A program made the position numbers and the translations under genes. DNA of 64,000 nt. Origin: Rodentibacter caecimuris (GTDB lineage Bacteria; Pseudomonadota; Gammaproteobacteria; Enterobacterales; Pasteurellaceae). The notes under the pieces are model-generated. The model was not told the DNA's origin. It saw only the letters and a program-made list of their open reading frames with translations, and did not search any database. Of this stretch, positions 1 to 64,000 are shown piece by piece. The stretch lies in NCBI RefSeq assembly GCF_001019715.1, contig NZ_BBXJ01000001.1, positions 1,612,001-1,676,000 on the forward strand, written 5' to 3'. The first letter of the stretch is position 1; each line of letters starts with the position of its first letter.

Positions 1-133
1 TTACTACCCCAACAACGGCCCCTATGCCTACAACAACAAAAAGTTCCGTCATGGTCATTCCCCGAAAGACGGTCGGTGAGCGATTGATACGCTCAGGAAG
101 AAAAGTAATGGTTGAATGAGAATGCTCTTGCAT
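1..133 (-). CDS. T4SS protein, TIGR03750-like (N-terminal part, cut by window edge)
   Basis: The first 44 codons of a gene that continues past position 1. The start is the ATG at 131-133. The visible protein has a short polar N-terminus containing LPERINRSPTVFRG, followed by a hydrophobic segment rich in Val and Gly. That PERIN...FRG motif followed by a membrane helix is typical of the TIGR03750 family of small inner-membrane proteins in GI-type conjugation systems. It sits directly downstream of the TIGR03745-like gene, as expected in this ICE class. Only part of the gene is seen, so the family call rests on the N-terminus and on synteny. Confidence 0.7.
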   Translation of the reverse strand, partial: MQEHSHSTITFLPERINRSPTVFRGMTMTELFVVVGIGAVVGVV

Positions 134-142
134 GGGATGTCC

Positions 143-523
143 TTATAACATATCAATCGCTTTAGTAATTAACCAAATAATGACAATAAGAAGTCCTACA
201 CCCACACCGCAAATCATGCCGAATTCACCCCATGTTTTTTTACCGGCACGCACTTCTCTGAAGGTTTCAATCGCAGAGCCTGCTACAACAAAAAATGCCC
301 AGCAACACACTAATAAACCCAATAATGTCGCAATATCAAAACCATAATTTTTTATGGTTTCCATAATACCGGAGCCTTCACCACGGCTAGGGGCATCCAT
401 TTTAGGAATACCTTTACCACCGCCTCCGCCAGTAGCTAATGCATTTCCGGTTTGTAACGCCAATAATGGAATGGCAAGTGCAGCTTGTTTACCGTATTGT
501 TTCAATTTCACGAATGTTTTCAT
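143..523 (-). CDS. T4SS small membrane protein, TIGR03745-like (probable pilin-like subunit)
   Basis: A protein of 126 residues starting at the ATG at 521-523, where the MKTFVKLKQ signal-like segment begins; a longer reading frame extends upstream but would overlap the preceding gene. It has an N-terminal signal peptide ending near ALA, a Gly-rich stretch, and two hydrophobic helices separated by a short charged loop (FREVRAGKKTWGEFG). This two-helix, VirB2-like layout and the position between TIGR03758 and TIGR03750 match the TIGR03745 family of GI-type T4SS. A role as pilin or channel subunit is inferred from topology. Confidence 0.75.
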   Translation of the reverse strand: MKTFVKLKQYGKQAALAIPLLALQTGNALATGGGGGKGIPKMDAPSRGEGSGIMETIKNYGFDIATLLGLLVCCWAFFVVAGSAIETFREVRAGKKTWGEFGMICGVGVGLLIVIIWLITKAIDML

Positions 524-551
524 TAGATGTTCCTTAATATTGAAAATAAAC

Positions 552-794
552 CTAACGCAATAAAAAATAGCCCATAATGCAAAAAAACAAGACGCCACGC
601 ACAATCAATCCGCCAAAGGTACTCATCTTCATGTTACCTTCCCGCAAATCTTTAAATGCATTTACCCAGATATATGCCAAGACCAGGAAAACGCTGACAA
701 AAATCAAGCCTATGATGAGGATATGAAGTTCGTCAGGCGTCGCACCTGAACCGGCTTTAAAGGCATTTTGTACTACAGATGACTTGTCCGACAT
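552..794 (-). CDS. T4SS small membrane protein, TIGR03758-like
   Basis: An 80-residue protein with two predicted transmembrane helices (about residues 24-43 and 60-78) joined by a charged loop containing FKDLREGN. The N-terminus reads as a short soluble segment ending GATPDELH. The size, the two-helix form and the position between RAQPRD and TIGR03745 match TIGR03758 of the ICE conjugation cluster. It is 2 bases from the RAQPRD gene stop, so translation is probably coupled. The exact function in the family is unknown; a structural part of the inner-membrane complex is likely. Confidence 0.72.
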   Translation of the reverse strand: MSDKSSVVQNAFKAGSGATPDELHILIIGLIFVSVFLVLAYIWVNAFKDLREGNMKMSTFGGLIVRGVLFFCIMGYFLLR

Positions 795-796
795 CG

Positions 797-1108
797 TTAG
801 TTTTTCCGGAGTTTATCGTAGTAACCGGAAAGGCTTTTAAGTTTGCGAGGGTCGCGTGGTTGGGCGCGATCACCGTTAATGTAGAGATTAATCCCTTGTT
901 TAACGGTATTAATATCTTGATGCGCTTTTTGATAATCAAAATAGAGACGACTTTTCAGCCCGGCATTCGCACTTTTTTGGGCACGAACCAAAGCTTGTTT
1001 AGCCGATTCTAGTTGTCTCATAGCTTGTTCTAATTCACTGGTTTCATCAGCATAAGCAACCGTTGAACATGCTAATGAAAAGAGAAAAATGAAAGCAGCG
1101 TTACGCAT
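797..1108 (-). CDS. ICE protein, RAQPRD family (TIGR01690)
   Basis: A 103-residue exported protein with a signal peptide of about 20 residues (MRNAAFIFLFSLACSTVAYA) followed by a helical body with many Gln, Glu and Ala. The diagnostic sequence GDRAQPRDPR is present near residue 82 and names the family. RAQPRD proteins are plasmid or ICE-borne and periplasmic; their role in conjugation is not established. It begins the transcription unit RAQPRD-TIGR03758-TIGR03745-TIGR03750, preceded by a 129-bp gap and by a terminator-like hairpin that ends the upstream operon. Confidence 0.9.
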   Translation of the reverse strand: MRNAAFIFLFSLACSTVAYADETSELEQAMRQLESAKQALVRAQKSANAGLKSRLYFDYQKAHQDINTVKQGINLYINGDRAQPRDPRKLKSLSGYYDKLRKN

Positions 1109-1207
1109 GAATTTCTTGCTCCAAAGGTTAATTTTATTGCAAAGAAATAATGCAAAATTTAGGAAAGGATTGTAATGAGAAATCCTATTGAGAAGTAAGA
1201 GAGTTTA

Positions 1208-1232
1208 TTTAAAGCCCACAAAGGTGGGCTTC
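1208..1232 (-). terminator. Probable terminator of the pilL-to-TIGR03747 operon
   Basis: Arms AAGCCCAC (1212-1219) and GTGGGCTT (1224-1231) form an 8-bp hairpin with a 4-base loop. On the minus strand an A/T-rich tail follows with only short T tracts. It lies just after the stop of the TIGR03747 gene and before the RAQPRD unit. Confidence 0.6.
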
Positions 1233-1237
1233 CTTTA

Positions 1238-1933
1238 TTATAAATGTTTCTTAAAGTTTGACAGCGTAAAAGAAATCGTCAGTCCAAAGAAAACGGCAGA
1301 GGGGATTAAAATCCAGTTAGGGTGAATGGAAAAAGGAATAGATAAATACAATATCCAAGCAACAAGCATGACCGGAAAAATCGCTCTTTTAGCATGATGG
1401 TATTTAAATGCGGATTCCCGTCCTACGCCAAAACGACGTAAATCCCGCTGAACCAATCCATCTACAATACCCACTAAAGCCGCAAGTAAAAACAATGGGC
1501 TGGTCAGCACAATGATCATTAATCGAATAATGAACGTGATGATGACATAAAGTGCAGATTCAACGTAATCGCGTAGATAATGATAAATCCATGCCCCCCA
1601 TTCAGAGCTTGAGGGATCATTAAGCCAAGCCTGAATCCCGGTTCGCACAAATAACCAATGATGTGTTTGTAAAATTGCCCACTCCACAAATTCCACGGGC
1701 GTACTATAAAGAAGACTTTTTTGAAATTCAGTGGAAAACCAACCGAACTCATTTTTCATCACCAGTTTACTGTGTAGATAACCGGGTGGCTCCCAATATT
1801 GAAACGCAATACCCACCCATTCAATGACGATACTGAGTAATAACGAGAAAATGAGTGTGCCAATCACTTTGCAAGGTAAGAATTCCTTTTTCTTCTTTTC
1901 CGGTTGGCTTTTATCTTGTTCGTTTCCTGCCAT
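1238..1933 (-). CDS. ICE integral membrane protein, TIGR03747 (PFL_4697) family
   Basis: A 231-residue protein starting at the ATG at 1931-1933 (MAGNEQDKSQ). It has a Lys/Glu-rich N-terminus, one helix at about residues 25-45, a soluble periplasmic segment, then three or four further helices. The motif RDLRRFGVGRESAFKYHHAKR between the later helices is characteristic of this family. The start overlaps the stop of the upstream 120-residue gene by one base (TAATG), implying translational coupling. Family members are always found with TraD in GI-type conjugation clusters; a role in the inner-membrane assembly is inferred. Confidence 0.85.
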   Translation of the reverse strand: MAGNEQDKSQPEKKKKEFLPCKVIGTLIFSLLLSIVIEWVGIAFQYWEPPGYLHSKLVMKNEFGWFSTEFQKSLLYSTPVEFVEWAILQTHHWLFVRTGIQAWLNDPSSSEWGAWIYHYLRDYVESALYVIITFIIRLMIIVLTSPLFLLAALVGIVDGLVQRDLRRFGVGRESAFKYHHAKRAIFPVMLVAWILYLSIPFSIHPNWILIPSAVFFGLTISFTLSNFKKHL

Positions 1934-2295
1934 TAATTCACCTTTTGTTGTGATAAACGCTGACACTGCACAAGCACGTCACCGGGATATTGTTGTGTAA
2001 AACGCAACCAAAAACTAAAATAACCTTCCGGGAGTACCGTACCGAATTTAATTTCCTCATCATGACTCCATACTTCAATCCCATATTGAGCAAGATAATT
2101 ATCCAGTTGATGTAATGACCACTGATGTTTTTCCCACTCCGGAAAAATTGTCTCGACAAAAAAGACAAGTCGTTCATTATCAAATTGACCCACTGAAGAT
2201 AATCCAAAAGGTGCGCCCATATCAATATCCAGATTCACCCGACAATCCGGTGTATCGGTAATTCGCATTTCAATCTTTGTATTTTTCATTATCAT
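1933..2295 (-). CDS. Unknown 120-residue protein between TraD and TIGR03747
   Basis: A soluble protein without signal peptide or membrane segment; acidic, with several aromatic residues and an ending SQQKVN. I do not recognise the family. The first ATG (2293-2295) is preceded by AAGAGA at good spacing and lies within the end of traD, so the gene overlaps traD by 26 bases; a second ATG two codons later is also possible. The tight overlap on both sides shows it is part of the transfer operon, so a role in DNA transfer or secretion is likely but not shown. Confidence 0.7.
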   Translation of the reverse strand: MIMKNTKIEMRITDTPDCRVNLDIDMGAPFGLSSVGQFDNERLVFFVETIFPEWEKHQWSLHQLDNYLAQYGIEVWSHDEEIKFGTVLPEGYFSFWLRFTQQYPGDVLVQCQRLSQQKVN

Positions 2296-4429
2296 ATGAT
2301 TCTCTTAATGTTTTTTGAGACAACGCTTCAAAGGCTTCTACCGCCTCTTTATTGGGCTGATAATGATGCACACCTTCCCACCAAGAATCTGTCGTTCGAT
2401 AGTTATTTCGCATATAGTCGGCAAGTTGCTGTAAAGATGAGGGCATCATATCGTCTTTATCTTCAACCGGTAATGGCATTCTAATCTTCCACAATTGAGA
2501 GCCTTCTATTAGGGCAAAGGCCTGTCCCTTGGGTAAATTCGTAATATCCGCAGCAGAAAGCATCGGTTTTGATTTTACTGTCACCCTATCGCTCGTATTA
2601 GAGCCGAAATCCTCATATGAATTGGGGTTCGTATTATCACTTGTGCCGGAAAGCGCCATCACTTCCAATATATTTACTTCATGTAAATTTTTCGTCATGA
2701 CTTCTGCTGTCGCTTGTTCTTTAACCCTAAGCATCACAAGCGTATTAAAGTTACCAATGATTTGCCCGGCTTTTGCTCTATCTTGCGTCCTTGCTTGAAT
2801 ATCAGAAATGGTTTGCGTGTATGCCGTAACTTGAATACCTGCCCCACCGCCTTTATTGATTAATGGGATAAATTCATCACCAATTAATTCGTTAAATTCG
2901 TCACAATGTACATTGATGGCAATCTTACCTTGTTTCGCATTGGCTTGCTGAGGTAATCCTTCATTGACCCCAAATTTATAAATATGCCCAGCCATCGAGA
3001 CCAAATCAGCAAACATGGAATTGCCCACAGCAGAGGCGACTGTCAAATCAGAGAGTGCATCAAGCCCAATATAAACAATCCCACGCTTACGGATGACTTC
3101 TTCCCAATCAAAAATAGGGCGCGTATCTGTAATATCGGAATAATCCGGAGAAAGCAATTCAGCCACTTTACCCGATGTTAATTTTTCCAATAACGGCAAA
3201 AGCGAGGCCACAATCTTATCAAAGTAAGTTTTGTCATAACGTACCGCACTACATAATCCATCCAATACGGGATCAAAAATTTGTTCATCACGAATATATT
3301 GATCGACGGCAATGACCTCCGGACTACGCCCTCTCATTGCAAGCGAGGATTTATTCGGATCGACTTTGACTGCTGCTTCCAGAATCGTCAACCAGATTTT
3401 TTTATCTTTCCGATCGAAATAGAATCTAGCATAATCCAAGAAAAGTGACTCTATACTTCGAACATAGCGTGCAATTTGTTCATAATTAGGGCGACGTCCA
3501 AGTTCAACTAATGCCCTGGAAATAATATTCACAAATCGCCAGGCAAACTCTTTAAATGCTGCCGAATTCCCCGCACCGCTTAATTGACCGGAAATTCGAG
3601 ACGCCACTTCGGTGATTTTATTAAAACGCCCAACGGCATTATAGCGGGCAGAAATATCCGGCCAGCCTAAATGAAAAACATAGAATTCTTTTTCCCGACC
3701 TGCCCTCTTCGCTTCAGCATACATTCTTTTGAGAATATCGGCATCCCCTTTAGGATCGATAAATATCACGACTTCACGCTCTTCAAAGCGGCTACCTCGA
3801 TTGATATCTTGTGTAATTAATGTCTCAGCAAGTCGTGTTTTTCCAACACGGGTTGTCCCTAATACCAACATATGACCTACACGACTACTTAAGGGAACCG
3901 TCACATTGACTTCGTTTAATTCAATACCATGAATTGCTGGAATGCCTTCAACCGGAGGTAAGGGTCTAAAAGGATTAAAAGGACTGTCTTTTGACGTCAA
4001 TTTAGCAATAAAGCTATCGCTGTGTTTCTTCTCAAATTCACGTACCCAGGTAAAAGACCTGGAAGGAAGTGTGTATTTTTCGGCAGATTGCTGAAAGCAA
4101 TCATGTAATCGCTGTGTATGTTTTTGTTGCCAACGAAACCCTTTACCTAAAAAAAGATCACGTTTAAATACCGGTATTTGTTTACTGGTTAAGGCATAGT
4201 ACGGTAAACGTTTTAAATTTCGGTGATAACGTAAAATCTGCCAACCCTCGTGTGCCCGTTTTGCACCAATTAAGCCAAATCCCAATGCCATGCCATATCC
4301 TACATGCGGTTTTAACGCTACCGCCCAAGGTGCATAAGCACAAAGACCGGCAGCCATCGTACAAATCGCTGTCGTATAAAATTCGACAGGAGGGCGTAAT
4401 AATGCTTCAACAAGATATTTATTACTCAT
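2270..4429 (-). CDS. traD: Conjugative coupling factor TraD (T4SS ATPase, TIGR03743-like)
   Basis: A 719-residue type IV coupling protein that would bring the relaxase-DNA complex to the secretion channel. The N-terminus carries two hydrophobic segments (about residues 20-57). The P-loop GTTRVGKT is at residues 191-198, and a Walker B-like NVHCDEFNEL lies in the C-terminal half. Downstream motifs typical of the VirD4/TraG family include GGAGIQVTAYTQT. Length fits the ICE TraD family. It lies 14 bases after the TIGR03765 gene, in the same operon. No disruption is seen. Confidence 0.93.
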   Translation of the reverse strand: MSNKYLVEALLRPPVEFYTTAICTMAAGLCAYAPWAVALKPHVGYGMALGFGLIGAKRAHEGWQILRYHRNLKRLPYYALTSKQIPVFKRDLFLGKGFRWQQKHTQRLHDCFQQSAEKYTLPSRSFTWVREFEKKHSDSFIAKLTSKDSPFNPFRPLPPVEGIPAIHGIELNEVNVTVPLSSRVGHMLVLGTTRVGKTRLAETLITQDINRGSRFEEREVVIFIDPKGDADILKRMYAEAKRAGREKEFYVFHLGWPDISARYNAVGRFNKITEVASRISGQLSGAGNSAAFKEFAWRFVNIISRALVELGRRPNYEQIARYVRSIESLFLDYARFYFDRKDKKIWLTILEAAVKVDPNKSSLAMRGRSPEVIAVDQYIRDEQIFDPVLDGLCSAVRYDKTYFDKIVASLLPLLEKLTSGKVAELLSPDYSDITDTRPIFDWEEVIRKRGIVYIGLDALSDLTVASAVGNSMFADLVSMAGHIYKFGVNEGLPQQANAKQGKIAINVHCDEFNELIGDEFIPLINKGGGAGIQVTAYTQTISDIQARTQDRAKAGQIIGNFNTLVMLRVKEQATAEVMTKNLHEVNILEVMALSGTSDNTNPNSYEDFGSNTSDRVTVKSKPMLSAADITNLPKGQAFALIEGSQLWKIRMPLPVEDKDDMMPSSLQQLADYMRNNYRTTDSWWEGVHHYQPNKEAVEAFEALSQKTLRESYDNEKYKD

Positions 4430-4443
4430 CTCTCACCTCGATG

Positions 4444-4950
4444 TTACTGAGTAATCAGAGAATCTGTCATCAGTAATGGATAATGATAAATACCAATACG
4501 ATCAGCTAACGTGTCTGCTGCCACGGGCATTAATGATAATTTCGGGGCTAAATTGCGCAATTGGTCAAGTTCTTCCGCCGTATTGACATTAATCACCAAT
4601 CCGGTTGCTTGTTGCTGAACCAATTCCTGATAATTTGCTTTCAACCATTGTTTTGACGTTTCATCAAAACCAATTAAGAAAATAGGCATTGCGCCGGGTA
4701 AATTAACCGGTTTTGACTCAACCTGCCCTACCGTCCACTTATGTGATACCACAGGAAGTAACATATTTTCAGACATCTCCCCCGGTACGGCATTAGGGTG
4801 CTGAGGTGCATTTTCTGTATGGACAGGTTGAATAGATTCATAAAAACGTACCGCACTTTCCCCCCCTAAATCTGCAATGATCTTTAATTCTGCGAAGGAG
4901 TGTGCGGAAAAGAATAATCCAAGCCATAAAAAATGATTTAATTTCTTCAT
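4444..4950 (-). CDS. ICE protein, TIGR03765 (PFL_4695) family
   Basis: A 168-residue exported protein. A signal peptide of about 20 residues (ending HSFA) precedes a body beginning ELKIIADLGGESAVRFY, a stretch typical of this family, and ending with RIGIYHYPLLMTDSLI. The family is confined to PFGI-1-class ICEs and always lies next to TraD; its function is unknown, and export suggests a periplasmic role in the transfer apparatus. The start overlaps the stop of the upstream protease-like gene by one base (TAATG), so the two are translationally coupled. Confidence 0.87.
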   Translation of the reverse strand: MKKLNHFLWLGLFFSAHSFAELKIIADLGGESAVRFYESIQPVHTENAPQHPNAVPGEMSENMLLPVVSHKWTVGQVESKPVNLPGAMPIFLIGFDETSKQWLKANYQELVQQQATGLVINVNTAEELDQLRNLAPKLSLMPVAADTLADRIGIYHYPLLMTDSLITQ

Positions 4951-5954
4951 TATTTTTGCTCCAAAATTTTATCTACGATATCACCCACTCCGCCATACTC
5001 CTCCTCGAGGAGCCATTCATCACTAAATTTTTCAAAGCGACCAAATGGGAAAGGAAAACCTTGCGGAAAGGTAATGTCTGCTTGCTGGAAAAATGGAATA
5101 ATCTCGTGACCATACAAAATCTTATTTTCAATGAGCATGGAAGTGAGTTGCTTATAGACGGATAAATTCAAACTAAAAAATGCTTGTAATAGCTGCGTTT
5201 GTTTCTCTTTTAAGGCATTTAATTTCGCCTCATTGGCATTAAATTCAAACTCAGAGAGCGGCTCAATATAAAAAATACCCTTAAAATGGTTTTTTAAATA
5301 AAGGCGGGCAAGCTCAAACCATTCATGATTATCATAGATAGAACCTAGTGAATTATCTTGTAACAAGATACTTTCTCCCTCACGACCGGCAAGGGAGGCG
5401 AGCATTTGCCATTCAATAAATAACCGACTTTGTGTGACCCGTTTAGAAGTAAAAGCGGAAACATAGCCTAAACTTGTAGTATTATCCGTGTGTTCCTTCA
5501 CTTCAACTTTCATAGAAGGGGGCAATTGACCTAATGCACCATAAACAAGAAGATGACCGGCCTCATGGGCACCGACATATCGAATATCTTGCGGTGTCAT
5601 TTTTCTATGGATAACAGATACCCCGCTGGGTAACCTACCTTGTTCATTGCTTTTTGGAGAGAAAATACCGCAAATAAAACGCACCATTTTTTCGGCAAGG
5701 ACAATAAACACCCCAAAAGATAAACAGGTACTATACAAATCGGTAAAAAACCGATGATACTCGGGTGTATTGGGTTTTATTGCGATAAGTTGAACTAACG
5801 TTGTGTCAAAATCGGTTGGTAAAAGTAGATAGAACCAAAAAATACCATAGCTAGCTAATGCCAAAAATAACGCATTTGCCATCATAAAAATAAGTTGTCG
5901 TATAAACGAAAAAATAGTACGAATGGGGTTAGAAGATAATGATATTCCAAACAT
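4950..5954 (-). CDS. Membrane HExxH metallopeptidase, M41 (FtsH-like) domain without AAA module
   Basis: A 334-residue protein with two hydrophobic segments (about 20-45 and 75-97), then a soluble domain containing HEAGH at residues 130-134, the zinc-binding signature. Downstream, MLASLAGREGE and GSIYDNHEWFELAR resemble the stretches around the third ligand of M41 peptidases such as FtsH. No AAA ATPase domain is present, so unlike FtsH it would lack ATP-driven unfolding. Placed between a transglycosylase and TIGR03765 genes, it may process or clear components of the conjugation apparatus. The metal site is seen; substrate and role are inferred. Confidence 0.72.
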   Translation of the reverse strand: MFGISLSSNPIRTIFSFIRQLIFMMANALFLALASYGIFWFYLLLPTDFDTTLVQLIAIKPNTPEYHRFFTDLYSTCLSFGVFIVLAEKMVRFICGIFSPKSNEQGRLPSGVSVIHRKMTPQDIRYVGAHEAGHLLVYGALGQLPPSMKVEVKEHTDNTTSLGYVSAFTSKRVTQSRLFIEWQMLASLAGREGESILLQDNSLGSIYDNHEWFELARLYLKNHFKGIFYIEPLSEFEFNANEAKLNALKEKQTQLLQAFFSLNLSVYKQLTSMLIENKILYGHEIIPFFQQADITFPQGFPFPFGRFEKFSDEWLLEEEYGGVGDIVDKILEQK

Positions 5955-5962
5955 TTTAGTTC

Positions 5963-6748
5963 CTACATCTTGACGGTGTTATCAATCCAGAGCACATTAT
6001 TATCGCTAGGCTCAATCCAAATCATTGCGTTTTTTACCGCACTTTGACCTGTTGGCAACGACGGTTTTGTCTCTGTAGTTGAAGGTCGTTTTTTATGAGT
6101 CTGTGGCTTAATCCACACGATTTCAGTTTGCTTTCCTGTCTTCGATACAAAATTTGCTATAGATTTATGGCTGTTATATCGCCCTGTTTGGTAAGCGATA
6201 AATTGTTTTACCGACATTCCCCGTTTCATACCATTTCGACGCATATTGCGAATATCTTCAGCCGTTGAACGCCCTAAAATGGCACGATGCAATCCCTCTA
6301 AACCAATATTATGAGCTAAATACAAATTCTCATCGGTTGGTTTTATGCCTCTTTCTACAAATTGCTCTATATGCCACCGGGCATAAAGTGCGGTTGCCAA
6401 AGTGTTGATGTATTTATTATGACGGGGATCGAATCGCGTATTACGATTTTTTGCCGTTACCGGACGCATGCCTATACGATATCCTTCAACGGTATTGGAT
6501 AAAAAATTCCAGGTTCCCATAGTAAATTGTCCGACGCCGATAGGGCCTGTTGGCGAGATTTTTCCATACCAACCGTCTTCCATCTTAACCAGCCCCCGCA
6601 ACATTGTTTCACTGACTTGATAACGATTTGCCGATTCTTTGATATACGTATCAATTTCACGCCCAAATCCGTTAAACCGAGCTTGTGTAACCAAAGGTAA
6701 GGTAAGCAAGATACAACCCAATTTGATTAATAAGTGAGATTTATCCAC
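5963..6748 (-). CDS. Lytic transglycosylase (SLT-like) of the conjugation cluster
   Basis: A 261-residue exported protein with an N-terminal signal peptide (about residues 1-23). The likely catalytic Glu is E57 in MLRGLVKMEDGW, followed by SPTGPIGVGQFTMGTW, the usual G-x-x-Q pattern of SLT lysozyme-fold enzymes. The C-terminal 60 residues are Lys/Thr/Pro-rich and low complexity. Such enzymes open peptidoglycan locally to let the secretion channel pass. The start lies 22 bases inside the end of the TIGR03759 gene. The first catalytic motif departs from the common ES form (ED here). Confidence 0.82.
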   Translation of the reverse strand: MDKSHLLIKLGCILLTLPLVTQARFNGFGREIDTYIKESANRYQVSETMLRGLVKMEDGWYGKISPTGPIGVGQFTMGTWNFLSNTVEGYRIGMRPVTAKNRNTRFDPRHNKYINTLATALYARWHIEQFVERGIKPTDENLYLAHNIGLEGLHRAILGRSTAEDIRNMRRNGMKRGMSVKQFIAYQTGRYNSHKSIANFVSKTGKQTEIVWIKPQTHKKRPSTTETKPSLPTGQSAVKNAMIWIEPSDNNVLWIDNTVKM

Positions 6749-7482
6749 TGCCCTTCTCCATCAATGCCAAATGCAGCCGGCATTTTCCCCTTTGCATATT
6801 TTGCCCAATTCAAGTTGAGATCGTGGTTTAAGGTAATTTGACGTTTTTTGACTTTCTCCACATTAATATGATTCGCTAATGCCCAATCACGAATCTTGTT
6901 ATCATCTTTTCGACTATCGACAACATAGATGTCAACTTGTGTGTCTCCGGCATAATTCAATAGTTTCATCATATCGCGACCACATTCTTGACAGTCATTA
7001 ATACGGGTAAAATAAATAATACGGCGAATATTGCCGGATTGAATTTGGCTATCGCCTACATTAAATGGCAAGATATTCGGGTACAATTCATTAAATGCTT
7101 GCGTATAAGCAATTTGAAAGGCGATTTCTTTTTCTGCCCGTTCAAACTCTTTTTTGGCAAGTAATCTCGCATAACGTCGCCGCTCTTCCTCTGTTGTGGC
7201 CTCTACACCTAACGCTGTCAATGGGTCAATATTCGGTGTCCAAATACCACGTGCACCGTGTTTCATCACTGTTTCATATTGTTGCCAATCACGCTCGGTC
7301 AATCCCCACTCAGACCATTTATTTTCAGTCAACGACTGAGTATGATTCTGCTGTTGGGTAGAGGTGTTGGATTGAGAAAACACCTGCTTAGTTAAATTTT
7401 CATTTTGAGAAACGGAAGTAGCGAAAGTAGGGAAACTCAAGACAAGTGGAGTCAATAACGCGAGGGGCTTAAAAAATTTCAT
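6727..7482 (-). CDS. ICE protein, TIGR03759 (PFL_4693) family, thioredoxin-like C-terminal half
   Basis: A 251-residue exported protein; the start is the ATG at 7480-7482, which follows TTGGAG, not the upstream in-frame ATG. After a signal peptide come the family motif EWGLTERDWQQYETVM and DPLTALGVEA. The C-terminal half has a hydrophobic strand followed by CQEC (from NDCQECGRDM), then IYVVDSR, an arrangement like a thioredoxin fold with a CxxC redox pair. The family is found only in GI-type conjugation clusters. A role in disulfide handling of pilus or channel parts is inferred. Confidence 0.87.
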   Translation of the reverse strand: MKFFKPLALLTPLVLSFPTFATSVSQNENLTKQVFSQSNTSTQQQNHTQSLTENKWSEWGLTERDWQQYETVMKHGARGIWTPNIDPLTALGVEATTEEERRRYARLLAKKEFERAEKEIAFQIAYTQAFNELYPNILPFNVGDSQIQSGNIRRIIYFTRINDCQECGRDMMKLLNYAGDTQVDIYVVDSRKDDNKIRDWALANHINVEKVKKRQITLNHDLNLNWAKYAKGKMPAAFGIDGEGQWINLTY

Positions 7483-7571
7483 AGTCGCTCCAATAAATAA
7501 AATCATTGAGGCGACTATGCCAAAAAGACTGGAAAATCGTAATGAAAAATTCTATCGTGATTGGAAATAAT

Positions 7572-8243
7572 TTACTTCATGCCGATATCCACATCTACCC
7601 GTTCTTTAGGCTGAGGCGATAGTGGAATGGAGGCACGTTTTTCAAAACAGACTTGACGACGTGTATCATCGACAATCAATTCAAATGCCTCACCAACAAG
7701 CATTTGTAACGCATCCCGTAACCGCATTGAGCCAAATTGATAATGAACTTTTGGTAACGGACGTCCAAATAACTGACGCACATCTTCATCAGCCGGCAAA
7801 CTACATAAATTATAACCGGTATTATTTAAAGTGGTGTGCAACCCTTGACGTACTGTCGCCGTATATTGTTTTTTCTTAACCGGTACATTGACATCGACTA
7901 ATTGCTCCAACAGATATTTTTGTCCGCCGATTGGTGCACTGGTGACGAGCGTATAACGACCATAACGAATCACTTCGGGATATTCTTCATAGGTGGTATT
8001 GATATAAATATCCTCGCTGACCTTGCGGTAGGAATTTACCTCTTTTACACTCCCTATGGTTTGTTCTGTTAGCCGAATCGTCGTATTCGGAATTGTCGTA
8101 GATTGTGTCGTGGTGATAGGTTGTTGTGTCGGCATTGGAATACCGGGAGAAAGCGCCGACTCATCGGAAGTGGCATTTTGGGCACACCCGGAGAGTATCA
8201 AAGATGTGGTTACAACGGCTAGGGTTAAAACCGCTTTTTTCAT
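7572..8243 (-). CDS. pilL: PilL-like ICE lipoprotein (TIGR03748 family)
   Basis: A 223-residue protein starting at the ATG at 8241-8243, preceded by GAGGTGA; a GTG two codons upstream is less likely. The N-terminus is a lipoprotein signal with lipobox LSGC. The conserved part runs YGRYTLVTSAP, then RPLPKVHYQFGSMRLRDALQ and VDDTRRQVCF near the C-terminus, the TIGR03748 pattern, also called PilL N-terminal domain in PFGI-1-class ICEs. It opens the operon running down to TIGR03747. It is probably an outer-membrane-associated part of the mating apparatus. Confidence 0.85.
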   Translation of the reverse strand: MKKAVLTLAVVTTSLILSGCAQNATSDESALSPGIPMPTQQPITTTQSTTIPNTTIRLTEQTIGSVKEVNSYRKVSEDIYINTTYEEYPEVIRYGRYTLVTSAPIGGQKYLLEQLVDVNVPVKKKQYTATVRQGLHTTLNNTGYNLCSLPADEDVRQLFGRPLPKVHYQFGSMRLRDALQMLVGEAFELIVDDTRRQVCFEKRASIPLSPQPKERVDVDIGMK

Positions 8244-8337
8244 AGTCACCTCAAGTTTATAGTAAAAAGATACTGTTACTATGCAAAAAACGATTGTTGT
8301 TTTTAAGGAAAAAACAAAAAAAAGATTGAAACAATTT

Positions 8338-9896
8338 TCAATGATTAGATATTGATAACAAATTTAACTGCTGACAAAATTTTTTGCCTATTTTCATTAG
8401 CTTTTGAGAGATATAACCATTACACACCCCGCGATGTTGTTCAATTTCCCAAGTATGATGATGAATATCTCGGTAAATCCCCAAGGTGGAACGAGCAATC
8501 TCAATTTGATTTTCATCCCGTTCTATCACCGAAAAAGCAAGGTACTTCCTTCCGCACAACGATGTGCATAGGAGAAAATACAATGTCGCATTATTTGTCC
8601 TTCATCAAATAAGGCTTTTCCATTATTTAAGGCTGTGACTAAAACATTCGCCTCTTCCCAAACCATAATCGGGCTTTCCCATTGCAAGGCCAATTGAGCT
8701 TGATGTTCTTCATCTTGAGCCTGTTGTTGTTCAAGAAGGTATTGTCTATGCCAGGCGTTACTACGCTCTACTATCCTTTCCCATGATTGAGGTATTCCCC
8801 CTCGATATCCAATAGCCCGCCAGTAATCAGCCATATCAATGACTTGGTTCGCTACGTTTTTAAGACAATGTTGCAATGCACGAAATCCTTGTTCTTGCCA
8901 AACATTCAGCATATGCAAAATAAACAATCGAATAATGCGAATTTTTTGCGCACCAAATGTATCAAAACTATCGCTCAACCTTATGACGAAAATTTTGACA
9001 CAAACCGGAATTTTCTCTTGAATACCACATTCGACTAAACAGGAAAGTTCTTGTCCAGACCATTGCGCGATAAACTTCGGCGATTGCTTTTTTAACCAAC
9101 GCCATTGCTTTTTGGTCATACCGGGTAAATGTATTTTCGCAATTCGATTAAGCTCACGGATAGCGCATTCATTTGTCCAATAATCAAAACTAAATAAATT
9201 GGGGTCATCCCAATGTTTTGCCGGAAAATATTTTAATAATGGAAGAAGATTAGGGTATTCCGTTTCAACACGCTTAACTTTTTCTAGATGATTGTGGATA
9301 TAAATATAATCTGAAAAATGAAAATAAGTGGTGAATCCTTTTATTTTTATTAAATAGGAAAACACCGATTTATCAATAAAATGCCGCCAAATGAATTTAG
9401 TAATATACTTTGAATGTCCAGCTAACTGATTGTTAAGTTGGGCGTACTTTAATATGAGTCGTTGCAAAGCCTTATTCACTGTAGATGTACCCAGGCGATT
9501 CATTCTCCAAGCCAGGCGATCATAAGTAGAATAGCGTTTATCATAATCGACAAATTTTTGCAGTTTAGGCAACATCATATCAATCATAGCCATCAACATA
9601 TTATGATTTTTTAATGGCATTAAATCGGGCAATGATGAAAACCGGGCAAAATGATAAATTGCTTCATTAAGTCTTGCCTTATACCATTTATTTGATTTTA
9701 GATTGAAATAATAAGCTGAAATTTTACCGGTCTTTAAATTTCTCTTATAACGATAGAAATTAAAAAAAGTCATTGAAATAAACTGACTATTTTCCTCCAA
9801 CTGATAAGCTCGATAGAGTTTATATTCAAAAATTTTCTCTCTCATCGTTCTATAATATTGCGTTAATTCTTCGCTACCAAATAAAAGCCTGTTCAT
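8338..9896 (-). pseudogene. PcfJ-like protein gene, broken by a one-base frameshift near 8530
   Basis: A frame of 456 codons from 9896 ends at 8526 just after a PcfJ-like signature: KALFDEGQIMRHCIFSY followed by CAEGSTLLF. The protein continues in the next frame from about 8530 to 8338 with FSVIERDENQIEIARS and about 55 further residues. The break falls at a run of five T (minus strand CTTTTTCGG); a sixth T would join the two halves into one product of about 518 residues. PcfJ-like proteins are common on mobile elements but their function is not established. It may be a true mutation, a phase-variable tract or a sequencing error. Confidence 0.75.
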
Positions 9897-10029
9897 TTTG
9901 TGTACAACTATAAGGATATCATAGTCGTATCATCTACTAATTACCCTGCACTTTTAACAAAGAAATAAACTTGAACTTAAAATAAAAAAACATATTCAAT
10001 CTTCCAATCAAATATGCTTTTTAATCACC

Positions 10030-10833
10030 TTATAGGTTATCCAGTAACATTTTCATCCCAGCTAATAACCAAAGATGAGCGGGATAAAACGCATAGAAAA
10101 AGTACATCTGAAATTTTGAGGGTTTTCTCCTACCCATATTAAACCAAGCAGGAATGTTACGTTCTTGAGGCGGGGACAGGATAAAATAGACAGACATAAC
10201 AATAGCCAATATCATTGGAAAGCCAATAGTGGTGTCATAATATGCCGACATCATTTCCTCATTCGCTAAAAATGCAAATCCCACTAATCCAATAAACCAT
10301 AATTGACGGCTTATTTTTGTCATTGGCAGATAACGAACAAAAAAATAACACGCCACACAATACGAGAGTCCTCCGAAATGATAATCCGAATAATGAGATA
10401 AAATCACCCCTACCCCACCTAATACAGCATATTTTATGGCGAAAATAAGTTGCTCTCCTTGAGATTGGATGGATTGAAGATGAGTTAAGCGGGAAAAAGA
10501 AAAAATAACTAAAATAAGCCCAACAAATTGCCCATAAATATTTAATCCGGCATCAGGAATAAAAAAAACGTAAGCATATTGAGCCGGTATACCAAATAAA
10601 ATCAGTTTTAACAGATAACTGAGTGTGCGACGTGTGTTTAACTCTCGACTTGCCAGATTAAATGCCATTAAAAAACCAAATGTCAGGAAAGAAAATCGAC
10701 CAATTAATCGAAATAATATAAGTTCGGGGGTATATCCGCCAAATATGGCCCCAACATGATCAAAAACCATCGTACAAAGTGCGAGCCATTTTAATAAATT
10801 TCGTTGCGTATTCGTTATGTCTTTCACGGTCAT
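10030..10833 (-). CDS. traX: TraX family membrane protein (probable pilin or surface acyltransferase)
   Basis: A 267-residue protein with about eight transmembrane helices. The N-terminal LLKWLALCTMVFDHVGAIF and the following GRFSFLTFGFLMAFNL match the TraX motif, and the C-terminal FYAFYPAHLW is the usual closing signature. In the F plasmid TraX acetylates the pilin N-terminus; ICE homologues are assumed to act on the pilus or an envelope component. The ATG at 10831-10833 follows GGAAGGA. A terminator separates it from the upstream gene, so it is probably transcribed on its own. The interval 9897-10029 before the next gene shows no clear feature. Confidence 0.88.
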   Translation of the reverse strand: MTVKDITNTQRNLLKWLALCTMVFDHVGAIFGGYTPELILFRLIGRFSFLTFGFLMAFNLASRELNTRRTLSYLLKLILFGIPAQYAYVFFIPDAGLNIYGQFVGLILVIFSFSRLTHLQSIQSQGEQLIFAIKYAVLGGVGVILSHYSDYHFGGLSYCVACYFFVRYLPMTKISRQLWFIGLVGFAFLANEEMMSAYYDTTIGFPMILAIVMSVYFILSPPQERNIPAWFNMGRRKPSKFQMYFFYAFYPAHLWLLAGMKMLLDNL

Positions 10834-10860
10834 TTATCCTTCCTTTCCCTATTGTATCGC

Positions 10861-10899
10861 AAAAAAAGTAAAGCCTATCCACAAAAAGTAGATAGGCTT
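10861..10899 (-). terminator. Terminator after the unknown gene at 10919-11509
   Basis: Arms AAGCCTATC (10871-10879) and GATAGGCTT (10891-10899) form a perfect 9-bp hairpin, followed on the minus strand by TACTTTTTTT. Confidence 0.85.
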
Positions 10900-10918
10900 A
10901 ATAGTTTATAAATTAAAA

Positions 10919-11509
10919 TCAATACTCGTATTCGAGCATAATGGTTGTAGAACTTCGGTCAGCTTCGGTGAGCACATAAACGTATTCGTCACCAATATAA
11001 TGATGACTTAATACCCGTCCACCGTTTTCCACAGCATGATCATTTAATGCCCAATCGCTAGGACCAACCATCCCCCAATCATAGCGGTGCTGTTTTTCAA
11101 TCAATCTATGGATATCTTGCATAGCTAATGATTTTTCAACTTCAGCAGTGCAGACGACTTTACCAAGCGTAAAAGGCATCTTTCTTGATTGGTATAGCAT
11201 CCAGTCAAAATAACCTTTTGTTCGATCATGAGTTTCATCGGAAAAACAAACTTCTGTCCGATAAGTTTCTGAGTCCAAATCGGTTATCACTACGACGTCA
11301 TGCTCACCGAATGGATAGGCGTAGTAGTTCACGACAAATTTCACATTAGGATCATAAGATATTTGACGCCATTCACCATTCTTTAACTTGATATAACCAT
11401 CCCGGTGAGACGTGGTGACTTGACTAATCTCATCTGCCGTTAACTCCGCTGAGATCCGACGGGAAATAATGATTTTACCTAATTCTAAAACATAATTTTT
11501 CTGACACAT
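10919..11509 (-). CDS. Unknown ICE protein (196 aa) under a switch-like leader
   Basis: The start is the ATG at 11507-11509 (MCQKNYVLELG), preceded by AGGAGAAACACC. The protein is soluble, acidic, with no signal peptide or membrane helix. Recognisable stretches include WRQISYDPNVKFVVNYYAYPFGEHD and an ending TIMLEYEY; I do not recognise a function. Its leader (11510-11590) belongs to the six-member structured family described for this region, with one arm that can cover the ribosome binding site. It is ended by a strong hairpin terminator, so it is a single-gene unit. Confidence 0.72.
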   Translation of the reverse strand: MCQKNYVLELGKIIISRRISAELTADEISQVTTSHRDGYIKLKNGEWRQISYDPNVKFVVNYYAYPFGEHDVVVITDLDSETYRTEVCFSDETHDRTKGYFDWMLYQSRKMPFTLGKVVCTAEVEKSLAMQDIHRLIEKQHRYDWGMVGPSDWALNDHAVENGGRVLSHHYIGDEYVYVLTEADRSSTTIMLEYEY

Positions 11510-11590
11510 GGTGTTTCTCCTAAACTTAATTTTTAAGTAAAAATGTAAAAGGGATAACACCATCATTGAGGGATGTTATCCCTCAATGGG
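11510..11590 (-). promoter_or_regulatory. Structured leader 1 of 6 (upstream of the unknown gene at 10919)
   Basis: On the minus strand, a perfect 11-bp hairpin (CATTGAGGGAT / ATCCCTCAATG) is followed by the arm GGTGTTATCCC (11551-11561). That arm can pair with GGGATAACA in the first hairpin (9 bp) or with GGAGAAACACC (11510-11520), which holds the Shine-Dalgarno sequence. The two pairings exclude each other. Confidence 0.7.
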
Positions 11591-11599
11591 CTGTACAAA

Positions 11600-12076
11600 C
11601 TAATCTATCAGTAAGCTATTTTCTGAAAAACTGTAGTATTCACTACCGAATACAATAATGTGATCAAGTAAATCAACTTCCATTAATCTACATACTCTCA
11701 TCATTCCCTCTGTAAACTTCTGGTCTTGATAACTGGGTACCACATTTCCGGATGGATGGTTGTGCCCAATCACAATTGCAACCGCGTTTAGCTGTAATGC
11801 CCGCTTAATGACTTCGCGAGGCGATATTGACACGGAAGTCACATTGCCCTGAAACAATATTTCAGCTTTAAGCAAACGATGACTACAATCTAAAAATAAT
11901 ACCGCACACATTTCTCTTTCTTCATAACCTATTAGGGTTTGAAAGTGAAACGCGACCATTTCCGATTCCATTAATTCTTTTTCAGAACGATATATTGGAG
12001 TATTCTCCGTTATTTTCGTCAAAATCTCTTTCGCCTGATTTAAGATAGTTTGTTCATTTGCATTTAATTGGTACAT
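11600..12076 (-). CDS. radC: RadC-like JAB-domain protein
   Basis: A 158-residue protein carrying the JAMM/RadC zinc motif as IGHNHPSGN with a downstream Asp (SYQDQKF). It lacks the N-terminal helix-hairpin-helix domain of chromosomal RadC, which is the usual form on mobile elements. The biochemical role of RadC is unsettled; ICE and plasmid copies are often found beside anti-restriction and establishment genes. It has its own structured leader, in which the ribosome binding site can form a perfect 8-bp hairpin, and an uptake-sequence terminator separates it from the gene before it. Confidence 0.92.
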   Translation of the reverse strand: MYQLNANEQTILNQAKEILTKITENTPIYRSEKELMESEMVAFHFQTLIGYEEREMCAVLFLDCSHRLLKAEILFQGNVTSVSISPREVIKRALQLNAVAIVIGHNHPSGNVVPSYQDQKFTEGMMRVCRLMEVDLLDHIIVFGSEYYSFSENSLLID

Positions 12077-12135
12077 TTGATATTCCTTCTAAAAAGAGGG
12101 AATATCCCCATAAGGGAAATATTCCCTTTATGGGG
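12077..12135 (-). promoter_or_regulatory. Structured leader 2 of 6 (upstream of radC)
   Basis: GATATTCC (plus 12099-12106) pairs perfectly with GGAATATC (plus 12079-12086), which overlaps the radC ribosome binding site. The alternative is GATATTCCC pairing with GGGAATAT of the first hairpin (CCCCATAAAGGGAA / TTCCCTTATGGGG). The core occupies 12098-12135. Confidence 0.75.
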
Positions 12136-12136
12136 T

Positions 12137-12165
12137 AAAAGTGCAGTCAAAATTGACCGCACTTT
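12137..12165 (-). terminator. Terminator built from paired uptake sequences
   Basis: AAAGTGCAGTCAA and TTGACCGCACTTT form an inverted repeat with one mismatch. The right half is a perfect Haemophilus-type uptake sequence and the left half has one change. It follows the gene at 12173-12406. Confidence 0.75.
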
Positions 12166-12172
12166 CAAGTGA

Positions 12173-12406
12173 TTATTTTGAAGCAATCGTGTTTATTTCC
12201 ACGACTTTATAGTTTAAATATCCATGATAAACATAGGGAGGATTATGGATTTGACATAAGTCACCAACCCGGAGTTGCGATACAGGAATATAAGCATTGT
12301 CAATCGGATAATGAGATACACCGACATCAATCACTTTTCCGTCTGCTTCAGTTGTGATTCTATGTAAATCTTGTCCTTTATCTTCTAAGATAATTTCATA
12401 TTTCAT
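12173..12406 (-). CDS. Unknown 77-residue protein
   Basis: A small soluble protein, MKYEIILEDKGQDLHR at the start and YLNYKVVEINTIASK at the end, probably a compact beta-rich fold; no family recognised. The ATG follows AAAGGAGCAATCT at good spacing. It lies 30 bases after the DUF3560-like gene without an intervening leader or terminator, so the two form a two-gene unit. An uptake-sequence terminator follows. A function linked to the upstream gene is possible but there is no evidence for a specific one. Confidence 0.65.
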   Translation of the reverse strand: MKYEIILEDKGQDLHRITTEADGKVIDVGVSHYPIDNAYIPVSQLRVGDLCQIHNPPYVYHGYLNYKVVEINTIASK

Positions 12407-12436
12407 AGATTGCTCCTTTCATAGCGAGGTAAACGT

Positions 12437-13084
12437 TTATGCCCAAAGCAATTTGGCTAATTTCACTTTTTTCTCTAACTCATTGACTGCTTTCTTAGCG
12501 TAAGTGAGAGAATAAGCGTGCGACCGCTTTTCCGGGTGCTCCTTCAAGTCTTGGTGCTTTTCACGGGCTTTTTCCAGCTCAAACTGAAAATACTCAAGGC
12601 TTTCCGGCATCGATAAATCTATTTTATCAGCCATTCTCTCCCAGTAAGCAATACGGTCTTGATAGCTTACGGCTTTTTTCATTTCCTCAACGGATTTATC
12701 CATTCGGCGAGCATTACGTTCTATCAACGCACAATGGCGTTTCTCACTATGGTGCCCAATTTTAATCGGCTCAGCGAGACGAAGAAATTCACGCCCCTCG
12801 TTTGCCGCTTCGCACCACTGGTTACTCCGCTTGGTTGCATTATCAGCATAACCCTGATAGCGTTCGGCCCGTTTTTCAGCTCGTGTTTGAGCGTTTTCAC
12901 CGTCACAACGTATAAACGAGTAAAAATAAGCATCTTCAGTCTGTTTCACGAGATTGTGAATTTCGACCTCTGCTTCTTTGCCATATTTACTGGTTAAAGT
13001 AACGATGTCGCCCTTAACATGAGCTTCAGGACATTTAGCAACAAAAACGTTTGGACAAAATTTTGCATAAGTATTAATGGTCAT
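12437..13084 (-). CDS. DUF3560-like ICE protein
   Basis: A 215-residue soluble protein starting at the ATG at 13082-13084 (MTINTYAKF). The central part, EKRAERYQGYADNATKRSN followed by GREFLRLAEPIKIGHHSEKR and HCALIERNARRMDKSVEE, is the typical DUF3560 stretch; the C-terminal half is helical and rich in Lys and Glu. DUF3560 proteins are common on ICEs and plasmids; no activity is known. It carries structured leader 3, and is co-transcribed with the 77-residue gene downstream. Confidence 0.78.
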   Translation of the reverse strand: MTINTYAKFCPNVFVAKCPEAHVKGDIVTLTSKYGKEAEVEIHNLVKQTEDAYFYSFIRCDGENAQTRAEKRAERYQGYADNATKRSNQWCEAANEGREFLRLAEPIKIGHHSEKRHCALIERNARRMDKSVEEMKKAVSYQDRIAYWERMADKIDLSMPESLEYFQFELEKAREKHQDLKEHPEKRSHAYSLTYAKKAVNELEKKVKLAKLLWA

Positions 13085-13153
13085 CGTATTTCTCCTTGAT
13101 GTAAAAAAGAAGGGAAATACGCTGCCCAAAGGGAACATATTTCCCTTTAGGGT
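13085..13153 (-). promoter_or_regulatory. Structured leader 3 of 6 (upstream of the DUF3560-like gene)
   Basis: The arm CGTATTTCCC (plus 13112-13121) can pair with GGAGAAATACG over the ribosome binding site (plus 13085-13095, one bulge) or with GGGAAATATG of the first hairpin (10 bp with one G-U). The first hairpin is AAAGGGAA / TTCCCTTT flanked by CCC and GGG. Confidence 0.72.
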
Positions 13154-13170
13154 TGTAAAAGAAAATTAAT

Positions 13171-13608
13171 CTAAAACAGCTTTCTAGGTGAATAGCTGAT
13201 ACAGCCTTCGGATTTCTCAATATCGACAAATAAATATTCATATTTATCGTAGAGTTTAACCAAAGGATGTGTCCGATTTAATACACTACGACAGATACCG
13301 TGCATACCAAAAAAATACCAAGGTATGGCTGAATCGTACATATCGTATTTTTCTACCATATTGAATGCATCAACGGTATCTAAGTAAGCTACATCTTGAG
13401 TAGCTTTCTCTGATGCCACGGCAATCTCGCTATTTAACCGATGTAAAATATCCGCCCATCCCGGTGAAGACTGAATCCGTTGACGAAGATAATCTCGCAA
13501 ATCTATCAAATCACAATGATAGACAGTCAGCAGATAAACGCTCTCCATCACGTTTTCATAGGTCGTTTTACGGGACAAAGTTGGTATAGGTAAATGGGTC
13601 GCTATCAT
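13171..13608 (-). CDS. Unknown 145-residue ICE protein
   Basis: The preferred start is the ATG at 13606-13608 (MIATHLPIPT), preceded by AGGAGAAACAAA, in the same register as the other leader-controlled genes; an upstream in-frame start at 13623 would place the ribosome site inside the gene. The protein is soluble and mostly helical, with several His and Tyr residues, and a stretch FFGMHGICRSVLNRTHPLVK. I recognise no family. It carries structured leader 4 and lies between two other leader-controlled units. Confidence 0.65.
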   Translation of the reverse strand: MIATHLPIPTLSRKTTYENVMESVYLLTVYHCDLIDLRDYLRQRIQSSPGWADILHRLNSEIAVASEKATQDVAYLDTVDAFNMVEKYDMYDSAIPWYFFGMHGICRSVLNRTHPLVKLYDKYEYLFVDIEKSEGCISYSPRKLF

Positions 13609-13667
13609 TTTGTTTCTCCTCATAGAAAAATAAGGGGAAACGTCCGTGGGGAGGTTTCCCCAACGGG
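13609..13667 (-). promoter_or_regulatory. Structured leader 4 of 6
   Basis: The arm GTTTCCCC (plus 13634-13641) can pair with GGAGAAAC over the ribosome binding site (plus 13612-13619, one mismatch or bulge) or perfectly with GGGGAAAC in the first hairpin. The first hairpin is CCGT-GGGG / CCCC-ACGG with a bulged T. Confidence 0.68.
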
Positions 13668-13680
13668 TAAATGAAAGATA

Positions 13681-13708
13681 AAAGTGCGGTTAAATTTGAA
13701 CGCACTTT
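13681..13708 (-). terminator. Terminator built from paired uptake sequences
   Basis: AAAGTGCG and CGCACTTT arms flank a short A/T loop; the left side is a perfect uptake sequence. It lies after the stop of the coiled-coil gene at 13727. Confidence 0.75.
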
Positions 13709-13726
13709 GGAAAGTAAAAGAAAGAA

Positions 13727-14020
13727 TTAGTTGATAAACTTCATCAAGCTCATCAATACACCTGTTCCAGCCAAAATTAAACCCGCCATTTTGTACATGG
13801 CTGAAGTTAATTCTGTTCTCAATTGGGACATTTCCAATCTAAGTTCAGCTTTTAACTCTTTTAAATCAGCCTTGGTTGCAAGTGGGCTTTGGCTTTGTTC
13901 CAGTGCATCATCTAATGCATTGGCAAGGGCTTCGGCCATTTCGGTCGATTGATTAGCCTCTTGCAATTTTTTTACAAAACGCAATTTATCAAAGCGAATG
14001 GTTGCCATAGCATTCCCCAT
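13727..14020 (-). CDS. Small coiled-coil membrane-anchored protein (DUF1640/CCDC90-like)
   Basis: A 97-residue protein with an N-terminal segment TIRFDKLRFVKKLQEAN, a Glu/Leu/Lys-rich coiled coil (about residues 50-75) and a C-terminal hydrophobic helix ending LMKFIN. This layout matches the DUF1640/CCDC90-like proteins common on phages and ICEs, of unknown function. The start at 14018-14020 keeps the AGGAGAAATTAT spacing seen in the neighbouring genes; an internal ATG four codons later is possible. It carries structured leader 5 and is followed by an uptake-sequence terminator. Confidence 0.78.
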   Translation of the reverse strand: MGNAMATIRFDKLRFVKKLQEANQSTEMAEALANALDDALEQSQSPLATKADLKELKAELRLEMSQLRTELTSAMYKMAGLILAGTGVLMSLMKFIN

Positions 14021-14093
14021 ATAATTTCTCCTAAGGTTGGTTAATCATAACACAAAGAGAAATTCCCCACGAAGGGAAAACTTCCCCTTGTGG
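14021..14093 (-). promoter_or_regulatory. Structured leader 5 of 6
   Basis: AATTTCTC (plus 14057-14064) pairs perfectly with GAGAAATT (plus 14023-14030) at the ribosome binding site. The same arm extended to AATTTCTCTTTG can pair with CAAGGGGAAGTT of the first hairpin, 12 bp including three G-U pairs. Confidence 0.72.
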
Positions 14094-14121
14094 GTAATGG
14101 AAAAAATCACCATTATTTCGG

Positions 14122-14153
14122 TAAAACAAAGACCAACAACATTGCTGGTCTTT
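14122..14153 (-). terminator. Terminator after the DUF3577-like gene
   Basis: Arms AAAGACCA and TGGTCTTT (plus 14128-14135 and 14146-14153) followed on the minus strand by GTTTT. It lies 20 bases past the stop of the DUF3577-like gene. Confidence 0.8.
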
Positions 14154-14173
14154 ATTGTTTAAGATCATGCTGA

Positions 14174-14617
14174 CTATTGGTTTTCACCTTGTTCAGCCGA
14201 TTTTTGAGATTTTTGTTCTCGCTGATATTTAACGTCACCATCAACTTTAATCATATCGATGAGAATTAAACGCCCTTTTAAGGACACGCCAACATCTCCT
14301 TTTTTATGGTACTGAGTATCCTTTGTATAAGTAAAGGTATCAGTCCATATATCAGAGATATTAAATGAAATGAGCACTTTTCTCTTTTCATCCACGGCTT
14401 GTTCACAACGTTTAATTAAACTCTCGGCTTCTTTACCAACAACGTTGGTATCGAAATAACGATACTCCACATCATTGTTATCACCGACTAAAGCGGCAAT
14501 ACGGCAAGCTAAGAAAGGTGAACCTTTTTTAGGCGTTACCGTGCGAATATCGCTTAAATAGCCGATGCCTGTGGTGTGTAAGTTAAAATAAGTTTTAGCG
14601 TTAGTTTGAGTAGACAT
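14174..14617 (-). CDS. STY4534/DUF3577 family ICE protein
   Basis: A 147-residue protein starting at the ATG at 14615-14617 (MSTQTNAKTYFNLHTTG). The pattern GIGYLSDIRTVTPKKGSPFLACRI, then YRYFDTNVVG, is typical of the STY4534/DUF3577 family, found in most ICEs of this class near topoisomerase III and SSB and often labelled replication-associated; its biochemistry is unknown, though the beta-rich profile suggests an OB-like fold. The C-terminus is a short charged tail. It carries leader 6, whose ribosome binding site can be closed by a perfect 10-bp helix. Confidence 0.85.
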   Translation of the reverse strand: MSTQTNAKTYFNLHTTGIGYLSDIRTVTPKKGSPFLACRIAALVGDNNDVEYRYFDTNVVGKEAESLIKRCEQAVDEKRKVLISFNISDIWTDTFTYTKDTQYHKKGDVGVSLKGRLILIDMIKVDGDVKYQREQKSQKSAEQGENQ

Positions 14618-14693
14618 AATGTTTCTCCTAATTGTAAAAAAGCGGAGAAACATCCTTACCCAATGCACGGGAAAAATGTTTCCCGCCAAGGGT
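14618..14693 (-). promoter_or_regulatory. Structured leader 6 of 6 (upstream of the DUF3577-like gene)
   Basis: ATGTTTCTCC (plus 14644-14653) pairs perfectly over 10 bp with GGAGAAACAT (plus 14619-14628), covering the ribosome binding site. The same arm can instead pair with GCGGGAAACAT of the first hairpin with one bulge. The first hairpin core is CGGGAAA / TTTCCCG. Confidence 0.78.
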
Positions 14694-14712
14694 TAAATTG
14701 ATAAGTAAAATA

Positions 14713-14760
14713 AGCGTTCCCAATATCATTGGAGCTCTTTTCAGAACGCTGAGAGACATT
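14713..14760 (-). ncRNA. Structured element, copy A of a two-copy hairpin
   Basis: On the minus strand AGCGTTC pairs with GAACGCT around 24 bases: an 11-base segment TGAAAAGAGCT and an inner hairpin CCAAT-GAT-ATTGG. Copy B at 15243 has the same geometry with compensating changes in both stems. No known RNA family recognised. Confidence 0.55.
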
Positions 14761-14913
14761 GAACTCCCCACTCATCAACGACGAGGCATTGCTCTTTCAA
14801 GGGATGGCAATGTTTAAGTGCTATCAACGATAGCTGCTTAATATTTAAAGATGGGCTTAATGTAAAATTTTTTGTATAAAATAAATACATTTAATTGAAT
14901 ATTCTGTTTAGAC

Positions 14914-14949
14914 AATAAAATAGCCCCTAGGCAAACGCACCAGGGGCTA
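14914..14949 (-). terminator. Terminator of a minus-strand transcript from the topB side
   Basis: TAGCCCCT and AGGGGCTA (plus 14921-14928 and 14942-14949) form an 8-bp stem followed on the minus strand by TTTTATTG. It lies some 410 bases past the topB stop with no gene in between, so it may end a non-coding RNA or a topB 3' tail. Confidence 0.8.
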
Positions 14950-15149
14950 CACAGATAAGAACAAATTTGATAAGTCAGGCTATATAATACAAGTGGTGCT
15001 GTATCATCCTCGTCAAAACATAATACAACGACATTCTTCTATTATTCGGTAACAAAGCAGCCTCTTACCGATACAACGCGCATTATTACAATGCAAAGGG
15101 CACTCAATGTTTCACCGGTGAGCTCCGGTTTGGATAAATAAGCATTACT

Positions 15150-15189
15150 GCAAGGACAAAAAAATACCTCAATACTCTTTTGTCCTTAC
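15150..15189 (-). repeat. Long inverted repeat in the non-coding interval
   Basis: GCAAGGACAAAA and TTTTGTCCTTAC (plus 15150-15161 and 15178-15189) form a 12-bp helix with one G-U pair around a 16-base loop. Neither strand shows a full terminator tail right after it. Confidence 0.7.
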
Positions 15190-15242
15190 AGTAAATCAAT
15201 TTGTAAGGTAGCGACAAAAAATCGTATCGCATGGTTTAGTTT

Positions 15243-15288
15243 GCATTCCTGCCAACAGCAGAGTCCTTTTCAGAATGCTGAGGAACAT
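15243..15288 (-). ncRNA. Structured element, copy B of a two-copy hairpin
   Basis: GCATTC pairs with GAATGC around 24 bases made of TGAAAAGGACT and the inner hairpin CTGCT-GTT-GGCAG (one G-U). Lengths of every segment equal those in copy A at 14713. Confidence 0.55.
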
Positions 15289-15359
15289 TTTTCTGTATTG
15301 ATGACCGACAATACAAAGCGGTTTTGCAAATCAAATTGTAGCAAATCTACAAAACAACA

Positions 15360-17369
15360 TCAAACGAGGATCTGATTTCCCCTTTCTCTCACAACTTTTT
15401 TCTTTCTTGTTCGTTTTCCGCCAATACTTTCTAATCCATCACATTTAGGGTATTGGCTGCATCCCCAAAATAAACCGTTTTTTCCCTTCCGCTTGATCAT
15501 CGGGGAACCACATTTAGAACACTTTTTAATTTCAATACTTCCTAAAGAGATCCCTTTTGCAAGACACTCTTTCATCAATTGCCGAATAAACTGCTCTTGT
15601 CTCTGCATAAAAACATCAAGTGAAAGCGTTTTTTCTGCAATCTGATTCAGGGCTTGCTCCCAAAGCGCGGTTAAACCCGGATCTTTGAGTAATACCGGCA
15701 AGTTATCAATCAAAGAAACGGCTTCATTTGTAGCAATCAATGATTTCCCTTTTTTGGCTAAGAAACCTTTATCAATCAACCCCTGAATTGTTCCGGCTCG
15801 CGTTGCCTCCGTGCCAAGCCCTTCCGTTTCACGTAACCGTTGTTTTAATCTCTCATCCGTAACAAATCTAGCCGCATTTTTCATTGCACTGAGTAGCGTC
15901 CCTTCAGTGAAATGGTTTGGCGGTGTGGTTTGTTGGGTTTTCATTTCCGTATCGATGACCCGGCAAGTTTGTCCTTGCGTTAAGGTCGGGAGCGCTTGTT
16001 TAGATTCATCTTCTTCATCAAGCGTTTTGCCAAATAAGATTTTCCAGCCGGGAGCAATCAACACATTCCCCCGTGCAGCCAACACATGTTGGCCGCACTT
16101 CAACACAATTTGGGTTTTATCGGTTTCACTCACCGGTAGGAACTGAGCTAAATAACGACGGCGAATCAAATCGTAGATCCTAAACTCATCTTCCGACATT
16201 TTACTGATGTCCGCTTTTACCATAGTCGGAATAATGCCATGGTGAGCGGTAATTTTTTTGTCGTTCCATGCTCGGGATTTTTGACTTAGATTTAACTTTG
16301 AGGCAATAGGTTGTAATCTGCTGTCAGATTGAATGAGACACTGAATTACCCTCGGTGCTTCCACTAACTGGGATTCAGGCAAGTAACCGCAATCAGTACG
16401 TGGATAGGTCGTAGCTTTGTGGGTTTCATAAAGTGATTGAGCAATATCAAGCACTTGTTGTGCCCCAAGTCCATAGAGGCGGTTTGCTTCAGATTGTAAA
16501 TCGCTCAAGGCAAATAAAAGCGGCGCACTTTGTTTTTCCCGTTTTGTCTCAACCGATTCAACTTTCGCTTGACCGATTTGACGAATTTGCTGATTAGCAG
16601 CCTGTATCACTTGAGCGGATAAACAAAGCCCATCTGTATCACAATATTGTTCAGGGATAACATATTGTGTAGCAAAAGGTTGCGTTCCCTCAGAAAGCAT
16701 AACCTGTAATGTAAAGTGCTGCTTTGGAATGAAATTTTTAATTTCGCGGTCACGATTAACGACAAGACTTAACGTAGGACTTTGTACACGTCCCACACTT
16801 AATGGTTTACCTTGATAACCTTTTTGTTGGGCAAGCAGCGTAAAAAGGCGGGAGAAATTCATCCCGATAAGCCAATCAGCTCGGCTACGGGCAAGTCCCG
16901 CATAGTAAAGTGGTAAAGTGTCTTCGTTATTCTTTAATGCCCCTAATGCTTTACGAATACTGGCATCATCTAATGCAGACAACCAAAGGCGTTTTATTTG
17001 ACCTCGAAACTTCGCTAAATCAAGCAGCTCCCGGGCTATCGTTTCCCCTTCTCGGTCAATATCGGTAGCAATCACAACCAATTGTGCTTGCTTAATGAGT
17101 TTTATCACAACATTGTACTGTTTCTTCGTTTCTTTTTTAGGTGAAAGCCCCCACTGTGACGGAATAATGGGTAAGGTTTCAAATGCCCATTTTTTAAAAG
17201 CGGGATCGTATTGTTCCGGATTAAACTGCTCAACCAAATGCCCAATTCCCCAGGTCACAATCAGCTGACCATCCGGTGTTGATAAACAACCCTCACCACG
17301 TTTTGTTGCCCCTAATACTTTGGCAATATCATTACCTTGAGAAGGTTTTTCACAAAGAAAAAGTTTCAT
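15360..17369 (-). CDS. topB: DNA topoisomerase III (ICE-borne, TraE/TopB type)
   Basis: A 669-residue type IA topoisomerase. The start is the ATG at 17367-17369 (MKLFLCEKPSQGNDIAKVLG), the Toprim domain onset. The DxDxE stretch ATDIDREGETIARE follows near residue 105, the catalytic Tyr is in TTYPRTDCGYL, and a C-terminal zinc finger CSKCGSPM...WGCSQYPKCDG is followed by a basic tail. Such ICE topoisomerases are thought to resolve replication or transfer intermediates. No strong ribosome site is visible before the ATG. The gene is intact. Confidence 0.95.
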   Translation of the reverse strand: MKLFLCEKPSQGNDIAKVLGATKRGEGCLSTPDGQLIVTWGIGHLVEQFNPEQYDPAFKKWAFETLPIIPSQWGLSPKKETKKQYNVVIKLIKQAQLVVIATDIDREGETIARELLDLAKFRGQIKRLWLSALDDASIRKALGALKNNEDTLPLYYAGLARSRADWLIGMNFSRLFTLLAQQKGYQGKPLSVGRVQSPTLSLVVNRDREIKNFIPKQHFTLQVMLSEGTQPFATQYVIPEQYCDTDGLCLSAQVIQAANQQIRQIGQAKVESVETKREKQSAPLLFALSDLQSEANRLYGLGAQQVLDIAQSLYETHKATTYPRTDCGYLPESQLVEAPRVIQCLIQSDSRLQPIASKLNLSQKSRAWNDKKITAHHGIIPTMVKADISKMSEDEFRIYDLIRRRYLAQFLPVSETDKTQIVLKCGQHVLAARGNVLIAPGWKILFGKTLDEEDESKQALPTLTQGQTCRVIDTEMKTQQTTPPNHFTEGTLLSAMKNAARFVTDERLKQRLRETEGLGTEATRAGTIQGLIDKGFLAKKGKSLIATNEAVSLIDNLPVLLKDPGLTALWEQALNQIAEKTLSLDVFMQRQEQFIRQLMKECLAKGISLGSIEIKKCSKCGSPMIKRKGKNGLFWGCSQYPKCDGLESIGGKRTRKKKVVRERGNQILV

Positions 17370-17444
17370 CGTTACCAAATTGACTCATGTTAATTAATTA
17401 TATTGAAGTTAAATCGGTTTTAAGGTAAAAGTAACGATTAATTG

Positions 17445-17765
17445 TTATGAATGTTTAGAGAATTTTTTACTGCCATTCTTTATGAAGAACGATTTTAATT
17501 CTTTTCGAGAAAGATCTGTTGTTTGAATAGCAAGAAGTAGCTGCCGACATGCTTCACAAGAAGAAATGGTCTCTAGTTCTAAGCTAGAATTACTTTGATG
17601 GCGACTGACAAAGTCTTCCCAATCATCAGGATATACGCCACCATGAATGGTGATAAAAAAATCCCGAATATCTTCTATTGGCGCAGACATAACCCAGTTC
17701 TCTAATTCTTCTTGATAATCTGACATAACTTGTTCAATCATTCGAGGAAAGATCGATGATGACAT
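17445..17765 (-). CDS. Unknown 106-residue protein
   Basis: A small acidic soluble protein, with a helical N-terminal half (EQVMSDYQEELENWV), a central HGGVYPDDWEDF and a Cys pair SSCEACRQL near residue 70, ending in a basic tail. I recognise no family. It lies 75 bases upstream of topB on the same strand and may be co-transcribed with it. It faces the divergent zinc-finger gene at 17859 across 93 bases, which likely holds both promoters. Confidence 0.65.
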   Translation of the reverse strand: MSSSIFPRMIEQVMSDYQEELENWVMSAPIEDIRDFFITIHGGVYPDDWEDFVSRHQSNSSLELETISSCEACRQLLLAIQTTDLSRKELKSFFIKNGSKKFSKHS

Positions 17766-17858
17766 GAGAAATCCTTTTTAATTATATTTCCTACAATTAA
17801 ATCGAATCAATGAAACCTAAACAATCAATAATTCAATTGTAAATAAAGGAGAGTATTT

Positions 17859-18590
17859 ATGGGATGGAAGAAAATTAGAATTGATTTTGCTACAACAGTA
17901 AAATGTCAATTTTGTCCTCGACATATTACATCGGGTAAGGCCGTGATTGTCCAACACGATAATGGGATGCTAAGTTATGCTGGGCCAAGCTGTGCGAAAG
18001 ATCCAAATAAAGTGGATAACCCTAAAGAAAAAATTATAGATGTAACAAAAGGGTGTGTAGAAGAACATATCTCCACTAAAAAGGAGGTAAAAATAGCAAT
18101 CAATACAGAGCAAGATGAAAACTTGCCTACATCATTAGATTTTGATAACTACTTTGACGAAAATGCTGCTAAGGCTTACTTGTTGTTAAGATTTGAAAAA
18201 CTTGCTCACATTCAAAAAATTTCAGATTTTAAGTCAAAAAAGTTAAACAGTATTTATCAAAAATATGTAATTGAGAACAAAATATCACTGGATGATGAAA
18301 AATACCTTAGTATGGTCATGCATGGTAAGAAATATCCAGAGTTTACCTATAAATCATTACAATCACTCTATGCCACTGATTTCTGGTTAAGGGTCTTCCT
18401 AGAAAAGAAACCAGAACATAAATTCATTAAAAGTTTACTTGAACAACTTCATCAGAACTTAAGCTTAAGCAAACCTCAAATGGAAAAACTAAATGAATGT
18501 TTTACTGAAGTAAAAGGAATGAAAATCACACTAAAAACAAATTCTTTTGGGCAAAAAAAAGCCCCTTTTCATCATGGGGCGAGAGTTTAG
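17859..18590 (+). CDS. Unknown protein with N-terminal zinc-finger-like domain
   Basis: A 243-residue protein on the plus strand, against the direction of the rest of the element. The ATG follows AAAGGAGAG. The N-terminal 60 residues contain VKCQFCPRHI, then SYAGPSCAKDP and TKGCVEEH, a pattern of Cys and His that could bind zinc. The remainder is helical and Lys-rich, ending with a basic tail. Codon use is more A/T-rich than neighbours. Orientation, divergent promoter and composition suggest a cargo gene inserted in the backbone. No function recognised. Confidence 0.72.
   Translation: MGWKKIRIDFATTVKCQFCPRHITSGKAVIVQHDNGMLSYAGPSCAKDPNKVDNPKEKIIDVTKGCVEEHISTKKEVKIAINTEQDENLPTSLDFDNYFDENAAKAYLLLRFEKLAHIQKISDFKSKKLNSIYQKYVIENKISLDDEKYLSMVMHGKKYPEFTYKSLQSLYATDFWLRVFLEKKPEHKFIKSLLEQLHQNLSLSKPQMEKLNECFTEVKGMKITLKTNSFGQKKAPFHHGARV
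18553..18580 (-). terminator. Minus-strand terminator inside the 3' end of the plus-strand gene
   Basis: GCCCC and GGGGC arms (18561-18565, 18576-18580) with a run of eight T on the minus strand. It is the second of two tandem terminators for transcripts arriving from the ssb side. Confidence 0.7.
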
Positions 18591-18714
18591 ATGAGATGAA
18601 TGGTCAAAGGATTGACCGGTAGGATCTCAAGGAAAGTTATTGTTATAAGATACAAAAATATTATAAAAATTTGTCAATTGAACAAAAAGAGAAAAAAGAT
18701 AAAAAGAATTTTTC

Positions 18715-18742
18715 AAAAAAAAGCTCCAACAGATGTTGGAGC
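18715..18742 (-). terminator. Terminator after the lipoprotein gene
   Basis: GCTCCAAC and GTTGGAGC (18723-18730, 18735-18742) followed on the minus strand by eight T. This is a strong Rho-independent terminator just past the stop of the gene at 18766. Confidence 0.9.
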
Positions 18743-18765
18743 AAATAAGGAGAATTCACCATTTA

Positions 18766-19236
18766 TTATTTTATAGTTTTTAAAATATCTTGTTTAATTT
18801 CTGTGGCCAATTCAGGCGTACCACGGACTTTCCAGTATACTTTACTATTTCTCCCATCTTTTTCAAGGCTAATATCAAGGTAATATTGATTCTTCTCACC
18901 AAGTGCCCTAGCCATACGATAATAAACACCCGGATTGGTTTCATGAACAATGCCATCTTGTTCCATTTGATGTGTTTTCCATTTACGCACATCACCATAT
19001 GCTCGCCCTAAATATTCATCTTTCGTTGGAAAATTAAATTCTCGTTTTAAACGAACATATAGAGTATCAATATCACGCTTAGAAGTGGCTTCGTCATCAA
19101 AAGACTGAATACTCCCAATTCCCAATGTTTTATTGAGTTGGCCTGCAAACTCACCCACTTTATTGTTAATAGCAGTAAGTTCGGCACATCCATTCAAACT
19201 TAATGCTATTAATGAAATAAGAAAAACGTTTTTCAT
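18766..19236 (-). CDS. Unknown lipoprotein
   Basis: A 156-residue protein starting at the ATG at 19234-19236 (MKNVFLISLIAL), preceded by GGAGA. The signal peptide ends with the lipobox LNGC, so it should be lipid-anchored. The mature part has a helical segment with FAGQLNKTLG then a mixed domain with RLKREFNFPTKDEYLGRAYGD and VYWKVRGTPELATEIKQDI. No function recognised. It lies 45 bases downstream of ssb and is closed by two tandem terminators. A role in surface exclusion is a guess based on lipoprotein nature and location. Confidence 0.72.
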   Translation of the reverse strand: MKNVFLISLIALSLNGCAELTAINNKVGEFAGQLNKTLGIGSIQSFDDEATSKRDIDTLYVRLKREFNFPTKDEYLGRAYGDVRKWKTHQMEQDGIVHETNPGVYYRMARALGEKNQYYLDISLEKDGRNSKVYWKVRGTPELATEIKQDILKTIK

Positions 19237-19281
19237 CAAGAATATCTCCATTCAATCTGACATATTTTATATTTATGGAAT

Positions 19282-19728
19282 TCAGAACGGAATATCATCA
19301 TCAAAGTTATCCATTGTAGACTGCTCTGGCTGAGGTTGATGCCCCTGTTGTTGAGAAGGTTGATGTTGACCCGTTGCTGAATTTGAATTTTGCGGACGAG
19401 AACCTAACATCTGCATCACATCACCCTGGATTTCGGTTATGTAGCGATCTTGACCATTCTGATCTTGCCACTTACGTGTACGCAAGCGACCTTCTACATA
19501 AACTTGCGAACCTTTCTTCAAATATTCACCACAGATTTCAGCTTGACGACGATAGAAAATAATACGGTGCCATTCTGTTAATTCACGACGTTCACCGTTA
19601 TTTTTATCTGTCCAACTTTCACTGGTTGCTACACTAATATTGGCAACTGCCTCCCCATTTGGCATCGTACGAATTTCGGGATCATTTCCAAGGTGTCCCA
19701 CAATAATTACTTTGTTTACTCCAGCCAT
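19282..19728 (-). CDS. ssb: Single-stranded DNA-binding protein (ICE copy)
   Basis: A 148-residue SSB: an N-terminal OB fold beginning [19 protein letters not shown] with the motif TEWHRIIFY, a Gln/Pro-rich flexible linker and the acidic C-terminal tip DDDIPF that recruits partner proteins. The element thus has its own SSB, beside topoisomerase III and DnaB, as in other ICEs of this class. It would coat the incoming single strand after transfer. Length is shorter than the chromosomal protein owing to the short linker. The ATG follows AAGGAGTT. Confidence 0.96.
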
Positions 19729-19750
19729 AATAACTCCTTATTTTTAAATA

Positions 19751-19942
19751 TTATTCTTCCCAGTTTTCCGCATAGATATGATTTCGAGTTTCAAGCTGAT
19801 TTAATTGGTTAAGTACATCAATCGCTAATCTTTTCTCATCATCCTCATTAAAGGGAGATTTAATTTTTTCGTACTCTACTGACGAATCAACCACCGACTT
19901 TCCATCAATACTGATACTGAAATGAATATTCACTTTTCCCAT
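19751..19942 (-). CDS. Unknown 63-residue protein
   Basis: The start is the ATG at 19940-19942 (MGKVNIHFSISIDGKSVVDS), preceded by GGGAGTAATATT; the longer frame upstream lacks a ribosome site. A beta-rich N-terminal part is followed by an acidic, helical C-terminus (SPFNEDDEKRLAIDVLNQLN). It resembles the small protein at 20323-20532 in layout: a beta segment, then an E/K-rich helix with a shared pattern of spacing. The two may be paralogues. It is 22 bases upstream of ssb and likely in the same unit. Function unknown. Confidence 0.6.
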   Translation of the reverse strand: MGKVNIHFSISIDGKSVVDSSVEYEKIKSPFNEDDEKRLAIDVLNQLNQLETRNHIYAENWEE

Positions 19943-20124
19943 AATATTACTCCCATGCGTAATTAATGAATTGATGGAGATTGTGCATACATTATGAAGA
20001 ATACTTAAGAGGAAATTCACTTGATAAATAAGAGAATTATGAGTCGCTTATTTAGCCACACCGACTCTATGTGCTGTATTGAATTTCCATTTTTATCTAC
20101 CACAACAAAAATAGGAAAATCAAT

Positions 20125-20319
20125 ATGTCAGAAAAACTTAGTATTACCTTTGGCGAAGCCGTTATTGCAGCCTCAAATCTCTTGTCACTAGATTTAGGAG
20201 AAAGAAATCCAAACGACCTTATAAAAGAATGGAATAAATCACCCTATTCTCAGGAAGATTTTATTGCGATTAAACTAAATACCTTAGCGAAAGCTATTTA
20301 TAAAATCTGTAATCGATAA
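20125..20319 (+). CDS. Unknown 64-residue protein, plus strand
   Basis: A small soluble helical protein (MSEKLSITFGEAVIAASNLL... ending KAIYKICNR). The ATG is preceded by AGGAAAATCAAT. It is one of only two likely plus-strand genes in the element. I recognise no family. The gene is short and unsupported by homology, so it could be spurious; its ribosome site and lack of overlap with other genes favour it. Confidence 0.5.
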   Translation: MSEKLSITFGEAVIAASNLLSLDLGERNPNDLIKEWNKSPYSQEDFIAIKLNTLAKAIYKICNR

Positions 20320-20322
20320 TAT

Positions 20323-20532
20323 CTACGGATTTTTATCTATTGTAAAGTTATCCCAAGGTCTTGCTTCAATCCATCTTTCAGCGTGGAAGGCATTCATCTT
20401 GTCTACAATTTCTTTTGTTAATTTACGCTCCTGAGAGAAGTAAGAGCGTTTTTCTGCCTGTTCTTCGATTTGATGTTGAACAATGGTTTCTCCCTCGATT
20501 TCGACTGTAAACGTCATTTTCACATTTACCAT
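20323..20532 (-). CDS. Unknown 69-residue protein, possible paralogue of the gene at 19751
   Basis: MVNVKMTFTVEIEGETIVQH at the start, followed by an E/K/R-rich helix and FHAERWIEARPWDNF. The beta-then-helix arrangement parallels the 63-residue protein at 19751-19942: both begin with a strand-forming M-x-V-x-x-x-F segment and end NAFHAERW or NHIYAENW, which suggests a shared ancestor. It starts 4 bases after the stop of the ParB-like gene upstream and is probably co-transcribed with it. The ATG follows AGGAGATAAAAA. Function unknown. Confidence 0.65.
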   Translation of the reverse strand: MVNVKMTFTVEIEGETIVQHQIEEQAEKRSYFSQERKLTKEIVDKMNAFHAERWIEARPWDNFTIDKNP

Positions 20533-20535
20533 TTT

Positions 20536-21330
20536 TTATCTCCTAAATAGCGATATTAATTGCGACAACCAAGATTTTTGCTTATTTTTAGATTGTTGTT
20601 TAACAGATAATTGAGTTGTGAGCTCAAAAAGTTTTCTCTCTGCTTGTTCAAAATTCAGCTCTTCTTGTAATTCACGATAACTTTCCTTATCGTGTTCTTT
20701 CCAAATTAAATAAGGTTGAAAATAATCAATCATCCAACCAGCTGTATCTTCTCGTTTTATCTGTTTTGATTCTGGTGTGAGAATAACGGATAAACCAAGT
20801 TGGCTAATCTTCTCACTTAGCTCACGGTATAGCCGATAAAACGCCTCATCAATATCATAATGATTGATTGTCACGCCATGCAGTTGGGTTTCTCCTGTTT
20901 CATAAAACATAAATTTAGCAAGACAGGTTCGATGATTCCCATCTGAACCAATATAGTAATCTATTCCATCAAAGGTATTGAAATATATGGTCGGAAGTTT
21001 CACTGCTATATCGCGATAATATTCAGGTTGTTTGTTCTGCAATGAAAGGTTGATATTCATTTTTTTACCCGATGTAAGGAAATCTAACCAAGAACAATTT
21101 TGATATTGTTGGCAATCGGTACCTACAACCCGAAACACATTCACAGAACCTTGAGAAGTCCAATAATGACGGCGGAGAAATATCCTTGCTTGAGAAAGAT
21201 ACTGCGTATCCCAAGGCTGAATAGAATCAAAAGCCCAAGGCGGCGGATTTTTTATTACTCTCAAGAAAAGAGGCGTTCTCATTTCCTCGTAAATCTTATC
21301 ATTTGACAACGACTCTATATCAAATTCCAT
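20536..21330 (-). CDS. Unknown protein with a ParB-like NHR motif
   Basis: A 264-residue protein starting at the ATG at 21328-21330 (MEFDIESLSNDKIY); the longer frame upstream overlaps the previous gene by over 100 bases. A central stretch DYYIGSDGNHRTCLAKF resembles the GxHR box of ParB/sulfiredoxin-like domains. The C-terminus is Glu/Lys/Gln-rich with a basic tail ending SLFRR. It overlaps the upstream gene by 11 bases, so they are co-translated. The ParB link rests on a single motif and is tentative; no partner or substrate is evident. Confidence 0.62.
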   Translation of the reverse strand: MEFDIESLSNDKIYEEMRTPLFLRVIKNPPPWAFDSIQPWDTQYLSQARIFLRRHYWTSQGSVNVFRVVGTDCQQYQNCSWLDFLTSGKKMNINLSLQNKQPEYYRDIAVKLPTIYFNTFDGIDYYIGSDGNHRTCLAKFMFYETGETQLHGVTINHYDIDEAFYRLYRELSEKISQLGLSVILTPESKQIKREDTAGWMIDYFQPYLIWKEHDKESYRELQEELNFEQAERKLFELTTQLSVKQQSKNKQKSWLSQLISLFRR

Positions 21331-21802
21331 AAACAATATCTCTCTTTTCAATATTTGAATAAAGATACAAACGTTTTCTAATAATATACTCCACAAGACT
21401 ACGATAAAAATCCTGGACGATCTCCAATTCATCCCGCTTTTCATTCTTTAGAGAATTGTCAATTTGACTGAGAAGAGTGGGTGTAAAAACTACCTTTAAA
21501 ATTTCATAATCCGAATAATAGTCCAGCGACGGATATAACCAATCTAATACAAGATCAGATTCAAAACTAAAAAATTTATAGGGATTCCAAAGAATTTCTC
21601 TCAATAAGATACCCATTTCACCAAGAGATAATTTATGTTGAGAGCGAAAAGATTCAAAAAGGTCAATATCGATATAGCATCGGTTAGAAGAAATATGTTT
21701 CAAAAATACTTCCAATTGACTTTCTTGCTCTTTTAACAGAAATTTTTTTAATCTCCAGCGGAGATATAGGTAACGTAAACGTTGAGAATATGGCAATTTC
21801 AT
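21320..21802 (-). CDS. Unknown 160-residue protein
   Basis: A soluble protein with a basic N-terminus (MKLPYSQRLRYLYLRWRLKK) and a body rich in Leu, Phe, Tyr and Glu, predicted mostly helical. No motifs that I recognise. It overlaps the ParB-motif gene downstream by 11 bases, which implies they act together. The low GC content and odd codon use compared with the transfer genes suggest that the block 20.5-22.4 kb is a later acquisition. A bipartite system of unknown function is possible. Confidence 0.6.
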   Translation of the reverse strand: MKLPYSQRLRYLYLRWRLKKFLLKEQESQLEVFLKHISSNRCYIDIDLFESFRSQHKLSLGEMGILLREILWNPYKFFSFESDLVLDWLYPSLDYYSDYEILKVVFTPTLLSQIDNSLKNEKRDELEIVQDFYRSLVEYIIRKRLYLYSNIEKRDIVYGI

Positions 21803-21883
21803 GATTACCTCTACAAATAAATTTGGTAGAGATATTACTCATAAACCGACAAAAACCAACTATTAATCAAATGCTTTAAAAAA

Positions 21884-22441
21884 TTAAAAAAGATTTCCTA
21901 TTTTATTAATAAGAATAAGTCCTTCAGGAATAATTTGAAATATACTGATTGATGTTGTAATGATACCGATAACTACGGTACAACATAACTTAAACTGATT
22001 TTTAGTATTTAAGGTTTGAATTTCTTGGGCAATTTGAAATACTAGCTCTGAAGAAGACTCATTCATTTTTACAAGTGCCCTCATCTTATTTCGCAAAGTG
22101 ACAGGTAAGTCAGATAGAAACCCCATATTTTGATAACGTAGAGAAATTTTCCGTAAATAAGCTAACTTAGCTTCATCATCAAAATCACTATCATCCTCTA
22201 ATTCAACAAGTAACCCAAATAATGTGGTACAAACTTCATCATATTTAAGCTTAGTTTTAGCAATATAAATATCCAATGAGTCATCGTTAAAAAAATCTCT
22301 TAGCAATGCATTCCTAATGATTTTCTTCAACTCCGTCATACGAGCTTGCTGGTGATATTTATAAAATCCCCAAATTACCGCAAAACCAATTAGATCAAAT
22401 ACAATCAGAAATGCGAGATTCATTTTATCAGGCTCAGACAT
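21884..22441 (-). CDS. Unknown membrane protein (two helices)
   Basis: A 185-residue protein with one hydrophobic helix at about residues 8-24 (LAFLIVFDLIGFAVIWGFY) and a second near the C-terminus (residues 155-175). Between them lies a cytoplasmic helical segment with an acidic patch (VELEDDSDFDDEAKL). No family recognised. It is a stand-alone unit 81 bases from the next gene. The topology suggests a membrane-anchored sensor or scaffold, but nothing more can be said. Confidence 0.62.
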   Translation of the reverse strand: MSEPDKMNLAFLIVFDLIGFAVIWGFYKYHQQARMTELKKIIRNALLRDFFNDDSLDIYIAKTKLKYDEVCTTLFGLLVELEDDSDFDDEAKLAYLRKISLRYQNMGFLSDLPVTLRNKMRALVKMNESSSELVFQIAQEIQTLNTKNQFKLCCTVVIGIITTSISIFQIIPEGLILINKIGNLF

Positions 22442-22528
22442 AATTGCTCCTTAAAAGTGATGTACTGCTATGTATTCACACTTGAAAATATCACACTTCA
22501 CTTAAATTATCATTGCCTTTTCCTCGTC

Positions 22529-22557
22529 AAAGGTAAGGGGCTCGCTCCCTTACCTTT
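22529..22557 (+). terminator. Strong hairpin in the 22442-22648 intergenic gap
   Basis: AAAGGTAAGGG and CCCTTACCTTT are perfect 11-bp arms with a 7-base loop. No T tract follows directly on either strand, though plus-strand T-rich sequence lies a few bases on. It may be a terminator after the DUF3158 unit or a protein-binding site. The rest of this 207-bp gap holds nothing recognisable. Confidence 0.55.
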
Positions 22558-22648
22558 AAAGGCCTTTTATTTAAACCTTTACAAGCAACTATTTTCAAGG
22601 GATTACAAGCAATGAAAAAAAGGCTATACAGGCAACAAAGATCGGAGA

Positions 22649-23143
22649 TCAAATATGTTCCCCACCTTGACATAGCTCATCAATTTTTTCCATTTTCTCC
22701 GCACACTCTGATAACTGGCGCATAATAGAGGTTAATATAGAAACTTGCATATTCAGCACCAGACGCTCTTTTTCTATCTGCACCAACGATTTTCTGACTT
22801 CATCAGAATAGCTCACATCACTGACAATATTTTCCCAAGCTTTTTGTCCGCTTTTATTATTTTCTACATTGCGCCAACGTAAATAAACTGAGCCGGCACT
22901 ACTGGCTGAATCACGATAAAGTAAAAGAGGAAGCGTCCCCACGAGCGTATCGGTTATATTTCTAACAATCGTGGGATAACTTGCAATCATACCGTCACGT
23001 GCAATGCGAATCTGCTCCAGTAATAGCTTAATTTCTTCCGGTGAAGATAACTCCCCGAAAAAATTTCGCATAAGCCCGTTGATATTATGTTTAGCGGCAA
23101 GATCTCGATACATATTTTCCGGAATTAACGCATAAATTTTCAT
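22649..23143 (-). CDS. ICE protein, DUF3158-like
   Basis: A 164-residue soluble helical protein (MKIYALIPENMYRDLAAKHN at the start). The stretch YLRWRNVENNKSGQKAWENI is typical of DUF3158 proteins, which lie beside PFL_4669-type genes in the replication block of this ICE class. It follows the PFL_4669-like gene by 9 bases and forms one operon with it. The function of the family is unknown; a replication or stability role is inferred from synteny. Ends with a short tail containing CQGGEHI. Confidence 0.8.
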   Translation of the reverse strand: MKIYALIPENMYRDLAAKHNINGLMRNFFGELSSPEEIKLLLEQIRIARDGMIASYPTIVRNITDTLVGTLPLLLYRDSASSAGSVYLRWRNVENNKSGQKAWENIVSDVSYSDEVRKSLVQIEKERLVLNMQVSILTSIMRQLSECAEKMEKIDELCQGGEHI

Positions 23144-23152
23144 TGTGATAAT

Positions 23153-23899
23153 TTACTCCCTCTCTAAAACATCACTATTATCGGATGTACTTGGATGAAT
23201 ATCCGGTGCAAAACGTGCCCGACGCGTTCCTTCTAAAATGTCCTGCGGCAGTTCAAGTTTAAAGCGTTGTCGCACTTCTTGATAACGCGCTGAATTATTA
23301 CGCACATCTTGGCGGGTAATTCCGCTATGTCGGTACGTTTCGATAACCCCAAAACAACGACGTAATAAAATTGAACCGGCTTCAAGCCATTCACGGGCTT
23401 CGGCTTTTGTCAGCAAGGCGATATAAGCAGCCGTCATCGTCGTTTTTGCCAGTGTATCAAACTCACAAAGTAAATAAATCAATTTATACGCTAAAGGGGA
23501 GTCAGCATAGATTTGGTAAATAGCGGGCTCAATATTACTACAGCGTTGAATATCAATCCCATCCGGGAGCTGTTCTGCATGGATTTCAACTAAATCTGCG
23601 ATAAGTTTTTTCATTTGTTCTGTATTATTGAGCACCATATTTTCAAATTCAGCTAAATAATAGTCTGCATAAGGATCGTCATTTGCCGCATCTTTTTGGA
23701 GCTGAGAGAGAAGTGATAGACATCCCGGTATGCTTAAAATCCCGGGACGAACAATTTTTTTCCCTTCACGAAGGATAGGGCGACCTTGCCACATTCGTGT
23801 TGCATATTGGGAATGCAATGTTAATGTAATTTCGCTACGAAGTGCGCCCATTTGCGGTTGAGTTGATTGTGGTTCATGCAATGTATTTTCTGCGATCAT
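23153..23899 (-). CDS. ICE protein, PFL_4669 (TIGR03761) family
   Basis: A 248-residue protein. The stretch LTLHSQYATRMWQGRPILREG, followed by PGILSIPGCL and DDPYADYYL, is characteristic of TIGR03761 proteins, found only in PFGI-1-class ICEs next to the STY4528-like gene. The N-terminus is Gln/Glu-rich and the C-terminus disordered. Function unknown. The gene starts just downstream of the 40-bp repeat array (23932-24071), so its expression may be influenced by whatever binds there. The ATG follows GAGGTAACACC. Confidence 0.85.
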   Translation of the reverse strand: MIAENTLHEPQSTQPQMGALRSEITLTLHSQYATRMWQGRPILREGKKIVRPGILSIPGCLSLLSQLQKDAANDDPYADYYLAEFENMVLNNTEQMKKLIADLVEIHAEQLPDGIDIQRCSNIEPAIYQIYADSPLAYKLIYLLCEFDTLAKTTMTAAYIALLTKAEAREWLEAGSILLRRCFGVIETYRHSGITRQDVRNNSARYQEVRQRFKLELPQDILEGTRRARFAPDIHPSTSDNSDVLERE

Positions 23900-23931
23900 G
23901 GTGTTACCTCTTTTTATGTAAAGAATTTAAT

Positions 23932-24071
23932 GTCTATTTTTTGCACTAACTGTAAACACTGTTTACACTTTGTCTATTTTTCGTACTAACTGCCACCCTG
24001 GGTGGCACTTTGTCTATTTTTTGTACTAACTGTAAACACTGTTTACACTTTGTCTATTTTCTGTACTAACT
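23932..24071. repeat. Array of 40-bp direct repeats, three with central palindromes
   Basis: Units start at 23932, 23972, 24012 and 24052 (the last partial), exactly 40 bp apart. Each has the near-identical frame GTCTATTTTT-GTACTAACT followed by a 15-bp perfect palindrome. Units 1 and 3 carry GTAAACACTGTTTAC (23952, 24032); unit 2 carries GCCACCCTGGGTGGC (23992). The symmetry is kept while the sequence changes. It lies between the replication protein gene and the PFL_4669-like gene. Candidate replication origin, regulator sites or RNA structure. Confidence 0.9.
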
Positions 24072-24094
24072 ACTAAACTTTAACCTGTACCAGA

Positions 24095-25354
24095 CTATAC
24101 CCGCATTAAACCGGCAAGTTTCCGAATGTCATCAAAATCAACACAATGCGTTTGGTATGATGAATCAGTTAAACCGGGTAATATTCGTTTAGAGCCAGAT
24201 TTCTCCCCTCCTGCTTCATCGACTTGAACTGTCGAAGTTTGACGGTTTTTATTCAACAAATAAGGTTTAAATTCCCCACTGTTGGCTCGCTTAACCAAAT
24301 TAAACAAGTAGCCGGCGGGCTTGAGTACTTTCCCATCTTGAATACGTTGTATTGCTTCAAAAATGACGGCTTGTAGTGTCTCTTGATCTAATTTCATCAT
24401 CTCGTTTGCGATAGACTGTTTTTCCAACGCACTCAATTTAAATTGCCCTAATTGTGAATAAATAAATTCGGTACGTTCAGTACTAGTACTGTACTGAGTA
24501 TTTATAGTACTAGTACTGTACTGAGTATTTATAGTACTAGTACTGTACTGTGCTTTTACTGAGTTCCCTAATGGAACTAAGCCTAAAATCAATGACTTAT
24601 CGTTATTTTGGTGACTCAGTTCCCTATTGGAACTCAGCGAATTTTTACTGAGTTCCATTTTGGAACTTGGTAAATTGTTTGTTTTTTGACTCAGTTCCCT
24701 TTCTTCTTTACAGAGTTCCCTATTGGAACTCAGTAATTTTTGTTGTGTTTTTTCGATAGCCTGAGCCAAGTTTGATGGTAAGGATGGAGATACTGATTCA
24801 GGCGTTTGTTGCTCAACAAATGCTAAATAACGCTCACGGATAATTTCAATATGGGAAACTAAATGCCATACGGTATCCGAACTTTGCACAACCTCATCAA
24901 CAATAGAAAGCGCGACATCGCGTAATATAGGATCACGATGTTTTGCCATCTTTTCGACAAAACGAAGATAGTCATCATTAATCACTAAACTATCTGCAAT
25001 ACTAAAAGGTTCATCGTTCATGACATAGACATTACCCAATATTTGTCCGTGACTATTTCGTACGGTTTCACATAATGTCAGCCAACGGGTTAAACGCAGT
25101 AACATAACCGTTTGGCTGACCACTTTACGTGATATCGGTTTTTGTTGATAGCTTCGATCTGACAACCACAACGCTAAAGTGTCATAAGAAGGAAACATCG
25201 CCCCCTTAAATTGCATTGAATGCAGCTTAATAAGCTGCCAAGCCATCTTTGCTCTTGAGGTGAGGTATTTATCCAGCAACAACCTTACCGGTACGGTCTC
25301 ATGTCGATTCCCGACAAACAATAAACCTTGAAAGTCTTTATTTTCCGGTAACAT
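24095..25354 (-). CDS. ICE replication protein, STY4528 family
   Basis: A 419-residue protein. The N-terminal 150 residues (KAMFPSYDTLALWLS... RKVVSQTVMLLRLTRWL, LGNVYVMNDEPFSI) look like a winged-helix DNA-binding domain as in plasmid and phage initiators, and match the STY4528 family. A linker of about 110 residues is full of repeated stretches (SSNRELS, QYSTSTINT) encoded by repetitive palindromic DNA. The C-terminal part has QDGKVLKPAGYLFNLVKRAN. It is probably the element's replication initiator, next to its own DnaB helicase. The DNA under the linker may be the origin. Confidence 0.8.
   Translation of the reverse strand: MLPENKDFQGLLFVGNRHETVPVRLLLDKYLTSRAKMAWQLIKLHSMQFKGAMFPSYDTLALWLSDRSYQQKPISRKVVSQTVMLLRLTRWLTLCETVRNSHGQILGNVYVMNDEPFSIADSLVINDDYLRFVEKMAKHRDPILRDVALSIVDEVVQSSDTVWHLVSHIEIIRERYLAFVEQQTPESVSPSLPSNLAQAIEKTQQKLLSSNRELCKEERELSQKTNNLPSSKMELSKNSLSSNRELSHQNNDKSLILGLVPLGNSVKAQYSTSTINTQYSTSTINTQYSTSTERTEFIYSQLGQFKLSALEKQSIANEMMKLDQETLQAVIFEAIQRIQDGKVLKPAGYLFNLVKRANSGEFKPYLLNKNRQTSTVQVDEAGGEKSGSKRILPGLTDSSYQTHCVDFDDIRKLAGLMRV
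24479..24552. repeat. 27-bp tandem repeats within the replication gene
   Basis: Three copies (start 24479, 24506, 24533; the last partial), each with the perfect palindrome AGTACTAGTACT. They encode the repeated QYSTSTINT in the linker. Confidence 0.9.
24563..24729. repeat. Four palindromic GTTCC-N5-GGAAC elements within the replication gene
   Basis: Copies at 24563-24577, 24619-24633, 24652-24666 and 24715-24729, each GTTCC, five bases, GGAAC, with flanking CAG/GAG matches. Three are read in one frame (SSNRELS or SSKMELS), the fourth in another (LVPLGNS). DNA sequence is kept while the protein differs, so selection is on DNA. Confidence 0.85.
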
Positions 25355-25384
25355 TTTTTACTCCATACTTTCTATTTAGTTTTT

Positions 25385-25512
25385 CTATTGCCATGTTGAA
25401 TAATTTCTATATTATGGAGCACCTAATGCAATGAAATGAGTACTGTCCCTTCTAACCCAAGGTGCTCCGCATTAAACAACAATCCCTAAGCGAGTTCCCC
25501 AACTCGCTTTTT
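25385..25512 (+). ncRNA. Probable counter-transcribed small RNA upstream of the replication gene
   Basis: On the plus strand a promoter-like pair TTGCCA (25388-25393) and TATTAT (25410-25415), 16 bases apart, precedes a hairpin with perfect arms GGAGCACCT (25416-25424) and AGGTGCTCC (25460-25468), then a terminator AGCGAGTT-CCCC-AACTCGCT with a T run (25489-25512). It lies in the 168-bp gap before the replication gene and is antisense to its leader. The transcript of roughly 90 bases would be like the RNAs that limit plasmid copy number. Confidence 0.6.
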
Positions 25513-25522
25513 ATTTGGAAAA

Positions 25523-26086
25523 TTATTTCCCTTCTTTTATCCATTGCGAAACAAGACGCCAGACTTCTGTTAAACTTAACTCCGTTTCCTCGGCGATATA
25601 CATCAGCAAATCTAATCCTTCTGTAGACTGTTCAATTTCATTTGATGAAACTGAATGCTTATTCTCTTGCCAAAGTTCCCACACTTTTAACTCATCTTGT
25701 TCATCTGCGTTTTTCTTGCGACCGATATGTTCTTTAATCCCCAATAATTTTCGACGTGCCGATACTTCTGAAGAGCTCCACCCAAATCGAGAACGTAGCA
25801 TTTCACCGGAAATCCCCAGGTTCAACGCACGATCAATAATGTTACGCTCTTGTGAATTTACACGGACTGACTCGATAAGATTCCAAAAAACGGAATGATT
25901 GATCTGAATAGAGGCAAAAGAACTGCTACTATCACATAGCTCACAAATTTCCTCCGTTTTCAAATTCATAATGGCGGCCAACTCAGATTCATCAAAACCT
26001 AACTGATAGCAATAATTAAGTTCACCACGGCGAATGTGGGCGATGATTTCTGAAATCAACGCTTGATTCAAATTCGTATTAAGCAT
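25523..26086 (-). CDS. DUF2857-like ICE protein
   Basis: A 187-residue protein starting at the ATG at 26084-26086 (MLNTNLNQALISEI), preceded by GGAGG, which lies in the end of the ParB-like gene (8-base overlap). The stretch GELNYCYQLGFDESELAAIM and the helix-turn-helix-like LNLGISGEMLRSRFGWSSSEVSARRK are typical of the DUF2857 proteins that follow ParB in this ICE class. The helix-turn-helix region suggests DNA binding; it may regulate the replication operon. The C-terminus ends in VSQWIKEGK. Confidence 0.78.
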   Translation of the reverse strand: MLNTNLNQALISEIIAHIRRGELNYCYQLGFDESELAAIMNLKTEEICELCDSSSSFASIQINHSVFWNLIESVRVNSQERNIIDRALNLGISGEMLRSRFGWSSSEVSARRKLLGIKEHIGRKKNADEQDELKVWELWQENKHSVSSNEIEQSTEGLDLLMYIAEETELSLTEVWRLVSQWIKEGK

Positions 26087-27839
26087 TTTGACCTCCAATA
26101 TGTTGTGCGTTGATATAACGGTGTAAACGAATTAAACGGAATAAACGAACGAGCATTAAATCCGACATCGTATTGCCAATTAAATAATCTGAATTTAATA
26201 AATCAGCTTGTGGTACTCGTTGTGGCTCTGTCGCCAATGTGGTTAATAGGTGATAAACAAACAACGTAAATTCCGAATATTCTTTCCCATCAAGGGGACG
26301 CATACGGTAGCTATAATCAATCGGCTCATGTTGTACATGTTCCACAAATTGCCCCAATCCCACTTCTTCAGCAATATCTAGGGCAAGAGAATAGGCTTCC
26401 ATTTTATGTTTGCGGTTTGGATAGATTTTCCAAATAGTGGTGACCGGCTGTTTACCACAATTCGCAAATTCCAATCCATTAAGTGCCGCTTCTTCTTGAC
26501 GTTGTTTTTCCGGATTAACACCCAGGGTAAACCCAAGATCATTAAAATGCTGAATAACCGCAGAGGAAAAATCTGTTTCTGAAATCCCTAAATGAGGTAG
26601 CAAGTCCCCGTTATCAGAGTCCGGCACAGAAGAAATACCAGATGAAGTCGTTTGATAGGTCCTCATTGAAGGAATGGTTTCATCATCTTGTTCTTTCACC
26701 TGGGGTTGCTCGGACTGTGCCAATGTCTTCTGCTCGTGACGTGTTATATTTCGCTGGGATTGCTCAACCTGTTGGGATATTGCCTCTTTAATTCGGCTCT
26801 CGCTATCTTGCGTTCGTTGTAAAATTTCCGGTTGCTTTTCAGCTAACTTCTTCAGTTTTTGTTCGGCAAGATCTATTTCAAATTTAAAGGTTTCATAGGG
26901 AATTTGATAACTGAATGCTTCGGTGATATGACCAATCAATTGATCTTGAAAATCATTGATAACAAACTCCGTTGGTTCTTCATCAAATCCGGTGAGCGCA
27001 TTCATCCAAACCACATCGAAATCTTGATGAGCCTTTGTTTCTTCTATATGCTTTTCCCATGAAAGTTGTGCATTGCGACGAATCGTTAGAAGTTTTTCAA
27101 TCTGAGGTTTTCCCATCCCGTTTAACAACACATTTGGAATATGCGGATATAAATACGTTAAACATTGCTCCATTTTGGCTATAATTTGATGAGATATTGG
27201 ATAACCATTCTCGCCTAGTTTTTCACTGAGCTTACGATGTGAAAAATATTCGCCATATTTTTGCTCATATAACTTTTTCACCTCACGAATCCCTAGGGCT
27301 TTTTCAATAAAAGAAAGCTCACCCCGCACATCATTTTCAGCCAAATGCCCAATCAAAATATTAAGTTGTGAATTGATATCATCCGCTTCACCTTGCCAAG
27401 GTTTAAAAACGCACTCAATCGACCAAAAACGAAGATCTTTCGTTTCTTTAAAGAGCTCATTAAGTGCCTGTAAACGGGTATTACCGCCATCTAAAATCGT
27501 GTAAAAACTATCTCCGGGACGTTGGGTAATATTCGGTGAATGATCCAATCCACGGGATTTTATTGATGCCTTAATTTCTTCGTAGGCCGGGTTTTTAGTA
27601 CGACGGGGATTACCTTCATAAGGACGTAGCTGATCTAAGGTAACCGTAATTAAGCGATTACCACTTTGCATTTCCGTTTCTGATGAAACGGACTGATAGG
27701 GATTGAGAGATTGGCTTTGTACCATTTTTTCATATTCCGGCGAATGATTCATAATTGCAGGTGTGGATAACGCTGCCAACATTTTTTTCGCACGTTCTTC
27801 TTTATTTTTAGAAGGAACAAAAGGATTTTTCACACTCAT
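26079..27839 (-). CDS. parB: ParB-family protein of PFGI-1-class ICEs (TIGR03764-like)
   Basis: A 586-residue protein. The ParB N-terminal domain is seen as VTLDQLRPYEGNPRRTKNP, then IKASIKSRGL and the GxxR box LDGGNTRLQAL; a central helical region resembles the ParB DNA-binding part (SHRKLSEKLG), followed by a Glu/Gln-rich linker and a C-terminal domain. It lies 2 bases after dnaB. With ParA it would support retention of the excised circular form, and in some ICEs the pair affects excision. Confidence 0.88.
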   Translation of the reverse strand: MSVKNPFVPSKNKEERAKKMLAALSTPAIMNHSPEYEKMVQSQSLNPYQSVSSETEMQSGNRLITVTLDQLRPYEGNPRRTKNPAYEEIKASIKSRGLDHSPNITQRPGDSFYTILDGGNTRLQALNELFKETKDLRFWSIECVFKPWQGEADDINSQLNILIGHLAENDVRGELSFIEKALGIREVKKLYEQKYGEYFSHRKLSEKLGENGYPISHQIIAKMEQCLTYLYPHIPNVLLNGMGKPQIEKLLTIRRNAQLSWEKHIEETKAHQDFDVVWMNALTGFDEEPTEFVINDFQDQLIGHITEAFSYQIPYETFKFEIDLAEQKLKKLAEKQPEILQRTQDSESRIKEAISQQVEQSQRNITRHEQKTLAQSEQPQVKEQDDETIPSMRTYQTTSSGISSVPDSDNGDLLPHLGISETDFSSAVIQHFNDLGFTLGVNPEKQRQEEAALNGLEFANCGKQPVTTIWKIYPNRKHKMEAYSLALDIAEEVGLGQFVEHVQHEPIDYSYRMRPLDGKEYSEFTLFVYHLLTTLATEPQRVPQADLLNSDYLIGNTMSDLMLVRLFRLIRLHRYINAQHIGGQNA

Positions 27840-27841
27840 TT

Positions 27842-29221
27842 TTATAATCTCGCTAATCGTTCATATTCTTCATCCGGGATATTCTCAAAAAGTGACAATT
27901 CCCCTCTAAACTGACTTAATACTGTGCCAATCGGACCATTACGTTGCTTGGCTATAATGATTTCAGCAATACCCGGCATTTCCGTATTGTCGTTATACAC
28001 TTCATCCCGATAGATAAAGAAAATCATATCGGCATCCTGCTCCAGTGAGCCTGAATCTCGTAAATCCGAGGAGATAGGTCGTTTATCTGCACGCTGTTCC
28101 AAATTTCGGTTTAACTGGGACAGGGCGATAATTGGGCAGCCTATTTCTTTTGCTAACTGTTTCAGCTGCGTTGAAATACTGCTAATTTCTAAGTTTCGAT
28201 TTTTACCGTCTTTATAAGTCGGGTCAGACATTAACTGTAAATAATCAATAATAATGACCGAAGGTATGCCATATTTACGAACATTACGACGAACTTTCGT
28301 CCGTAGGAGTTGTGGCGTGAGGTAACTGTTATCATCTAATAACAAGCGGTCTTTCCACTGATGTGCAATCATGCCAAAAGCGTTACCAATCCTTGCCCAC
28401 TCTGTTTCATCAATTTGAATGGCTTGACGTATTCTTTGTAAGGGAACTCGGGCAAGGAGTGCCAGGAGACGTTGCATAATTTGCTCTGCCGGCATCTCAA
28501 GGCTGTAATACTGAACAGTACTTCCTTCTTTCTGTTCAAGTGCTGCTTTGGCAAAGGTCAGTGAAAGTGCGGTTTTACCCATTGAAGGGCGAGCAGCAAG
28601 TAAAATCAAATCACCGGCTTGTGAACCGGTTGTATTCACATCAAGACGATCAATACCAAACGATGTCCCGGTAACAGGGGAAAGATTCTTTTTGCTTTCA
28701 TCCATTCTTGTTACAATGAGATTGAGTACTTCAGATAAATTGACATTTGTTTCTTTATCTGAACGATTCAGGGTCAACTCCGTCAATCGCTTTTCTGTAT
28801 TAGAAATCAGTGCATCAAGTGAATCCTGGGAATTCACTTTTCCGGTTTCCTTTCTTAGAAAATCGCCTAACGCATAAAGTTGGCGGGCTTGACTATCGGT
28901 CCGTACAATCTTGGCATAGGCTTCAACATTGGTTGCACTTGGTGTCTTATGTGTAATTTCAGCCAAATACGCAAGCCCACCGCACTCTTCAAGCCAGTTC
29001 TGTTGTTTTAACGCATGTTCTACCGTCACCATATCAGCCGGTTCATTATTCATAAGAAGCTGACTGATAACGGTAAACATCAATCGATGATGACTGAGAT
29101 AGAAATTATCTGCTGTTATAATAGAACTCAATTCATCCCATTTATTATTATCAAGAAGCAATCCGCCAATCACGGATTGCTCTGCTTCAATATTGCAAAT
29201 CATTGGAGGCTGTTGACTCAT
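27842..29221 (-). CDS. dnaB: Replicative DNA helicase, DnaB type (ICE copy)
   Basis: A 459-residue DnaB-family helicase: N-terminal domain starting CNIEAEQSVIGGLLLD, linker, and RecA-like C-terminal domain with the P-loop AARPSMGKTA (about residues 210-219), Walker B IIIDYLQLM and the arginine-finger stretch ALSQLNRNLEQR. Its presence between ParA and ParB is typical for this ICE class, and implies that the element loads its own replication fork, consistent with the origin-like repeats near the STY4528-like gene. Distinct from the chromosomal dnaB. Confidence 0.96.
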   Translation of the reverse strand: MSQQPPMICNIEAEQSVIGGLLLDNNKWDELSSIITADNFYLSHHRLMFTVISQLLMNNEPADMVTVEHALKQQNWLEECGGLAYLAEITHKTPSATNVEAYAKIVRTDSQARQLYALGDFLRKETGKVNSQDSLDALISNTEKRLTELTLNRSDKETNVNLSEVLNLIVTRMDESKKNLSPVTGTSFGIDRLDVNTTGSQAGDLILLAARPSMGKTALSLTFAKAALEQKEGSTVQYYSLEMPAEQIMQRLLALLARVPLQRIRQAIQIDETEWARIGNAFGMIAHQWKDRLLLDDNSYLTPQLLRTKVRRNVRKYGIPSVIIIDYLQLMSDPTYKDGKNRNLEISSISTQLKQLAKEIGCPIIALSQLNRNLEQRADKRPISSDLRDSGSLEQDADMIFFIYRDEVYNDNTEMPGIAEIIIAKQRNGPIGTVLSQFRGELSLFENIPDEEYERLARL

Positions 29222-29234
29222 CTTTCACCTCCAA

Positions 29235-30053
29235 TTAACGAGTTTGGAATTTATCCGCCCATTGCGGGAAAAGTGAAATACAGAGCTTGCGGATATTCTC
29301 TTTTTCATCCTTATTATGGCGGTGAACAGGAAGGGCAAGACTGGCTGCTTCACGATAAGCCACACGTGCCGGAATCGCTAATTCAAGCAATTCCATATAG
29401 CTATCATTGCTTTCGATGAAGAGTTTACGCAGACTTTCAACCACTGATTTTGCGTCGTTGGTTTTGTCTAAGCAGTTAATGACTGCTTTTAATTGAGGTA
29501 ATTTGAAACCATGTTTGGTAAAGACTTGAAGTTGCTGATAAAGCCCCATTGTTCCCCGAACAAATTCACGAGCTGATAGCAACTCAGGTTTGAGTGGCGA
29601 AATGACCAAATCACTTGCCAATACAGACATATCGACAGTGATCCCTTTTGTTCCTCTTGTATCAACGAGAATTAAATCATAGTTTTCTAAGGAACGGACA
29701 AGATCATTGAAACGCAACATCCCATCCGGAGAATTACGTAAATGTGTGGTAATCGCATCCGTAGGATCATTAGATTGGATAATATCGAGATGAGTATACT
29801 CGGTTTTTGAAATGACTTGCTCAGGGTTTGTATTACTTTGAATAAGGAATTCAAATAATCCCTGAGGTGCTGTGTAGTTTAAATTGTAGTAGGTAGATAA
29901 AGTTGGTTGAACATCGGTGTCTATCATCAAAGTGCGCAAACCACAGTCTGCACAAAACGCACCGATATTGGCAACATTCGTTGATTTCGTTACGCCCCCT
30001 TTAGTGGACATAACCGTAACGATAAATGCTGAATTTTGGGATAAATTTTCCAT
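29235..30053 (-). CDS. parA: ParA/Soj ATPase, terminal gene of the ICE
   Basis: A 272-residue ParA with the deviant Walker A KGGVTKST near residue 15, Walker A' LMIDTDVQPT and the VDTRGT motif. The start is the ATG at 30051-30053; an upstream TTG is in frame. In PAPI-1 and relatives soj lies at the attachment-site end and is needed to keep the excised element. A small palindrome CTCTTG-T-CAAGAG (30063-30075) overlaps the ribosome-site region and could be an operator. It heads the operon parA-dnaB-parB-DUF2857. Confidence 0.93.
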   Translation of the reverse strand: MENLSQNSAFIVTVMSTKGGVTKSTNVANIGAFCADCGLRTLMIDTDVQPTLSTYYNLNYTAPQGLFEFLIQSNTNPEQVISKTEYTHLDIIQSNDPTDAITTHLRNSPDGMLRFNDLVRSLENYDLILVDTRGTKGITVDMSVLASDLVISPLKPELLSAREFVRGTMGLYQQLQVFTKHGFKLPQLKAVINCLDKTNDAKSVVESLRKLFIESNDSYMELLELAIPARVAYREAASLALPVHRHNKDEKENIRKLCISLFPQWADKFQTR

Positions 30054-30111
30054 AGTCAAACTCTCTTGTCAAGAGCAAACTAATGAAAAGCCTAGAGGTA
30101 AGTGATTAAGA

Positions 30112-30140
30112 TAGCATTGGTGGGTCGTGAAGGATTCGAA
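30112..30140. other. Probable attachment site: 3' end of tRNA-Lys
   Basis: The ICE genes stop about 60 bases from the CCA end of tRNA-Lys, and the ICE class is known to use the 3' ends of tRNA genes. The exact core cannot be defined because the partner repeat lies outside the window. Confidence 0.6.
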
Positions 30141-30193
30141 CCTTCGACCAACGGATTAAAAGTCCGCTGCTCTACCGACTGAGCTAACGACCC
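30118..30193 (-). tRNA. tRNA-Lys (TTT)
   Basis: 76 bases with an encoded CCA. The acceptor GGGTCGT pairs with ACGACCC; the T arm is GGTTCGAATCC and the anticodon loop reads CTTTTAA, giving TTT. Its 3' end is the likely ICE attachment site. Confidence 0.97.
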
Positions 30194-30245
30194 TAAGAAT
30201 AGGATATTAAAGAAGTTTTTCAGCGAATAGTTAGCAGCCATTAGA

Positions 30246-30332
30246 TGGTGCCCGAAGCCAGACTTGAACTGGCACGCCTCGAAAGGCGAGGGATTTTAAA
30301 TCCCTTGTGTCTACCGATTCCACCACTCGGGC
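30246..30332 (-). tRNA. tRNA-Leu (TAA)
   Basis: 87 bases with a long variable arm (CTCGCCTTTCGAGG) and encoded CCA, as expected of class II tRNA. Acceptor GCCCGAG pairs with TTCGGGC by one G-U; the anticodon loop TTTAAAA gives TAA. Confidence 0.97.
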
Positions 30333-30353
30333 AAACTAACTTACAGCGTATTA

Positions 30354-30427
30354 TGGAGGCGTGTCCCGGAGTCGAACCGAGCTACATGGATTTGCAATCC
30401 AGTGCATAACCGCTTTGCTAACACGCC
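30354..30427 (-). tRNA. tRNA-Cys (GCA)
   Basis: 74 bases with encoded CCA. Acceptor GGCGTGT pairs with ACACGCC; the anticodon loop TTGCAAA gives GCA. Confidence 0.97.
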
Positions 30428-30433
30428 AGTAAT

Positions 30434-30509
<76 letters not shown>

Positions 30510-30756
30510 ATTCGCTGTTAGTGGTGCGCATTTTACGGAAATTTTAAACGCTGTCAATCACAGATCTTAAAAAAAATCTTAACCGTCTAAAAAAACTGCA
30601 TATCGTTTAAATTATTAACAACAAATGATGAAAAAATGAAATTTATTGCAATCCCTCAATTTCTCCTTTGTATCACTTAGGGCTTTATGCCAAAATGTTT
30701 TCGTTCTTTTTTAATAAAAAGTGCGGTCGCTTTTTTAAATTATTTTCGAGGATATT

Positions 30757-31869
30757 ATGACAACACAACAATACACAATTGATACCCTACTCGCCCAAGC
30801 CGGCAATCGTAGCGACGAACGTACCGGTGCGGTTTCTACCCCAATTTTCCTTTCTACTGCATACGGACACCATGGCATTGGTGAAAGCACCGGGTTTGAT
30901 TATACACGGACAAAAAACCCGACTCGTACCGTATTAGAAGAGACTATCGCTCAATTAGAAAACGGAGAGCGGGGCTTTGCATTTTCATCCGGTATGGCGG
31001 CAATCCAAGTATTAATGACTCTTTTTACTGCACCGGACGAGTGGATTGTTTCCAGTGATGTCTATGGCGGAACTTATCGCCTTTTAGATTTTGCTTACAA
31101 AAAGAATAATAGTGTCAAACCGGTTTACGTTAATACCGCCTCTGCTGCAGATATTGAAGCCGCCATTACGCCCAATACCAAAGCAATTTTTATTGAGACA
31201 CCGTCTAACCCATTAATGGAAGAATGCGATGTAGCGGAAATCGCAAAACTTGCTAAAAAACATCAATTAATGTTAATCGTCGATAATACGTTCTTAACTC
31301 CCGTGCTTTCCCGCCCATTAGATTTAGGGGCGGATATTGTTATTCATAGCGGTACGAAGTACATTGCAGGTCATAATGATGTCCTTGTCGGTTTAATCGT
31401 GGCGAAAGGTCAAGAGCTTTGTGAGCGTATCGCTTACATTCAAAATGGCGCCGGTGCAGTACTTTCGCCTTTTGATTCGTGGTTAACAATTCGTGGAATG
31501 AAAACCCTCTCTCTACGCATGAAACGCCATCAAGAAAATGCTCAGGCGATCGCTGAATTTTTAAAATCCCAACCGCAGATTGAATCGGTTCTTTATCCGA
31601 ACAAAGGGGGAATGCTTTCTTTTCGTTTGAAAAATGAAAACTGGATCAACACGTTCTTAAAATCTATCAAGCTTATCACTTTTGCGGAAAGTCTTGGCGG
31701 AACGGAAAGTTTTATTACTTATCCGGCAACCCAAACCCACATGGATATTCCGGAAACAGAACGTATCGCTCGCGGTATCACCAATACTTTATTGCGTTTT
31801 TCAGTAGGTATTGAAAATGTAGAAGATATCAAAGCAGATTTACTTCAGGCCTTTTCTCAGTTGAAATAA
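30757..31869 (+). CDS. metB: Trans-sulfuration PLP enzyme, cystathionine gamma-synthase type
   Basis: A 370-residue Cys/Met-metabolism PLP-dependent enzyme. The PLP-binding Lys is K201 in IVIHSGTKYIAGHND; FETRTKNPTR-like YTRTKNPTRTVLE and SSGMAAI are cofactor- and substrate-site motifs, and the C-terminal LLRFSVGIEN binds the carboxylate. The enzyme joins O-acyl-homoserine with cysteine to cystathionine in methionine synthesis; a lyase (MetC) or hydrogen sulfide-using activity cannot be excluded. The ATG follows GAGGATATT. ldhA follows after 14 bases, so they may share a transcript. Confidence 0.82.
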   Translation: MTTQQYTIDTLLAQAGNRSDERTGAVSTPIFLSTAYGHHGIGESTGFDYTRTKNPTRTVLEETIAQLENGERGFAFSSGMAAIQVLMTLFTAPDEWIVSSDVYGGTYRLLDFAYKKNNSVKPVYVNTASAADIEAAITPNTKAIFIETPSNPLMEECDVAEIAKLAKKHQLMLIVDNTFLTPVLSRPLDLGADIVIHSGTKYIAGHNDVLVGLIVAKGQELCERIAYIQNGAGAVLSPFDSWLTIRGMKTLSLRMKRHQENAQAIAEFLKSQPQIESVLYPNKGGMLSFRLKNENWINTFLKSIKLITFAESLGGTESFITYPATQTHMDIPETERIARGITNTLLRFSVGIENVEDIKADLLQAFSQLK

Positions 31870-31883
31870 TCCTTGGAGGCAAG

Positions 31884-32879
31884 ATGAAAATCGCCGTTTA
31901 CAGTACAAAGAATTATGACCGTAAATACTTTGAATTAATTAATGCAAAATATGGTTTTAATCTTGAATTTTTCGACTTCATGTTAAATGAAAACACAGCC
32001 CGTCTAGCGGAACATTGCGAAGTAGTTTGTATTTTTGTCAATGATGACGGAAGTCGAAAAGTACTGGAAAAATTAACCGCACTTGGCGTAAAAGTCATTG
32101 CGCTGCGTTGTGCCGGTTTCAATAATGTGGATTTAAAAGCGGCACAGGATCTTGGCCTTCAAGTGGTTCGTGTGCCGGCTTATTCTCCCGAAGCCGTGGC
32201 TGAACATACCGTCGGCCTCATGATGACACTTAATCGCCGGATTCATCGTGCTTATCAACGTACCCGTGAAGCCAATTTTTCTTTAGAAGGGCTTATCGGA
32301 TTTAATATGCACGGACGAACAGTGGGAATCATCGGTACGGGTAAAATCGGGATTGCCGTTATGCGAATCTTAAAAGGTTTTGGTATGCATATTCTGGCTT
32401 ATGATCCTTTTAAAAACCCCGTAGCTGAGGAACTCGGTGCAAAATATGTCGAACTTGACGAGCTTTATGAAAAATCTCACGTCATCACGCTACACTGCCC
32501 CGCGACGCCGGAAAATTACCATTTACTCAATCGTGACGCTTTTGCAAAGATGAAGGATGGGGTCATGATCATAAATACAAGCCGTGGCACCCTCATTGAT
32601 ACATTGGCTGCAATTGATGCGCTAAAGCAATGCAAAATTGGAGCATTAGGAATGGATGTATATGAAAATGAACGCGATCTATTTTTTGAGGATAAATCTA
32701 ATGAAGTCATTCAAGATGATGTCTTCCGACGCCTTTCTTCTTGCCATAATGTACTCCTTACTGGTCATCAAGCTTTCCTAACGGAAGAAGCATTAACCAG
32801 TATTGCGGACGTCACACTGGACAATGTATATAAACTAAAATCAGGCAAACCTTGTAAAAACTTGGTTTACCCCTCTTAG
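31884..32879 (+). CDS. ldhA: D-lactate dehydrogenase (fermentative)
   Basis: A 331-residue D-2-hydroxyacid dehydrogenase that reduces pyruvate to D-lactate with NADH. The NAD-binding motif is GIIGTGKIG (about residues 150-158); catalytic residues are expected as Arg in NTSRGTLID, Glu in GMDVYENE and His in LLTGHQAFLT. Length and sequence are as in enterobacterial LdhA. The ATG follows TTGGAGGCAAG. Linked to metB by a short gap; a palindrome AATGCCCTT / AAGGGCATT follows before trxA. Confidence 0.92.
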   Translation: MKIAVYSTKNYDRKYFELINAKYGFNLEFFDFMLNENTARLAEHCEVVCIFVNDDGSRKVLEKLTALGVKVIALRCAGFNNVDLKAAQDLGLQVVRVPAYSPEAVAEHTVGLMMTLNRRIHRAYQRTREANFSLEGLIGFNMHGRTVGIIGTGKIGIAVMRILKGFGMHILAYDPFKNPVAEELGAKYVELDELYEKSHVITLHCPATPENYHLLNRDAFAKMKDGVMIINTSRGTLIDTLAAIDALKQCKIGALGMDVYENERDLFFEDKSNEVIQDDVFRRLSSCHNVLLTGHQAFLTEEALTSIADVTLDNVYKLKSGKPCKNLVYPS

Positions 32880-32953
32880 CTTTTAGTAATTAAATTAATA
32901 AGTGTATTTTTAAACAACTCGTGCTATTCTGACCGCACTTGTAATTTCACAAA

Positions 32954-32976
32954 ATGCCCTTACATAAGGGCATTAT
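32954..32976 (+). terminator. Hairpin between ldhA and trxA
   Basis: AATGCCCTT and AAGGGCATT arms with a 4-base loop just upstream of trxA. The T tract is poor, so it may be a leader hairpin of trxA as well as a terminator of ldhA. A perfect uptake sequence complement (ACCGCACTT) lies just upstream. Confidence 0.5.
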
Positions 32977-32997
32977 TCACAGACAAAGGAAATAAAA

Positions 32998-33321
32998 ATG
33001 AGCCAAGTACTACACACAACAGATGCAACATTTGAAGCGGATGTATTACGTTCTGATGTTCCGGTATTAGTTGACTTTTGGGCGCCATGGTGTGGCCCTT
33101 GCAAAATGATCGCACCGGTATTAGACGAACTTGCACCGGAATTTGCAGGCAAAGTAAAAATCGTAAAAATCAATGTTGATGAAAACCAACTGGTTGCCGG
33201 TCAATTCGGTGTACGCAGTATCCCGACTTTACTTTTAATGAAAAACGGTGAGGTCGTTGCAACACAAGTAGGCGCACTACCAAAAGGTCAGTTAGCTAAC
33301 TTTATCAATCAACATATTTAA
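32998..33321 (+). CDS. trxA: Thioredoxin 1
   Basis: A 107-residue thioredoxin with the active site WCGPC in [16 protein letters not shown], the cis-Pro stretch SIPTLLLM and the closing [12 protein letters not shown]. It reduces disulfides in the cytoplasm using electrons from TrxB (encoded at 58700). Size is standard. The ATG follows AAAGGAAATAAAA. A strong terminator follows. Confidence 0.97.
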
Positions 33322-33330
33322 TCATCTCTA

Positions 33331-33366
33331 AATCCTCTTATTAAACTTAAATAAGAGGATTTTTTA
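33331..33366 (+). terminator. Terminator of trxA
   Basis: AATCCTCTTATT and AATAAGAGGATT form a perfect 12-bp stem followed by TTTTTAT. Confidence 0.93.
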
Positions 33367-33393
33367 TATTCCTCTCTCATTACACATTTTTTC

Positions 33394-33409
33394 TGTGATA
33401 TTACTCACA
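33394..33409 (+). promoter_or_regulatory. CRP-cAMP site upstream of putA
   Basis: TGTGA-TATTAC-TCACA is a perfect match to the CRP core, about 98 bases upstream of the putA start, implying catabolite control of proline use. Confidence 0.8.
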
Positions 33410-33498
33410 AATATCAAAAGCTTTTGTTTACATTTTGTTTAAATGGATTTACTTTCAAAAAATAATCTTGTAACACAATAGAAACAAAGGGTTATCAA

Positions 33499-36400
33499 AT
33501 GTCTATTTCACTTTCTAAAACTTATTCTCCCAAACGCCGAAGCATTACTGAAAACTATCGTCTTGATGAAAAAATAGCAGTAGATCAACTAATGGCAACG
33601 CTTGATTTTACCGAAGAACAAGAAAAACGTATTACAGATCATGCAACCAAACTCATCAATAAACTACGCCACATTAAACAGAAACAGTATGGCGCAGATG
33701 CCTTAATGGAAGAGTTTTCTTTAAGTTCTGAAGAAGGTGTGGCATTGATGTGTTTGGCAGAAGCCTTATTGCGTATTCCCGATGACAAAACCCGTGATGA
33801 TCTCATCTACGAAAAATTGCAAGACGGCAATTGGCAATCCCATCTGGGCAACTCAAAATCTTTTTTCATTAATGCCGCCAGTTATGGTTTGATGTTCGGT
33901 AGAAAAATCAGTGAAAATCTCACAGAGACTCAAGTCACCGATAATTTAAAAAATATCTTTTCCCGTTTCGCCGCGCCTGTCATGCGTCAGGTCATGGTGA
34001 AATCCATTCAGATTATAGGGAAGCAATTTGTCGCAGGCGTAAATATACATGAAGCGCTAAAACACACTCAACCCCGCTACAAAAAAGGATTTACTTTCTC
34101 ATTCGATATGTTGGGTGAAGCCGCAATGACTGCGAGCGATGCGGATCGTTACTTCAATGATTATTTACATGCCATTGAAGAAGTCGGTAAAAATGCCGTT
34201 GATCGAAATATTTACAACGGTAATAGTATCTCTGTAAAACTTTCCGCCATTCATCCGAAATATAATCGTGCAAAATATGATCGCACAATGAATGAGCTTT
34301 ATCCTCGTATAAAACAACTCTTCTTACTGGCACAAAAATACAACATTAGTGTAAATATTGATGCGGAAGAAGCCAATCGCCTCGAACTCTCTCTTGATTT
34401 GATCGAAAAATTACTTGATGAACCGGAACTCAAAGATTACAAGGGAATTGGTTTTGTTGTACAAAGCTACTCTAAACGCTGTCCTTATGTTTTAGATTAT
34501 TTGATTAATCTTGCCCGTGAAAAACAACACTATTTGATGATCCGCCTAGTAAAAGGTGCTTACTGGGATAGTGAAATCAAATGGGCGCAAACCGATGGTT
34601 TAGACGATTTCCCGCTTTTCACCCGTAAAAATCATACCGATATTGCCTATGTTGCTTGCGCCAAAAAATTGTTGGAAGCACAGGATGTTATCTACCCACA
34701 ATTTGCGACCCACAATATTCTAACCATGTGTACTATCTATGAACTCGGACAAGGAAAAAAATTTGAGTTTCAATGCTTGTACGGTATGGGGGAAAACCTT
34801 TACGACAATATCGTGGGTAATGAAAACTTCAGCCAACAAGTTCGTGTTTATACTCCGGTAGGGACTCATGAAACCTTACTTGCTTACCTCGTTCGCCGTT
34901 TGCTTGAAAATGGTGCAAATTCTTCCTTTGTTCATCAATTAGTGGACGAGAGTATTCCGGTTTCTCAGTTAGTTACTCCGCCGTGGAAACTGTATAGTAG
35001 ATCCAATGACGAACCCAATAAACTGGTACGTAACCCCCTTGAATTATTTCACGATCGTCTTAATTCCGCCGGCTTTGATTTAACCAACGAGCTGGTATTG
35101 GAAAAACTTGAGCAAGCCTTGAATAACGCTCAAATCGAAAATGCGGAATCCCTTACCCTACTGGCAGCTCCAAGCCAACAATCCATACAGTATGTGAAAA
35201 ATCCTGCAAAACTAACAGAAACTATCGGTGAAATACGTTTCTTAGAAATCGATCAAGCGCAAGCGGTATTTTCAGCCGCTACCAACCAAAACTGGAATGC
35301 AAAAAGTGCGGTCGAAAAAGCCAATATTTTACGCAAAGCGGCTGATCACTATGAAGAGAATCACGGTTTATTGATGAAATTAGCAATGATTGAAGCCGGC
35401 AAAACGTTACCGAATGCTATTGCAGAACTTCGTGAGGCAGTTGATTTTCTCCGCTATTATGCAAATCAACTTGAAAGTCTGTCGGCTATCAATAAACTGG
35501 GTGAAGCCCGTGGCAACGTACTTTGTATTTCTCCTTGGAATTTCCCACTGGCAATCTTTACCGGTCAAATTGCTGCGTCCCTCGCTGCCGGTAATGCGGT
35601 GATAGCCAAACCTGCGGAACAAACCTCACTCATTGCTTATGTAGCGGTAAAATTGCTTCACCAAGCCGGTATTCCAAGAGAAGCCTTACAATTAGTATTA
35701 GGGGACGGAGAACTCGGGGCGGCACTTGTCCAACAACCGTTTGACGGCGTCGTATTCACCGGCTCAACCGAAGTAGCAAAACTGATCGAAAAACGTTTAG
35801 CTGTGGCAGACAATGATCCTATTTTGATTGCGGAAACAGGCGGACAAAACGTACTGGTAGTCGATAGCTCCGCCTTACCGGAACAAGTGGTCGCAGATGT
35901 ATTAAGCTCCGCTTTTGATTCAGCAGGTCAACGCTGCTCCGCCCTTCGTATTCTATTACTGCAAGAAGAAATCGCCGATCAGTACTACCGAATGATTAGC
36001 GAGGCAATGAAAGAGTTAAGCCTCGGTGATCCACGTTTACTTGAAACCGATATTGGCCCGGTTATTGACGAAGAAGCAAAACAAAACTTGCTCAACCATC
36101 AAGCCAATATGCGTAAAGTGGCAGTTGCTTATACTGAACTAGCTGTACCGGAAGACGGGCATTTTATCGCTCCGTCCGTTTATCTGTTAGATAATCTCGA
36201 TCAGCTACAAAGAGAAGTATTCGGCCCTATCCTGCATATTATTCGCTATCGCAAGGAAGAGCTCATCAACGTACTCGACAAAGTCAATGAAAAAGGTTAT
36301 GCCTTAACCGGAGGTTGTCACAGTCGGATCCGTAAACAAATGAGCTTAGTGGAAAAACACCTCAATTGCGGTAATTTCTATATCAACCGAAATATCGTTG

Positions 36401-36951
36401 GTGCGGTCGTGGGAGTACAACCGTTCGGAGGACATGGTTTATCCGGTACGGGGCCTAAAGCAGGCGGAGAATTTTATCTCCAACGCTTAACCCGTACACC
36501 AAATTATTACAGCCAATTTGGTGATGAAAACAGCCTCCCGCAATCTAAACCGGTATTGGAAAGTATTACTGGTGAACATAATAGCCTTGCCTATTTACCT
36601 TGTGAAGTCGCAATCCTTAACGGCGATTTATCAGCTTCTCAGTCGGCAGCAGAAAAACTATTATCGGCAGGTTTTACTGTTTTGGTTGAACCTAGCCACC
36701 CGCTTGCCCAAAATCGCCAAGCGGGGATTCGGGTCGATACCAAACTCGGACACTGTCAAAAAGGCGTGTATTTGACCGCACTTGATACACAACGTCGCCT
36801 ATGGTTAGCGGAAAACAGTAAAGCGATCTTTAAATGTTTCGACTGGTGTACAACACAAGATTTATTACCTTTATATGATGAATTCTCTCGTAGCTATAAC
36901 ACAACGGCTGCCGGAGGAAACACATCATTAATGGCGGCAGAAGAACATTGA
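33499..36951 (+). CDS. putA: Bifunctional proline dehydrogenase / P5C dehydrogenase
   Basis: An 1150-residue PutA that converts proline to glutamate in two steps. The proline dehydrogenase domain (about residues 180-470) has FVVQSYSKRCPYVLDYL and MIRLVKGAYWDSEIKWAQ. The aldehyde dehydrogenase domain (about 570-1020) has ISPWNFPLAIF, the Glu in AETGGQN and the catalytic Cys C813 in AGQRCSALR. A C-terminal extension of about 120 residues follows. The N-terminus lacks the ribbon-helix-helix DNA-binding domain of the enterobacterial protein, so it is not expected to repress its own operon. Confidence 0.95.
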   Translation: MSISLSKTYSPKRRSITENYRLDEKIAVDQLMATLDFTEEQEKRITDHATKLINKLRHIKQKQYGADALMEEFSLSSEEGVALMCLAEALLRIPDDKTRDDLIYEKLQDGNWQSHLGNSKSFFINAASYGLMFGRKISENLTETQVTDNLKNIFSRFAAPVMRQVMVKSIQIIGKQFVAGVNIHEALKHTQPRYKKGFTFSFDMLGEAAMTASDADRYFNDYLHAIEEVGKNAVDRNIYNGNSISVKLSAIHPKYNRAKYDRTMNELYPRIKQLFLLAQKYNISVNIDAEEANRLELSLDLIEKLLDEPELKDYKGIGFVVQSYSKRCPYVLDYLINLAREKQHYLMIRLVKGAYWDSEIKWAQTDGLDDFPLFTRKNHTDIAYVACAKKLLEAQDVIYPQFATHNILTMCTIYELGQGKKFEFQCLYGMGENLYDNIVGNENFSQQVRVYTPVGTHETLLAYLVRRLLENGANSSFVHQLVDESIPVSQLVTPPWKLYSRSNDEPNKLVRNPLELFHDRLNSAGFDLTNELVLEKLEQALNNAQIENAESLTLLAAPSQQSIQYVKNPAKLTETIGEIRFLEIDQAQAVFSAATNQNWNAKSAVEKANILRKAADHYEENHGLLMKLAMIEAGKTLPNAIAELREAVDFLRYYANQLESLSAINKLGEARGNVLCISPWNFPLAIFTGQIAASLAAGNAVIAKPAEQTSLIAYVAVKLLHQAGIPREALQLVLGDGELGAALVQQPFDGVVFTGSTEVAKLIEKRLAVADNDPILIAETGGQNVLVVDSSALPEQVVADVLSSAFDSAGQRCSALRILLLQEEIADQYYRMISEAMKELSLGDPRLLETDIGPVIDEEAKQNLLNHQANMRKVAVAYTELAVPEDGHFIAPSVYLLDNLDQLQREVFGPILHIIRYRKEELINVLDKVNEKGYALTGGCHSRIRKQMSLVEKHLNCGNFYINRNIVGAVVGVQPFGGHGLSGTGPKAGGEFYLQRLTRTPNYYSQFGDENSLPQSKPVLESITGEHNSLAYLPCEVAILNGDLSASQSAAEKLLSAGFTVLVEPSHPLAQNRQAGIRVDTKLGHCQKGVYLTALDTQRRLWLAENSKAIFKCFDWCTTQDLLPLYDEFSRSYNTTAAGGNTSLMAAEEH

Positions 36952-37036
36952 TTTAAAAAGTCTATAAAAAATGACGATCTTTGTTTTCTTTTTATGATTA
37001 ACAAGCGAAAATATCGCCCTTTGTAAAATAGAGTTT

Positions 37037-37075
37037 ATTCAGCCACAGTGTAGCTCATTATTTAAATGGCTGAAT
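37037..37075 (+). repeat. Inverted repeat upstream of putP
   Basis: ATTCAGCCA and TGGCTGAAT are perfect 9-bp arms separated by 21 bases, 43 bases upstream of the putP start. Regulator site or leader stem; no regulator recognised. Confidence 0.6.
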
Positions 37076-37117
37076 AGTGCTCTACAAAGGCAGTACCTTA
37101 ATAACAGGAGTAAAGCT

Positions 37118-38611
37118 ATGCAGATTTACATCACATTTGGCTTGTATTTATTGGTAATTTTAGGCATTGGTTTGTATGCCTACCGTTCAACTCAGAACTT
37201 TGACGATTATATTCTCGGCGGACGAAAAATGGGCAGCTTTGTAACAGCAATGTCTGCCGGTGCTTCCGATATGTCAGGTTGGCTCTTAATGGGCTTACCA
37301 GGTGCAATTTATCTCTCCGGCTTATCCGAAGCATGGATTGCTGTCGGGCTGACAGTCGGTGCTTTTCTGAACTATAAAATTGTCGCCGGACGTTTACGTA
37401 TTTTCACTGAAAAGTATAACAACGCTCTCACTTTACCTGAATTCTTCGCCCAACGATTCCCGCGTCAGAAAAAAGCGTTAAAAATTATTTCTTCCTCCAT
37501 TATTTTATTCTTCTTCACTATTTACTGTGCTTCCGGTGTAGTCGCAGGGGCAAAATTGTTCCAAAGTTTACTTGGATTGGATTATTATACCGCGCTTTGG
37601 TTGGGGGCAATTGCCACTATCGCTTATACCTTTATCGGCGGTTATTTGGCTGTCTCTTGGAGTGATACTATTCAAGCCTCTTTAATGATTTTTGCGCTCA
37701 TTCTTGCACCGGTAATGGCATTCGTGAATATCGGATGGGAAGAAATCAACGCAGCGTTAGCCGCCAAGTCCGCCGCGACCAATATTCCATATAGTAACTG
37801 GTTACATAATGTATCGGGAATCGGCGTTATTTCTGCTCTTGCTTGGGGGTTAGGTTATTTCGGACAACCGCATATCTTGGCTCGCTTTATGGCGGCAGAT
37901 TCGGTGTCAGCACTTAATAAAGCGCGAACAATCGGTATTGTGTGGATGTTCCTCTGTCTAGGGGGAGCCGTATCGGTAGGTTACTTTGGTTTGGCTTATT
38001 TCACTCACCAAAATATTCCACTCGAAAATGCAGAATCTATTTTTATTGAACTTTCAAAAGTGATGTTTAATCCGTGGATTGTCGGCATTGTTTTATCAGC
38101 AATTTTAGCCGCGGTCATGAGTACGCTATCCGCTCAATTGTTAATGTGCTCGGCTGCGATTACTGAAGATTTCTATAAAGGTTTCTTCCGTAAAAGTGCC
38201 TCAAGCCAAGAATTAGTATGGGTTGGTCGCATAATGGTATTGGCTATTTCCGTTGTTGCCATTGTCATCGCCCAAGATCCAAACTCTAAAGTGATGGGAT
38301 TGGTATCTTATGCTTGGGCAGGTTTCGGTGCAGCATTCGGGCCTGTGGTCATTCTCTCACTCTTTAACCGTAATATTAGTTCTAAAGCGGCATTATGGGG
38401 GATGTTATCAGGTGCTGTAACCGTAGTGGGTTGGAGTCCATTAATGAAATTCTTAGGCTGGGACGATTTATCTCAACTTTATGAAATTATCCCCGGCTTC
38501 TTAGTTTGTTCATTTATTACACTCACATCCTCTGTGTTTTCCCCTGTACACCCTCTTGTTGCGGAACAGTTTGACGAAGCATTAGCGGAGTTTGAATCAA
38601 AAAATAATTAA
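37118..38611 (+). CDS. putP: Sodium/proline symporter
   Basis: A 497-residue SSS-family transporter with about 13 membrane helices. Family motifs include the N-terminal DYILGGRKMGSFVTAMSAGASDMSGWLLMG, and GYFGQPHILARFMAA in the middle. It brings in proline for PutA. It follows putA by 166 bases, with no terminator, and probably has its own promoter. The ATG follows AACAGGAG. An uptake-sequence terminator separates it from the convergent bioB. Confidence 0.94.
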   Translation: MQIYITFGLYLLVILGIGLYAYRSTQNFDDYILGGRKMGSFVTAMSAGASDMSGWLLMGLPGAIYLSGLSEAWIAVGLTVGAFLNYKIVAGRLRIFTEKYNNALTLPEFFAQRFPRQKKALKIISSSIILFFFTIYCASGVVAGAKLFQSLLGLDYYTALWLGAIATIAYTFIGGYLAVSWSDTIQASLMIFALILAPVMAFVNIGWEEINAALAAKSAATNIPYSNWLHNVSGIGVISALAWGLGYFGQPHILARFMAADSVSALNKARTIGIVWMFLCLGGAVSVGYFGLAYFTHQNIPLENAESIFIELSKVMFNPWIVGIVLSAILAAVMSTLSAQLLMCSAAITEDFYKGFFRKSASSQELVWVGRIMVLAISVVAIVIAQDPNSKVMGLVSYAWAGFGAAFGPVVILSLFNRNISSKAALWGMLSGAVTVVGWSPLMKFLGWDDLSQLYEIIPGFLVCSFITLTSSVFSPVHPLVAEQFDEALAEFESKNN

Positions 38612-38615
38612 AATC

Positions 38616-38647
38616 GAAAAGTGCGGTTAAAATTAACCGCACTTTTT
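38616..38647. terminator. Bidirectional terminator from paired uptake sequences (putP / bioB)
   Basis: AAAAGTGCGGTTAA and TTAACCGCACTTTT: two perfect uptake sequences in inverted orientation with T and A tails on both sides, between convergent genes. Confidence 0.93.
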
Positions 38648-38659
38648 ATCCCTTCTACT

Positions 38660-39673
38660 CTATCGTTCAAGTGTTTTTCGATTTTCTTCTGTTTCGGGTT
38701 CAAGATCGAGTTTTGCCATAAGTAATCGATCACCGTCTTCTTCAGGATTACCGGTAACGAGTAATTTATCACCATAGAAAATAGAATTGGCACCAGCCAT
38801 AAAACACATAGCCTGCATTTCTTCCGTCATTCCTTGGCGTCCTGCCGATAAGCGCACATAACTTTTGGGCATCGTAATTCGTGCAACGGCAATAGTACGA
38901 ACAAATTCCGTCCAGTCTAAATCTTCCGCATCAACCAGAGGGGTTCCCTCCACTTTAACTAACTGATTAATGGGAACCGATTCAGGTTGAGGATCTAAAT
39001 TCGCAAGACTGGCAATTAAACCGGCACGCTCTTTACGGGTCTCATTCATTCCCACGATACCGCCACAACATACTTTTAAACCTGCTTTACGAACTTTACC
39101 TAAGGTACTTAAGCGGTCATCAAAACGGCGTGTGCCGATAACCTCATGATAATGTTCCGGTGCGGTATCAAGATTATGATTATAATAATCCAATCCCGCC
39201 TCTTTCAATTCTTCAGCCATTCCGTCTTGTAATAATCCAAACGTACCACAAGTTTCCAAGCCAAGTTCTTTCACAGCCTTAATAATTTGCGTTACTTTTC
39301 CCATATCTTTGGGTTTCGGGCCACGCCACGCCGCCCCCATACAAAATCGCCCTGCGCCGCGAGACTTAGCAATTTTAGCTTTAGCAATAATTTCGTCCAC
39401 ATCCAATAATTGCTGATTTTGCACACCGGTTTGATAACGTGCCGATTGCGGACAATAACCGCAATCTTCCGGACAACCGCCTGTTTTAATTGACATTAAT
39501 GTTGAAAGTTGAATTGCCTGCGGATTAAAATGTTCGCGATGTACTTGTGCAGCACGATAAATCAACTCCAAAAAAGGCGTTTCATACAACGCTTCTACTT
39601 TACAAACAGACCAATACTCCACTGAGGGATGAGGGGTTATTTCGGTTAATTGAACAGATTGTACGGTTGTCAT
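38660..39673 (-). CDS. bioB: Biotin synthase
   Basis: A 337-residue radical SAM enzyme converting dethiobiotin to biotin. The cluster motif C67-x3-C71-x2-C74 lies in [16 protein letters not shown]; the second cluster ligands are expected in the later FCMGAAWR and CCGGIVGM stretches. C-terminal [19 protein letters not shown] is standard. It lies 9 bases after thiQ on the same strand, an unusual neighbour, so it may be read through from the TPP-controlled operon. The ATG follows a weak A-rich ribosome site. Confidence 0.96.
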
Positions 39674-39682
39674 ACTTTTTTC

Positions 39683-40312
39683 CTATAAATTTTGTCCCTG
39701 ATGAATATGAATAATACGATCAATATGCCCTTCTAATTCCTTAGGCTGATGGGTAACAAGCAGTAAGGTTAGCATTTTTTCATCACATAACTGGTCGAGC
39801 AACTTTAACATTTCCATACGTAATTGCGGATCAAGTGCGGAGAAAGGTTCATCCAATAATAAAATGGGTTTATCACGTAACAGACAACGTGCCAATGCAA
39901 CACGTTGTTTTTGTCCACCGGAAAGTGCGGTCGATTTTCTCGTTAAAAAATCCTGTAAATTGACCGCACTTGCGACTTGTTCAATTCGCATTTCCTCTTC
40001 CTTTGAAAGGGACAAATTCGGTTTTAAGCCTAATGCGATATTTTCCGCCACGGTTAAATGAGTGAACAAATTATTTTCTTGAAATAACATGGAAACCGGA
40101 CGTTCATAAGGGGCGCTTCTCGTATGATTTTCACCGTTAAGCCAAATTTCCCCCGCATTGGCATAATCAAAACCGGCGATCAGATTTAATAAAGTGCTTT
40201 TTCCCGCACCACTCTCACCGATAATTGCGACTTTTTCTTGCTCACAAATATGCAAATCAAACATCATCGGCATGGATTGATAATTAAATTTCACTTGTTT
40301 TAATTTAATCAT
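39683..40312 (-). CDS. thiQ: Thiamine ABC transporter ATP-binding protein
   Basis: A 209-residue ATPase starting at the ATG at 40310-40312 ([12 protein letters not shown]), overlapping the end of thiP by 8 bases. Walker A is GESGAGKST (about residues 32-40), the signature LSGGQKQR and Walker [13 protein letters not shown] are intact. It powers ThiBPQ uptake of thiamine and its phosphates. Length as in other gamma-proteobacteria. It contains a pair of uptake sequences in the coding region. Confidence 0.94.
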
Positions 40313-41912
40313 TGTTTTCCCTATTGTGTTCAATAAACATAAATAATCCAAGGCATAAGCTAAGCAGAATCAATGCCGTAATCGCCGCCTCTTGACTCCG
40401 ATACTGTCCGATTTGTTGATAAAGCAAGTGCGGTAAAGAAGTAAAATCCGGACTGCCAAACAACGCAATTGCCGTAAAATCCCCTAAAGAGAGCGTTGTC
40501 GCCAAAGTAAAGCTATATTTTAGCGGTGTTTTTAATAAGGGATATTCAATTAATTTGAAGCGTTGCCACCCTTTAAGATTTAGCGATAAACACAACTTTT
40601 CGTAATACTGCATGGCTTGCATCATCGGTGTGTTTAAAATTCGAATGACAAAAGGCATTGCGGCTAACGCATTACACAGCACGACAATTAAAAATAAATG
40701 AACATTGCTAAAATCCATTTCCTGTAAAATTAAAAATAATCCTACCGAGAGAATTAACGTCGGTACGGCTAAAATCATCATACCACCGGTTTGAATGAGG
40801 GTTGCAAACACAGGAAAATGAAGCCATTGTAGCTGGCGGGAAAGCAGAAGTAGTAAAAAAGAAAATACTATCGCTAATACACCTGAAGCGGGTGCCATCG
40901 AAAGGGAATAGATTAACGCTTTCCATAATTGGGGATCTTGCCAAAAACTAAACCATTCCGGTGCGCTCACCCCTTCCACCACAATACTCAGCAATGGTAT
41001 GAAAAGAAATAAACATACGCTAAACAAAATAAAAACATTAAAAATTTTGACCGCACTTGATGGCGGCATCAACCAAATATAGCGTTGGGAAAGGTTGGTT
41101 TCCGGCGGTTTAGCAAAAATTTGGGATACCCCAAATAATACAAAGCAAAAAACAAATTGAATCAAGGCAAATAAAGCCGCTTTAGGAAAATCAAATTCAA
41201 AAAAGATCGCTTGGTAAATAGCAACCTCCAAAGTGCTATTTTGTGGCCCGCCGCCAAGAGAAAGCACGATGGTGAAACTGGTAAAACACAGCATAAAAAT
41301 GAGAACAAAAGTCGGTAAAAGCTGGTTTTTAAGATAAGGTATTTCAATTAAACGAAAAAATTGCCAACCTCGAATATTTAATTGTGCGGCTAACTGATGT
41401 TGTTCTGAGGGAATAGCTTGCAAGGCTTGTTGCGTTACCCTAGCAGCAAGGGGAATATTAAAAAAGAGGTGGGCAATTAATATACCGTTCAACCCATAAA
41501 TTGTCGGTTTCCAATTAATCCCTAACCACTTCATTAGCCGGCTTAGCCAACCCTCTGTGCCATAAATTTCGAGTAAGCCAAAGATCGCCAAAAGCGCCGG
41601 CAACACAAAAGTAAGGGAAAGGAAACGCTGGATAAGACGTTTTCCCGGGAAAGGCTGATAAAAAAACGCACGTCCAAATAATGCCCCGATCAGCACGGCA
41701 AGCAATGCTGACAAAAAGGCTTGCCCGAAGCTAAAAAAGATAACTTGGTGTAAATAGTCATCCTGCTTGAAAGCCTCCCAAGAATAATTTCCACAGACGG
41801 AAAATACCGCAGAAAGCGATGTGCTATAAAGCAAAACAATGAAAAAAATAACCGCACTTCCGCCAATATAATGACGAGGACGGAAATGCGGATGAGAAAA
41901 CAACGATATCAT
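40305..41912 (-). CDS. thiP: Thiamine ABC transporter permease
   Basis: A 535-residue inner-membrane permease with about 12 helices arranged as two homologous halves, each with a binding-protein-dependent transport loop (the EAA-like [20 protein letters not shown] and [20 protein letters not shown]). It sits 6 bases after thiB and is co-translated with thiQ. Typical of the ThiP family, where both permease halves are fused. Confidence 0.94.
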
Positions 41913-41918
41913 TAGAAA

Positions 41919-42917
41919 CTATTTAGAAAGTGCTTTTTGCCACTGATTAATCCAAGTTTTTAATTGTTCTCCCGTGACTTTTGACGTATCCAGTACCGGC
42001 GTATTTTGAGTATGTTTTTTTAGCGCATCAATATGACTTTCGATAGGGCTATCAATGACCGGTAACATCACATTATTTTTCGCAATATCGGCTTGTGCTT
42101 CCGGTGAAATCAAATAATCAAGAAAGTGATCCGCGCAAGTATTATTACGGTTCGCCACTTTAGCAACGACTTCCACTTGTAATACGCCGCCCTCACTAAA
42201 TTCCGTTGCCATATAATTATCTTTTTGCTCAGAAAGAATATGGTAAATTGGCGAGGTGTTTGTGCTTAACACGAGATCCCCCTCCCCCTTTAAGAATGCA
42301 CCGTAGGCTTCTGTCCAACCTTTTGTAATCGTTACAGTGTGTTCTGATAAGGTTTTCCAGACATTTTGTGCTTCCGACTGCGGATAAAGGGTATTTACCC
42401 AAAGTAATAAACCGCGCCCGATACTACTGGTACGCGGATCTTGATATAGTACTTTTAGATCTTTACGCGCAATCAATTCTTTCAAACTTGTTGGTGGGTT
42501 AGTTAATTTATTTTTATCGTAAATAAAAGCATATTTTGCAAAATCAAAAGGCAAAAATGTGTGATCATCCCATTTTAGCGGCAATGCCAATTTACCAAGA
42601 TCCACTTGGTTAGGTTCGAACATTGCTAATTTTTTGGCTTCATCAATTTGATGATTATCTAAACCTAATACCACATCCGCTTTAATTTTTTTTCCTTCTA
42701 AGCGTACACGATTAAACAAAGTACCATTATTATCAAAAGCAACATAATTTAACTGACACTGTGGAAATTGCTTTTCAAAGCCAGTTTTTACTTTCGGCCC
42801 GGCACTCCAATCGGCACTAAAAGAATCGTAAGTATAAACAGTGAGTGGTTGTGTAGCAGTTTGAGCAAATGCAGAAGCAGCAAAAAGTGCGGTTGAAATG
42901 AGGATTATTTTCTTCAT
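41919..42917 (-). CDS. thiB: Thiamine-binding periplasmic protein
   Basis: A 332-residue solute-binding protein with a clear signal peptide (MKKIILISTALFAASAFA). Family stretches LTVYTYDSFSADWSAGPKV, then YQDPRTSSIGRGLLLWVN, match TbpA/ThiB. It captures thiamine, thiamine phosphate or diphosphate for ThiPQ. First gene of the operon thiB-thiP-thiQ, directly downstream of the TPP riboswitch. Confidence 0.95.
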   Translation of the reverse strand: MKKIILISTALFAASAFAQTATQPLTVYTYDSFSADWSAGPKVKTGFEKQFPQCQLNYVAFDNNGTLFNRVRLEGKKIKADVVLGLDNHQIDEAKKLAMFEPNQVDLGKLALPLKWDDHTFLPFDFAKYAFIYDKNKLTNPPTSLKELIARKDLKVLYQDPRTSSIGRGLLLWVNTLYPQSEAQNVWKTLSEHTVTITKGWTEAYGAFLKGEGDLVLSTNTSPIYHILSEQKDNYMATEFSEGGVLQVEVVAKVANRNNTCADHFLDYLISPEAQADIAKNNVMLPVIDSPIESHIDALKKHTQNTPVLDTSKVTGEQLKTWINQWQKALSK

Positions 42918-42965
42918 TGTACTGTCCTTATAAAAATAGAAATGAAGAAACAGCCTAATGAAAAG

Positions 42966-43050
42966 AGTTAGTTTCCTACGCCAGCATTATCTGTTTCAGG
43001 TTCACGGGTATCTCTCAGCCAAACAATGTTAGCACCCCGACTAAGGGCTA
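42966..43050 (-). promoter_or_regulatory. TPP riboswitch (THI element)
   Basis: The minus strand has the conserved blocks GGGGTGC, CTGAGAGATACCC, GTGAACCTGA and TAATGCTGGCGTAGGAA in order. It senses thiamine diphosphate and represses the thiBPQ operon. It lies about 50 bases before the thiB start. Confidence 0.97.
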
Positions 43051-43122
43051 AAAGTCTATATAAACTTTTTAAAATATACAAGCACCTTGAAACAAAACTG
43101 TTAGTTTGATCACAAAATTTAG

Positions 43123-43152
43123 ACAAAATAAAACCCGCAATAAACGGGTTTT
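43123..43152 (-). terminator. Terminator of grxD
   Basis: AAACCCG and CGGGTTT arms (with flanking A/T) followed on the minus strand by TTTATTTTG. Confidence 0.85.
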
Positions 43153-43163
43153 AGGATGGAAGA

Positions 43164-43493
43164 TTACGCTTCTTGGTGCTTTGCTGCAACTTCGCTTAAT
43201 AACGTTTGCAACTCACCTGCTTGATACATTTCCAGAATAATATCACAGCCGCCAATTAATTCACCCTCTACCCATAATTGTGGGAAAGTTGGCCAATTGG
43301 CGTAAGCAGGTAACTCAGCACGAATATCCGGATGCTGAAGAATATCCACATAACCAAAAGGTACTTTACAGTTCATTAATGCCTCTGATGCACGGGCGGA
43401 AAAACCACAAGAAGGCAATTTTGGTGAGCCTTTCATATAAATTAAAATTGGGTTTTCGCTGATTTGTTTTTTGATTTTGTCTAACGTTTCCAT
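43164..43493 (-). CDS. grxD: Monothiol glutaredoxin, Grx4 type
   Basis: A 109-residue protein starting at the ATG at 43491-43493 (METLDKIKKQI), preceded by GGGGAAC; the frame upstream is not needed. The CGFS active site is in KLPSCGFSARAS, and GGCDIILEMYQ is the glutathione-binding part. These proteins bind a 2Fe-2S cluster and pass it to other proteins, with BolA-type partners. Single-gene unit with its own terminator. Confidence 0.96.
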   Translation of the reverse strand: METLDKIKKQISENPILIYMKGSPKLPSCGFSARASEALMNCKVPFGYVDILQHPDIRAELPAYANWPTFPQLWVEGELIGGCDIILEMYQAGELQTLLSEVAAKHQEA

Positions 43494-43577
43494 AATGTTC
43501 CCCATAAAAAACATAGGCGCGCATTCTAACATAAGTTAGAGGTATAACAAATTAGAACTTGAGTGATTATATCAGGT

Positions 43578-44378
43578 TTACCAACTTCCTCCGGCACCAC
43601 CACCGCCGAATCCTCCGCCGCCAAAACCGCCCCCCGATGAGCCACCACCGCCGAATCCGCCTCCAAATCCTCCGCCGAAACCGGAACCGCCTCCACGACG
43701 ACGGGATAATGTTGATTGACGGACAATTCGATTTAGCTGATCACGCTGATTTGGGCTGATATAAATTTCATCTTTATGATATTGATATTCACCAAACACC
43801 ACAAAGGCAATAAACACCAGAGCCATAATGAAAGGAATGTATTTATCAAACTCGCTCTCTTCCGTCTGATAAGCACCGTACTCCCCTTGGCTTGCTGCAA
43901 TAATATCATTCAGACCATCGTTAATACCCTGTGCATACTGACCTTGTTTGAATTGAGGTAAGATGGCATTGCGAATTACTTGTGATAAAAATGCATCGGG
44001 CAATATGCCTTCCAATCCCTGTCCTGTGGCAATAAATACCTTACGATCATTTTTGGCAATCAGCATCAAGACACCATTGTTCAGCTGCTTACGTCCAATT
44101 CCCCATTTATCGCCTAAGGCAAAAGTATAATCCGCGATTTCATATTCACCAGTAGTAGGAACAAGCACAACCGCGATTTGTGAGCTAGTCGCATTACTAT
44201 AAGCTATTAGTTTATTTTCAAGAATTTGCCGTTGCTGCGGGGAAAGTGTATTCGTGTAATCATTCACATAATGGAACGGATTTGGCGTGGGCGGAAACTG
44301 CGCGGCAGAGACAAAAGCACCCCAAAAAACGAAGATAAAAACAACCGCACTTTTCAATATTTGTAAAAGTTTAGTCAT
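43578..44378 (-). CDS. TPM-domain membrane protein with Gly-rich tail (YgcG-like)
   Basis: A 266-residue protein: signal peptide (residues 1-25), a TPM domain (about 35-165; VNDYTNTLSPQQRQILENKL, DKWGIGRKQLNNGVLML, ATGQGLEGILPDAF), one transmembrane helix near 195, and a C-terminal tail of Gly/Ser/Phe repeats. Proteins of this type are membrane-linked; a role in photosystem or membrane protein quality control is known only in plants. It overlaps the second TPM gene by 8 bases and is operonic with lemA. Confidence 0.88.
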   Translation of the reverse strand: MTKLLQILKSAVVFIFVFWGAFVSAAQFPPTPNPFHYVNDYTNTLSPQQRQILENKLIAYSNATSSQIAVVLVPTTGEYEIADYTFALGDKWGIGRKQLNNGVLMLIAKNDRKVFIATGQGLEGILPDAFLSQVIRNAILPQFKQGQYAQGINDGLNDIIAASQGEYGAYQTEESEFDKYIPFIMALVFIAFVVFGEYQYHKDEIYISPNQRDQLNRIVRQSTLSRRRGGGSGFGGGFGGGFGGGGSSGGGFGGGGFGGGGAGGSW

Positions 44379-44820
44379 GAATAATCACCTCGTTTGATAA
44401 TTCATTTTTGTCATCCGGTTGAATAGGGAAATGAATTTTTAAGGTATCGGTAATATGCTCAATCGCCTCAACGAGGCCTTCTGTATAGGCTTTTTCTTTA
44501 AAGCGTGCAATCATTAAATCACATTGTTTTTGCCAATAAGCATCATCGACAAATTGATGAATTCCTTTATCACCAATAATGGCACAAAGATGATTTTTGT
44601 ATCCAACATAAATTAATACTGCATTTTTTGCTGCCGTTTGATGCATATCAAGCTCACCAAAAATTTGTAATGCTCGCTCAATCGCCGATAATCCTTTTTC
44701 GGTTTTTGGTAATTTACGTTCAATATAAACCCGTAATTCTGCCGAACTTTGACTTTCAAGGCGAGCAATTGCCGCCTCTATTTGTTTTTTATCAACAGGG
44801 ATTCTTGAAAGGAATTTCAT
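44371..44820 (-). CDS. TPM-domain protein without membrane anchor
   Basis: A 149-residue protein consisting mostly of a TPM-like domain: SRIPVDKKQIEAAIARLESQSSAELRVYIER, then VLIYVGYKNHLCAIIGDKGIHQ and the closing LKIHFPIQPDDKNELSNEV. No signal peptide is visible. It sits between lemA and the anchored TPM gene, 10 bases after lemA, a conserved trio in many bacteria. Function unknown; it probably acts with the other two. Confidence 0.88.
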   Translation of the reverse strand: MKFLSRIPVDKKQIEAAIARLESQSSAELRVYIERKLPKTEKGLSAIERALQIFGELDMHQTAAKNAVLIYVGYKNHLCAIIGDKGIHQFVDDAYWQKQCDLMIARFKEKAYTEGLVEAIEHITDTLKIHFPIQPDDKNELSNEVIIHD

Positions 44821-44830
44821 CCGCTATGTC

Positions 44831-45412
44831 CTAGTTAAAATTCACTATTGGCGCATTTTCAGCACCTACTGAGGATTTAAAGTAAGGTTTTTCTTTAAAA
44901 CCCAAAATCAACGCAGCAAATTTTGTTGGAAATTGACGCACTTTTTGGTTATACAATCGAGCTGCATCATTAAACTTATTACGGGCAACATTAATACGAT
45001 TTTCTGTTCCTTCAAGTTGTGCTTGTAAATTCATAAAACCTTCATGCGCCTTTAATTGCGGATATTGTTCAACAGTAACAAGTAATCGGGATAATGCGGA
45101 TCCTACTTGATTTTGCTCCTGCTGGAATTGATCAAGTTGTTCTTCCGTCATATTTGCAGGATCAATTTTAGTTTGTGTCGCTTTTGCTCTTGCTTCAATC
45201 ACATTCGTTAAGGTTTGCTGTTCAAAATTCGCTTGCCCTTTCACTGTATTTACTAAATTTGGAATGAGATCCGCACGGCGTTGATAAGAAGATTCTACGT
45301 TTGCCCACACAGAATCAATTTCTTCTTCCGCTTTAACTAAACCGTTATAACTAGACATTAAAGTAAATCCTGCCACGATAACAACAAGGATAATAACAAG
45401 CCATTTTTTCAT
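44831..45412 (-). CDS. lemA: LemA family protein
   Basis: A 193-residue protein with an N-terminal membrane anchor (residues 5-20), followed by the LemA fold: VWANVESSYQRRADLIPNLVNTVKGQ, NQVGSALSRLLVTVEQYPQLKA, and FNDAARLYNQKVRQFPTKFAA. The C-terminal PYFKSSVGAENAPIVNF is standard. Function in bacteria is unknown. It heads the lemA-TPM-TPM operon, just downstream of the ompA terminator (45458-45489). Confidence 0.93.
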   Translation of the reverse strand: MKKWLVIILVVIVAGFTLMSSYNGLVKAEEEIDSVWANVESSYQRRADLIPNLVNTVKGQANFEQQTLTNVIEARAKATQTKIDPANMTEEQLDQFQQEQNQVGSALSRLLVTVEQYPQLKAHEGFMNLQAQLEGTENRINVARNKFNDAARLYNQKVRQFPTKFAALILGFKEKPYFKSSVGAENAPIVNFN

Positions 45413-45457
45413 AATAATGTTCCTATTAATAAAATTAACAAAATTCTTCTTACTAAA

Positions 45458-45489
45458 AGAAAAGACCTAAACCGAAGTTTAGGCCTTTT
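45458..45489 (-). terminator. Terminator of ompA
   Basis: GCCTAAAC and GTTTAGGT around CTTCG on the minus strand, followed by CTTTTCTTTT. The CUUCG loop makes a very stable hairpin. Confidence 0.9.
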
Positions 45490-45523
45490 TCTATTTAATC
45501 CATCAACGGATAACTAAATGAAA

Positions 45524-46585
45524 TTATTTAGTACCGTTAACTGCGATTTCAACGCGACGATCTGGTGCTAAGCAAGCGATAAGTGCTTTACGACCTTTAA
45601 CCGCGTCACAAGTTGCACCAGTAACAGGATTCGCTTCACCGTAACCAGTTGCAGTGATGTCTTGCGCTGCAACACCTTTAGCAACTAAGTAGTTAGCTAC
45701 AGAATCTGCACGACGTTGTGATAATTTTAAGTTTGCTGCATCTTTACCGATACGGTCTGTGTAACCAGCAACTGCTACTTTAGCGCTATTTACTTGTGCG
45801 ATTTCACCATAGATACCGTCTAAAGTTGCTTGTGCTTGTGGTTTTAAGTTTGCTTTACCGAAAGCGAAAGTAACATCAGAATTTAAGTTGAAAGTTCTGC
45901 TTACAACTTCAGGCGCAACAACCGGAGCACCTTGACCGAAACGGTAAGATAAACCTGCAGTTACAGAACCGATCCACGGAGTATAGTCTGCATCTTCTGC
46001 AATTTTGTTATCTTTACCAACAGAAGTTAACCATTGGTATTCAACACGCAATGCTAACTCTGGTAATGAAGGTAATGCATACTCAACACCTGCTGCAAAT
46101 ACCGGAGACACTTTTAAGCTGTGAGCACGAGTACCCCAAACGCTATCTTCCTCTGCAACACCTTTAGCATTTTTATAGTCTGAACGAACTAATGCTGCAC
46201 CAGCACGACCATAAAGATCTAAGCCTTCTAACACTTCATAGCTTCCTTTTAAGCTTAAGTGTGCACCGTGGTTAGTGTGTTTTGAAACAACTTTTTCGCC
46301 TTTAGAGAATTTAGCACGACCAAAATCATCATAACCTAATTCTACCGCTAAACCTAAGTTGTCACGGTTTAAAACTTGGTAACCACCAAAAACACCGTAA
46401 GTTACAGAGTTACGGTTAACACCAAAACCGTTTCCATATTTTGAGTCGAATTGTTTTAAACCATCATGGAAAGATGCCCAACCTGCTTTAGCACCAACAT
46501 AGAAAGTATTTTCTTGTGGAGCTGCCTGAGCTACTGAAGTTGCTGCTAAACCAGCTACTACTAATGCGATTGCAGTTTTTTTCAT
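45524..46585 (-). CDS. ompA: Outer membrane protein OmpA (P5-like porin)
   Basis: A 353-residue protein with a signal peptide ending AQA (about residue 21), an N-terminal eight-strand beta-barrel (AGWASFHDGL, FGGYQVLNRDNLGLAVELGY, up to YRFGQGAP near residue 205) and a C-terminal OmpA peptidoglycan-binding domain (residues 230-350) with VAGYTDRIGKDAANLKLSQRRADSV. It tethers the outer membrane to the wall. Strong Leu/Ala codon bias (TTA, GCA) reflects high expression. Well-known member of the Pasteurellaceae. Confidence 0.96.
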   Translation of the reverse strand: MKKTAIALVVAGLAATSVAQAAPQENTFYVGAKAGWASFHDGLKQFDSKYGNGFGVNRNSVTYGVFGGYQVLNRDNLGLAVELGYDDFGRAKFSKGEKVVSKHTNHGAHLSLKGSYEVLEGLDLYGRAGAALVRSDYKNAKGVAEEDSVWGTRAHSLKVSPVFAAGVEYALPSLPELALRVEYQWLTSVGKDNKIAEDADYTPWIGSVTAGLSYRFGQGAPVVAPEVVSRTFNLNSDVTFAFGKANLKPQAQATLDGIYGEIAQVNSAKVAVAGYTDRIGKDAANLKLSQRRADSVANYLVAKGVAAQDITATGYGEANPVTGATCDAVKGRKALIACLAPDRRVEIAVNGTK

Positions 46586-46989
46586 TTTGATGTCCTCTAT
46601 TTAGTCATCGATTGATAAAAATAAGAAAAGTTTCCTCGTCTATCGTGAACTTTATAAAATAAGTAACACTCTAAACATTTGCTTAACTAGGGTTTTGAAT
46701 TTGCCCTATATCTATCCTTTTGACAAATTCAATTCCTTTGTATCGCCAAAGGAACGTTCAAAAGTAGGATTATTATCCTATAAAAAACTCAAAGATCAAA
46801 CTTTTTTTGTCATTTTTGTTTATTTATTAAACAATCAATGCAATAAATGAATTCTTGTTCAGTAATAATCTAGTCTATTTTCCCTTGCTTTTCCCCTTTT
46901 TATACTAGGTTCCTGCTGTAAAAATCGACATTCTTTTTTACATCATATATCATCGCTCTATTCTTTTTTCCTATTTTACGAATGATACT
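46586..46989. promoter_or_regulatory. Divergent upstream region of ompA and ydiJ
   Basis: About 400 bases with no gene. Minus-strand features include TTCCTTTG / CAAAGGAA (46733-46740, 46747-46754) and the small hairpin AGGATAATAATCCT, both likely in the ompA leader, where stable 5' hairpins lengthen mRNA life in other bacteria. No clear promoter pair could be fixed by eye. Confidence 0.5.
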
Positions 46990-49900
46990 ATGCTACCTCG
47001 TCTTTCCAACACGCCACAACTTGATAAAAGCGTTCAACGTTACCTTGTAGAGCTAAAAAAACAACATTTTGAAGGGGATATTGCGACAGATTATGCCGAT
47101 AGACTAAGCCTTGCTACGGATAACAGTGTCTATCAGTATCTGCCTCAAGCTATATTGTTCCCAAAAACAGTGGCGGATGTCGTACGTATCACAAAATTGG
47201 CGAATCTCCCCGACTTTCAATCGCTCACTTTTACCCCCCGAGGCGGTGGAACAGGCACTAACGGGCAAGCACTCAATCACAATATTATTGTAGATATGTC
47301 CCGTTACATGACCGCTATTTTGGAGCTAAATGTCGAAGAACGCTGGGTTCGGGTACAAGCAGGCGTAGTAAAAGATCAACTTAATCAATTTTTAAAACCG
47401 TACGGCTTATTTTTTGCTCCCGAACTTTCCACCAGCAACCGTGCGACCTTGGGCGGAATGATTAATACCGACGCTTCCGGACAAGGTTCACTGCAATACG
47501 GAAAAACATCCACTCACGTACTAGCACTACGTAGCGTCTTAATAAATGGAGAAATTCTTGATACAAGTGCGGTCAAATCCCAGGCAGTTTTCGATCATAT
47601 TGACACTCTTGGTTTAAATGAAACGGCCAAAACACTTCACCAAACTATCGCACAACGTTGTAAAGAAAAACGCAATAGTATTGTAAAGGATTTACCACAA
47701 CTTAATCGTTTTTTGACCGGTTATGATTTAAAAAATGTCTTTAGCGACGATGAAACCGAATTTAATCTCACCCGCTTGCTTACCGGTTCCGAAGGCTCTC
47801 TTGCCTTTATTTGCGAAGCAAAACTTAATTTATTACCGATTCCACAATATCGTATCCTTATTAATATAAAGTATAGTTCTTTCGATGCTGCGTTACGCAA
47901 TGCGCCTTTTATGGTGAAAGCGAATGCCCTTTCTGTCGAAACGGTGGATTCCAACGTACTGAATCTTGCCAAACAAGACATTATTTGGCACTCGGTAAGC
48001 GAACTTTTAACGGAAGAAGAAAATAACCCGATTCTTGGCTTAAATATCGTGGAATACGCCGGTAATAATAAAGAAAAAATTCATCGCCAAGTGACCGCAC
48101 TTTGCCAAGCATTAGATGAAAAAATAGCCGAGCAAAAAGATCATATTATCGGCTATCAAGTCTGTACCGACTTACCGTCCATTGAACGTATTTATGCAAT
48201 GCGTAAAAAAGCGGTCGGTTTGCTTGGCAATGCTAAAGGCAGTGCAAAACCGATTCCTTTTGTGGAAGATACCTGTGTCCCCCCGGAACATCTTGCCGAT
48301 TACATCACGGAATTTCGAGCCCTATTAGACAGTCATAACCTACAATATGGTATGTTCGGTCATGTGGATGCGGGTGTATTACACGTTCGCCCGGCATTAG
48401 ATTTATGCGATAAAGCACAAGTCAAACTTTTCAAAGGAATTTCTGATGAAGTGGCAGAACTCACCGTTAAATACGGCGGTTTATTGTGGGGTGAACACGG
48501 CAAAGGCGTACGTTCACATTATGGTGAAAAATTCTTCACGCCGGAACTCTGGAATGAACTCCGCTATATAAAATCCCTCTTTGATCCCCATAATCGCCTA
48601 AACCCCGGTAAAATCTGCACGCCTTTAGGTTCTGAAGATGAACTTTATGCCATTTTATCCCCTATGCGCGCCGACTATGATCGTCAAATCCCGATTCAAA
48701 TACGCGATGAATTTAAAGGGGCAATGAACTGCAACGGCAATGGCTTATGCTTTAATTTTGATAAACACAGCATTATGTGCCCTTCCATGAAAGTGAGCAA
48801 AAATCGTGTTTTTTCCCCAAAAGGGCGTGCCGCAATGGTACGCGAATGGCTCCGCTTACTCGCCAATGAAAATATCACACCGGATAAGTTAGATTTCAAA
48901 AAAACCGAAACAAAACTGACCGCACTTGTAGCCCGTCTGCGCCATAGCATACAAAAATGGCGGGGAGATTATGATTTTTCCCACGAAGTAAAAGCGGCGA
49001 TGGATACCTGTCTCGCCTGTAAAGCCTGTGCCAGCCAATGTCCGATAAAAATTGACGTACCAAGTTTTCGTGCAAAATTTTTCCATTTTTACCACAGTCG
49101 CTATTTACGCCCCGTAAAAGATCATCTTGTAGCAAATTTAGAATTTGCCGCTCCTTATATGGCAAAACAGACTAAATTCTTCAATTATTTTACAAAATTA
49201 AAGACAACCCAACGATTAGCGGAGAAAGTTATCGGCATGACGGATTTGCCGCTACTTTCTACACCGAATTTACAACAACAGCTCGTAGAAATTGGCTATC
49301 ATGGCAAATCGTTAGAAGAATTAGAGCGTTTAAGCACAATAGAAAAAGAAAAAATGTTATTCATTGTGCAAGATCCTTACACCTCTTATTACGATGCCAA
49401 AGTCGTGCGGGATTTTGTGGCTCTCACACAAAAATTAGGCTTTAAACCGATCATTCTGCCCTTCAAACCAAACGGCAAAGCACTACATGTAAAAGGCTTC
49501 TTAAACCGTTTTGCCAAAACTGCCAAAAATCAGGCGGAATTACTTAACCGTGTTGCCAAATTGGGGGTACCACTGGTGGGGGTCGATCCGGCTATTGTGC
49601 TTTCCTACCGTGATGAATATAAAGAAGCATTACAGGAAAAACGCGGTGATTTTCATGTGCTTACTGCTCACGAATGGTTAAAAATACAACTTCATTCTGC
49701 CAATTTAAATTCCCGATTGGAAAATGCACCGATTTCTGACCGCACTTTCCACTGGCATTTCTTTCCCCATTGTACGGAAGCCACATTTATGCCGAACAGC
49801 CCAAAAGAATGGCAACAAATTTTTGAAAAATTCGGGCAACCATTAACGGTAGAAAAAGTGGGCTGCTGCGGTATGGCAGGCGTGTTCGGACATGAAGTGC

Positions 49901-50082
49901 AAAATCAAACCATGAGCCGTGAAATTTACGATATTTCATGGGGCAAAAAACTCCACGGAAAAGATCCGCACTTTTGCTTAGCAACCGGTTACTCCTGCCG
50001 CAGCCAGGTAAAACGCTATGAAAATGTTACCTTAAAACATCCGATACAAGCATTGTTGGAAGTATTAAGCGGGCAAAAATAG
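46990..50082 (+). CDS. ydiJ: FAD/Fe-S oxidoreductase, YdiJ type (D-2-hydroxyglutarate dehydrogenase-like)
   Basis: A 1030-residue fused protein: an N-terminal FAD-binding domain with FTPRGGGTGTNGQAL, an FAD-oxidase C-terminal domain (with MFGHVDAGVLHVRPAL), a Cys-rich segment with CLACKACASQCPIKIDVPSF (4Fe-4S), and a C-terminal CCG-like domain ending in GCCGMAGVFGHE. Enterobacterial YdiJ oxidises D-2-hydroxyglutarate to 2-oxoglutarate; the assignment here is by family. Single-gene unit, divergent from ompA. Confidence 0.93.
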   Translation: MLPRLSNTPQLDKSVQRYLVELKKQHFEGDIATDYADRLSLATDNSVYQYLPQAILFPKTVADVVRITKLANLPDFQSLTFTPRGGGTGTNGQALNHNIIVDMSRYMTAILELNVEERWVRVQAGVVKDQLNQFLKPYGLFFAPELSTSNRATLGGMINTDASGQGSLQYGKTSTHVLALRSVLINGEILDTSAVKSQAVFDHIDTLGLNETAKTLHQTIAQRCKEKRNSIVKDLPQLNRFLTGYDLKNVFSDDETEFNLTRLLTGSEGSLAFICEAKLNLLPIPQYRILINIKYSSFDAALRNAPFMVKANALSVETVDSNVLNLAKQDIIWHSVSELLTEEENNPILGLNIVEYAGNNKEKIHRQVTALCQALDEKIAEQKDHIIGYQVCTDLPSIERIYAMRKKAVGLLGNAKGSAKPIPFVEDTCVPPEHLADYITEFRALLDSHNLQYGMFGHVDAGVLHVRPALDLCDKAQVKLFKGISDEVAELTVKYGGLLWGEHGKGVRSHYGEKFFTPELWNELRYIKSLFDPHNRLNPGKICTPLGSEDELYAILSPMRADYDRQIPIQIRDEFKGAMNCNGNGLCFNFDKHSIMCPSMKVSKNRVFSPKGRAAMVREWLRLLANENITPDKLDFKKTETKLTALVARLRHSIQKWRGDYDFSHEVKAAMDTCLACKACASQCPIKIDVPSFRAKFFHFYHSRYLRPVKDHLVANLEFAAPYMAKQTKFFNYFTKLKTTQRLAEKVIGMTDLPLLSTPNLQQQLVEIGYHGKSLEELERLSTIEKEKMLFIVQDPYTSYYDAKVVRDFVALTQKLGFKPIILPFKPNGKALHVKGFLNRFAKTAKNQAELLNRVAKLGVPLVGVDPAIVLSYRDEYKEALQEKRGDFHVLTAHEWLKIQLHSANLNSRLENAPISDRTFHWHFFPHCTEATFMPNSPKEWQQIFEKFGQPLTVEKVGCCGMAGVFGHEVQNQTMSREIYDISWGKKLHGKDPHFCLATGYSCRSQVKRYENVTLKHPIQALLEVLSGQK

Positions 50083-50094
50083 TTTCAATTTCTT

Positions 50095-50123
50095 ATCCCT
50101 CTTTATGACAAGAGGGATTTTAC
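50095..50123 (+). terminator. Hairpin after ydiJ
   Basis: ATCCCTCTT and AAGAGGGAT arms followed by TTTTAC, just upstream of menI. Confidence 0.7.
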
Positions 50124-50137
50124 ATTAAGGACAATAA

Positions 50138-50554
50138 ATGATCTGGAAAAAACCATTTACGCTTTCACAACTCAACGAAATGGGTAAAAACTGTGCCGTT
50201 GAACATCTTGGGATTGAAATTTCTGCTTTTGGTGAGAATTGGCTTGAGGCGACAATGCCGGTGGATCACCGCACAACACAGCCTTTTGGTCTATTACATG
50301 GGGGGATTTCTGTTGCTCTGGCGGAAACTGTCGGCTCGCTTGCCGGATTGCTTTGTGTCGAGGAAGGTAAAGCCGCTGTGGGACTGGATATTAGCTCAAA
50401 TCACCTTCGTCCGGTACGCCAAGGAAAAGTGACAGCAAAGGCTACGCCTATCAATTTAAGTAAAAATATCCATGTTTGGCAAATTGACATCCGCAACGAT
50501 CAGGATAAACTTTGCCACGTTTCACGATTAACCCTTTCTATTATAGATTTATGA
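50138..50554 (+). CDS. menI: Hotdog-fold acyl-CoA thioesterase (MenI/YdiI type)
   Basis: A 138-residue hotdog enzyme; the motif [22 protein letters not shown] contains the catalytic Glu. In enterobacteria YdiI hydrolyses 1,4-dihydroxy-2-naphthoyl-CoA in menaquinone synthesis, and the Haemophilus homologue is a broad-range thioesterase, so the substrate is only probable. Its stop overlaps the start of hemH (ATGA), so they are translationally coupled. The ATG follows AAGGACAATAA. Confidence 0.82.
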
Positions 50555-51519
50555 CAAAAACAAAAAAAATCGGTGTTATTTTAGCTAATCTAGGAACACC
50601 GGCCCAACCCACTCCTTCGGCAATCTCCCGTTATTTATGGGAATTTTTAAGCGATCCGCGCGTGGTCGATTTACCCTCTTGGAAATGGTTACCTTTACTT
50701 AAAACCGTAATTCTTCCTTTACGTTCCAAACGCATTGCTAAAAATTATCAAGCGATTTGGACAGAACAGGGGTCACCGTTGCTGGCTATTACAAAACAAC
50801 AGCAAAAAGCCTTACAAGCCTATTTTGATGCCCAAGATATGGATATACAGGTAGAAATTGCTATGACATACGGCAATCCTTCTATGCAAAGTGCGGTTGA
50901 TAAATTACTTGAAAATCAGCTGGAAAAAATTATTGTGTTGCCGCTTTATCCACAGTATTCCAGTACCACAACCGGCGCACTATTTGATGCTTTCGCGAGA
51001 GCATTAAAGAACACGCGAAATATTGTTCCTTTTGAATTTATTCACTCTTATCATTTAGATGAAAACTACATCAATGCGTTAGTTGAATCCATTAAAGTGC
51101 GGTTAAAACCTGACGAGTTTTTATTATTTTCGTATCACGGTATTCCGCTACGTTACGAAAATATGGGCGATTACTATCGACAACATTGTAAGGAAACAAC
51201 CATTGCCGTGGCGGATAAACTCGGTTTAACGGAAAATCAATGGAATATGAGCTTTCAATCTCACTTTGGACGTGAAGAATGGTTACAGCCCTACACCGAT
51301 AAATTCTTGGAATCCGCCAGTATGCAAGGCATTCAAAAAGTTGCGGTCGTCTGCCCTAATTTTTCTGCGGACTGCTTAGAAACCATTGAAGAAATTGATG
51401 AAGAAAATCGTGCAAACTTTCTCAATCACGGCGGGCAATCTTATCAATATATTCCGTCTCTCAATGCCGAACCGGCACATATTGCAATGATGGGGAATTT
51501 GATTTTACAACGAATCTAA
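50551..51519 (+). CDS. hemH: Ferrochelatase
   Basis: A 322-residue enzyme that inserts iron into protoporphyrin IX. The start is the ATG at 50551 overlapping the menI stop; the longer frame upstream lies inside menI. Signature stretches are [41 protein letters not shown] (with the metal-binding His) and [15 protein letters not shown]. Haemophilus species need outside haem but keep hemH, and this copy appears intact. Confidence 0.95.
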
Positions 51520-51521
51520 CG

Positions 51522-51552
51522 AAAAGCGTGGAATGAATACCACGCTTTTTTT
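51522..51552 (+). terminator. Terminator between hemH and selD
   Basis: AAGCGTGG and CCACGCTT arms followed by TTTTTAA. It overlaps the 3' end of the convergent selD by two bases. Confidence 0.88.
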
Positions 51553-52591
51553 AATCCACTTCGACAAAGATTGGGCTTTCCGCTTCTCTTGATTTCAATA
51601 CGCCCACTTCATAAACTTCAATACCGGCGTGTTGTGCAATCGCCAATATTTCTTTTTCACTTTCCGGTTTCACTGCAACTAACAACCCACCGGAAGTTTG
51701 CGGATCACATAATACGGCTTTTTGGTAATCCGTTAATCTAGCTATTTTATGCCCATAACTGTCATAATTACGTGTCGTACCACCCGGTACACAACCTTCC
51801 GAGATATATTCCGATACGCCCTCAAGAGTAGGAATTTTATCGAAAAACAGCTCGGCATTTAGATTTGAGCCTTCACAAATTTCAAGTAGATGCCCAAGTA
51901 AACCAAAACCCGTTACATCCGTCATTGCGGTTACACCGTCCACTTCGGAAAATTGGCTACCGATAATATTCATTTGGCACATTGCGGCAGTTGCCAAACC
52001 TTGATGTTCGGGTTTTAACTTGCCTTTTTTCTCCGCCGTAGTCAGTACCCCAATCCCCAAAGGTTTAGTTAAATACAGTTTACAGCCGGCTTGAGCCGAA
52101 GCATTTCGTTTCACTTTTTCAGTACTAATCACGCCGGTTACCGCCAAACCAAAAATAGGTTCCGACGCATCAATAGAATGGCCGCCGGCAAGAGAGATAC
52201 CGGCTTGATGACAGGCAAATCGCCCCCCCTCCACAATTTTTTGCGCAACTTCTGCCGGTAGCTTATTTATTGGGAAACCTAAAATCGCAATCGCCATAAT
52301 TGGCTTACCGCCCATAGCAAAAATATCACTAATGGCATTGGTTGCCGCAATACGACCAAAATCAAAGGCATCATCCACAATAGGCATAAAGAAATCTGTG
52401 GTACTGATAATCGCAGTACCATTTCCCAAATCATACACCGCCGCATCATCTGCCGTATCATTGCCGACCAATAAATGCGGATCGACAAAATGTTCAAGTT
52501 GCGTTTGTAAAATTGTCCCTAACACCTTAGGCGAAATTTTACAGCCTCAACCGGCACCGTGACTGTATTGTGTTAAACGAATTTCGTCCAC
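51551..52591 (-). CDS. selD: Selenide, water dikinase (SelD) with in-frame UGA for selenocysteine
   Basis: A 346-residue enzyme making selenophosphate. The start is the GTG at 52589-52591 preceded by AGGAAAG, not the internal ATG at 52525 where an ordinary reading would begin. Codon 15 is TGA (52547-52549), in the sequence YSHGAG-U-GCKISPK, exactly where other SelD proteins have Cys or Sec. A SECIS-like hairpin follows. Downstream motifs include DDAAVYDL and [18 protein letters not shown]. The UGA must be read as selenocysteine for an active full-length protein. Confidence 0.95.
52506..52543 (-). promoter_or_regulatory. SECIS hairpin of selD
   Basis: On the minus strand, TGTAAAATT pairs with AATTTTACA (9 bp) and, inside, CCTAA pairs with TTAGG around a GGTG loop. 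It starts 3 bases after the in-frame UGA, the position used by bacterial SelB. Confidence 0.85.
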
Positions 52592-52710
52592 TATAGCCTT
52601 TCCTCATAATAAATTGATGGCAAATTATACCTTTTTTCACACAAAAGTGCGGTCAAAAAATCAAATGTTTTTGCTATACTTTCGCAATACATTATTCAAT
52701 CTGACTTTTA

Positions 52711-53706
52711 ATGAAACATAAACGCCCCACCTTACAAGATATTGCGACTCACCTTGGTATCACCAAAATGACGGTAAGCCGTTATCTGCGTAATCCCGAT
52801 TCTGTCGCACAAGAAACCCAAACCCGAATTGCGGCGGCGATTGAGCAGTTTGGTTATATTCCCAACCGAGCCCCGGAAATTCTCTCAAATGCCAAGAGTA
52901 AAGCCATTGGCGTACTGCTTCCTTCACTAACCAACCATGTTTTTGCCGATGTACTAAAAGGGATTGAGCTCGTCCTCGACCAAGCCGGTTACCAAACTAT
53001 GCTGGCACATTACGGTTATAGTGTTAAAAAGGAAGAAGAACGCATTGAAAGTTTGCTTTCGTATAATGTGGACGGGCTGATTTTGTCGGAAAATTACCAT
53101 TCTTTGCGAACCCTCAAAATGATTGAAGTAGCAAATATTCCGGTGATTGAAATTATGGACAGCACACAGCCCGGTATTCAGCAAGTGATTGGATTTGATA
53201 ATGTTGCTGCGGCACAAGCCATGGTGGAAACCATGATTAAACGCGGGCATAACCATGTAGTCTATTTTACCGCCCGAATGGATAAACGTACCCAGCTAAA
53301 AATGCAGGGGTATGAACAAGCGATGAAAAAATATGGGCTTGAACCCTATAGTTTAATCACCGAAGAACCCTCATCCTTCACCTTAGGCGGAAAACAGCTT
53401 CGTCAAATTCTCGAAAAACGCCCAGAAACCAATGGTATATTTTGTACAAATGACGATTTAGCCATTGGCGCATTATTCGAATGCCAACGCTTAGGTATTA
53501 ATATTCCTACGCAAATTGCTATTGCCGGATTTCACGGACATGACGTGGGCTTTTCCGTTAGCCCCCAACTGGCAACAGTCATCACACCTCGTTTGGAAAT
53601 TGCTAAAACGGCAGCCCTAGAACTCTTAGCCCGATTGAATAATGAACCTCTCACCGAAAAAATGATCGATCTTGGATTTCATATTCATCTTGGCGAGAGT
53701 ATGTAA
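52711..53706 (+). CDS. gntR: LacI-family repressor of gluconate/idonate genes (GntR/IdnR type)
   Basis: A 331-residue repressor: helix-turn-helix LQDIATHLGITKMTVSRYLRNPD (residues 8-30) and a sugar-binding domain with IGVLLPSLTNHVFADVLKGIE. It is like enterobacterial GntR/IdnR, which binds TGTTAC-N2-GTAACA-type palindromes and is relieved by gluconate or idonate. Two such palindromes lie between gntK and idnD about 600 to 750 bases downstream. The ATG has no strong ribosome site. An uptake-sequence terminator follows. Confidence 0.9.
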   Translation: MKHKRPTLQDIATHLGITKMTVSRYLRNPDSVAQETQTRIAAAIEQFGYIPNRAPEILSNAKSKAIGVLLPSLTNHVFADVLKGIELVLDQAGYQTMLAHYGYSVKKEEERIESLLSYNVDGLILSENYHSLRTLKMIEVANIPVIEIMDSTQPGIQQVIGFDNVAAAQAMVETMIKRGHNHVVYFTARMDKRTQLKMQGYEQAMKKYGLEPYSLITEEPSSFTLGGKQLRQILEKRPETNGIFCTNDDLAIGALFECQRLGINIPTQIAIAGFHGHDVGFSVSPQLATVITPRLEIAKTAALELLARLNNEPLTEKMIDLGFHIHLGESM

Positions 53707-53733
53707 AAGTGCGGTCAATTTTAACCGCACTTT
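53705..53733. terminator. Bidirectional terminator from paired uptake sequences (gntR / gntK)
   Basis: AAAGTGCGGTCAA and TTAACCGCACTTT between convergent gntR and gntK. Confidence 0.9.
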
Positions 53734-53738
53734 CATCG

Positions 53739-54254
53739 TCAAAATAACGGTTTCAGTGCGTTAATACAACGTTGTACGACTTCCTCAAAGCTACCGTCAA
53801 TATCAATATGAATCACATCCGGCTCATCTTCTCCCGGAACTTCAAGGGTATCGAATTGGCTTTTTAACATCTCCGTTTTCATATAATGCCCTTTGCGTTG
53901 CTTCATACGCTCAAGCACTAAATCAAATGATCCTTCCAGAAATAAAAATTTGACTCCCTCGTTACCTTCACGAATCAAATCCCGATACGTTTTCTTCAAT
54001 GCCGAACAAACAATAATACCAATCTCACTTTTGTGTTCAAGGCTGAATGCGGCATCGCGAATGCGCTCAAGCCAAGGGGCACGATCATGATCATCGAGCG
54101 GCTGCCCGTTCCCCATTTTAATAATATTCGCACGCGGATGAAGATCATCACCATCAATCAATTTAATCCCTAAACGGTGGGCAATTTCTGTTCCAACGGA
54201 AGTTTTACCGGTACTTGAAACGCCCATAAGGATGAAACTTTTTCCTTTACTCAT
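53739..54254 (-). CDS. gntK: Gluconokinase
   Basis: A 171-residue kinase that phosphorylates gluconate to 6-phosphogluconate. The start is the ATG at 54252-54254 (MSKGKSFILMGVSSTGKTSVG); the P-loop is GVSSTGKT and DGDDLHPRANIIKMGNGQPL the substrate part. It is divergent from idnD with both operators in the shared 230-bp gap, so both are probably controlled by GntR. Its product enters the pentose phosphate or Entner-Doudoroff pathway. Confidence 0.95.
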   Translation of the reverse strand: MSKGKSFILMGVSSTGKTSVGTEIAHRLGIKLIDGDDLHPRANIIKMGNGQPLDDHDRAPWLERIRDAAFSLEHKSEIGIIVCSALKKTYRDLIREGNEGVKFLFLEGSFDLVLERMKQRKGHYMKTEMLKSQFDTLEVPGEDEPDVIHIDIDGSFEEVVQRCINALKPLF

Positions 54255-54303
54255 AACATACCTCACAAATATTTTTCTTAATCATATAAGAATTTTGATG
54301 AAT

Positions 54304-54317
54304 TGTTACTTGTAACA
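54304..54317. promoter_or_regulatory. GntR-type operator, site 1 (near gntK)
   Basis: TGTTAC-TT-GTAACA, a perfect 14-bp palindrome matching the enterobacterial GntR/IdnR operator core, 50 bases upstream of the gntK start. Confidence 0.82.
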
Positions 54318-54325
54318 TTTTATTT

Positions 54326-54341
54326 TGTGACAAACATCACA
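54326..54341. promoter_or_regulatory. CRP-cAMP site 1 in the gntK-idnD region
   Basis: TGTGA-CAAACA-TCACA, a perfect core match, next to operator 1. Confidence 0.85.
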
Positions 54342-54388
54342 GAAATTCTATATTTTCATACTTATTTACAGACAATTATCACAATTTC

Positions 54389-54404
54389 TTTGAAGTCGAT
54401 CACA
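54389..54404. promoter_or_regulatory. CRP-cAMP site 2 in the gntK-idnD region
   Basis: TTTGA-AGTCGA-TCACA, one mismatch to the core, about 37 bases upstream of operator 2. A plausible activating site for idnD. Confidence 0.65.
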
Positions 54405-54440
54405 TTTCTGAAAAAAGTACCTTTACCAAAGTGTGATAAG

Positions 54441-54466
54441 TAGATATGTTACCAGTAACATATCTA
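54441..54466. promoter_or_regulatory. GntR-type operator, site 2 (before idnD)
   Basis: TAGATATGTTAC-CA-GTAACATATCTA, a perfect palindrome with 12-bp arms, ending 18 bases before the idnD start. Together with site 1, 143 bases away, it could allow looping by a tetrameric repressor. Confidence 0.88.
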
Positions 54467-54484
54467 TGTGTAAAAGGAGAAAAT

Positions 54485-55525
54485 ATGAAAATTAAAACTT
54501 TATCCTGTGTAGTTAAAAGTGCAGAAAATGTAGAAATTATTGAACAAAATGTGCAATACGATGATAACGATCAACATCAAACACTTATCCAGATCGCTCG
54601 AGGAGGAATATGCGGCTCTGATTTACATTATTATCAACACGGAAAAGTTGGAAATTTTGCAGTAAAACACCCCATGATTTTAGGACATGAGGTGATTGGT
54701 AGAATCGTAAAAACAAACGGCTCAAATTTACACATAAATCAAAAAGTAGCAATAAATCCAAGTAAACCATGCCACCGTTGTAAATATTGTTTATCGGGAG
54801 AAATTAATCAATGTGAAACCATGCGTTTCTTCGGGAGCGCTATGTATAACCCTCACGTAGATGGCGGATTTACACAATATAAAATTGTTGATAACTCTCA
54901 ATGTATTACTTATCCGGAGGATGTTGATGATGAAACTATGGTTTTTGCAGAACCTCTTGCTGTAGCTATTCATGCCGCCAAACAAGGAGGAGATCTTAAA
55001 GGGAAACGTGTATTTATTTCCGGTGTGGGTCCAATCGGTTGCTTAGTTGTCGCTTCAGTAAAGGCATTAGGTGCACAAGAAATCATTTGTACAGATATTA
55101 GTCAGCGTTGCTTAAATTTAGCCTTAGAAATGGGGGCAACGAAAGTACTTCATGCTAATGATGATTTTTCAGAATATGCGCAACACAAAGGTGAATTTGA
55201 TGTGTCTTTTGAAGCCTCAGGTCATCCTTCTTCAATTGAGCGTTGTTTAGAAGTGACTAAAGCAAAAGGCACAATTGTACAAATTGGTATGGGGGGCAAC
55301 CTCCCTAACTTTCCATTAATGACATTGATTGCTAAGGAAATTAATTGGAAAGGTTCATTCCGTTTTATTGAAGAATTTAATACGGCAGTCAATTGGCTGG
55401 CAACCGGTAAAGTTAATCCATTACCGCTACTTTCCGCTAAATTTTCATTTAAGCATTTCGAAGATGCACTAAAAACGGCAGGAAACAAAAATGACATTTC
55501 AAAAGTACAAATAATATTCTCGTAG
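54485..55525 (+). CDS. idnD: L-idonate 5-dehydrogenase
   Basis: A 346-residue zinc-dependent alcohol dehydrogenase. The start is the ATG at 54485 preceded by AAAGGAGAAAAT. Catalytic zinc ligands are in GGICGSDLHYY and LGHEVIGR, structural zinc Cys in CHRCKYCLSGEINQC, and the nucleotide motif is VFISGVGPIGCLV. It oxidises L-idonate to 5-ketogluconate. First gene of the operon idnD-idnO-idnT. A related sorbitol or threonine-type dehydrogenase is less likely given the neighbours. Confidence 0.9.
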   Translation: MKIKTLSCVVKSAENVEIIEQNVQYDDNDQHQTLIQIARGGICGSDLHYYQHGKVGNFAVKHPMILGHEVIGRIVKTNGSNLHINQKVAINPSKPCHRCKYCLSGEINQCETMRFFGSAMYNPHVDGGFTQYKIVDNSQCITYPEDVDDETMVFAEPLAVAIHAAKQGGDLKGKRVFISGVGPIGCLVVASVKALGAQEIICTDISQRCLNLALEMGATKVLHANDDFSEYAQHKGEFDVSFEASGHPSSIERCLEVTKAKGTIVQIGMGGNLPNFPLMTLIAKEINWKGSFRFIEEFNTAVNWLATGKVNPLPLLSAKFSFKHFEDALKTAGNKNDISKVQIIFS

Positions 55526-55538
55526 AGGAAAAATCATT

Positions 55539-56303
55539 ATGGAAAACTTCTTTTCAGTAAAAAATAAAAATATTTTAATTACGGGATCCACTCGAGGCAT
55601 TGGATATTTACTAGCAAAGGGGCTCGCCGGACAAGGTGCCAAAATTATCATTCACGGTACAAAACAAGAAAACGTTGAAAAAATAGCCAAAGAATTCAAT
55701 GACAACGGGTTTATTGCTTATCCCGTTTCTTTTGATGTGACAAATACTGCCGCAGTTCATACAGCCATTGACTATATTGAACAAAATATCGGCCCAATAG
55801 ATGTATTAATTAATAATGCAGGTATTCAGCGTCGCTATCCGTTTTGTGAATTTCCTGAACAAGACTTTGACGATATTATTCAAGTCAATCAAAAAGCTGT
55901 TTTTATTATTTCACAAGCCGTCGCTCGATATATGGTACAGCGTGAAAAAGGAAAAATTATTAATATAGGTTCAATGCAAAGTGAATTAGGACGGGACACC
56001 ATTACACCATACGCAGCCTCAAAAGGTGCGGTAAAAATGCTGACAAGAGGAATGTGTGTTGAGCTTGCTCGTTATAATATTCAAGTGAATGCTATCGCTC
56101 CGGGATATTTTCAAACAGAATTGACAAAACCGTTGGTAGAAAATAAAGAATTCACAGAATGGTTATGTAAAAGAACACCGGCTGCACGTTGGGGAGAGCC
56201 GGAAGAATTAATTGGGGCCGCTATATTTCTTTCGTCAAAAGCATCTGATTTTGTTAATGGGCATTTGCTATTTGTTGATGGCGGAATGCTTGCAGCTGTT
56301 TAG
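55539..56303 (+). CDS. idnO: Gluconate 5-dehydrogenase (5-keto-D-gluconate reductase)
   Basis: A 254-residue short-chain dehydrogenase with the cofactor motif ITGSTRGIG, the NNAG motif LINNAGIQRRYPF and the catalytic Ser-Tyr-Lys seen as IGSMQSE and TPYAASKGAVKM. It reduces 5-ketogluconate to gluconate, which GntK then phosphorylates. It lies 13 bases after idnD. The C-terminus FVNGHLLFVDGGMLAAV is standard. Confidence 0.92.
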   Translation: MENFFSVKNKNILITGSTRGIGYLLAKGLAGQGAKIIIHGTKQENVEKIAKEFNDNGFIAYPVSFDVTNTAAVHTAIDYIEQNIGPIDVLINNAGIQRRYPFCEFPEQDFDDIIQVNQKAVFIISQAVARYMVQREKGKIINIGSMQSELGRDTITPYAASKGAVKMLTRGMCVELARYNIQVNAIAPGYFQTELTKPLVENKEFTEWLCKRTPAARWGEPEELIGAAIFLSSKASDFVNGHLLFVDGGMLAAV

Positions 56304-56332
56304 GTTATTACATCAAATAAGGTAAATAAATT

Positions 56333-57679
56333 ATGCTAATTTTCATCCTTGTCGCCTCAATAGCAGTTTTATTGCTATTAATTATTAAATTTAATGTCCA
56401 TGCATTCGTTGCCTTAACAATTGTTAGTTTACTTACCGCAATCGCAACAGGCATTCCCGTAGATAAAATATTGCCAACTCTTCTCACCGGTTTTGGAAAT
56501 ACCCTTGCTTCAGTGGCGCTATTAGTCGGGCTTGGAGCAATGATCGGACGACTACTTGAAATAACCGGTGGTGCAAAAGTATTAGCCGATACACTCATCA
56601 ATAAATTTGGAGAAAAAAGAGCACCTTTTGCTTTAGGTATAGCTTCTCTCTTATTTGGTTTCCCGATCTTCTTTGATGCCGGTTTAGTTGTGATGCTTCC
56701 TATAATATTTAGTGTTGCAAAACAATTTGGCGGTTCTCTATTTAAATATGCTTTTCCTGCTGCTGGTGCCTTTGCTGTCACTCATGCTTTCCTTCCACCA
56801 CATCCTGGTCCGGTTGCCTCCGGTGAACTGCTCGGCGCAAACATCGGTTTACTAACAATCATTGCAGTAGTTGTAGCTATTCCGACATGGTACTTTGCCG
56901 CTTATCTATATGGCACATATTTAGGTAAAAAATTTCATCTGGATCTACCAAAATCATTTTTAAATGTCACACCAATAAATGAAACGGCTTTAACCCCTCC
57001 GAGTTTTAAAAAAGTACTTTTCATTCTATTACTCCCATTATGTTTAATCATGTTAGATACCGTCTTATATACGCTTACCGTAGCAAAAATGGTTGATGGA
57101 TCTTCATTATTAGTACAAAGTTTGCGCTTATTAGGAAAAACCCCAATCGCATTATTAATTACATTACTTGTCTCAATTGCTTTACTCAAAGAACAAAGAA
57201 GTTACGAACAAATTGAAAAAATCTGTGATAATGCACTTGGTCCGATTTGTGCGATCGTTTTAGTCACCGGAGCCGGCGGGATGTTCGGTGGTGTTTTACG
57301 AGCCAGTGGTATCGGCGATCAATTAGCCTCTATGTTATCTGATACAGGAATGCCTATTATTGTTGCGGCATTTGTTATATCAACAGCATTACGTGTAGCA
57401 CAGGGCTCCGCTACCGTTGCCATCACAACAACATCTGCTTTAATTGCCCCAACTGTCGCAGCAACAACGGGACTCAGCCAATTTGATCTTTGTTTCATTG
57501 TTATTTCAATTGCCTCCGGAGCGACAGTCTTAGCACATGTAAATGACAGCGGATTTTGGTTGGTTAGCCGCTTTTTAGAAATAGATACAAAGACGATGTT
57601 TAAAACTTGGACGGTTCAAGAAACGTTAATTGGCTTGGTTGGCTTCATTATCTCACTAATCGGCAGTATCATTCTCTAG
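56333..57679 (+). CDS. idnT: Gluconate/L-idonate permease, GntP family
   Basis: A 448-residue transporter with about 12 to 14 helices. Typical GntP stretches are LLTGFGNTLASVALLVGLGAMIGRLLE, FGFPIFFDAGLVVMLPIIF and AVTHAFLPPHPGPVA. It takes in L-idonate, gluconate or 5-ketogluconate with protons. It follows idnO by 29 bases. GntT or GntP is an alternative label, but the operon favours IdnT. Confidence 0.9.
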   Translation: MLIFILVASIAVLLLLIIKFNVHAFVALTIVSLLTAIATGIPVDKILPTLLTGFGNTLASVALLVGLGAMIGRLLEITGGAKVLADTLINKFGEKRAPFALGIASLLFGFPIFFDAGLVVMLPIIFSVAKQFGGSLFKYAFPAAGAFAVTHAFLPPHPGPVASGELLGANIGLLTIIAVVVAIPTWYFAAYLYGTYLGKKFHLDLPKSFLNVTPINETALTPPSFKKVLFILLLPLCLIMLDTVLYTLTVAKMVDGSSLLVQSLRLLGKTPIALLITLLVSIALLKEQRSYEQIEKICDNALGPICAIVLVTGAGGMFGGVLRASGIGDQLASMLSDTGMPIIVAAFVISTALRVAQGSATVAITTTSALIAPTVAATTGLSQFDLCFIVISIASGATVLAHVNDSGFWLVSRFLEIDTKTMFKTWTVQETLIGLVGFIISLIGSIIL

Positions 57680-57680
57680 A

Positions 57681-57728
57681 CCAAAAGCACAGTCAATTTT
57701 CAAAACATTTCTAAAATTGACCGCACTT
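57681..57728 (+). terminator. Imperfect uptake-sequence terminator after idnT
   Basis: AGTCAATTTT and AAAATTGAC arms within a degenerate and a perfect uptake sequence (ACCGCACTT), between idnT and cnoX. Confidence 0.65.
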
Positions 57729-57769
57729 TGCTAAAATCAGCCATTATTTTTTCCGAACAAGGATGAACA

Positions 57770-58627
57770 ATGGCTGATTTTCCTTTTGTTATTGAGATTA
57801 ACGAACAAAATCTCACTGAAATTCTTCAACAGTCGCTTGAAAAACCGCTTGTAGTGAACTTTTATGCACCGAGCCATAAAGAATCGGCAGATTTTTTAGC
57901 ATTATTGGAACGGTTGGTGGAGCAATATCAAGGACAATTTATACTCGGTAAAGTAAATTGTGAGGTAGAACAGCTGATCGCCGCACAATTCCGTATTCAA
58001 GCCTTACCCACCACTTATTTGTTCAAAGAAGCACAAGCCTTGGATGCCTTTCCCGGTGCGTTGGATCAAGCATCACTGTTACAACGCTTAAGTGTTATTT
58101 TACCAAAAGAAGAAGAGATTAAATTTCACCAAGCCTTGGATTTCTTGCAAGTTGAAAATTATGATACCGCATTGCCGCTATTAAAAGAGGCTTGGGAACT
58201 TTCCGATAAGAAAAACAGTGATATTGCTCTACTCTATGCGGAAACCTACATTGCAATGAAAAAAACCGAACCGGCGCAAGAAATCTTAAACCAAATTCCA
58301 TTGCAAGATCGTGACAGCCGCTGGCAAGGCTTACAAGCACAGATTGAATTACTGATTCAAGCCGCCGATACACCGGAAATTCAGCAATTAACATCAGATT
58401 ATGCCCAAAACCCGACAACGGAAATTGCTATTAAACTTGCCATACAACTTCATCAGGCAAACCGCAATGAAGAAGCACTTTCTCTCCTCTTTGATATATT
58501 AAAGAAAGAATTAGATGCACAAAATGGCGAAGTAAAACAGCAATTTCTCTCTATTTTGAGTGCAATGGGCAATGCCGATCCATTAACGAACAAGTTTCGG
58601 CGCTTGCTTTATTCCCTACTCTACTAA
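57770..58627 (+). CDS. cnoX: Thioredoxin-like co-chaperone CnoX (YbbN)
   Basis: A 285-residue protein with an N-terminal thioredoxin fold in which the CxxC site is lost (NFYAPSHKESADF in place of WCGPC) and a C-terminal TPR region (LDFLQVENYDTALPLLKEAW, LLYAETYIAMKKTEPAQEIL). YbbN/CnoX is a chlorine- and redox-responsive holdase that delivers substrates to chaperones in enterobacteria. It is not a redox thioredoxin here. Located just upstream of trxB. Confidence 0.9.
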   Translation: MADFPFVIEINEQNLTEILQQSLEKPLVVNFYAPSHKESADFLALLERLVEQYQGQFILGKVNCEVEQLIAAQFRIQALPTTYLFKEAQALDAFPGALDQASLLQRLSVILPKEEEIKFHQALDFLQVENYDTALPLLKEAWELSDKKNSDIALLYAETYIAMKKTEPAQEILNQIPLQDRDSRWQGLQAQIELLIQAADTPEIQQLTSDYAQNPTTEIAIKLAIQLHQANRNEEALSLLFDILKKELDAQNGEVKQQFLSILSAMGNADPLTNKFRRLLYSLLY

Positions 58628-58690
58628 AAAAGAAACGGATAATCCGTTGGGCAAATTGAATTAATTTATCTATCAACTCATAAAAATTAG

Positions 58691-59653
<963 letters not shown>

Positions 59654-59764
59654 ATTGCAGAATGTGTAAGGTAAAACTTAACACATCCCGTTACTCATCA
59701 TTGTGCGTGAATTTTCCAAATTCACGCCCATCCATTCTATCCGAATTAGGATGAACGAGAACCT

Positions 59765-61525
59765 ATGGACAAACTTCGTCAAAAATACCTGCAAAAATGG
59801 CTACATGCGCAACAGCAACCAATAAAAAAATTAATGCGCGCCAATATTGCCCTTGCCACATTCTCTTCCATCATTTTGGTGATACAGACTTATCTCCTTG
59901 CAACCTTGCTTGATAAACTAATCATGCAGAATACATCGCGTGATGAACTCATTCCTTATTTTATCGGCTTAATTTTCAGTTTTGCCTTACGCGCCTTAAT
60001 TTTGTGGGGGCGCGAAAAAATCGGTTTTGAAGCCGGCCGCCAATTACGCAATCATATTCGCCGGCAAATTCTGGATAAAATTCACCTTGTCGGGCCGGCG
60101 ACAATCAATCAAAAACCGGCCGGAAGCTGGGCAAGTATTATGTTGGAACAGGTAGAAAATTTACATAATTTTTATGCCCGTTTCCTACCGCAACAAAGCC
60201 TTTCCGTGATTGTCCCGATAGTGATTTTGATTGCGGTCTTTCCGCTAAATTGGGCGGCAGCATTAATCCTAATGGTTACCGCGCCTTTAATACCGCTCTT
60301 TATGATTCTTGTAGGCATTGCTGCGGCAGACAGTAGCCAGAAAAATATGGAGACACTCGCCCGTTTAAGTGCACAATTTTTGGATCGCTTACGCGGACTT
60401 GAAACTTTACGGCTTTTTAACCGCTCTTCCGAACAAATCCAACACATAGAAAAAACAACGGAGCATTTCCGTGAAACCACAATGGACGTGCTAAAACTCG
60501 CCTTTTTATCCTCTGCCGTTTTGGAATTTTTTACCTCTATTTCTATTGCGTTAATGGCAGTCTATTTTGGTTTCAGTTATTTAGGGCAAGTCGAATTTGG
60601 TACTTATAGCACACCGCTTACCCTTTTTATCGGTTTCTTTTGTTTAATTCTCGCCCCGGAATTTTATCAACCGCTACGCGATCTCGGCACTTATTATCAT
60701 GATCGTGCCGCCGGTATCGGGGCGGCGGATGCCATTGTCGATTTTTTAGAAACCGATTACCTCACCACTCAACAAAATAAGCGTACGATTACCTTTGAAA
60801 GTGCGGTTGAAATTCGGGCAGAAAATTTAATCGTGCTTTCCTCCCAAGGAGTGCCGCTCACCCAACCGCTTAGTTTTCATATTCCGAGCAATCACAATGT
60901 GGCGTTAGTCGGGCAAAGCGGAGCCGGAAAAACCTCTCTAATGAATGCTATTTTAGGTTTTTTGCCTTATCAAGGTTCATTAAAAATCAACGGGCAAGAA
61001 CTGCGTGAAAGCGATCTCGCAAACTGGCGCAAACATATCGCTTGGGTAGGGCAAAATCCCTTGTTATTGCAAGGCACAATCAAAGAAAATCTGCTGCTTG
61101 GCGATATTCAGGCAAGTGATGAAGAAATTGATCGGGCCTTATCTCTCGCACAGGCTAAAGAGTTTACCGATAAACTTGGCTTAGACCACGAGATAAAAGA
61201 CGGCGGTTTGGGCGTTTCGGTAGGACAGGCGCAACGCCTTGCCATTGCTCGCGCACTTTTAAGAAAAGGGAAATTGATCTTACTTGATGAACCGACAGCA
61301 AGCCTCGATGCCCAATCTGAAAATTTAGTGCTACAAACTTTAAGTGAAATAAGCTGTTATCAAACCACGTTGATGATTACCCATCGTATTGAAGAATTAA
61401 AACAATGCGATCAGATTTTAGTGATGCAACAAGGTGCAATTGTTCAGAAAGGTGATTTTTCACAACTCAGAAATAACGGTTTTTTTGCCGAATTACTCGC
61501 TCAACGACAACAGGATATTCAATAA
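59765..61525 (+). CDS. cydD: Heterodimeric ABC exporter subunit CydD
   Basis: A 586-residue half-exporter with about six membrane helices (residues 20-320) and a nucleotide-binding domain with Walker A GQSGAGKTS, signature SVGQAQRLAIARALL and Walker B LILLDEPTASLD. With CydC it exports cysteine and glutathione, needed for cytochrome bd assembly. The signature is SVGQAQ, a common degenerate form in CydD. The stop overlaps the start of cydC by one base (TAATG). Confidence 0.94.
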   Translation: MDKLRQKYLQKWLHAQQQPIKKLMRANIALATFSSIILVIQTYLLATLLDKLIMQNTSRDELIPYFIGLIFSFALRALILWGREKIGFEAGRQLRNHIRRQILDKIHLVGPATINQKPAGSWASIMLEQVENLHNFYARFLPQQSLSVIVPIVILIAVFPLNWAAALILMVTAPLIPLFMILVGIAAADSSQKNMETLARLSAQFLDRLRGLETLRLFNRSSEQIQHIEKTTEHFRETTMDVLKLAFLSSAVLEFFTSISIALMAVYFGFSYLGQVEFGTYSTPLTLFIGFFCLILAPEFYQPLRDLGTYYHDRAAGIGAADAIVDFLETDYLTTQQNKRTITFESAVEIRAENLIVLSSQGVPLTQPLSFHIPSNHNVALVGQSGAGKTSLMNAILGFLPYQGSLKINGQELRESDLANWRKHIAWVGQNPLLLQGTIKENLLLGDIQASDEEIDRALSLAQAKEFTDKLGLDHEIKDGGLGVSVGQAQRLAIARALLRKGKLILLDEPTASLDAQSENLVLQTLSEISCYQTTLMITHRIEELKQCDQILVMQQGAIVQKGDFSQLRNNGFFAELLAQRQQDIQ

Positions 61526-63252
61526 TGCGAGCATTACTGCCTTTTATACGTTTATTTAAGTTTGCCAAATTACCATTAATTTTAGGGTTGCTGTTAATGA
61601 TTAGCGGATTAGCTTCCAGTATGGGATTGCTTACCCTATCGGGATGGTTCTTGGCAGCCACCGCTATTGCCGGACTTGGTACACTGTTTAACTTTTTTTA
61701 CCCTTCCGCCAGCGTGCGAGGGTTAGCGATTGGGCGTACGGTCGCACGTTATTTTGAAAAAATCGTTACCCACGATGCTACTTTTCGTATTTTAGCGAAA
61801 CTGCGCGTCCAAGTATTTGAGCGAATTATTCCCTTAAGCCCAGCCGTGCTCAATCGCTATCGTAACAGTGATTTGTTAAATCGCTTGGTTTCTGATGTTG
61901 ATACTCTCGATAGTCTTTATTTACGTTTACTTGCCCCTTTTTTCACGTCAATCTTCGTCACGATTGCTATGACAATTGGGTTAAGCTTCATTAATATGCC
62001 GCTTTCATTGGGTTTAGGGGCATTTTTATTGTGCTTATTAGTGTTGATTCCGATCATTTTCTATCGTTTAGGAAAACAGTTTGGCGAACCTTTAATCCGT
62101 ACACGAGCCAATTACCGCACACAATTTTTGGAATTTATTCAGGCACAAGCCGAACTTTTATTATTTAATGCGGAAAAACAAGTCAAAGAAAAAATGGCGG
62201 CAACCGAGAGAAATTGGCAAGCGGAGCAAGCAAAAGAAGCAAAATTAAGCGGATTTTCCACCGCACTTGTCCTCTTCCTAAATGGTTTGCTCATTTGTGT
62301 CATGTTGTGGTTTAGCAGCCAAGCGGATTTTGGTACAGACAAATATCGTGCCGCCTTTATTGCCCTTTTCACCTTTGCGGCGTTGGCTGCTTTTGAAATT
62401 ATTATGCCATTGGGTACGGCATTTTTGCATATCGGTCAAGTCATTGCCGCGGCAGAACGGGTGACCGATATTATTGAACAACAACCCTTAGTTGAGTTTC
62501 AGGGCAACGCCGAATTTAAACTGCAAGAGCGGTTAATTTCTGCGAAGAATTTGAGTTTTACCTATCCTGAAAGAGAAAATCTTGCACTGGATAACCTCAC
62601 GCTTGATTTGGAACAAGGGCAAAAAATTGCGATTCTTGGTAAAACGGGTAGCGGTAAATCAACATTATTGCAATTATTGGTACGTAACTATGATGCCGAT
62701 CAGGGGGAACTTTTACTCGCCGGTAAAGCGGTTTCACTCTATTCCGAACAAACGTTGCGCGAACAATTTTGCTTTTTAACTCAGCGGGTACACGTGTTTA
62801 GCGATAGCCTACGTCAAAATTTACAGTTTGCCGCCCACCAAAAAATCGCCGAAGAGAGAATGATCGAGGTACTCAATCAAGTGGGATTGGGCAAATTATT
62901 AGAGCAAGCACAAGGATTAAATATATGGCTTGGTGACGGCGGCCGCCCTCTCTCCGGCGGCGAGCAGCGTCGTCTGGGAATTGCACGCATATTATTAAAT
63001 AATGCACCGATTTTATTATTAGATGAACCCACAGAGGGGCTTGATCGTGATACAGAACGCCAAATTTTACGTTTAATTTTACAACATGCGGAAAACAAAA
63101 CCCTGATCATGGTGACCCACCGTTTAACCGCAATTGAACAATTCGACACAATTTGTGTAATAGATGAAGGGAAACTTATTGAAAAAGGCAATTACGACAG
63201 TCTAATCAAAAAAGAAAACGGATTTTTCAAACGATTAGTGGAACGGATATAA
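61525..63252 (+). CDS. cydC: Heterodimeric ABC exporter subunit CydC
   Basis: A 575-residue half-exporter, partner of CydD. The N-terminal membrane domain (about residues 10-320, with SGLASSMGLLTLSGWFLA) is followed by a nucleotide-binding domain with GKTGSGKSTLL, LSGGEQRRLGIARILL and ILLLDEPTEGLD. One-base overlap with cydD shows tight coupling. It closes this operon; the 4.5S RNA gene follows on the opposite strand. Confidence 0.94.
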   Translation: MRALLPFIRLFKFAKLPLILGLLLMISGLASSMGLLTLSGWFLAATAIAGLGTLFNFFYPSASVRGLAIGRTVARYFEKIVTHDATFRILAKLRVQVFERIIPLSPAVLNRYRNSDLLNRLVSDVDTLDSLYLRLLAPFFTSIFVTIAMTIGLSFINMPLSLGLGAFLLCLLVLIPIIFYRLGKQFGEPLIRTRANYRTQFLEFIQAQAELLLFNAEKQVKEKMAATERNWQAEQAKEAKLSGFSTALVLFLNGLLICVMLWFSSQADFGTDKYRAAFIALFTFAALAAFEIIMPLGTAFLHIGQVIAAAERVTDIIEQQPLVEFQGNAEFKLQERLISAKNLSFTYPERENLALDNLTLDLEQGQKIAILGKTGSGKSTLLQLLVRNYDADQGELLLAGKAVSLYSEQTLREQFCFLTQRVHVFSDSLRQNLQFAAHQKIAEERMIEVLNQVGLGKLLEQAQGLNIWLGDGGRPLSGGEQRRLGIARILLNNAPILLLDEPTEGLDRDTERQILRLILQHAENKTLIMVTHRLTAIEQFDTICVIDEGKLIEKGNYDSLIKKENGFFKRLVERI

Positions 63253-63271
63253 GAAAAAGGAGAAGTTGGGC

Positions 63272-63380
63272 GGAAACCTTCCCAGCTTCTTCTCGGCACA
63301 CAGAAATTCCGACTTTGGCTGCTTTCTTCCGAACCTGACCGGGTAAACCGGACACCGTTGCGAGAGACCGAGAAGGTTTC
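63272..63380 (-). ncRNA. ffs: 4.5S RNA, bacterial SRP RNA
   Basis: On the minus strand the conserved apical part GTCAGGTTCGGAAGAAAGCAG, the Ffh-binding hairpin with GGAA tetraloop, is flanked by long arms. The ends AAACCTTC and GAAGGTTT pair perfectly. Length of about 109 bases is typical for the Gammaproteobacteria. Exact ends are set by the terminal helix. Confidence 0.95.
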
Positions 63381-63502
63381 CATTGATATCGCAATGCGAT
63401 TGCGCACTATTATGCAAGAATTAAATGGCCATTGCAAAGATTAATTGCACACAATGGTGAATTTGACGAGAATTTAAACCGCACTTTTCAGGAATTGGCA
63501 AA

Positions 63503-63973
63503 ATGAACTATTTACAATATTACCCTGTTGATGTAGTGAATGGCGAAGGGACACGCTGTACTCTTTTTGTGAGTGGCTGTACCCATGGCTGCAAGGGTTG
63601 CTACAACCAAAAAAGTTGGTCGTTCAATGCCGGCGTAGTATTTGACGAGGCGATGGAACAACAGATTATCAATGATTTAAAGGATAGCCGTATCAAACGC
63701 CAAGGTTTGACACTGTCCGGAGGCGACCCATTACATCCTCGTAACATAGAAACGCTTTTGCCTTTCGTACAACGGGTAAAACATGAATGCCCCGACAAAG
63801 ATATTTGGGTATGGACAGGTTACAAATTAGACGAATTGGACGAAAATCAGCGTGCTATGTTGTCCTATATTGATGTCCTCATTGATGGAAAATTTGAACA
63901 AGAAAAAGCCGACCCCAGCCTGCTCTGGCGGGGATCGGCGAATCAGATTATTTATCACTTTAAGGATTTATAA
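63503..63973 (+). CDS. nrdG: Anaerobic ribonucleotide reductase activating protein
   Basis: A 156-residue radical SAM activase with the cluster motif C26-x3-C30-x2-C33 in SGCTHGCKGCYN. It makes the glycyl radical on NrdD so that ribonucleotides are reduced without oxygen. SAM-binding GGDPLHP is at residues 73-79. nrdD is not in the window next to it, so the genes are either separate or nrdD lies elsewhere. The ATG follows CAGGAATTGGCAAA. Confidence 0.95.
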   Translation: MNYLQYYPVDVVNGEGTRCTLFVSGCTHGCKGCYNQKSWSFNAGVVFDEAMEQQIINDLKDSRIKRQGLTLSGGDPLHPRNIETLLPFVQRVKHECPDKDIWVWTGYKLDELDENQRAMLSYIDVLIDGKFEQEKADPSLLWRGSANQIIYHFKDL

Positions 63974-64000
63974 TTTCACCTCAAAAGGAAGCCATTTTTT

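Follow-up and report, generated by a model that had tools for sequence, protein, structure and literature searches.

Leaders with alternative RNA pairings precede six neighbouring ICE genes in Rodentibacter caecimuris

Genes and leaders at the locus

The window, the whole stretch of 64,000 nucleotides from R. caecimuris that was analysed, carries on its minus strand seven neighbouring genes of an ICE (Table 1). Directly 5' of the start codon of six of them lies a leader in which four parts, R1 to R4, were all located by inspection of the sequence. The first hairpin, P1 (R1:R2), consists of an outer ACCC:GGG and an inner GGGA:TCCC helix, and R3 can pair with either R1 or R4. All R3/R4 strings quoted in the initial annotation were found on the minus strand, in the order given there, 5' of the six start codons. 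Its description of R4 as covering the Shine-Dalgarno (SD) sequence and the bases up to the start codon holds in general, with two exceptions in the computed folds: the leader at 11510, where an uninterrupted R3:R4 helix (AACACC) lies between SD and start codon and the SD is only partly covered, and the DUF3577 leader, whose start codon lies outside the helix.

Among the gene labels, DUF3577, DUF3560 and RadC stood; the coiled coil is CCDC90-like, with a Pfam match under the cut-off, and the genes starting at 13609 and 11510 match no Pfam family over the cut-off. A PADLOC search with the seven window proteins gave no match, the DUF3577 protein had no relative in viral_contigs, and no similar DNA was found in the E. 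coli genomes searched.

Table 1. Leaders, genes and a putative upstream RNA element at the locus (positions in the window).
Feature	Position	Strand	Details
DUF3577 leader	14615..14687	-	R1 14676-14684, R2 14668-14676 (P1), R3 14644-14653, R4 14619-14628; model score 28.1 bits
CCDC90-like gene leader	14018..14092	-	R1 14079-14088, R2 14072-14078, R3 14057-14064, R4 14023-14030; 24.4 bits
145-aa gene leader	13606..13665	-	R1 13654-13661, R2 13648-13653, R3 13634-13641, R4 13612-13619; 24.6 bits
DUF3560 leader	13082..13149	-	R1 13136-13147, R2 13129-13135, R3 13110-13121, R4 13085-13097; 75.6 bits, in training set; covariation
RadC leader	12074..12131	-	R1 12119-12127, R2 12112-12119, R3 12097-12106, R4 12079-12090; 43.2 bits
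196-aa gene leader	11507..11588	-	R1 11572-11583, R2 11568-11574, R3 11550-11561, R4 11510-11521; linker with extra hairpin; 27.0 bits
DUF3577 gene	14174..14617	-	PF12101, 1.4e-54; STY4534 family ICE replication protein in the ICEHin1056 annotation
CCDC90-like coiled-coil gene, 97 aa	13727..14020	-	PF07798, 6.5e-7, under Pfam cut-off
145-aa gene, function unassigned	13171..13608	-	No Pfam family above cut-off
DUF3560 gene	12437..13084	-	PF12083, 2.3e-37
77-aa partner gene	12173..12406	-	No leader of its own; no Pfam family
RadC (JAB domain) gene	11600..12076	-	PF04002, 7e-37
196-aa gene, function unassigned	10919..11509	-	No Pfam family
Probable 5' part of diverged radC RNA, upstream of DUF3577 leader	14774..14845	-	Matches of model "R2"; whole element by eye about 14700-14850

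Recurrence of the leaders and the genes they mark

A scan using P1 alone detected 103 leaders on the coding strand of 39 related regions, the window included, and none on the opposite strand. For four of the 103 the start codon was mis-chosen (L043 592, L048 1194, L065 2061 and L067 1922); these were kept in the own-family cis/trans test and dropped from the counts of T-runs, SD accessibility, upstream ORFs, cross-pairing, flanks and radC adjacency. Twenty-seven DUF3560 leaders were found, of which four near-copies (L050, L051, L055 and L062) were excluded, and a model built from the 23 aligned ones found each of the six leaders of the window (E values from 1.3e-17 to 2.6e-4). Since the DUF3560 leader of the window belongs to the training set, the independent recovery is 5/5. 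At an E cut-off of 0.01, the leader model "R1" had matches in 35 of the 36 DUF3577-bearing genomes of the family, compared with 7 of 104 others, where they were single and weak. Of 38 related loci, most carry an orthologous DUF3577 leader of high similarity. A three-helix scan was noisy in GC-rich loci (191 forward, 103 reverse hits), and leaders beyond the own family were therefore counted only where a DUF3577 start or a radC RNA was already known; tblastn with DUF3577 gave no match in loci L089 and L090. An earlier description of these leaders was not found in the open-licence literature.

The leaders also precede genes for ArdC and Antirestrict proteins in relatives, and for ArdC and N6_Mtase (a probable DNA methylase) elsewhere in the own genome. 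Several leader-bearing genes of one locus may fall into one family, for example three in L038. Taken together, the set including ArdC, Antirestrict, N6_Mtase, RadC and DUF3577 fits an establishment regulon, and the leaders may control genes used early after entry of the element into a new cell, as the identity of these genes suggests. The regulon proposed in the initial annotation is thus retained insofar as the ICE genes tagged by the leaders are, where identifiable, of the establishment type; 8 of the 10 further leader-bearing families tested are without a Pfam family (23 families in all, 7 of them outside this test).

Selection on the pairing arms

The covariation described in the initial annotation for the six paralogous leaders was confirmed across related ICEs, both by a cis/trans test and by a structure-blind alignment. 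For the own family, represented by 40 non-redundant leaders, R3:R4 pairing was stronger in cis (-12.93 kcal/mol) than in trans (-8.55 kcal/mol; z -12.2), and the same applied to R1:R3 (-16.39 vs -11.30 kcal/mol; z -12.0); neither difference was reached in 20,000 permutations. The second set, drawn from other bacteria (nearly all Proteobacteria), comprised 45 representatives, 33 DUF3577 leaders and 12 leaders after a radC RNA, and gave z-values of -8.5 (R3:R4) and -8.7 (R1:R3), again with 0/20,000. The P1 finder used for it was lenient and misplaced P1 in some retained rows (e.g. L100, L109, L121 and L196). Cruder arm zones, by which R1:R3 was taken as P1 in some of all 75 leaders, still gave z -9.8 and -6.4 and were superseded by the better zones. 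Both alternative pairings of R3 are thus cis-specific in both leader sets, and because the three arms change together, the pairing partner lies in cis.

In the MAFFT alignment of the 23 DUF3560 leaders, both-side changes occurred in 3 of 6 pairs of P1, 4 of 8 of R3:R4 and 6 of 10 of R1:R3. Percentage paired and covariation score were reached by none of 500 shuffles, a type of control that sequence relatedness alone can exceed. The number of further pair types in P1 plus R3:R4 did not rise above the shuffles (484/500 as high), and when the R1:R3 partner was slid by -2 the covariation score was still 0.260, compared with 0.305 in register. RNAalifold chose R1:R3 together with the inner CCC:GGG hairpin for this alignment. 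Some orthologous DUF3577 leaders (L046, L059 and L060) show a change in R4 that R3 does not follow. Leaders of one ICE do not avoid pairing with each other (-9.19 vs -9.37 kcal/mol), and selection for orthogonality between them was therefore rejected.

A mutually exclusive anti-SD/anti-anti-SD switch is defined by one arm with two competing partners, the SD region and an upstream arm, each pairing being supported by covariation, and this is what the leaders show. We are very confident that the structure is selected and that it sequesters the start region. That these pairings are functionless remnants of recently duplicated or shuffled cassettes of leader plus gene is hardly credible: the leaders are indeed paralogous, and L038 has its three same-family genes, but pairing was kept despite sequence divergence, among orthologues as well as across bacterial families, so that this reading is already contradicted by the covariation tests. 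A role at the DNA level is very improbable, too. In this case the hairpins would act on the transferred single strand, as ssDNA promoters of the Frpo kind, and RNA pairing would be secondary. Hairpins in front of each gene, the establishment-type functions and the lack of an excess of sigma-70-like sites in the double-stranded sequence of the region (6 found, 14.4 expected) would suit such a role; however, the module measures just 60-90 nt, and the covariation of R4 follows SD and start codon, where pairing of the mRNA counts.

Operation of the switch and its relation to the radC RNA

Folding order was derived from equilibrium energies at fixed transcript lengths, not from a kinetic simulation, and in this order P1 forms first and has to be invaded by R3. 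Before R4 is made, R1:R3 with at least 5 bp was computed for 31 of the 40 own-family leaders, in comparison to 21% of 115 chimeras, and the full switch for 26 of 40 (10% of chimeras). The corresponding values in the other bacteria were 36/45 for R1:R3 (chimeras 39/133) and 21/45 for the full switch (chimeras 12/133). In the full-length RNA an R3:R4 helix of at least 5 bp over or beside the SD was present in 38 of 40 leaders, yet in 83% of the chimeras as well; with 44/45 leaders and 106/133 chimeras in the other bacteria, this closure is only weakly specific. The energy for opening the start region exceeded that of control genes on average only (leaders 6.7-12.9, control median 5.2), the lowest leader value being reached by 13 of 39 controls. 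The SD had an unpaired probability below 0.2 in two of the six leaders, and in nine of the 39 control genes (means 0.20 vs 0.40).

The initial annotation had assigned P1 plus R3:R4 to the OFF state and R1:R3 to the ON state. The former was indeed computed as the stable, sequestered fold, and R1:R3 as a real alternative, which is absent as a computed intermediate in 9 of the 40 leaders; from these models, R1:R3 is probably the ON state. Transcription attenuation, with R1:R3 as intrinsic terminator and P1 as antiterminator, is improbable. In most DUF3577 leaders of the family, R3 has CCGC at its end with T6 or more behind it, and R1 provides GCGG; a terminator scan flagged the R1:R3 hairpins at 12077 and 14021. 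However, only 10 of 36 representatives have five consecutive T within 2 nt of this helix, so that a general terminator was rejected; by eye, such a T-run is missing from most DUF3577 leaders outside the family, and the covariation of R4 with R3 beside the start codon would be left unexplained.

Translational attenuators of the erm type also possess four segments, with segments 1:2 and 3:4 paired in the OFF state and the SD within segment 4. The OFF layout of the leaders is the same, whereas it is R1 here, and not R2, that serves as the partner of R3. An attenuator with a translated leader peptide was rejected, because an upstream ORF preceded by an SD was found in only 2 of 99 leaders.

The reading that we favour, with some reserve, is that the leaders are cis-acting bistable translational switches, each placed in front of a single gene of the establishment type, in one broad ICE family. 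According to the computed energies, R1:R3 is usually preferred before R4 is transcribed, with R2 pairing with the outer GGG. The nascent leader would thus fold first as R1:R3, and the SD would emerge free, so that ribosomes could load; an mRNA not occupied in time would relax to P1 plus R3:R4 and fall silent. Translation would be tied to fresh transcription and end soon after, which matches the rapid, transient expression needed by establishment genes. This co-transcriptional reading fits the computed energies and needs no ligand; whether the stand-alone modules operate in this ligand-free, kinetic manner is a matter on which the models leave us a little short of even confidence. In the leader of the MS2 maturation gene, a metastable nascent fold permits translation until the stable fold hides the start. 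This phage RNA resembles the proposed kinetic switch, by the description of its mechanism, in its timing logic.

The initial annotation had also asked whether the leaders are the radC RNA motif, which is listed as a table row in Weinberg et al. 2010 (PMC2864571). They are not, since RF01754 gave no match at its gathering cut-off (40 bits) anywhere in the window and, at E up to 10, none in 10500-15200, in 14600-15400 or in the whole genome; adjacency was found instead. RF01754 is a separate multi-hairpin element of 149 nt, whose model stops short of the module and has no match to it. Of 40 radC RNAs examined, 35 are followed directly by the module, compared with 76 of 350 shuffled leaders; the 40 come from 50 of 80 named loci, with 40 fetched of 108 listed matches over the cut-off, and include near-copies (usable start in 37). 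The two elements are alike in occurring on the same type of mobile element and with the same genes, radC RNA being likewise a cis-regulatory candidate, but they differ in that no radC RNA is recognisable in 5 of the 6 window leaders.

Upstream of the sixth, the DUF3577 leader, lies a stretch from which, together with 16 orthologous ones, the model "R2" was built (17 of 18 upstream stretches, L039 excluded). It gave seven matches at E up to 1 in 52 radC-bearing loci. Five of these (L177, L181, L176, L221 and L179; E 8e-5 to 0.06; 5/52 loci) agree in strand and register with the 5' part of RF01754; of the others, that in L175 is a 15-nt piece at the radC site and L180:744-792 lies off the listed radC site. 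In 24 further loci there were two matches, both in L101, of which one coincides with a listed radC RNA. From its sequence, the stretch upstream of the DUF3577 leader is probably the 5' part of a diverged radC RNA. The module resembles the switching part of the radC RNA, used here also on its own, and we infer that in many ICEs the radC RNA directly 5' of it biases the same switch.

This arrangement also bears on a rather unlikely alternative, a switch controlled by a ligand or protein, in which the radC RNA would be the sensor and the module the expression platform, and stand-alone copies would respond to an ICE or host protein binding P1, the flank or R1:R3; a response to a shared signal or protein had been proposed in the initial annotation. 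The 35/40 adjacency and the probable diverged radC RNA in front of the DUF3577 gene speak for it, as does a candidate binding site: the unpaired 10-nt flank 5' of ACCC lacks G in 46 of the 56 leaders of a non-redundant set, with a G fraction of 0.023 in comparison to 0.16 further upstream. Against it stand the five window leaders with no recognisable radC RNA, and the six leaders match no Rfam family at the gathering score; the 16 sub-threshold matches to E 10 included no riboswitch aptamer. Moreover, the conserved columns of the leader alignment lie almost exclusively in the helices and the SD, so that the stand-alone module shows nothing resembling a conserved unpaired aptamer.

Shared regulatory sequences in front of several establishment operons, including ardC, are also described for the pLS20 family of Bacillus plasmids, and the likeness to the leaders drawn here is one of description: in the parts of Val-Calvo et al. 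2021 (PMC8708921) that treat them, EGeRS2 is a promoter plus repressor, and EGeRS1 a sequence of 400-600 bp, and so unlike the short module, with many inverted repeats, which ends just 5' of the ribosome binding site. The mechanism of EGeRS1, and with it the way in which some elements achieve a fast and brief expression of establishment genes in a new host, is given there as still open.

For the favoured co-transcriptional switch, a wider scope can be put forward only tentatively: an establishment regulon throughout the Proteobacteria, defined by a shared co-transcriptional RNA timer rather than by a promoter or repressor, with the orphan radC RNA as upstream input. The leaders offer a concrete, testable RNA mechanism for the timing of anti-restriction and establishment genes in a large ICE family. 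They also allow the regulon, in which many members have no assigned function, to be recognised by a sequence tag, and the module gives a specific hint at the target of the orphan radC RNA.

Leaders of the six neighbouring genes

On reading of the sequence, the six minus-strand genes between 10700 and 15100 possess a common set of leaders, each lying within 60-90 nt of the start codon, on its 5' side. Their order is ACCC or a close form, then R1 as the G-rich 5' arm, joined by a short loop to the C-rich arm R2, with which it forms hairpin P1, and usually GG(G), after which come R3, an A/T linker and R4, which carries the Shine-Dalgarno sequence. Every arm string quoted in the initial annotation is present on the minus strand, and its gene labels DUF3577, DUF3560 and RadC were borne out by Pfam, which gave nothing or weak matches for the remaining leader genes in the window. 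In leaders 14021 and 11510, the computed folds contain an additional small hairpin in the linker (about 14040-14051 and 11524-11538, minus strand). Inverted pairs of AAAGTGCGGT and its relatives, of the uptake-signal type, occur at about 12137-12165 and 13681-13708 (minus strand). They appear terminator-like by eye and were unflagged by the terminator scan; the distance from their ends to the neighbouring leader is about 10 nt or less, which leaves little promoter space.

The closest named relative of the element is ICEHin1056 of Haemophilus influenzae (NC_011409), and the window thus holds an ICE of the ICEHin1056 type. The module genes of ICEHin1056 (L034) have as neighbours a gene for chloramphenicol resistance and two transposases of IS elements. 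Of 140 Pasteurellaceae genomes, 36 carry DUF3577. The comparison covered 39 regions, some of them near-copies: the window, ICEHin1056 and the surroundings of 37 DUF3577 hits (the hit in the window not counted). Here, a three-helix scan detected 185 leaders on the coding strand versus 7 on the other strand, and a P1-only scan 103 versus 0. The DUF3577 leader is highly similar in most loci, with proteins down to 48% identity to that of the window; the other leaders diverge widely in sequence, with parts kept. A second leader cluster is present in the same genome (see table). No Pfam family could be assigned to eight of ten further gene families that bear leaders.

Features in the window and in the second leader cluster of the same genome
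Feature	Position	Strand	Remark
Probable diverged radC RNA, 5' hairpins	14774-14845	minus	upstream of DUF3577 leader; below Rfam's reach
Four clustered tRNAs	30121-30509	minus	ordinary neighbour (Rfam)
TPP riboswitch	42956-43049	minus	ordinary neighbour (Rfam)
SRP RNA	63276-63374	minus	ordinary neighbour (Rfam)
Second leader cluster	G000:C1 (same assembly) near 1587400-1589850; L233 5656-8830	minus	about 22 kb outside window
ArdC gene (PF08401, PF18818) with leader	second cluster		leader model E 2.7e-4
81-aa gene with leader	second cluster		leader model E 1.2e-5
N6_Mtase gene (PF02384) with leader	second cluster		model weak (E 0.05); found by three-helix scan
DUF1281-like gene (DUF1281_C below cut-off) with leader	second cluster		three-helix scan only

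Pairing and folding of the arms

According to the initial annotation, R3 can pair with R1 or with R4, and the arms vary together. Partner swapping among 40 representatives of the Pasteurellaceae, picked on P1 alone, agrees with this. R3 paired better with its own R4 (-12.93 kcal/mol; others' R4 -8.55) and with its own R1 (-16.39 kcal/mol; others' R1 -11.30), and neither own-partner mean was matched in 20,000 permutations. The same preference was obtained with 45 representatives from outside the family, namely 33 DUF3577 leaders and 12 leaders following radC RNA (z -8.5 and -8.7; 0/20,000 permutations).

Covariation across related ICEs was likewise detected in all three helices, when 23 orthologous DUF3560 leaders were aligned by MAFFT without structure and compared to 500 shuffles. 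Both-sided changes affected 3 of 6 pairs in P1, 4 of 8 in R3:R4 and 6 of 10 in R1:R3, and no shuffle equalled the alignment in covariation score or in percentage paired. R1:R3 cells were paired to 95.4% and R3:R4 cells to 80.7%. For P1 plus R3:R4, the count of both-sided pairs was reached by 17 shuffles, and further pair types did not exceed the shuffles (484/500 as high); these weaker figures are in part due to MAFFT shifting R4 by one base in some rows, which were left as aligned. At the level of sequence comparison, these results show the pairing of the arms and its conservation. As evidence against, R4 is altered and R3 unchanged in some DUF3577 orthologues.

Folding with ViennaRNA was compared to chimeras carrying R3 and linker of another leader. 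In the full leader, R3:R4 of at least 5 bp formed in 38 of 40 family leaders versus 83% of 115 chimeras, so closure by itself is unspecific. Before R4 is made, R1:R3 of at least 5 bp formed in 31 of 40 leaders versus 21% of chimeras, leaving nine leaders in which it is not the computed intermediate; the full change-over occurred in 26 of 40 versus 10%. Outside the family, the respective values for leaders and chimeras were 44/45 and 106/133 (R3:R4), 36/45 and 39/133 (R1:R3 before R4) and 21/45 and 12/133 (change-over). In the R1:R3 fold, R2 is released and binds the outer GGG, both in individual folds and in the consensus choice of RNAalifold. These length-dependent folds, which are computed equilibria for each length and not a kinetic path, suggest that the leader tends to be open during synthesis and closed afterwards. 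Opening energies of the start region exceeded those of control genes on average only.

Spread of the module and its connection to radC RNA

From 491 confirmed DUF3577 relatives, 80 named loci were taken (Gamma-, Beta- and Alphaproteobacteria, and one contig labelled Gemmatimonadetes). By eye, the order ACCC..GGG..CCC..GG..R3..R4 precedes the start in nearly all loci fetched, and a lenient P1 finder accepted 117 of 117 DUF3577 and radC-linked leaders. A model of the DUF3560 leaders matched 35 of the 36 DUF3577-bearing Pasteurellaceae genomes (E ≤ 0.01) and 7 of the 104 others, the latter by one weak match each (E 0.001 to 0.008). In the one genome missed (G112, locus L038), the leaders belong to a divergent sequence type (CTAGGAGTAA). 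Among the matches listed, many genomes show a second group roughly 20-37 kb off.

The radC RNA (RF01754) has an entry in a table of Weinberg 2010 (PMC2864571) and is listed in PMC7657543. The leaders themselves are not this motif, a question raised in the initial annotation, since an Rfam covariance search yielded no RF01754 match in them or in the own genome. Elsewhere, RF01754 was above cut-off in 26 of 50 DUF3577-bearing records examined, and in locus L072 its 3' end lies just upstream of the DUF3577 leader. Of 108 radC RNAs over cut-off, 40, near-copies included, were fetched with downstream sequence; in 35, P1, R1:R3, R3:R4, Shine-Dalgarno sequence and start codon follow (fixed energy limits; 76/350 shuffled leader bodies pass the same limits). 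The median distance from radC RNA end to start codon is 93 nt. By eye, the module also follows radC RNA in loci L199, L210 and L214, and was not seen after it in L212 and L223.

A model of 17 orthologous stretches upstream of DUF3577, which matches the window's stretch by construction, was in register with the 5' portion of radC RNA in five of 52 radC-bearing loci elsewhere (E 8e-5 to 0.06); two more hits in these loci were a 15-nt piece at a radC site and a match away from the listed position. In 24 further loci the model hit L101 alone, at two places, one of which is a listed radC RNA. Due to this register, the DUF3577 leader of the window is probably a composite of a diverged radC RNA and the module, and the other five are probably the module alone.

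Putative function of the module

A general role as terminator was rejected, as only 10 of 36 representatives qualified, and a leader peptide is absent as a rule (upstream ORF in 2 of 99 leaders). We propose that the open state (R1:R3) would be ON and the closed state (P1 plus R3:R4) OFF, so that translation would be limited to freshly made mRNA. The main rival, in which a ligand or protein acts via radC RNA or a G-free flank, is compatible with this proposal. Of 56 non-redundant leaders, 46 lack G altogether in the 10 nt 5' of ACCC (G fraction 0.023 versus 0.16 further upstream).

Mutually exclusive Shine-Dalgarno switches are a known kind of regulator. No earlier description of the P1/R3/R4 module was found in the open-licence papers searched, and this leader family, its spread, its radC RNA link and its gene set appear to be new.

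The switch with an open ON state may be used in establishment. The leader-bearing genes include ArdC, Antirestrict, N6_Mtase, RadC and DUF3577, and establishment genes are described as needing rapid yet transient expression (PMC8708921). Both this gene content and the need for transient expression fit such a role.
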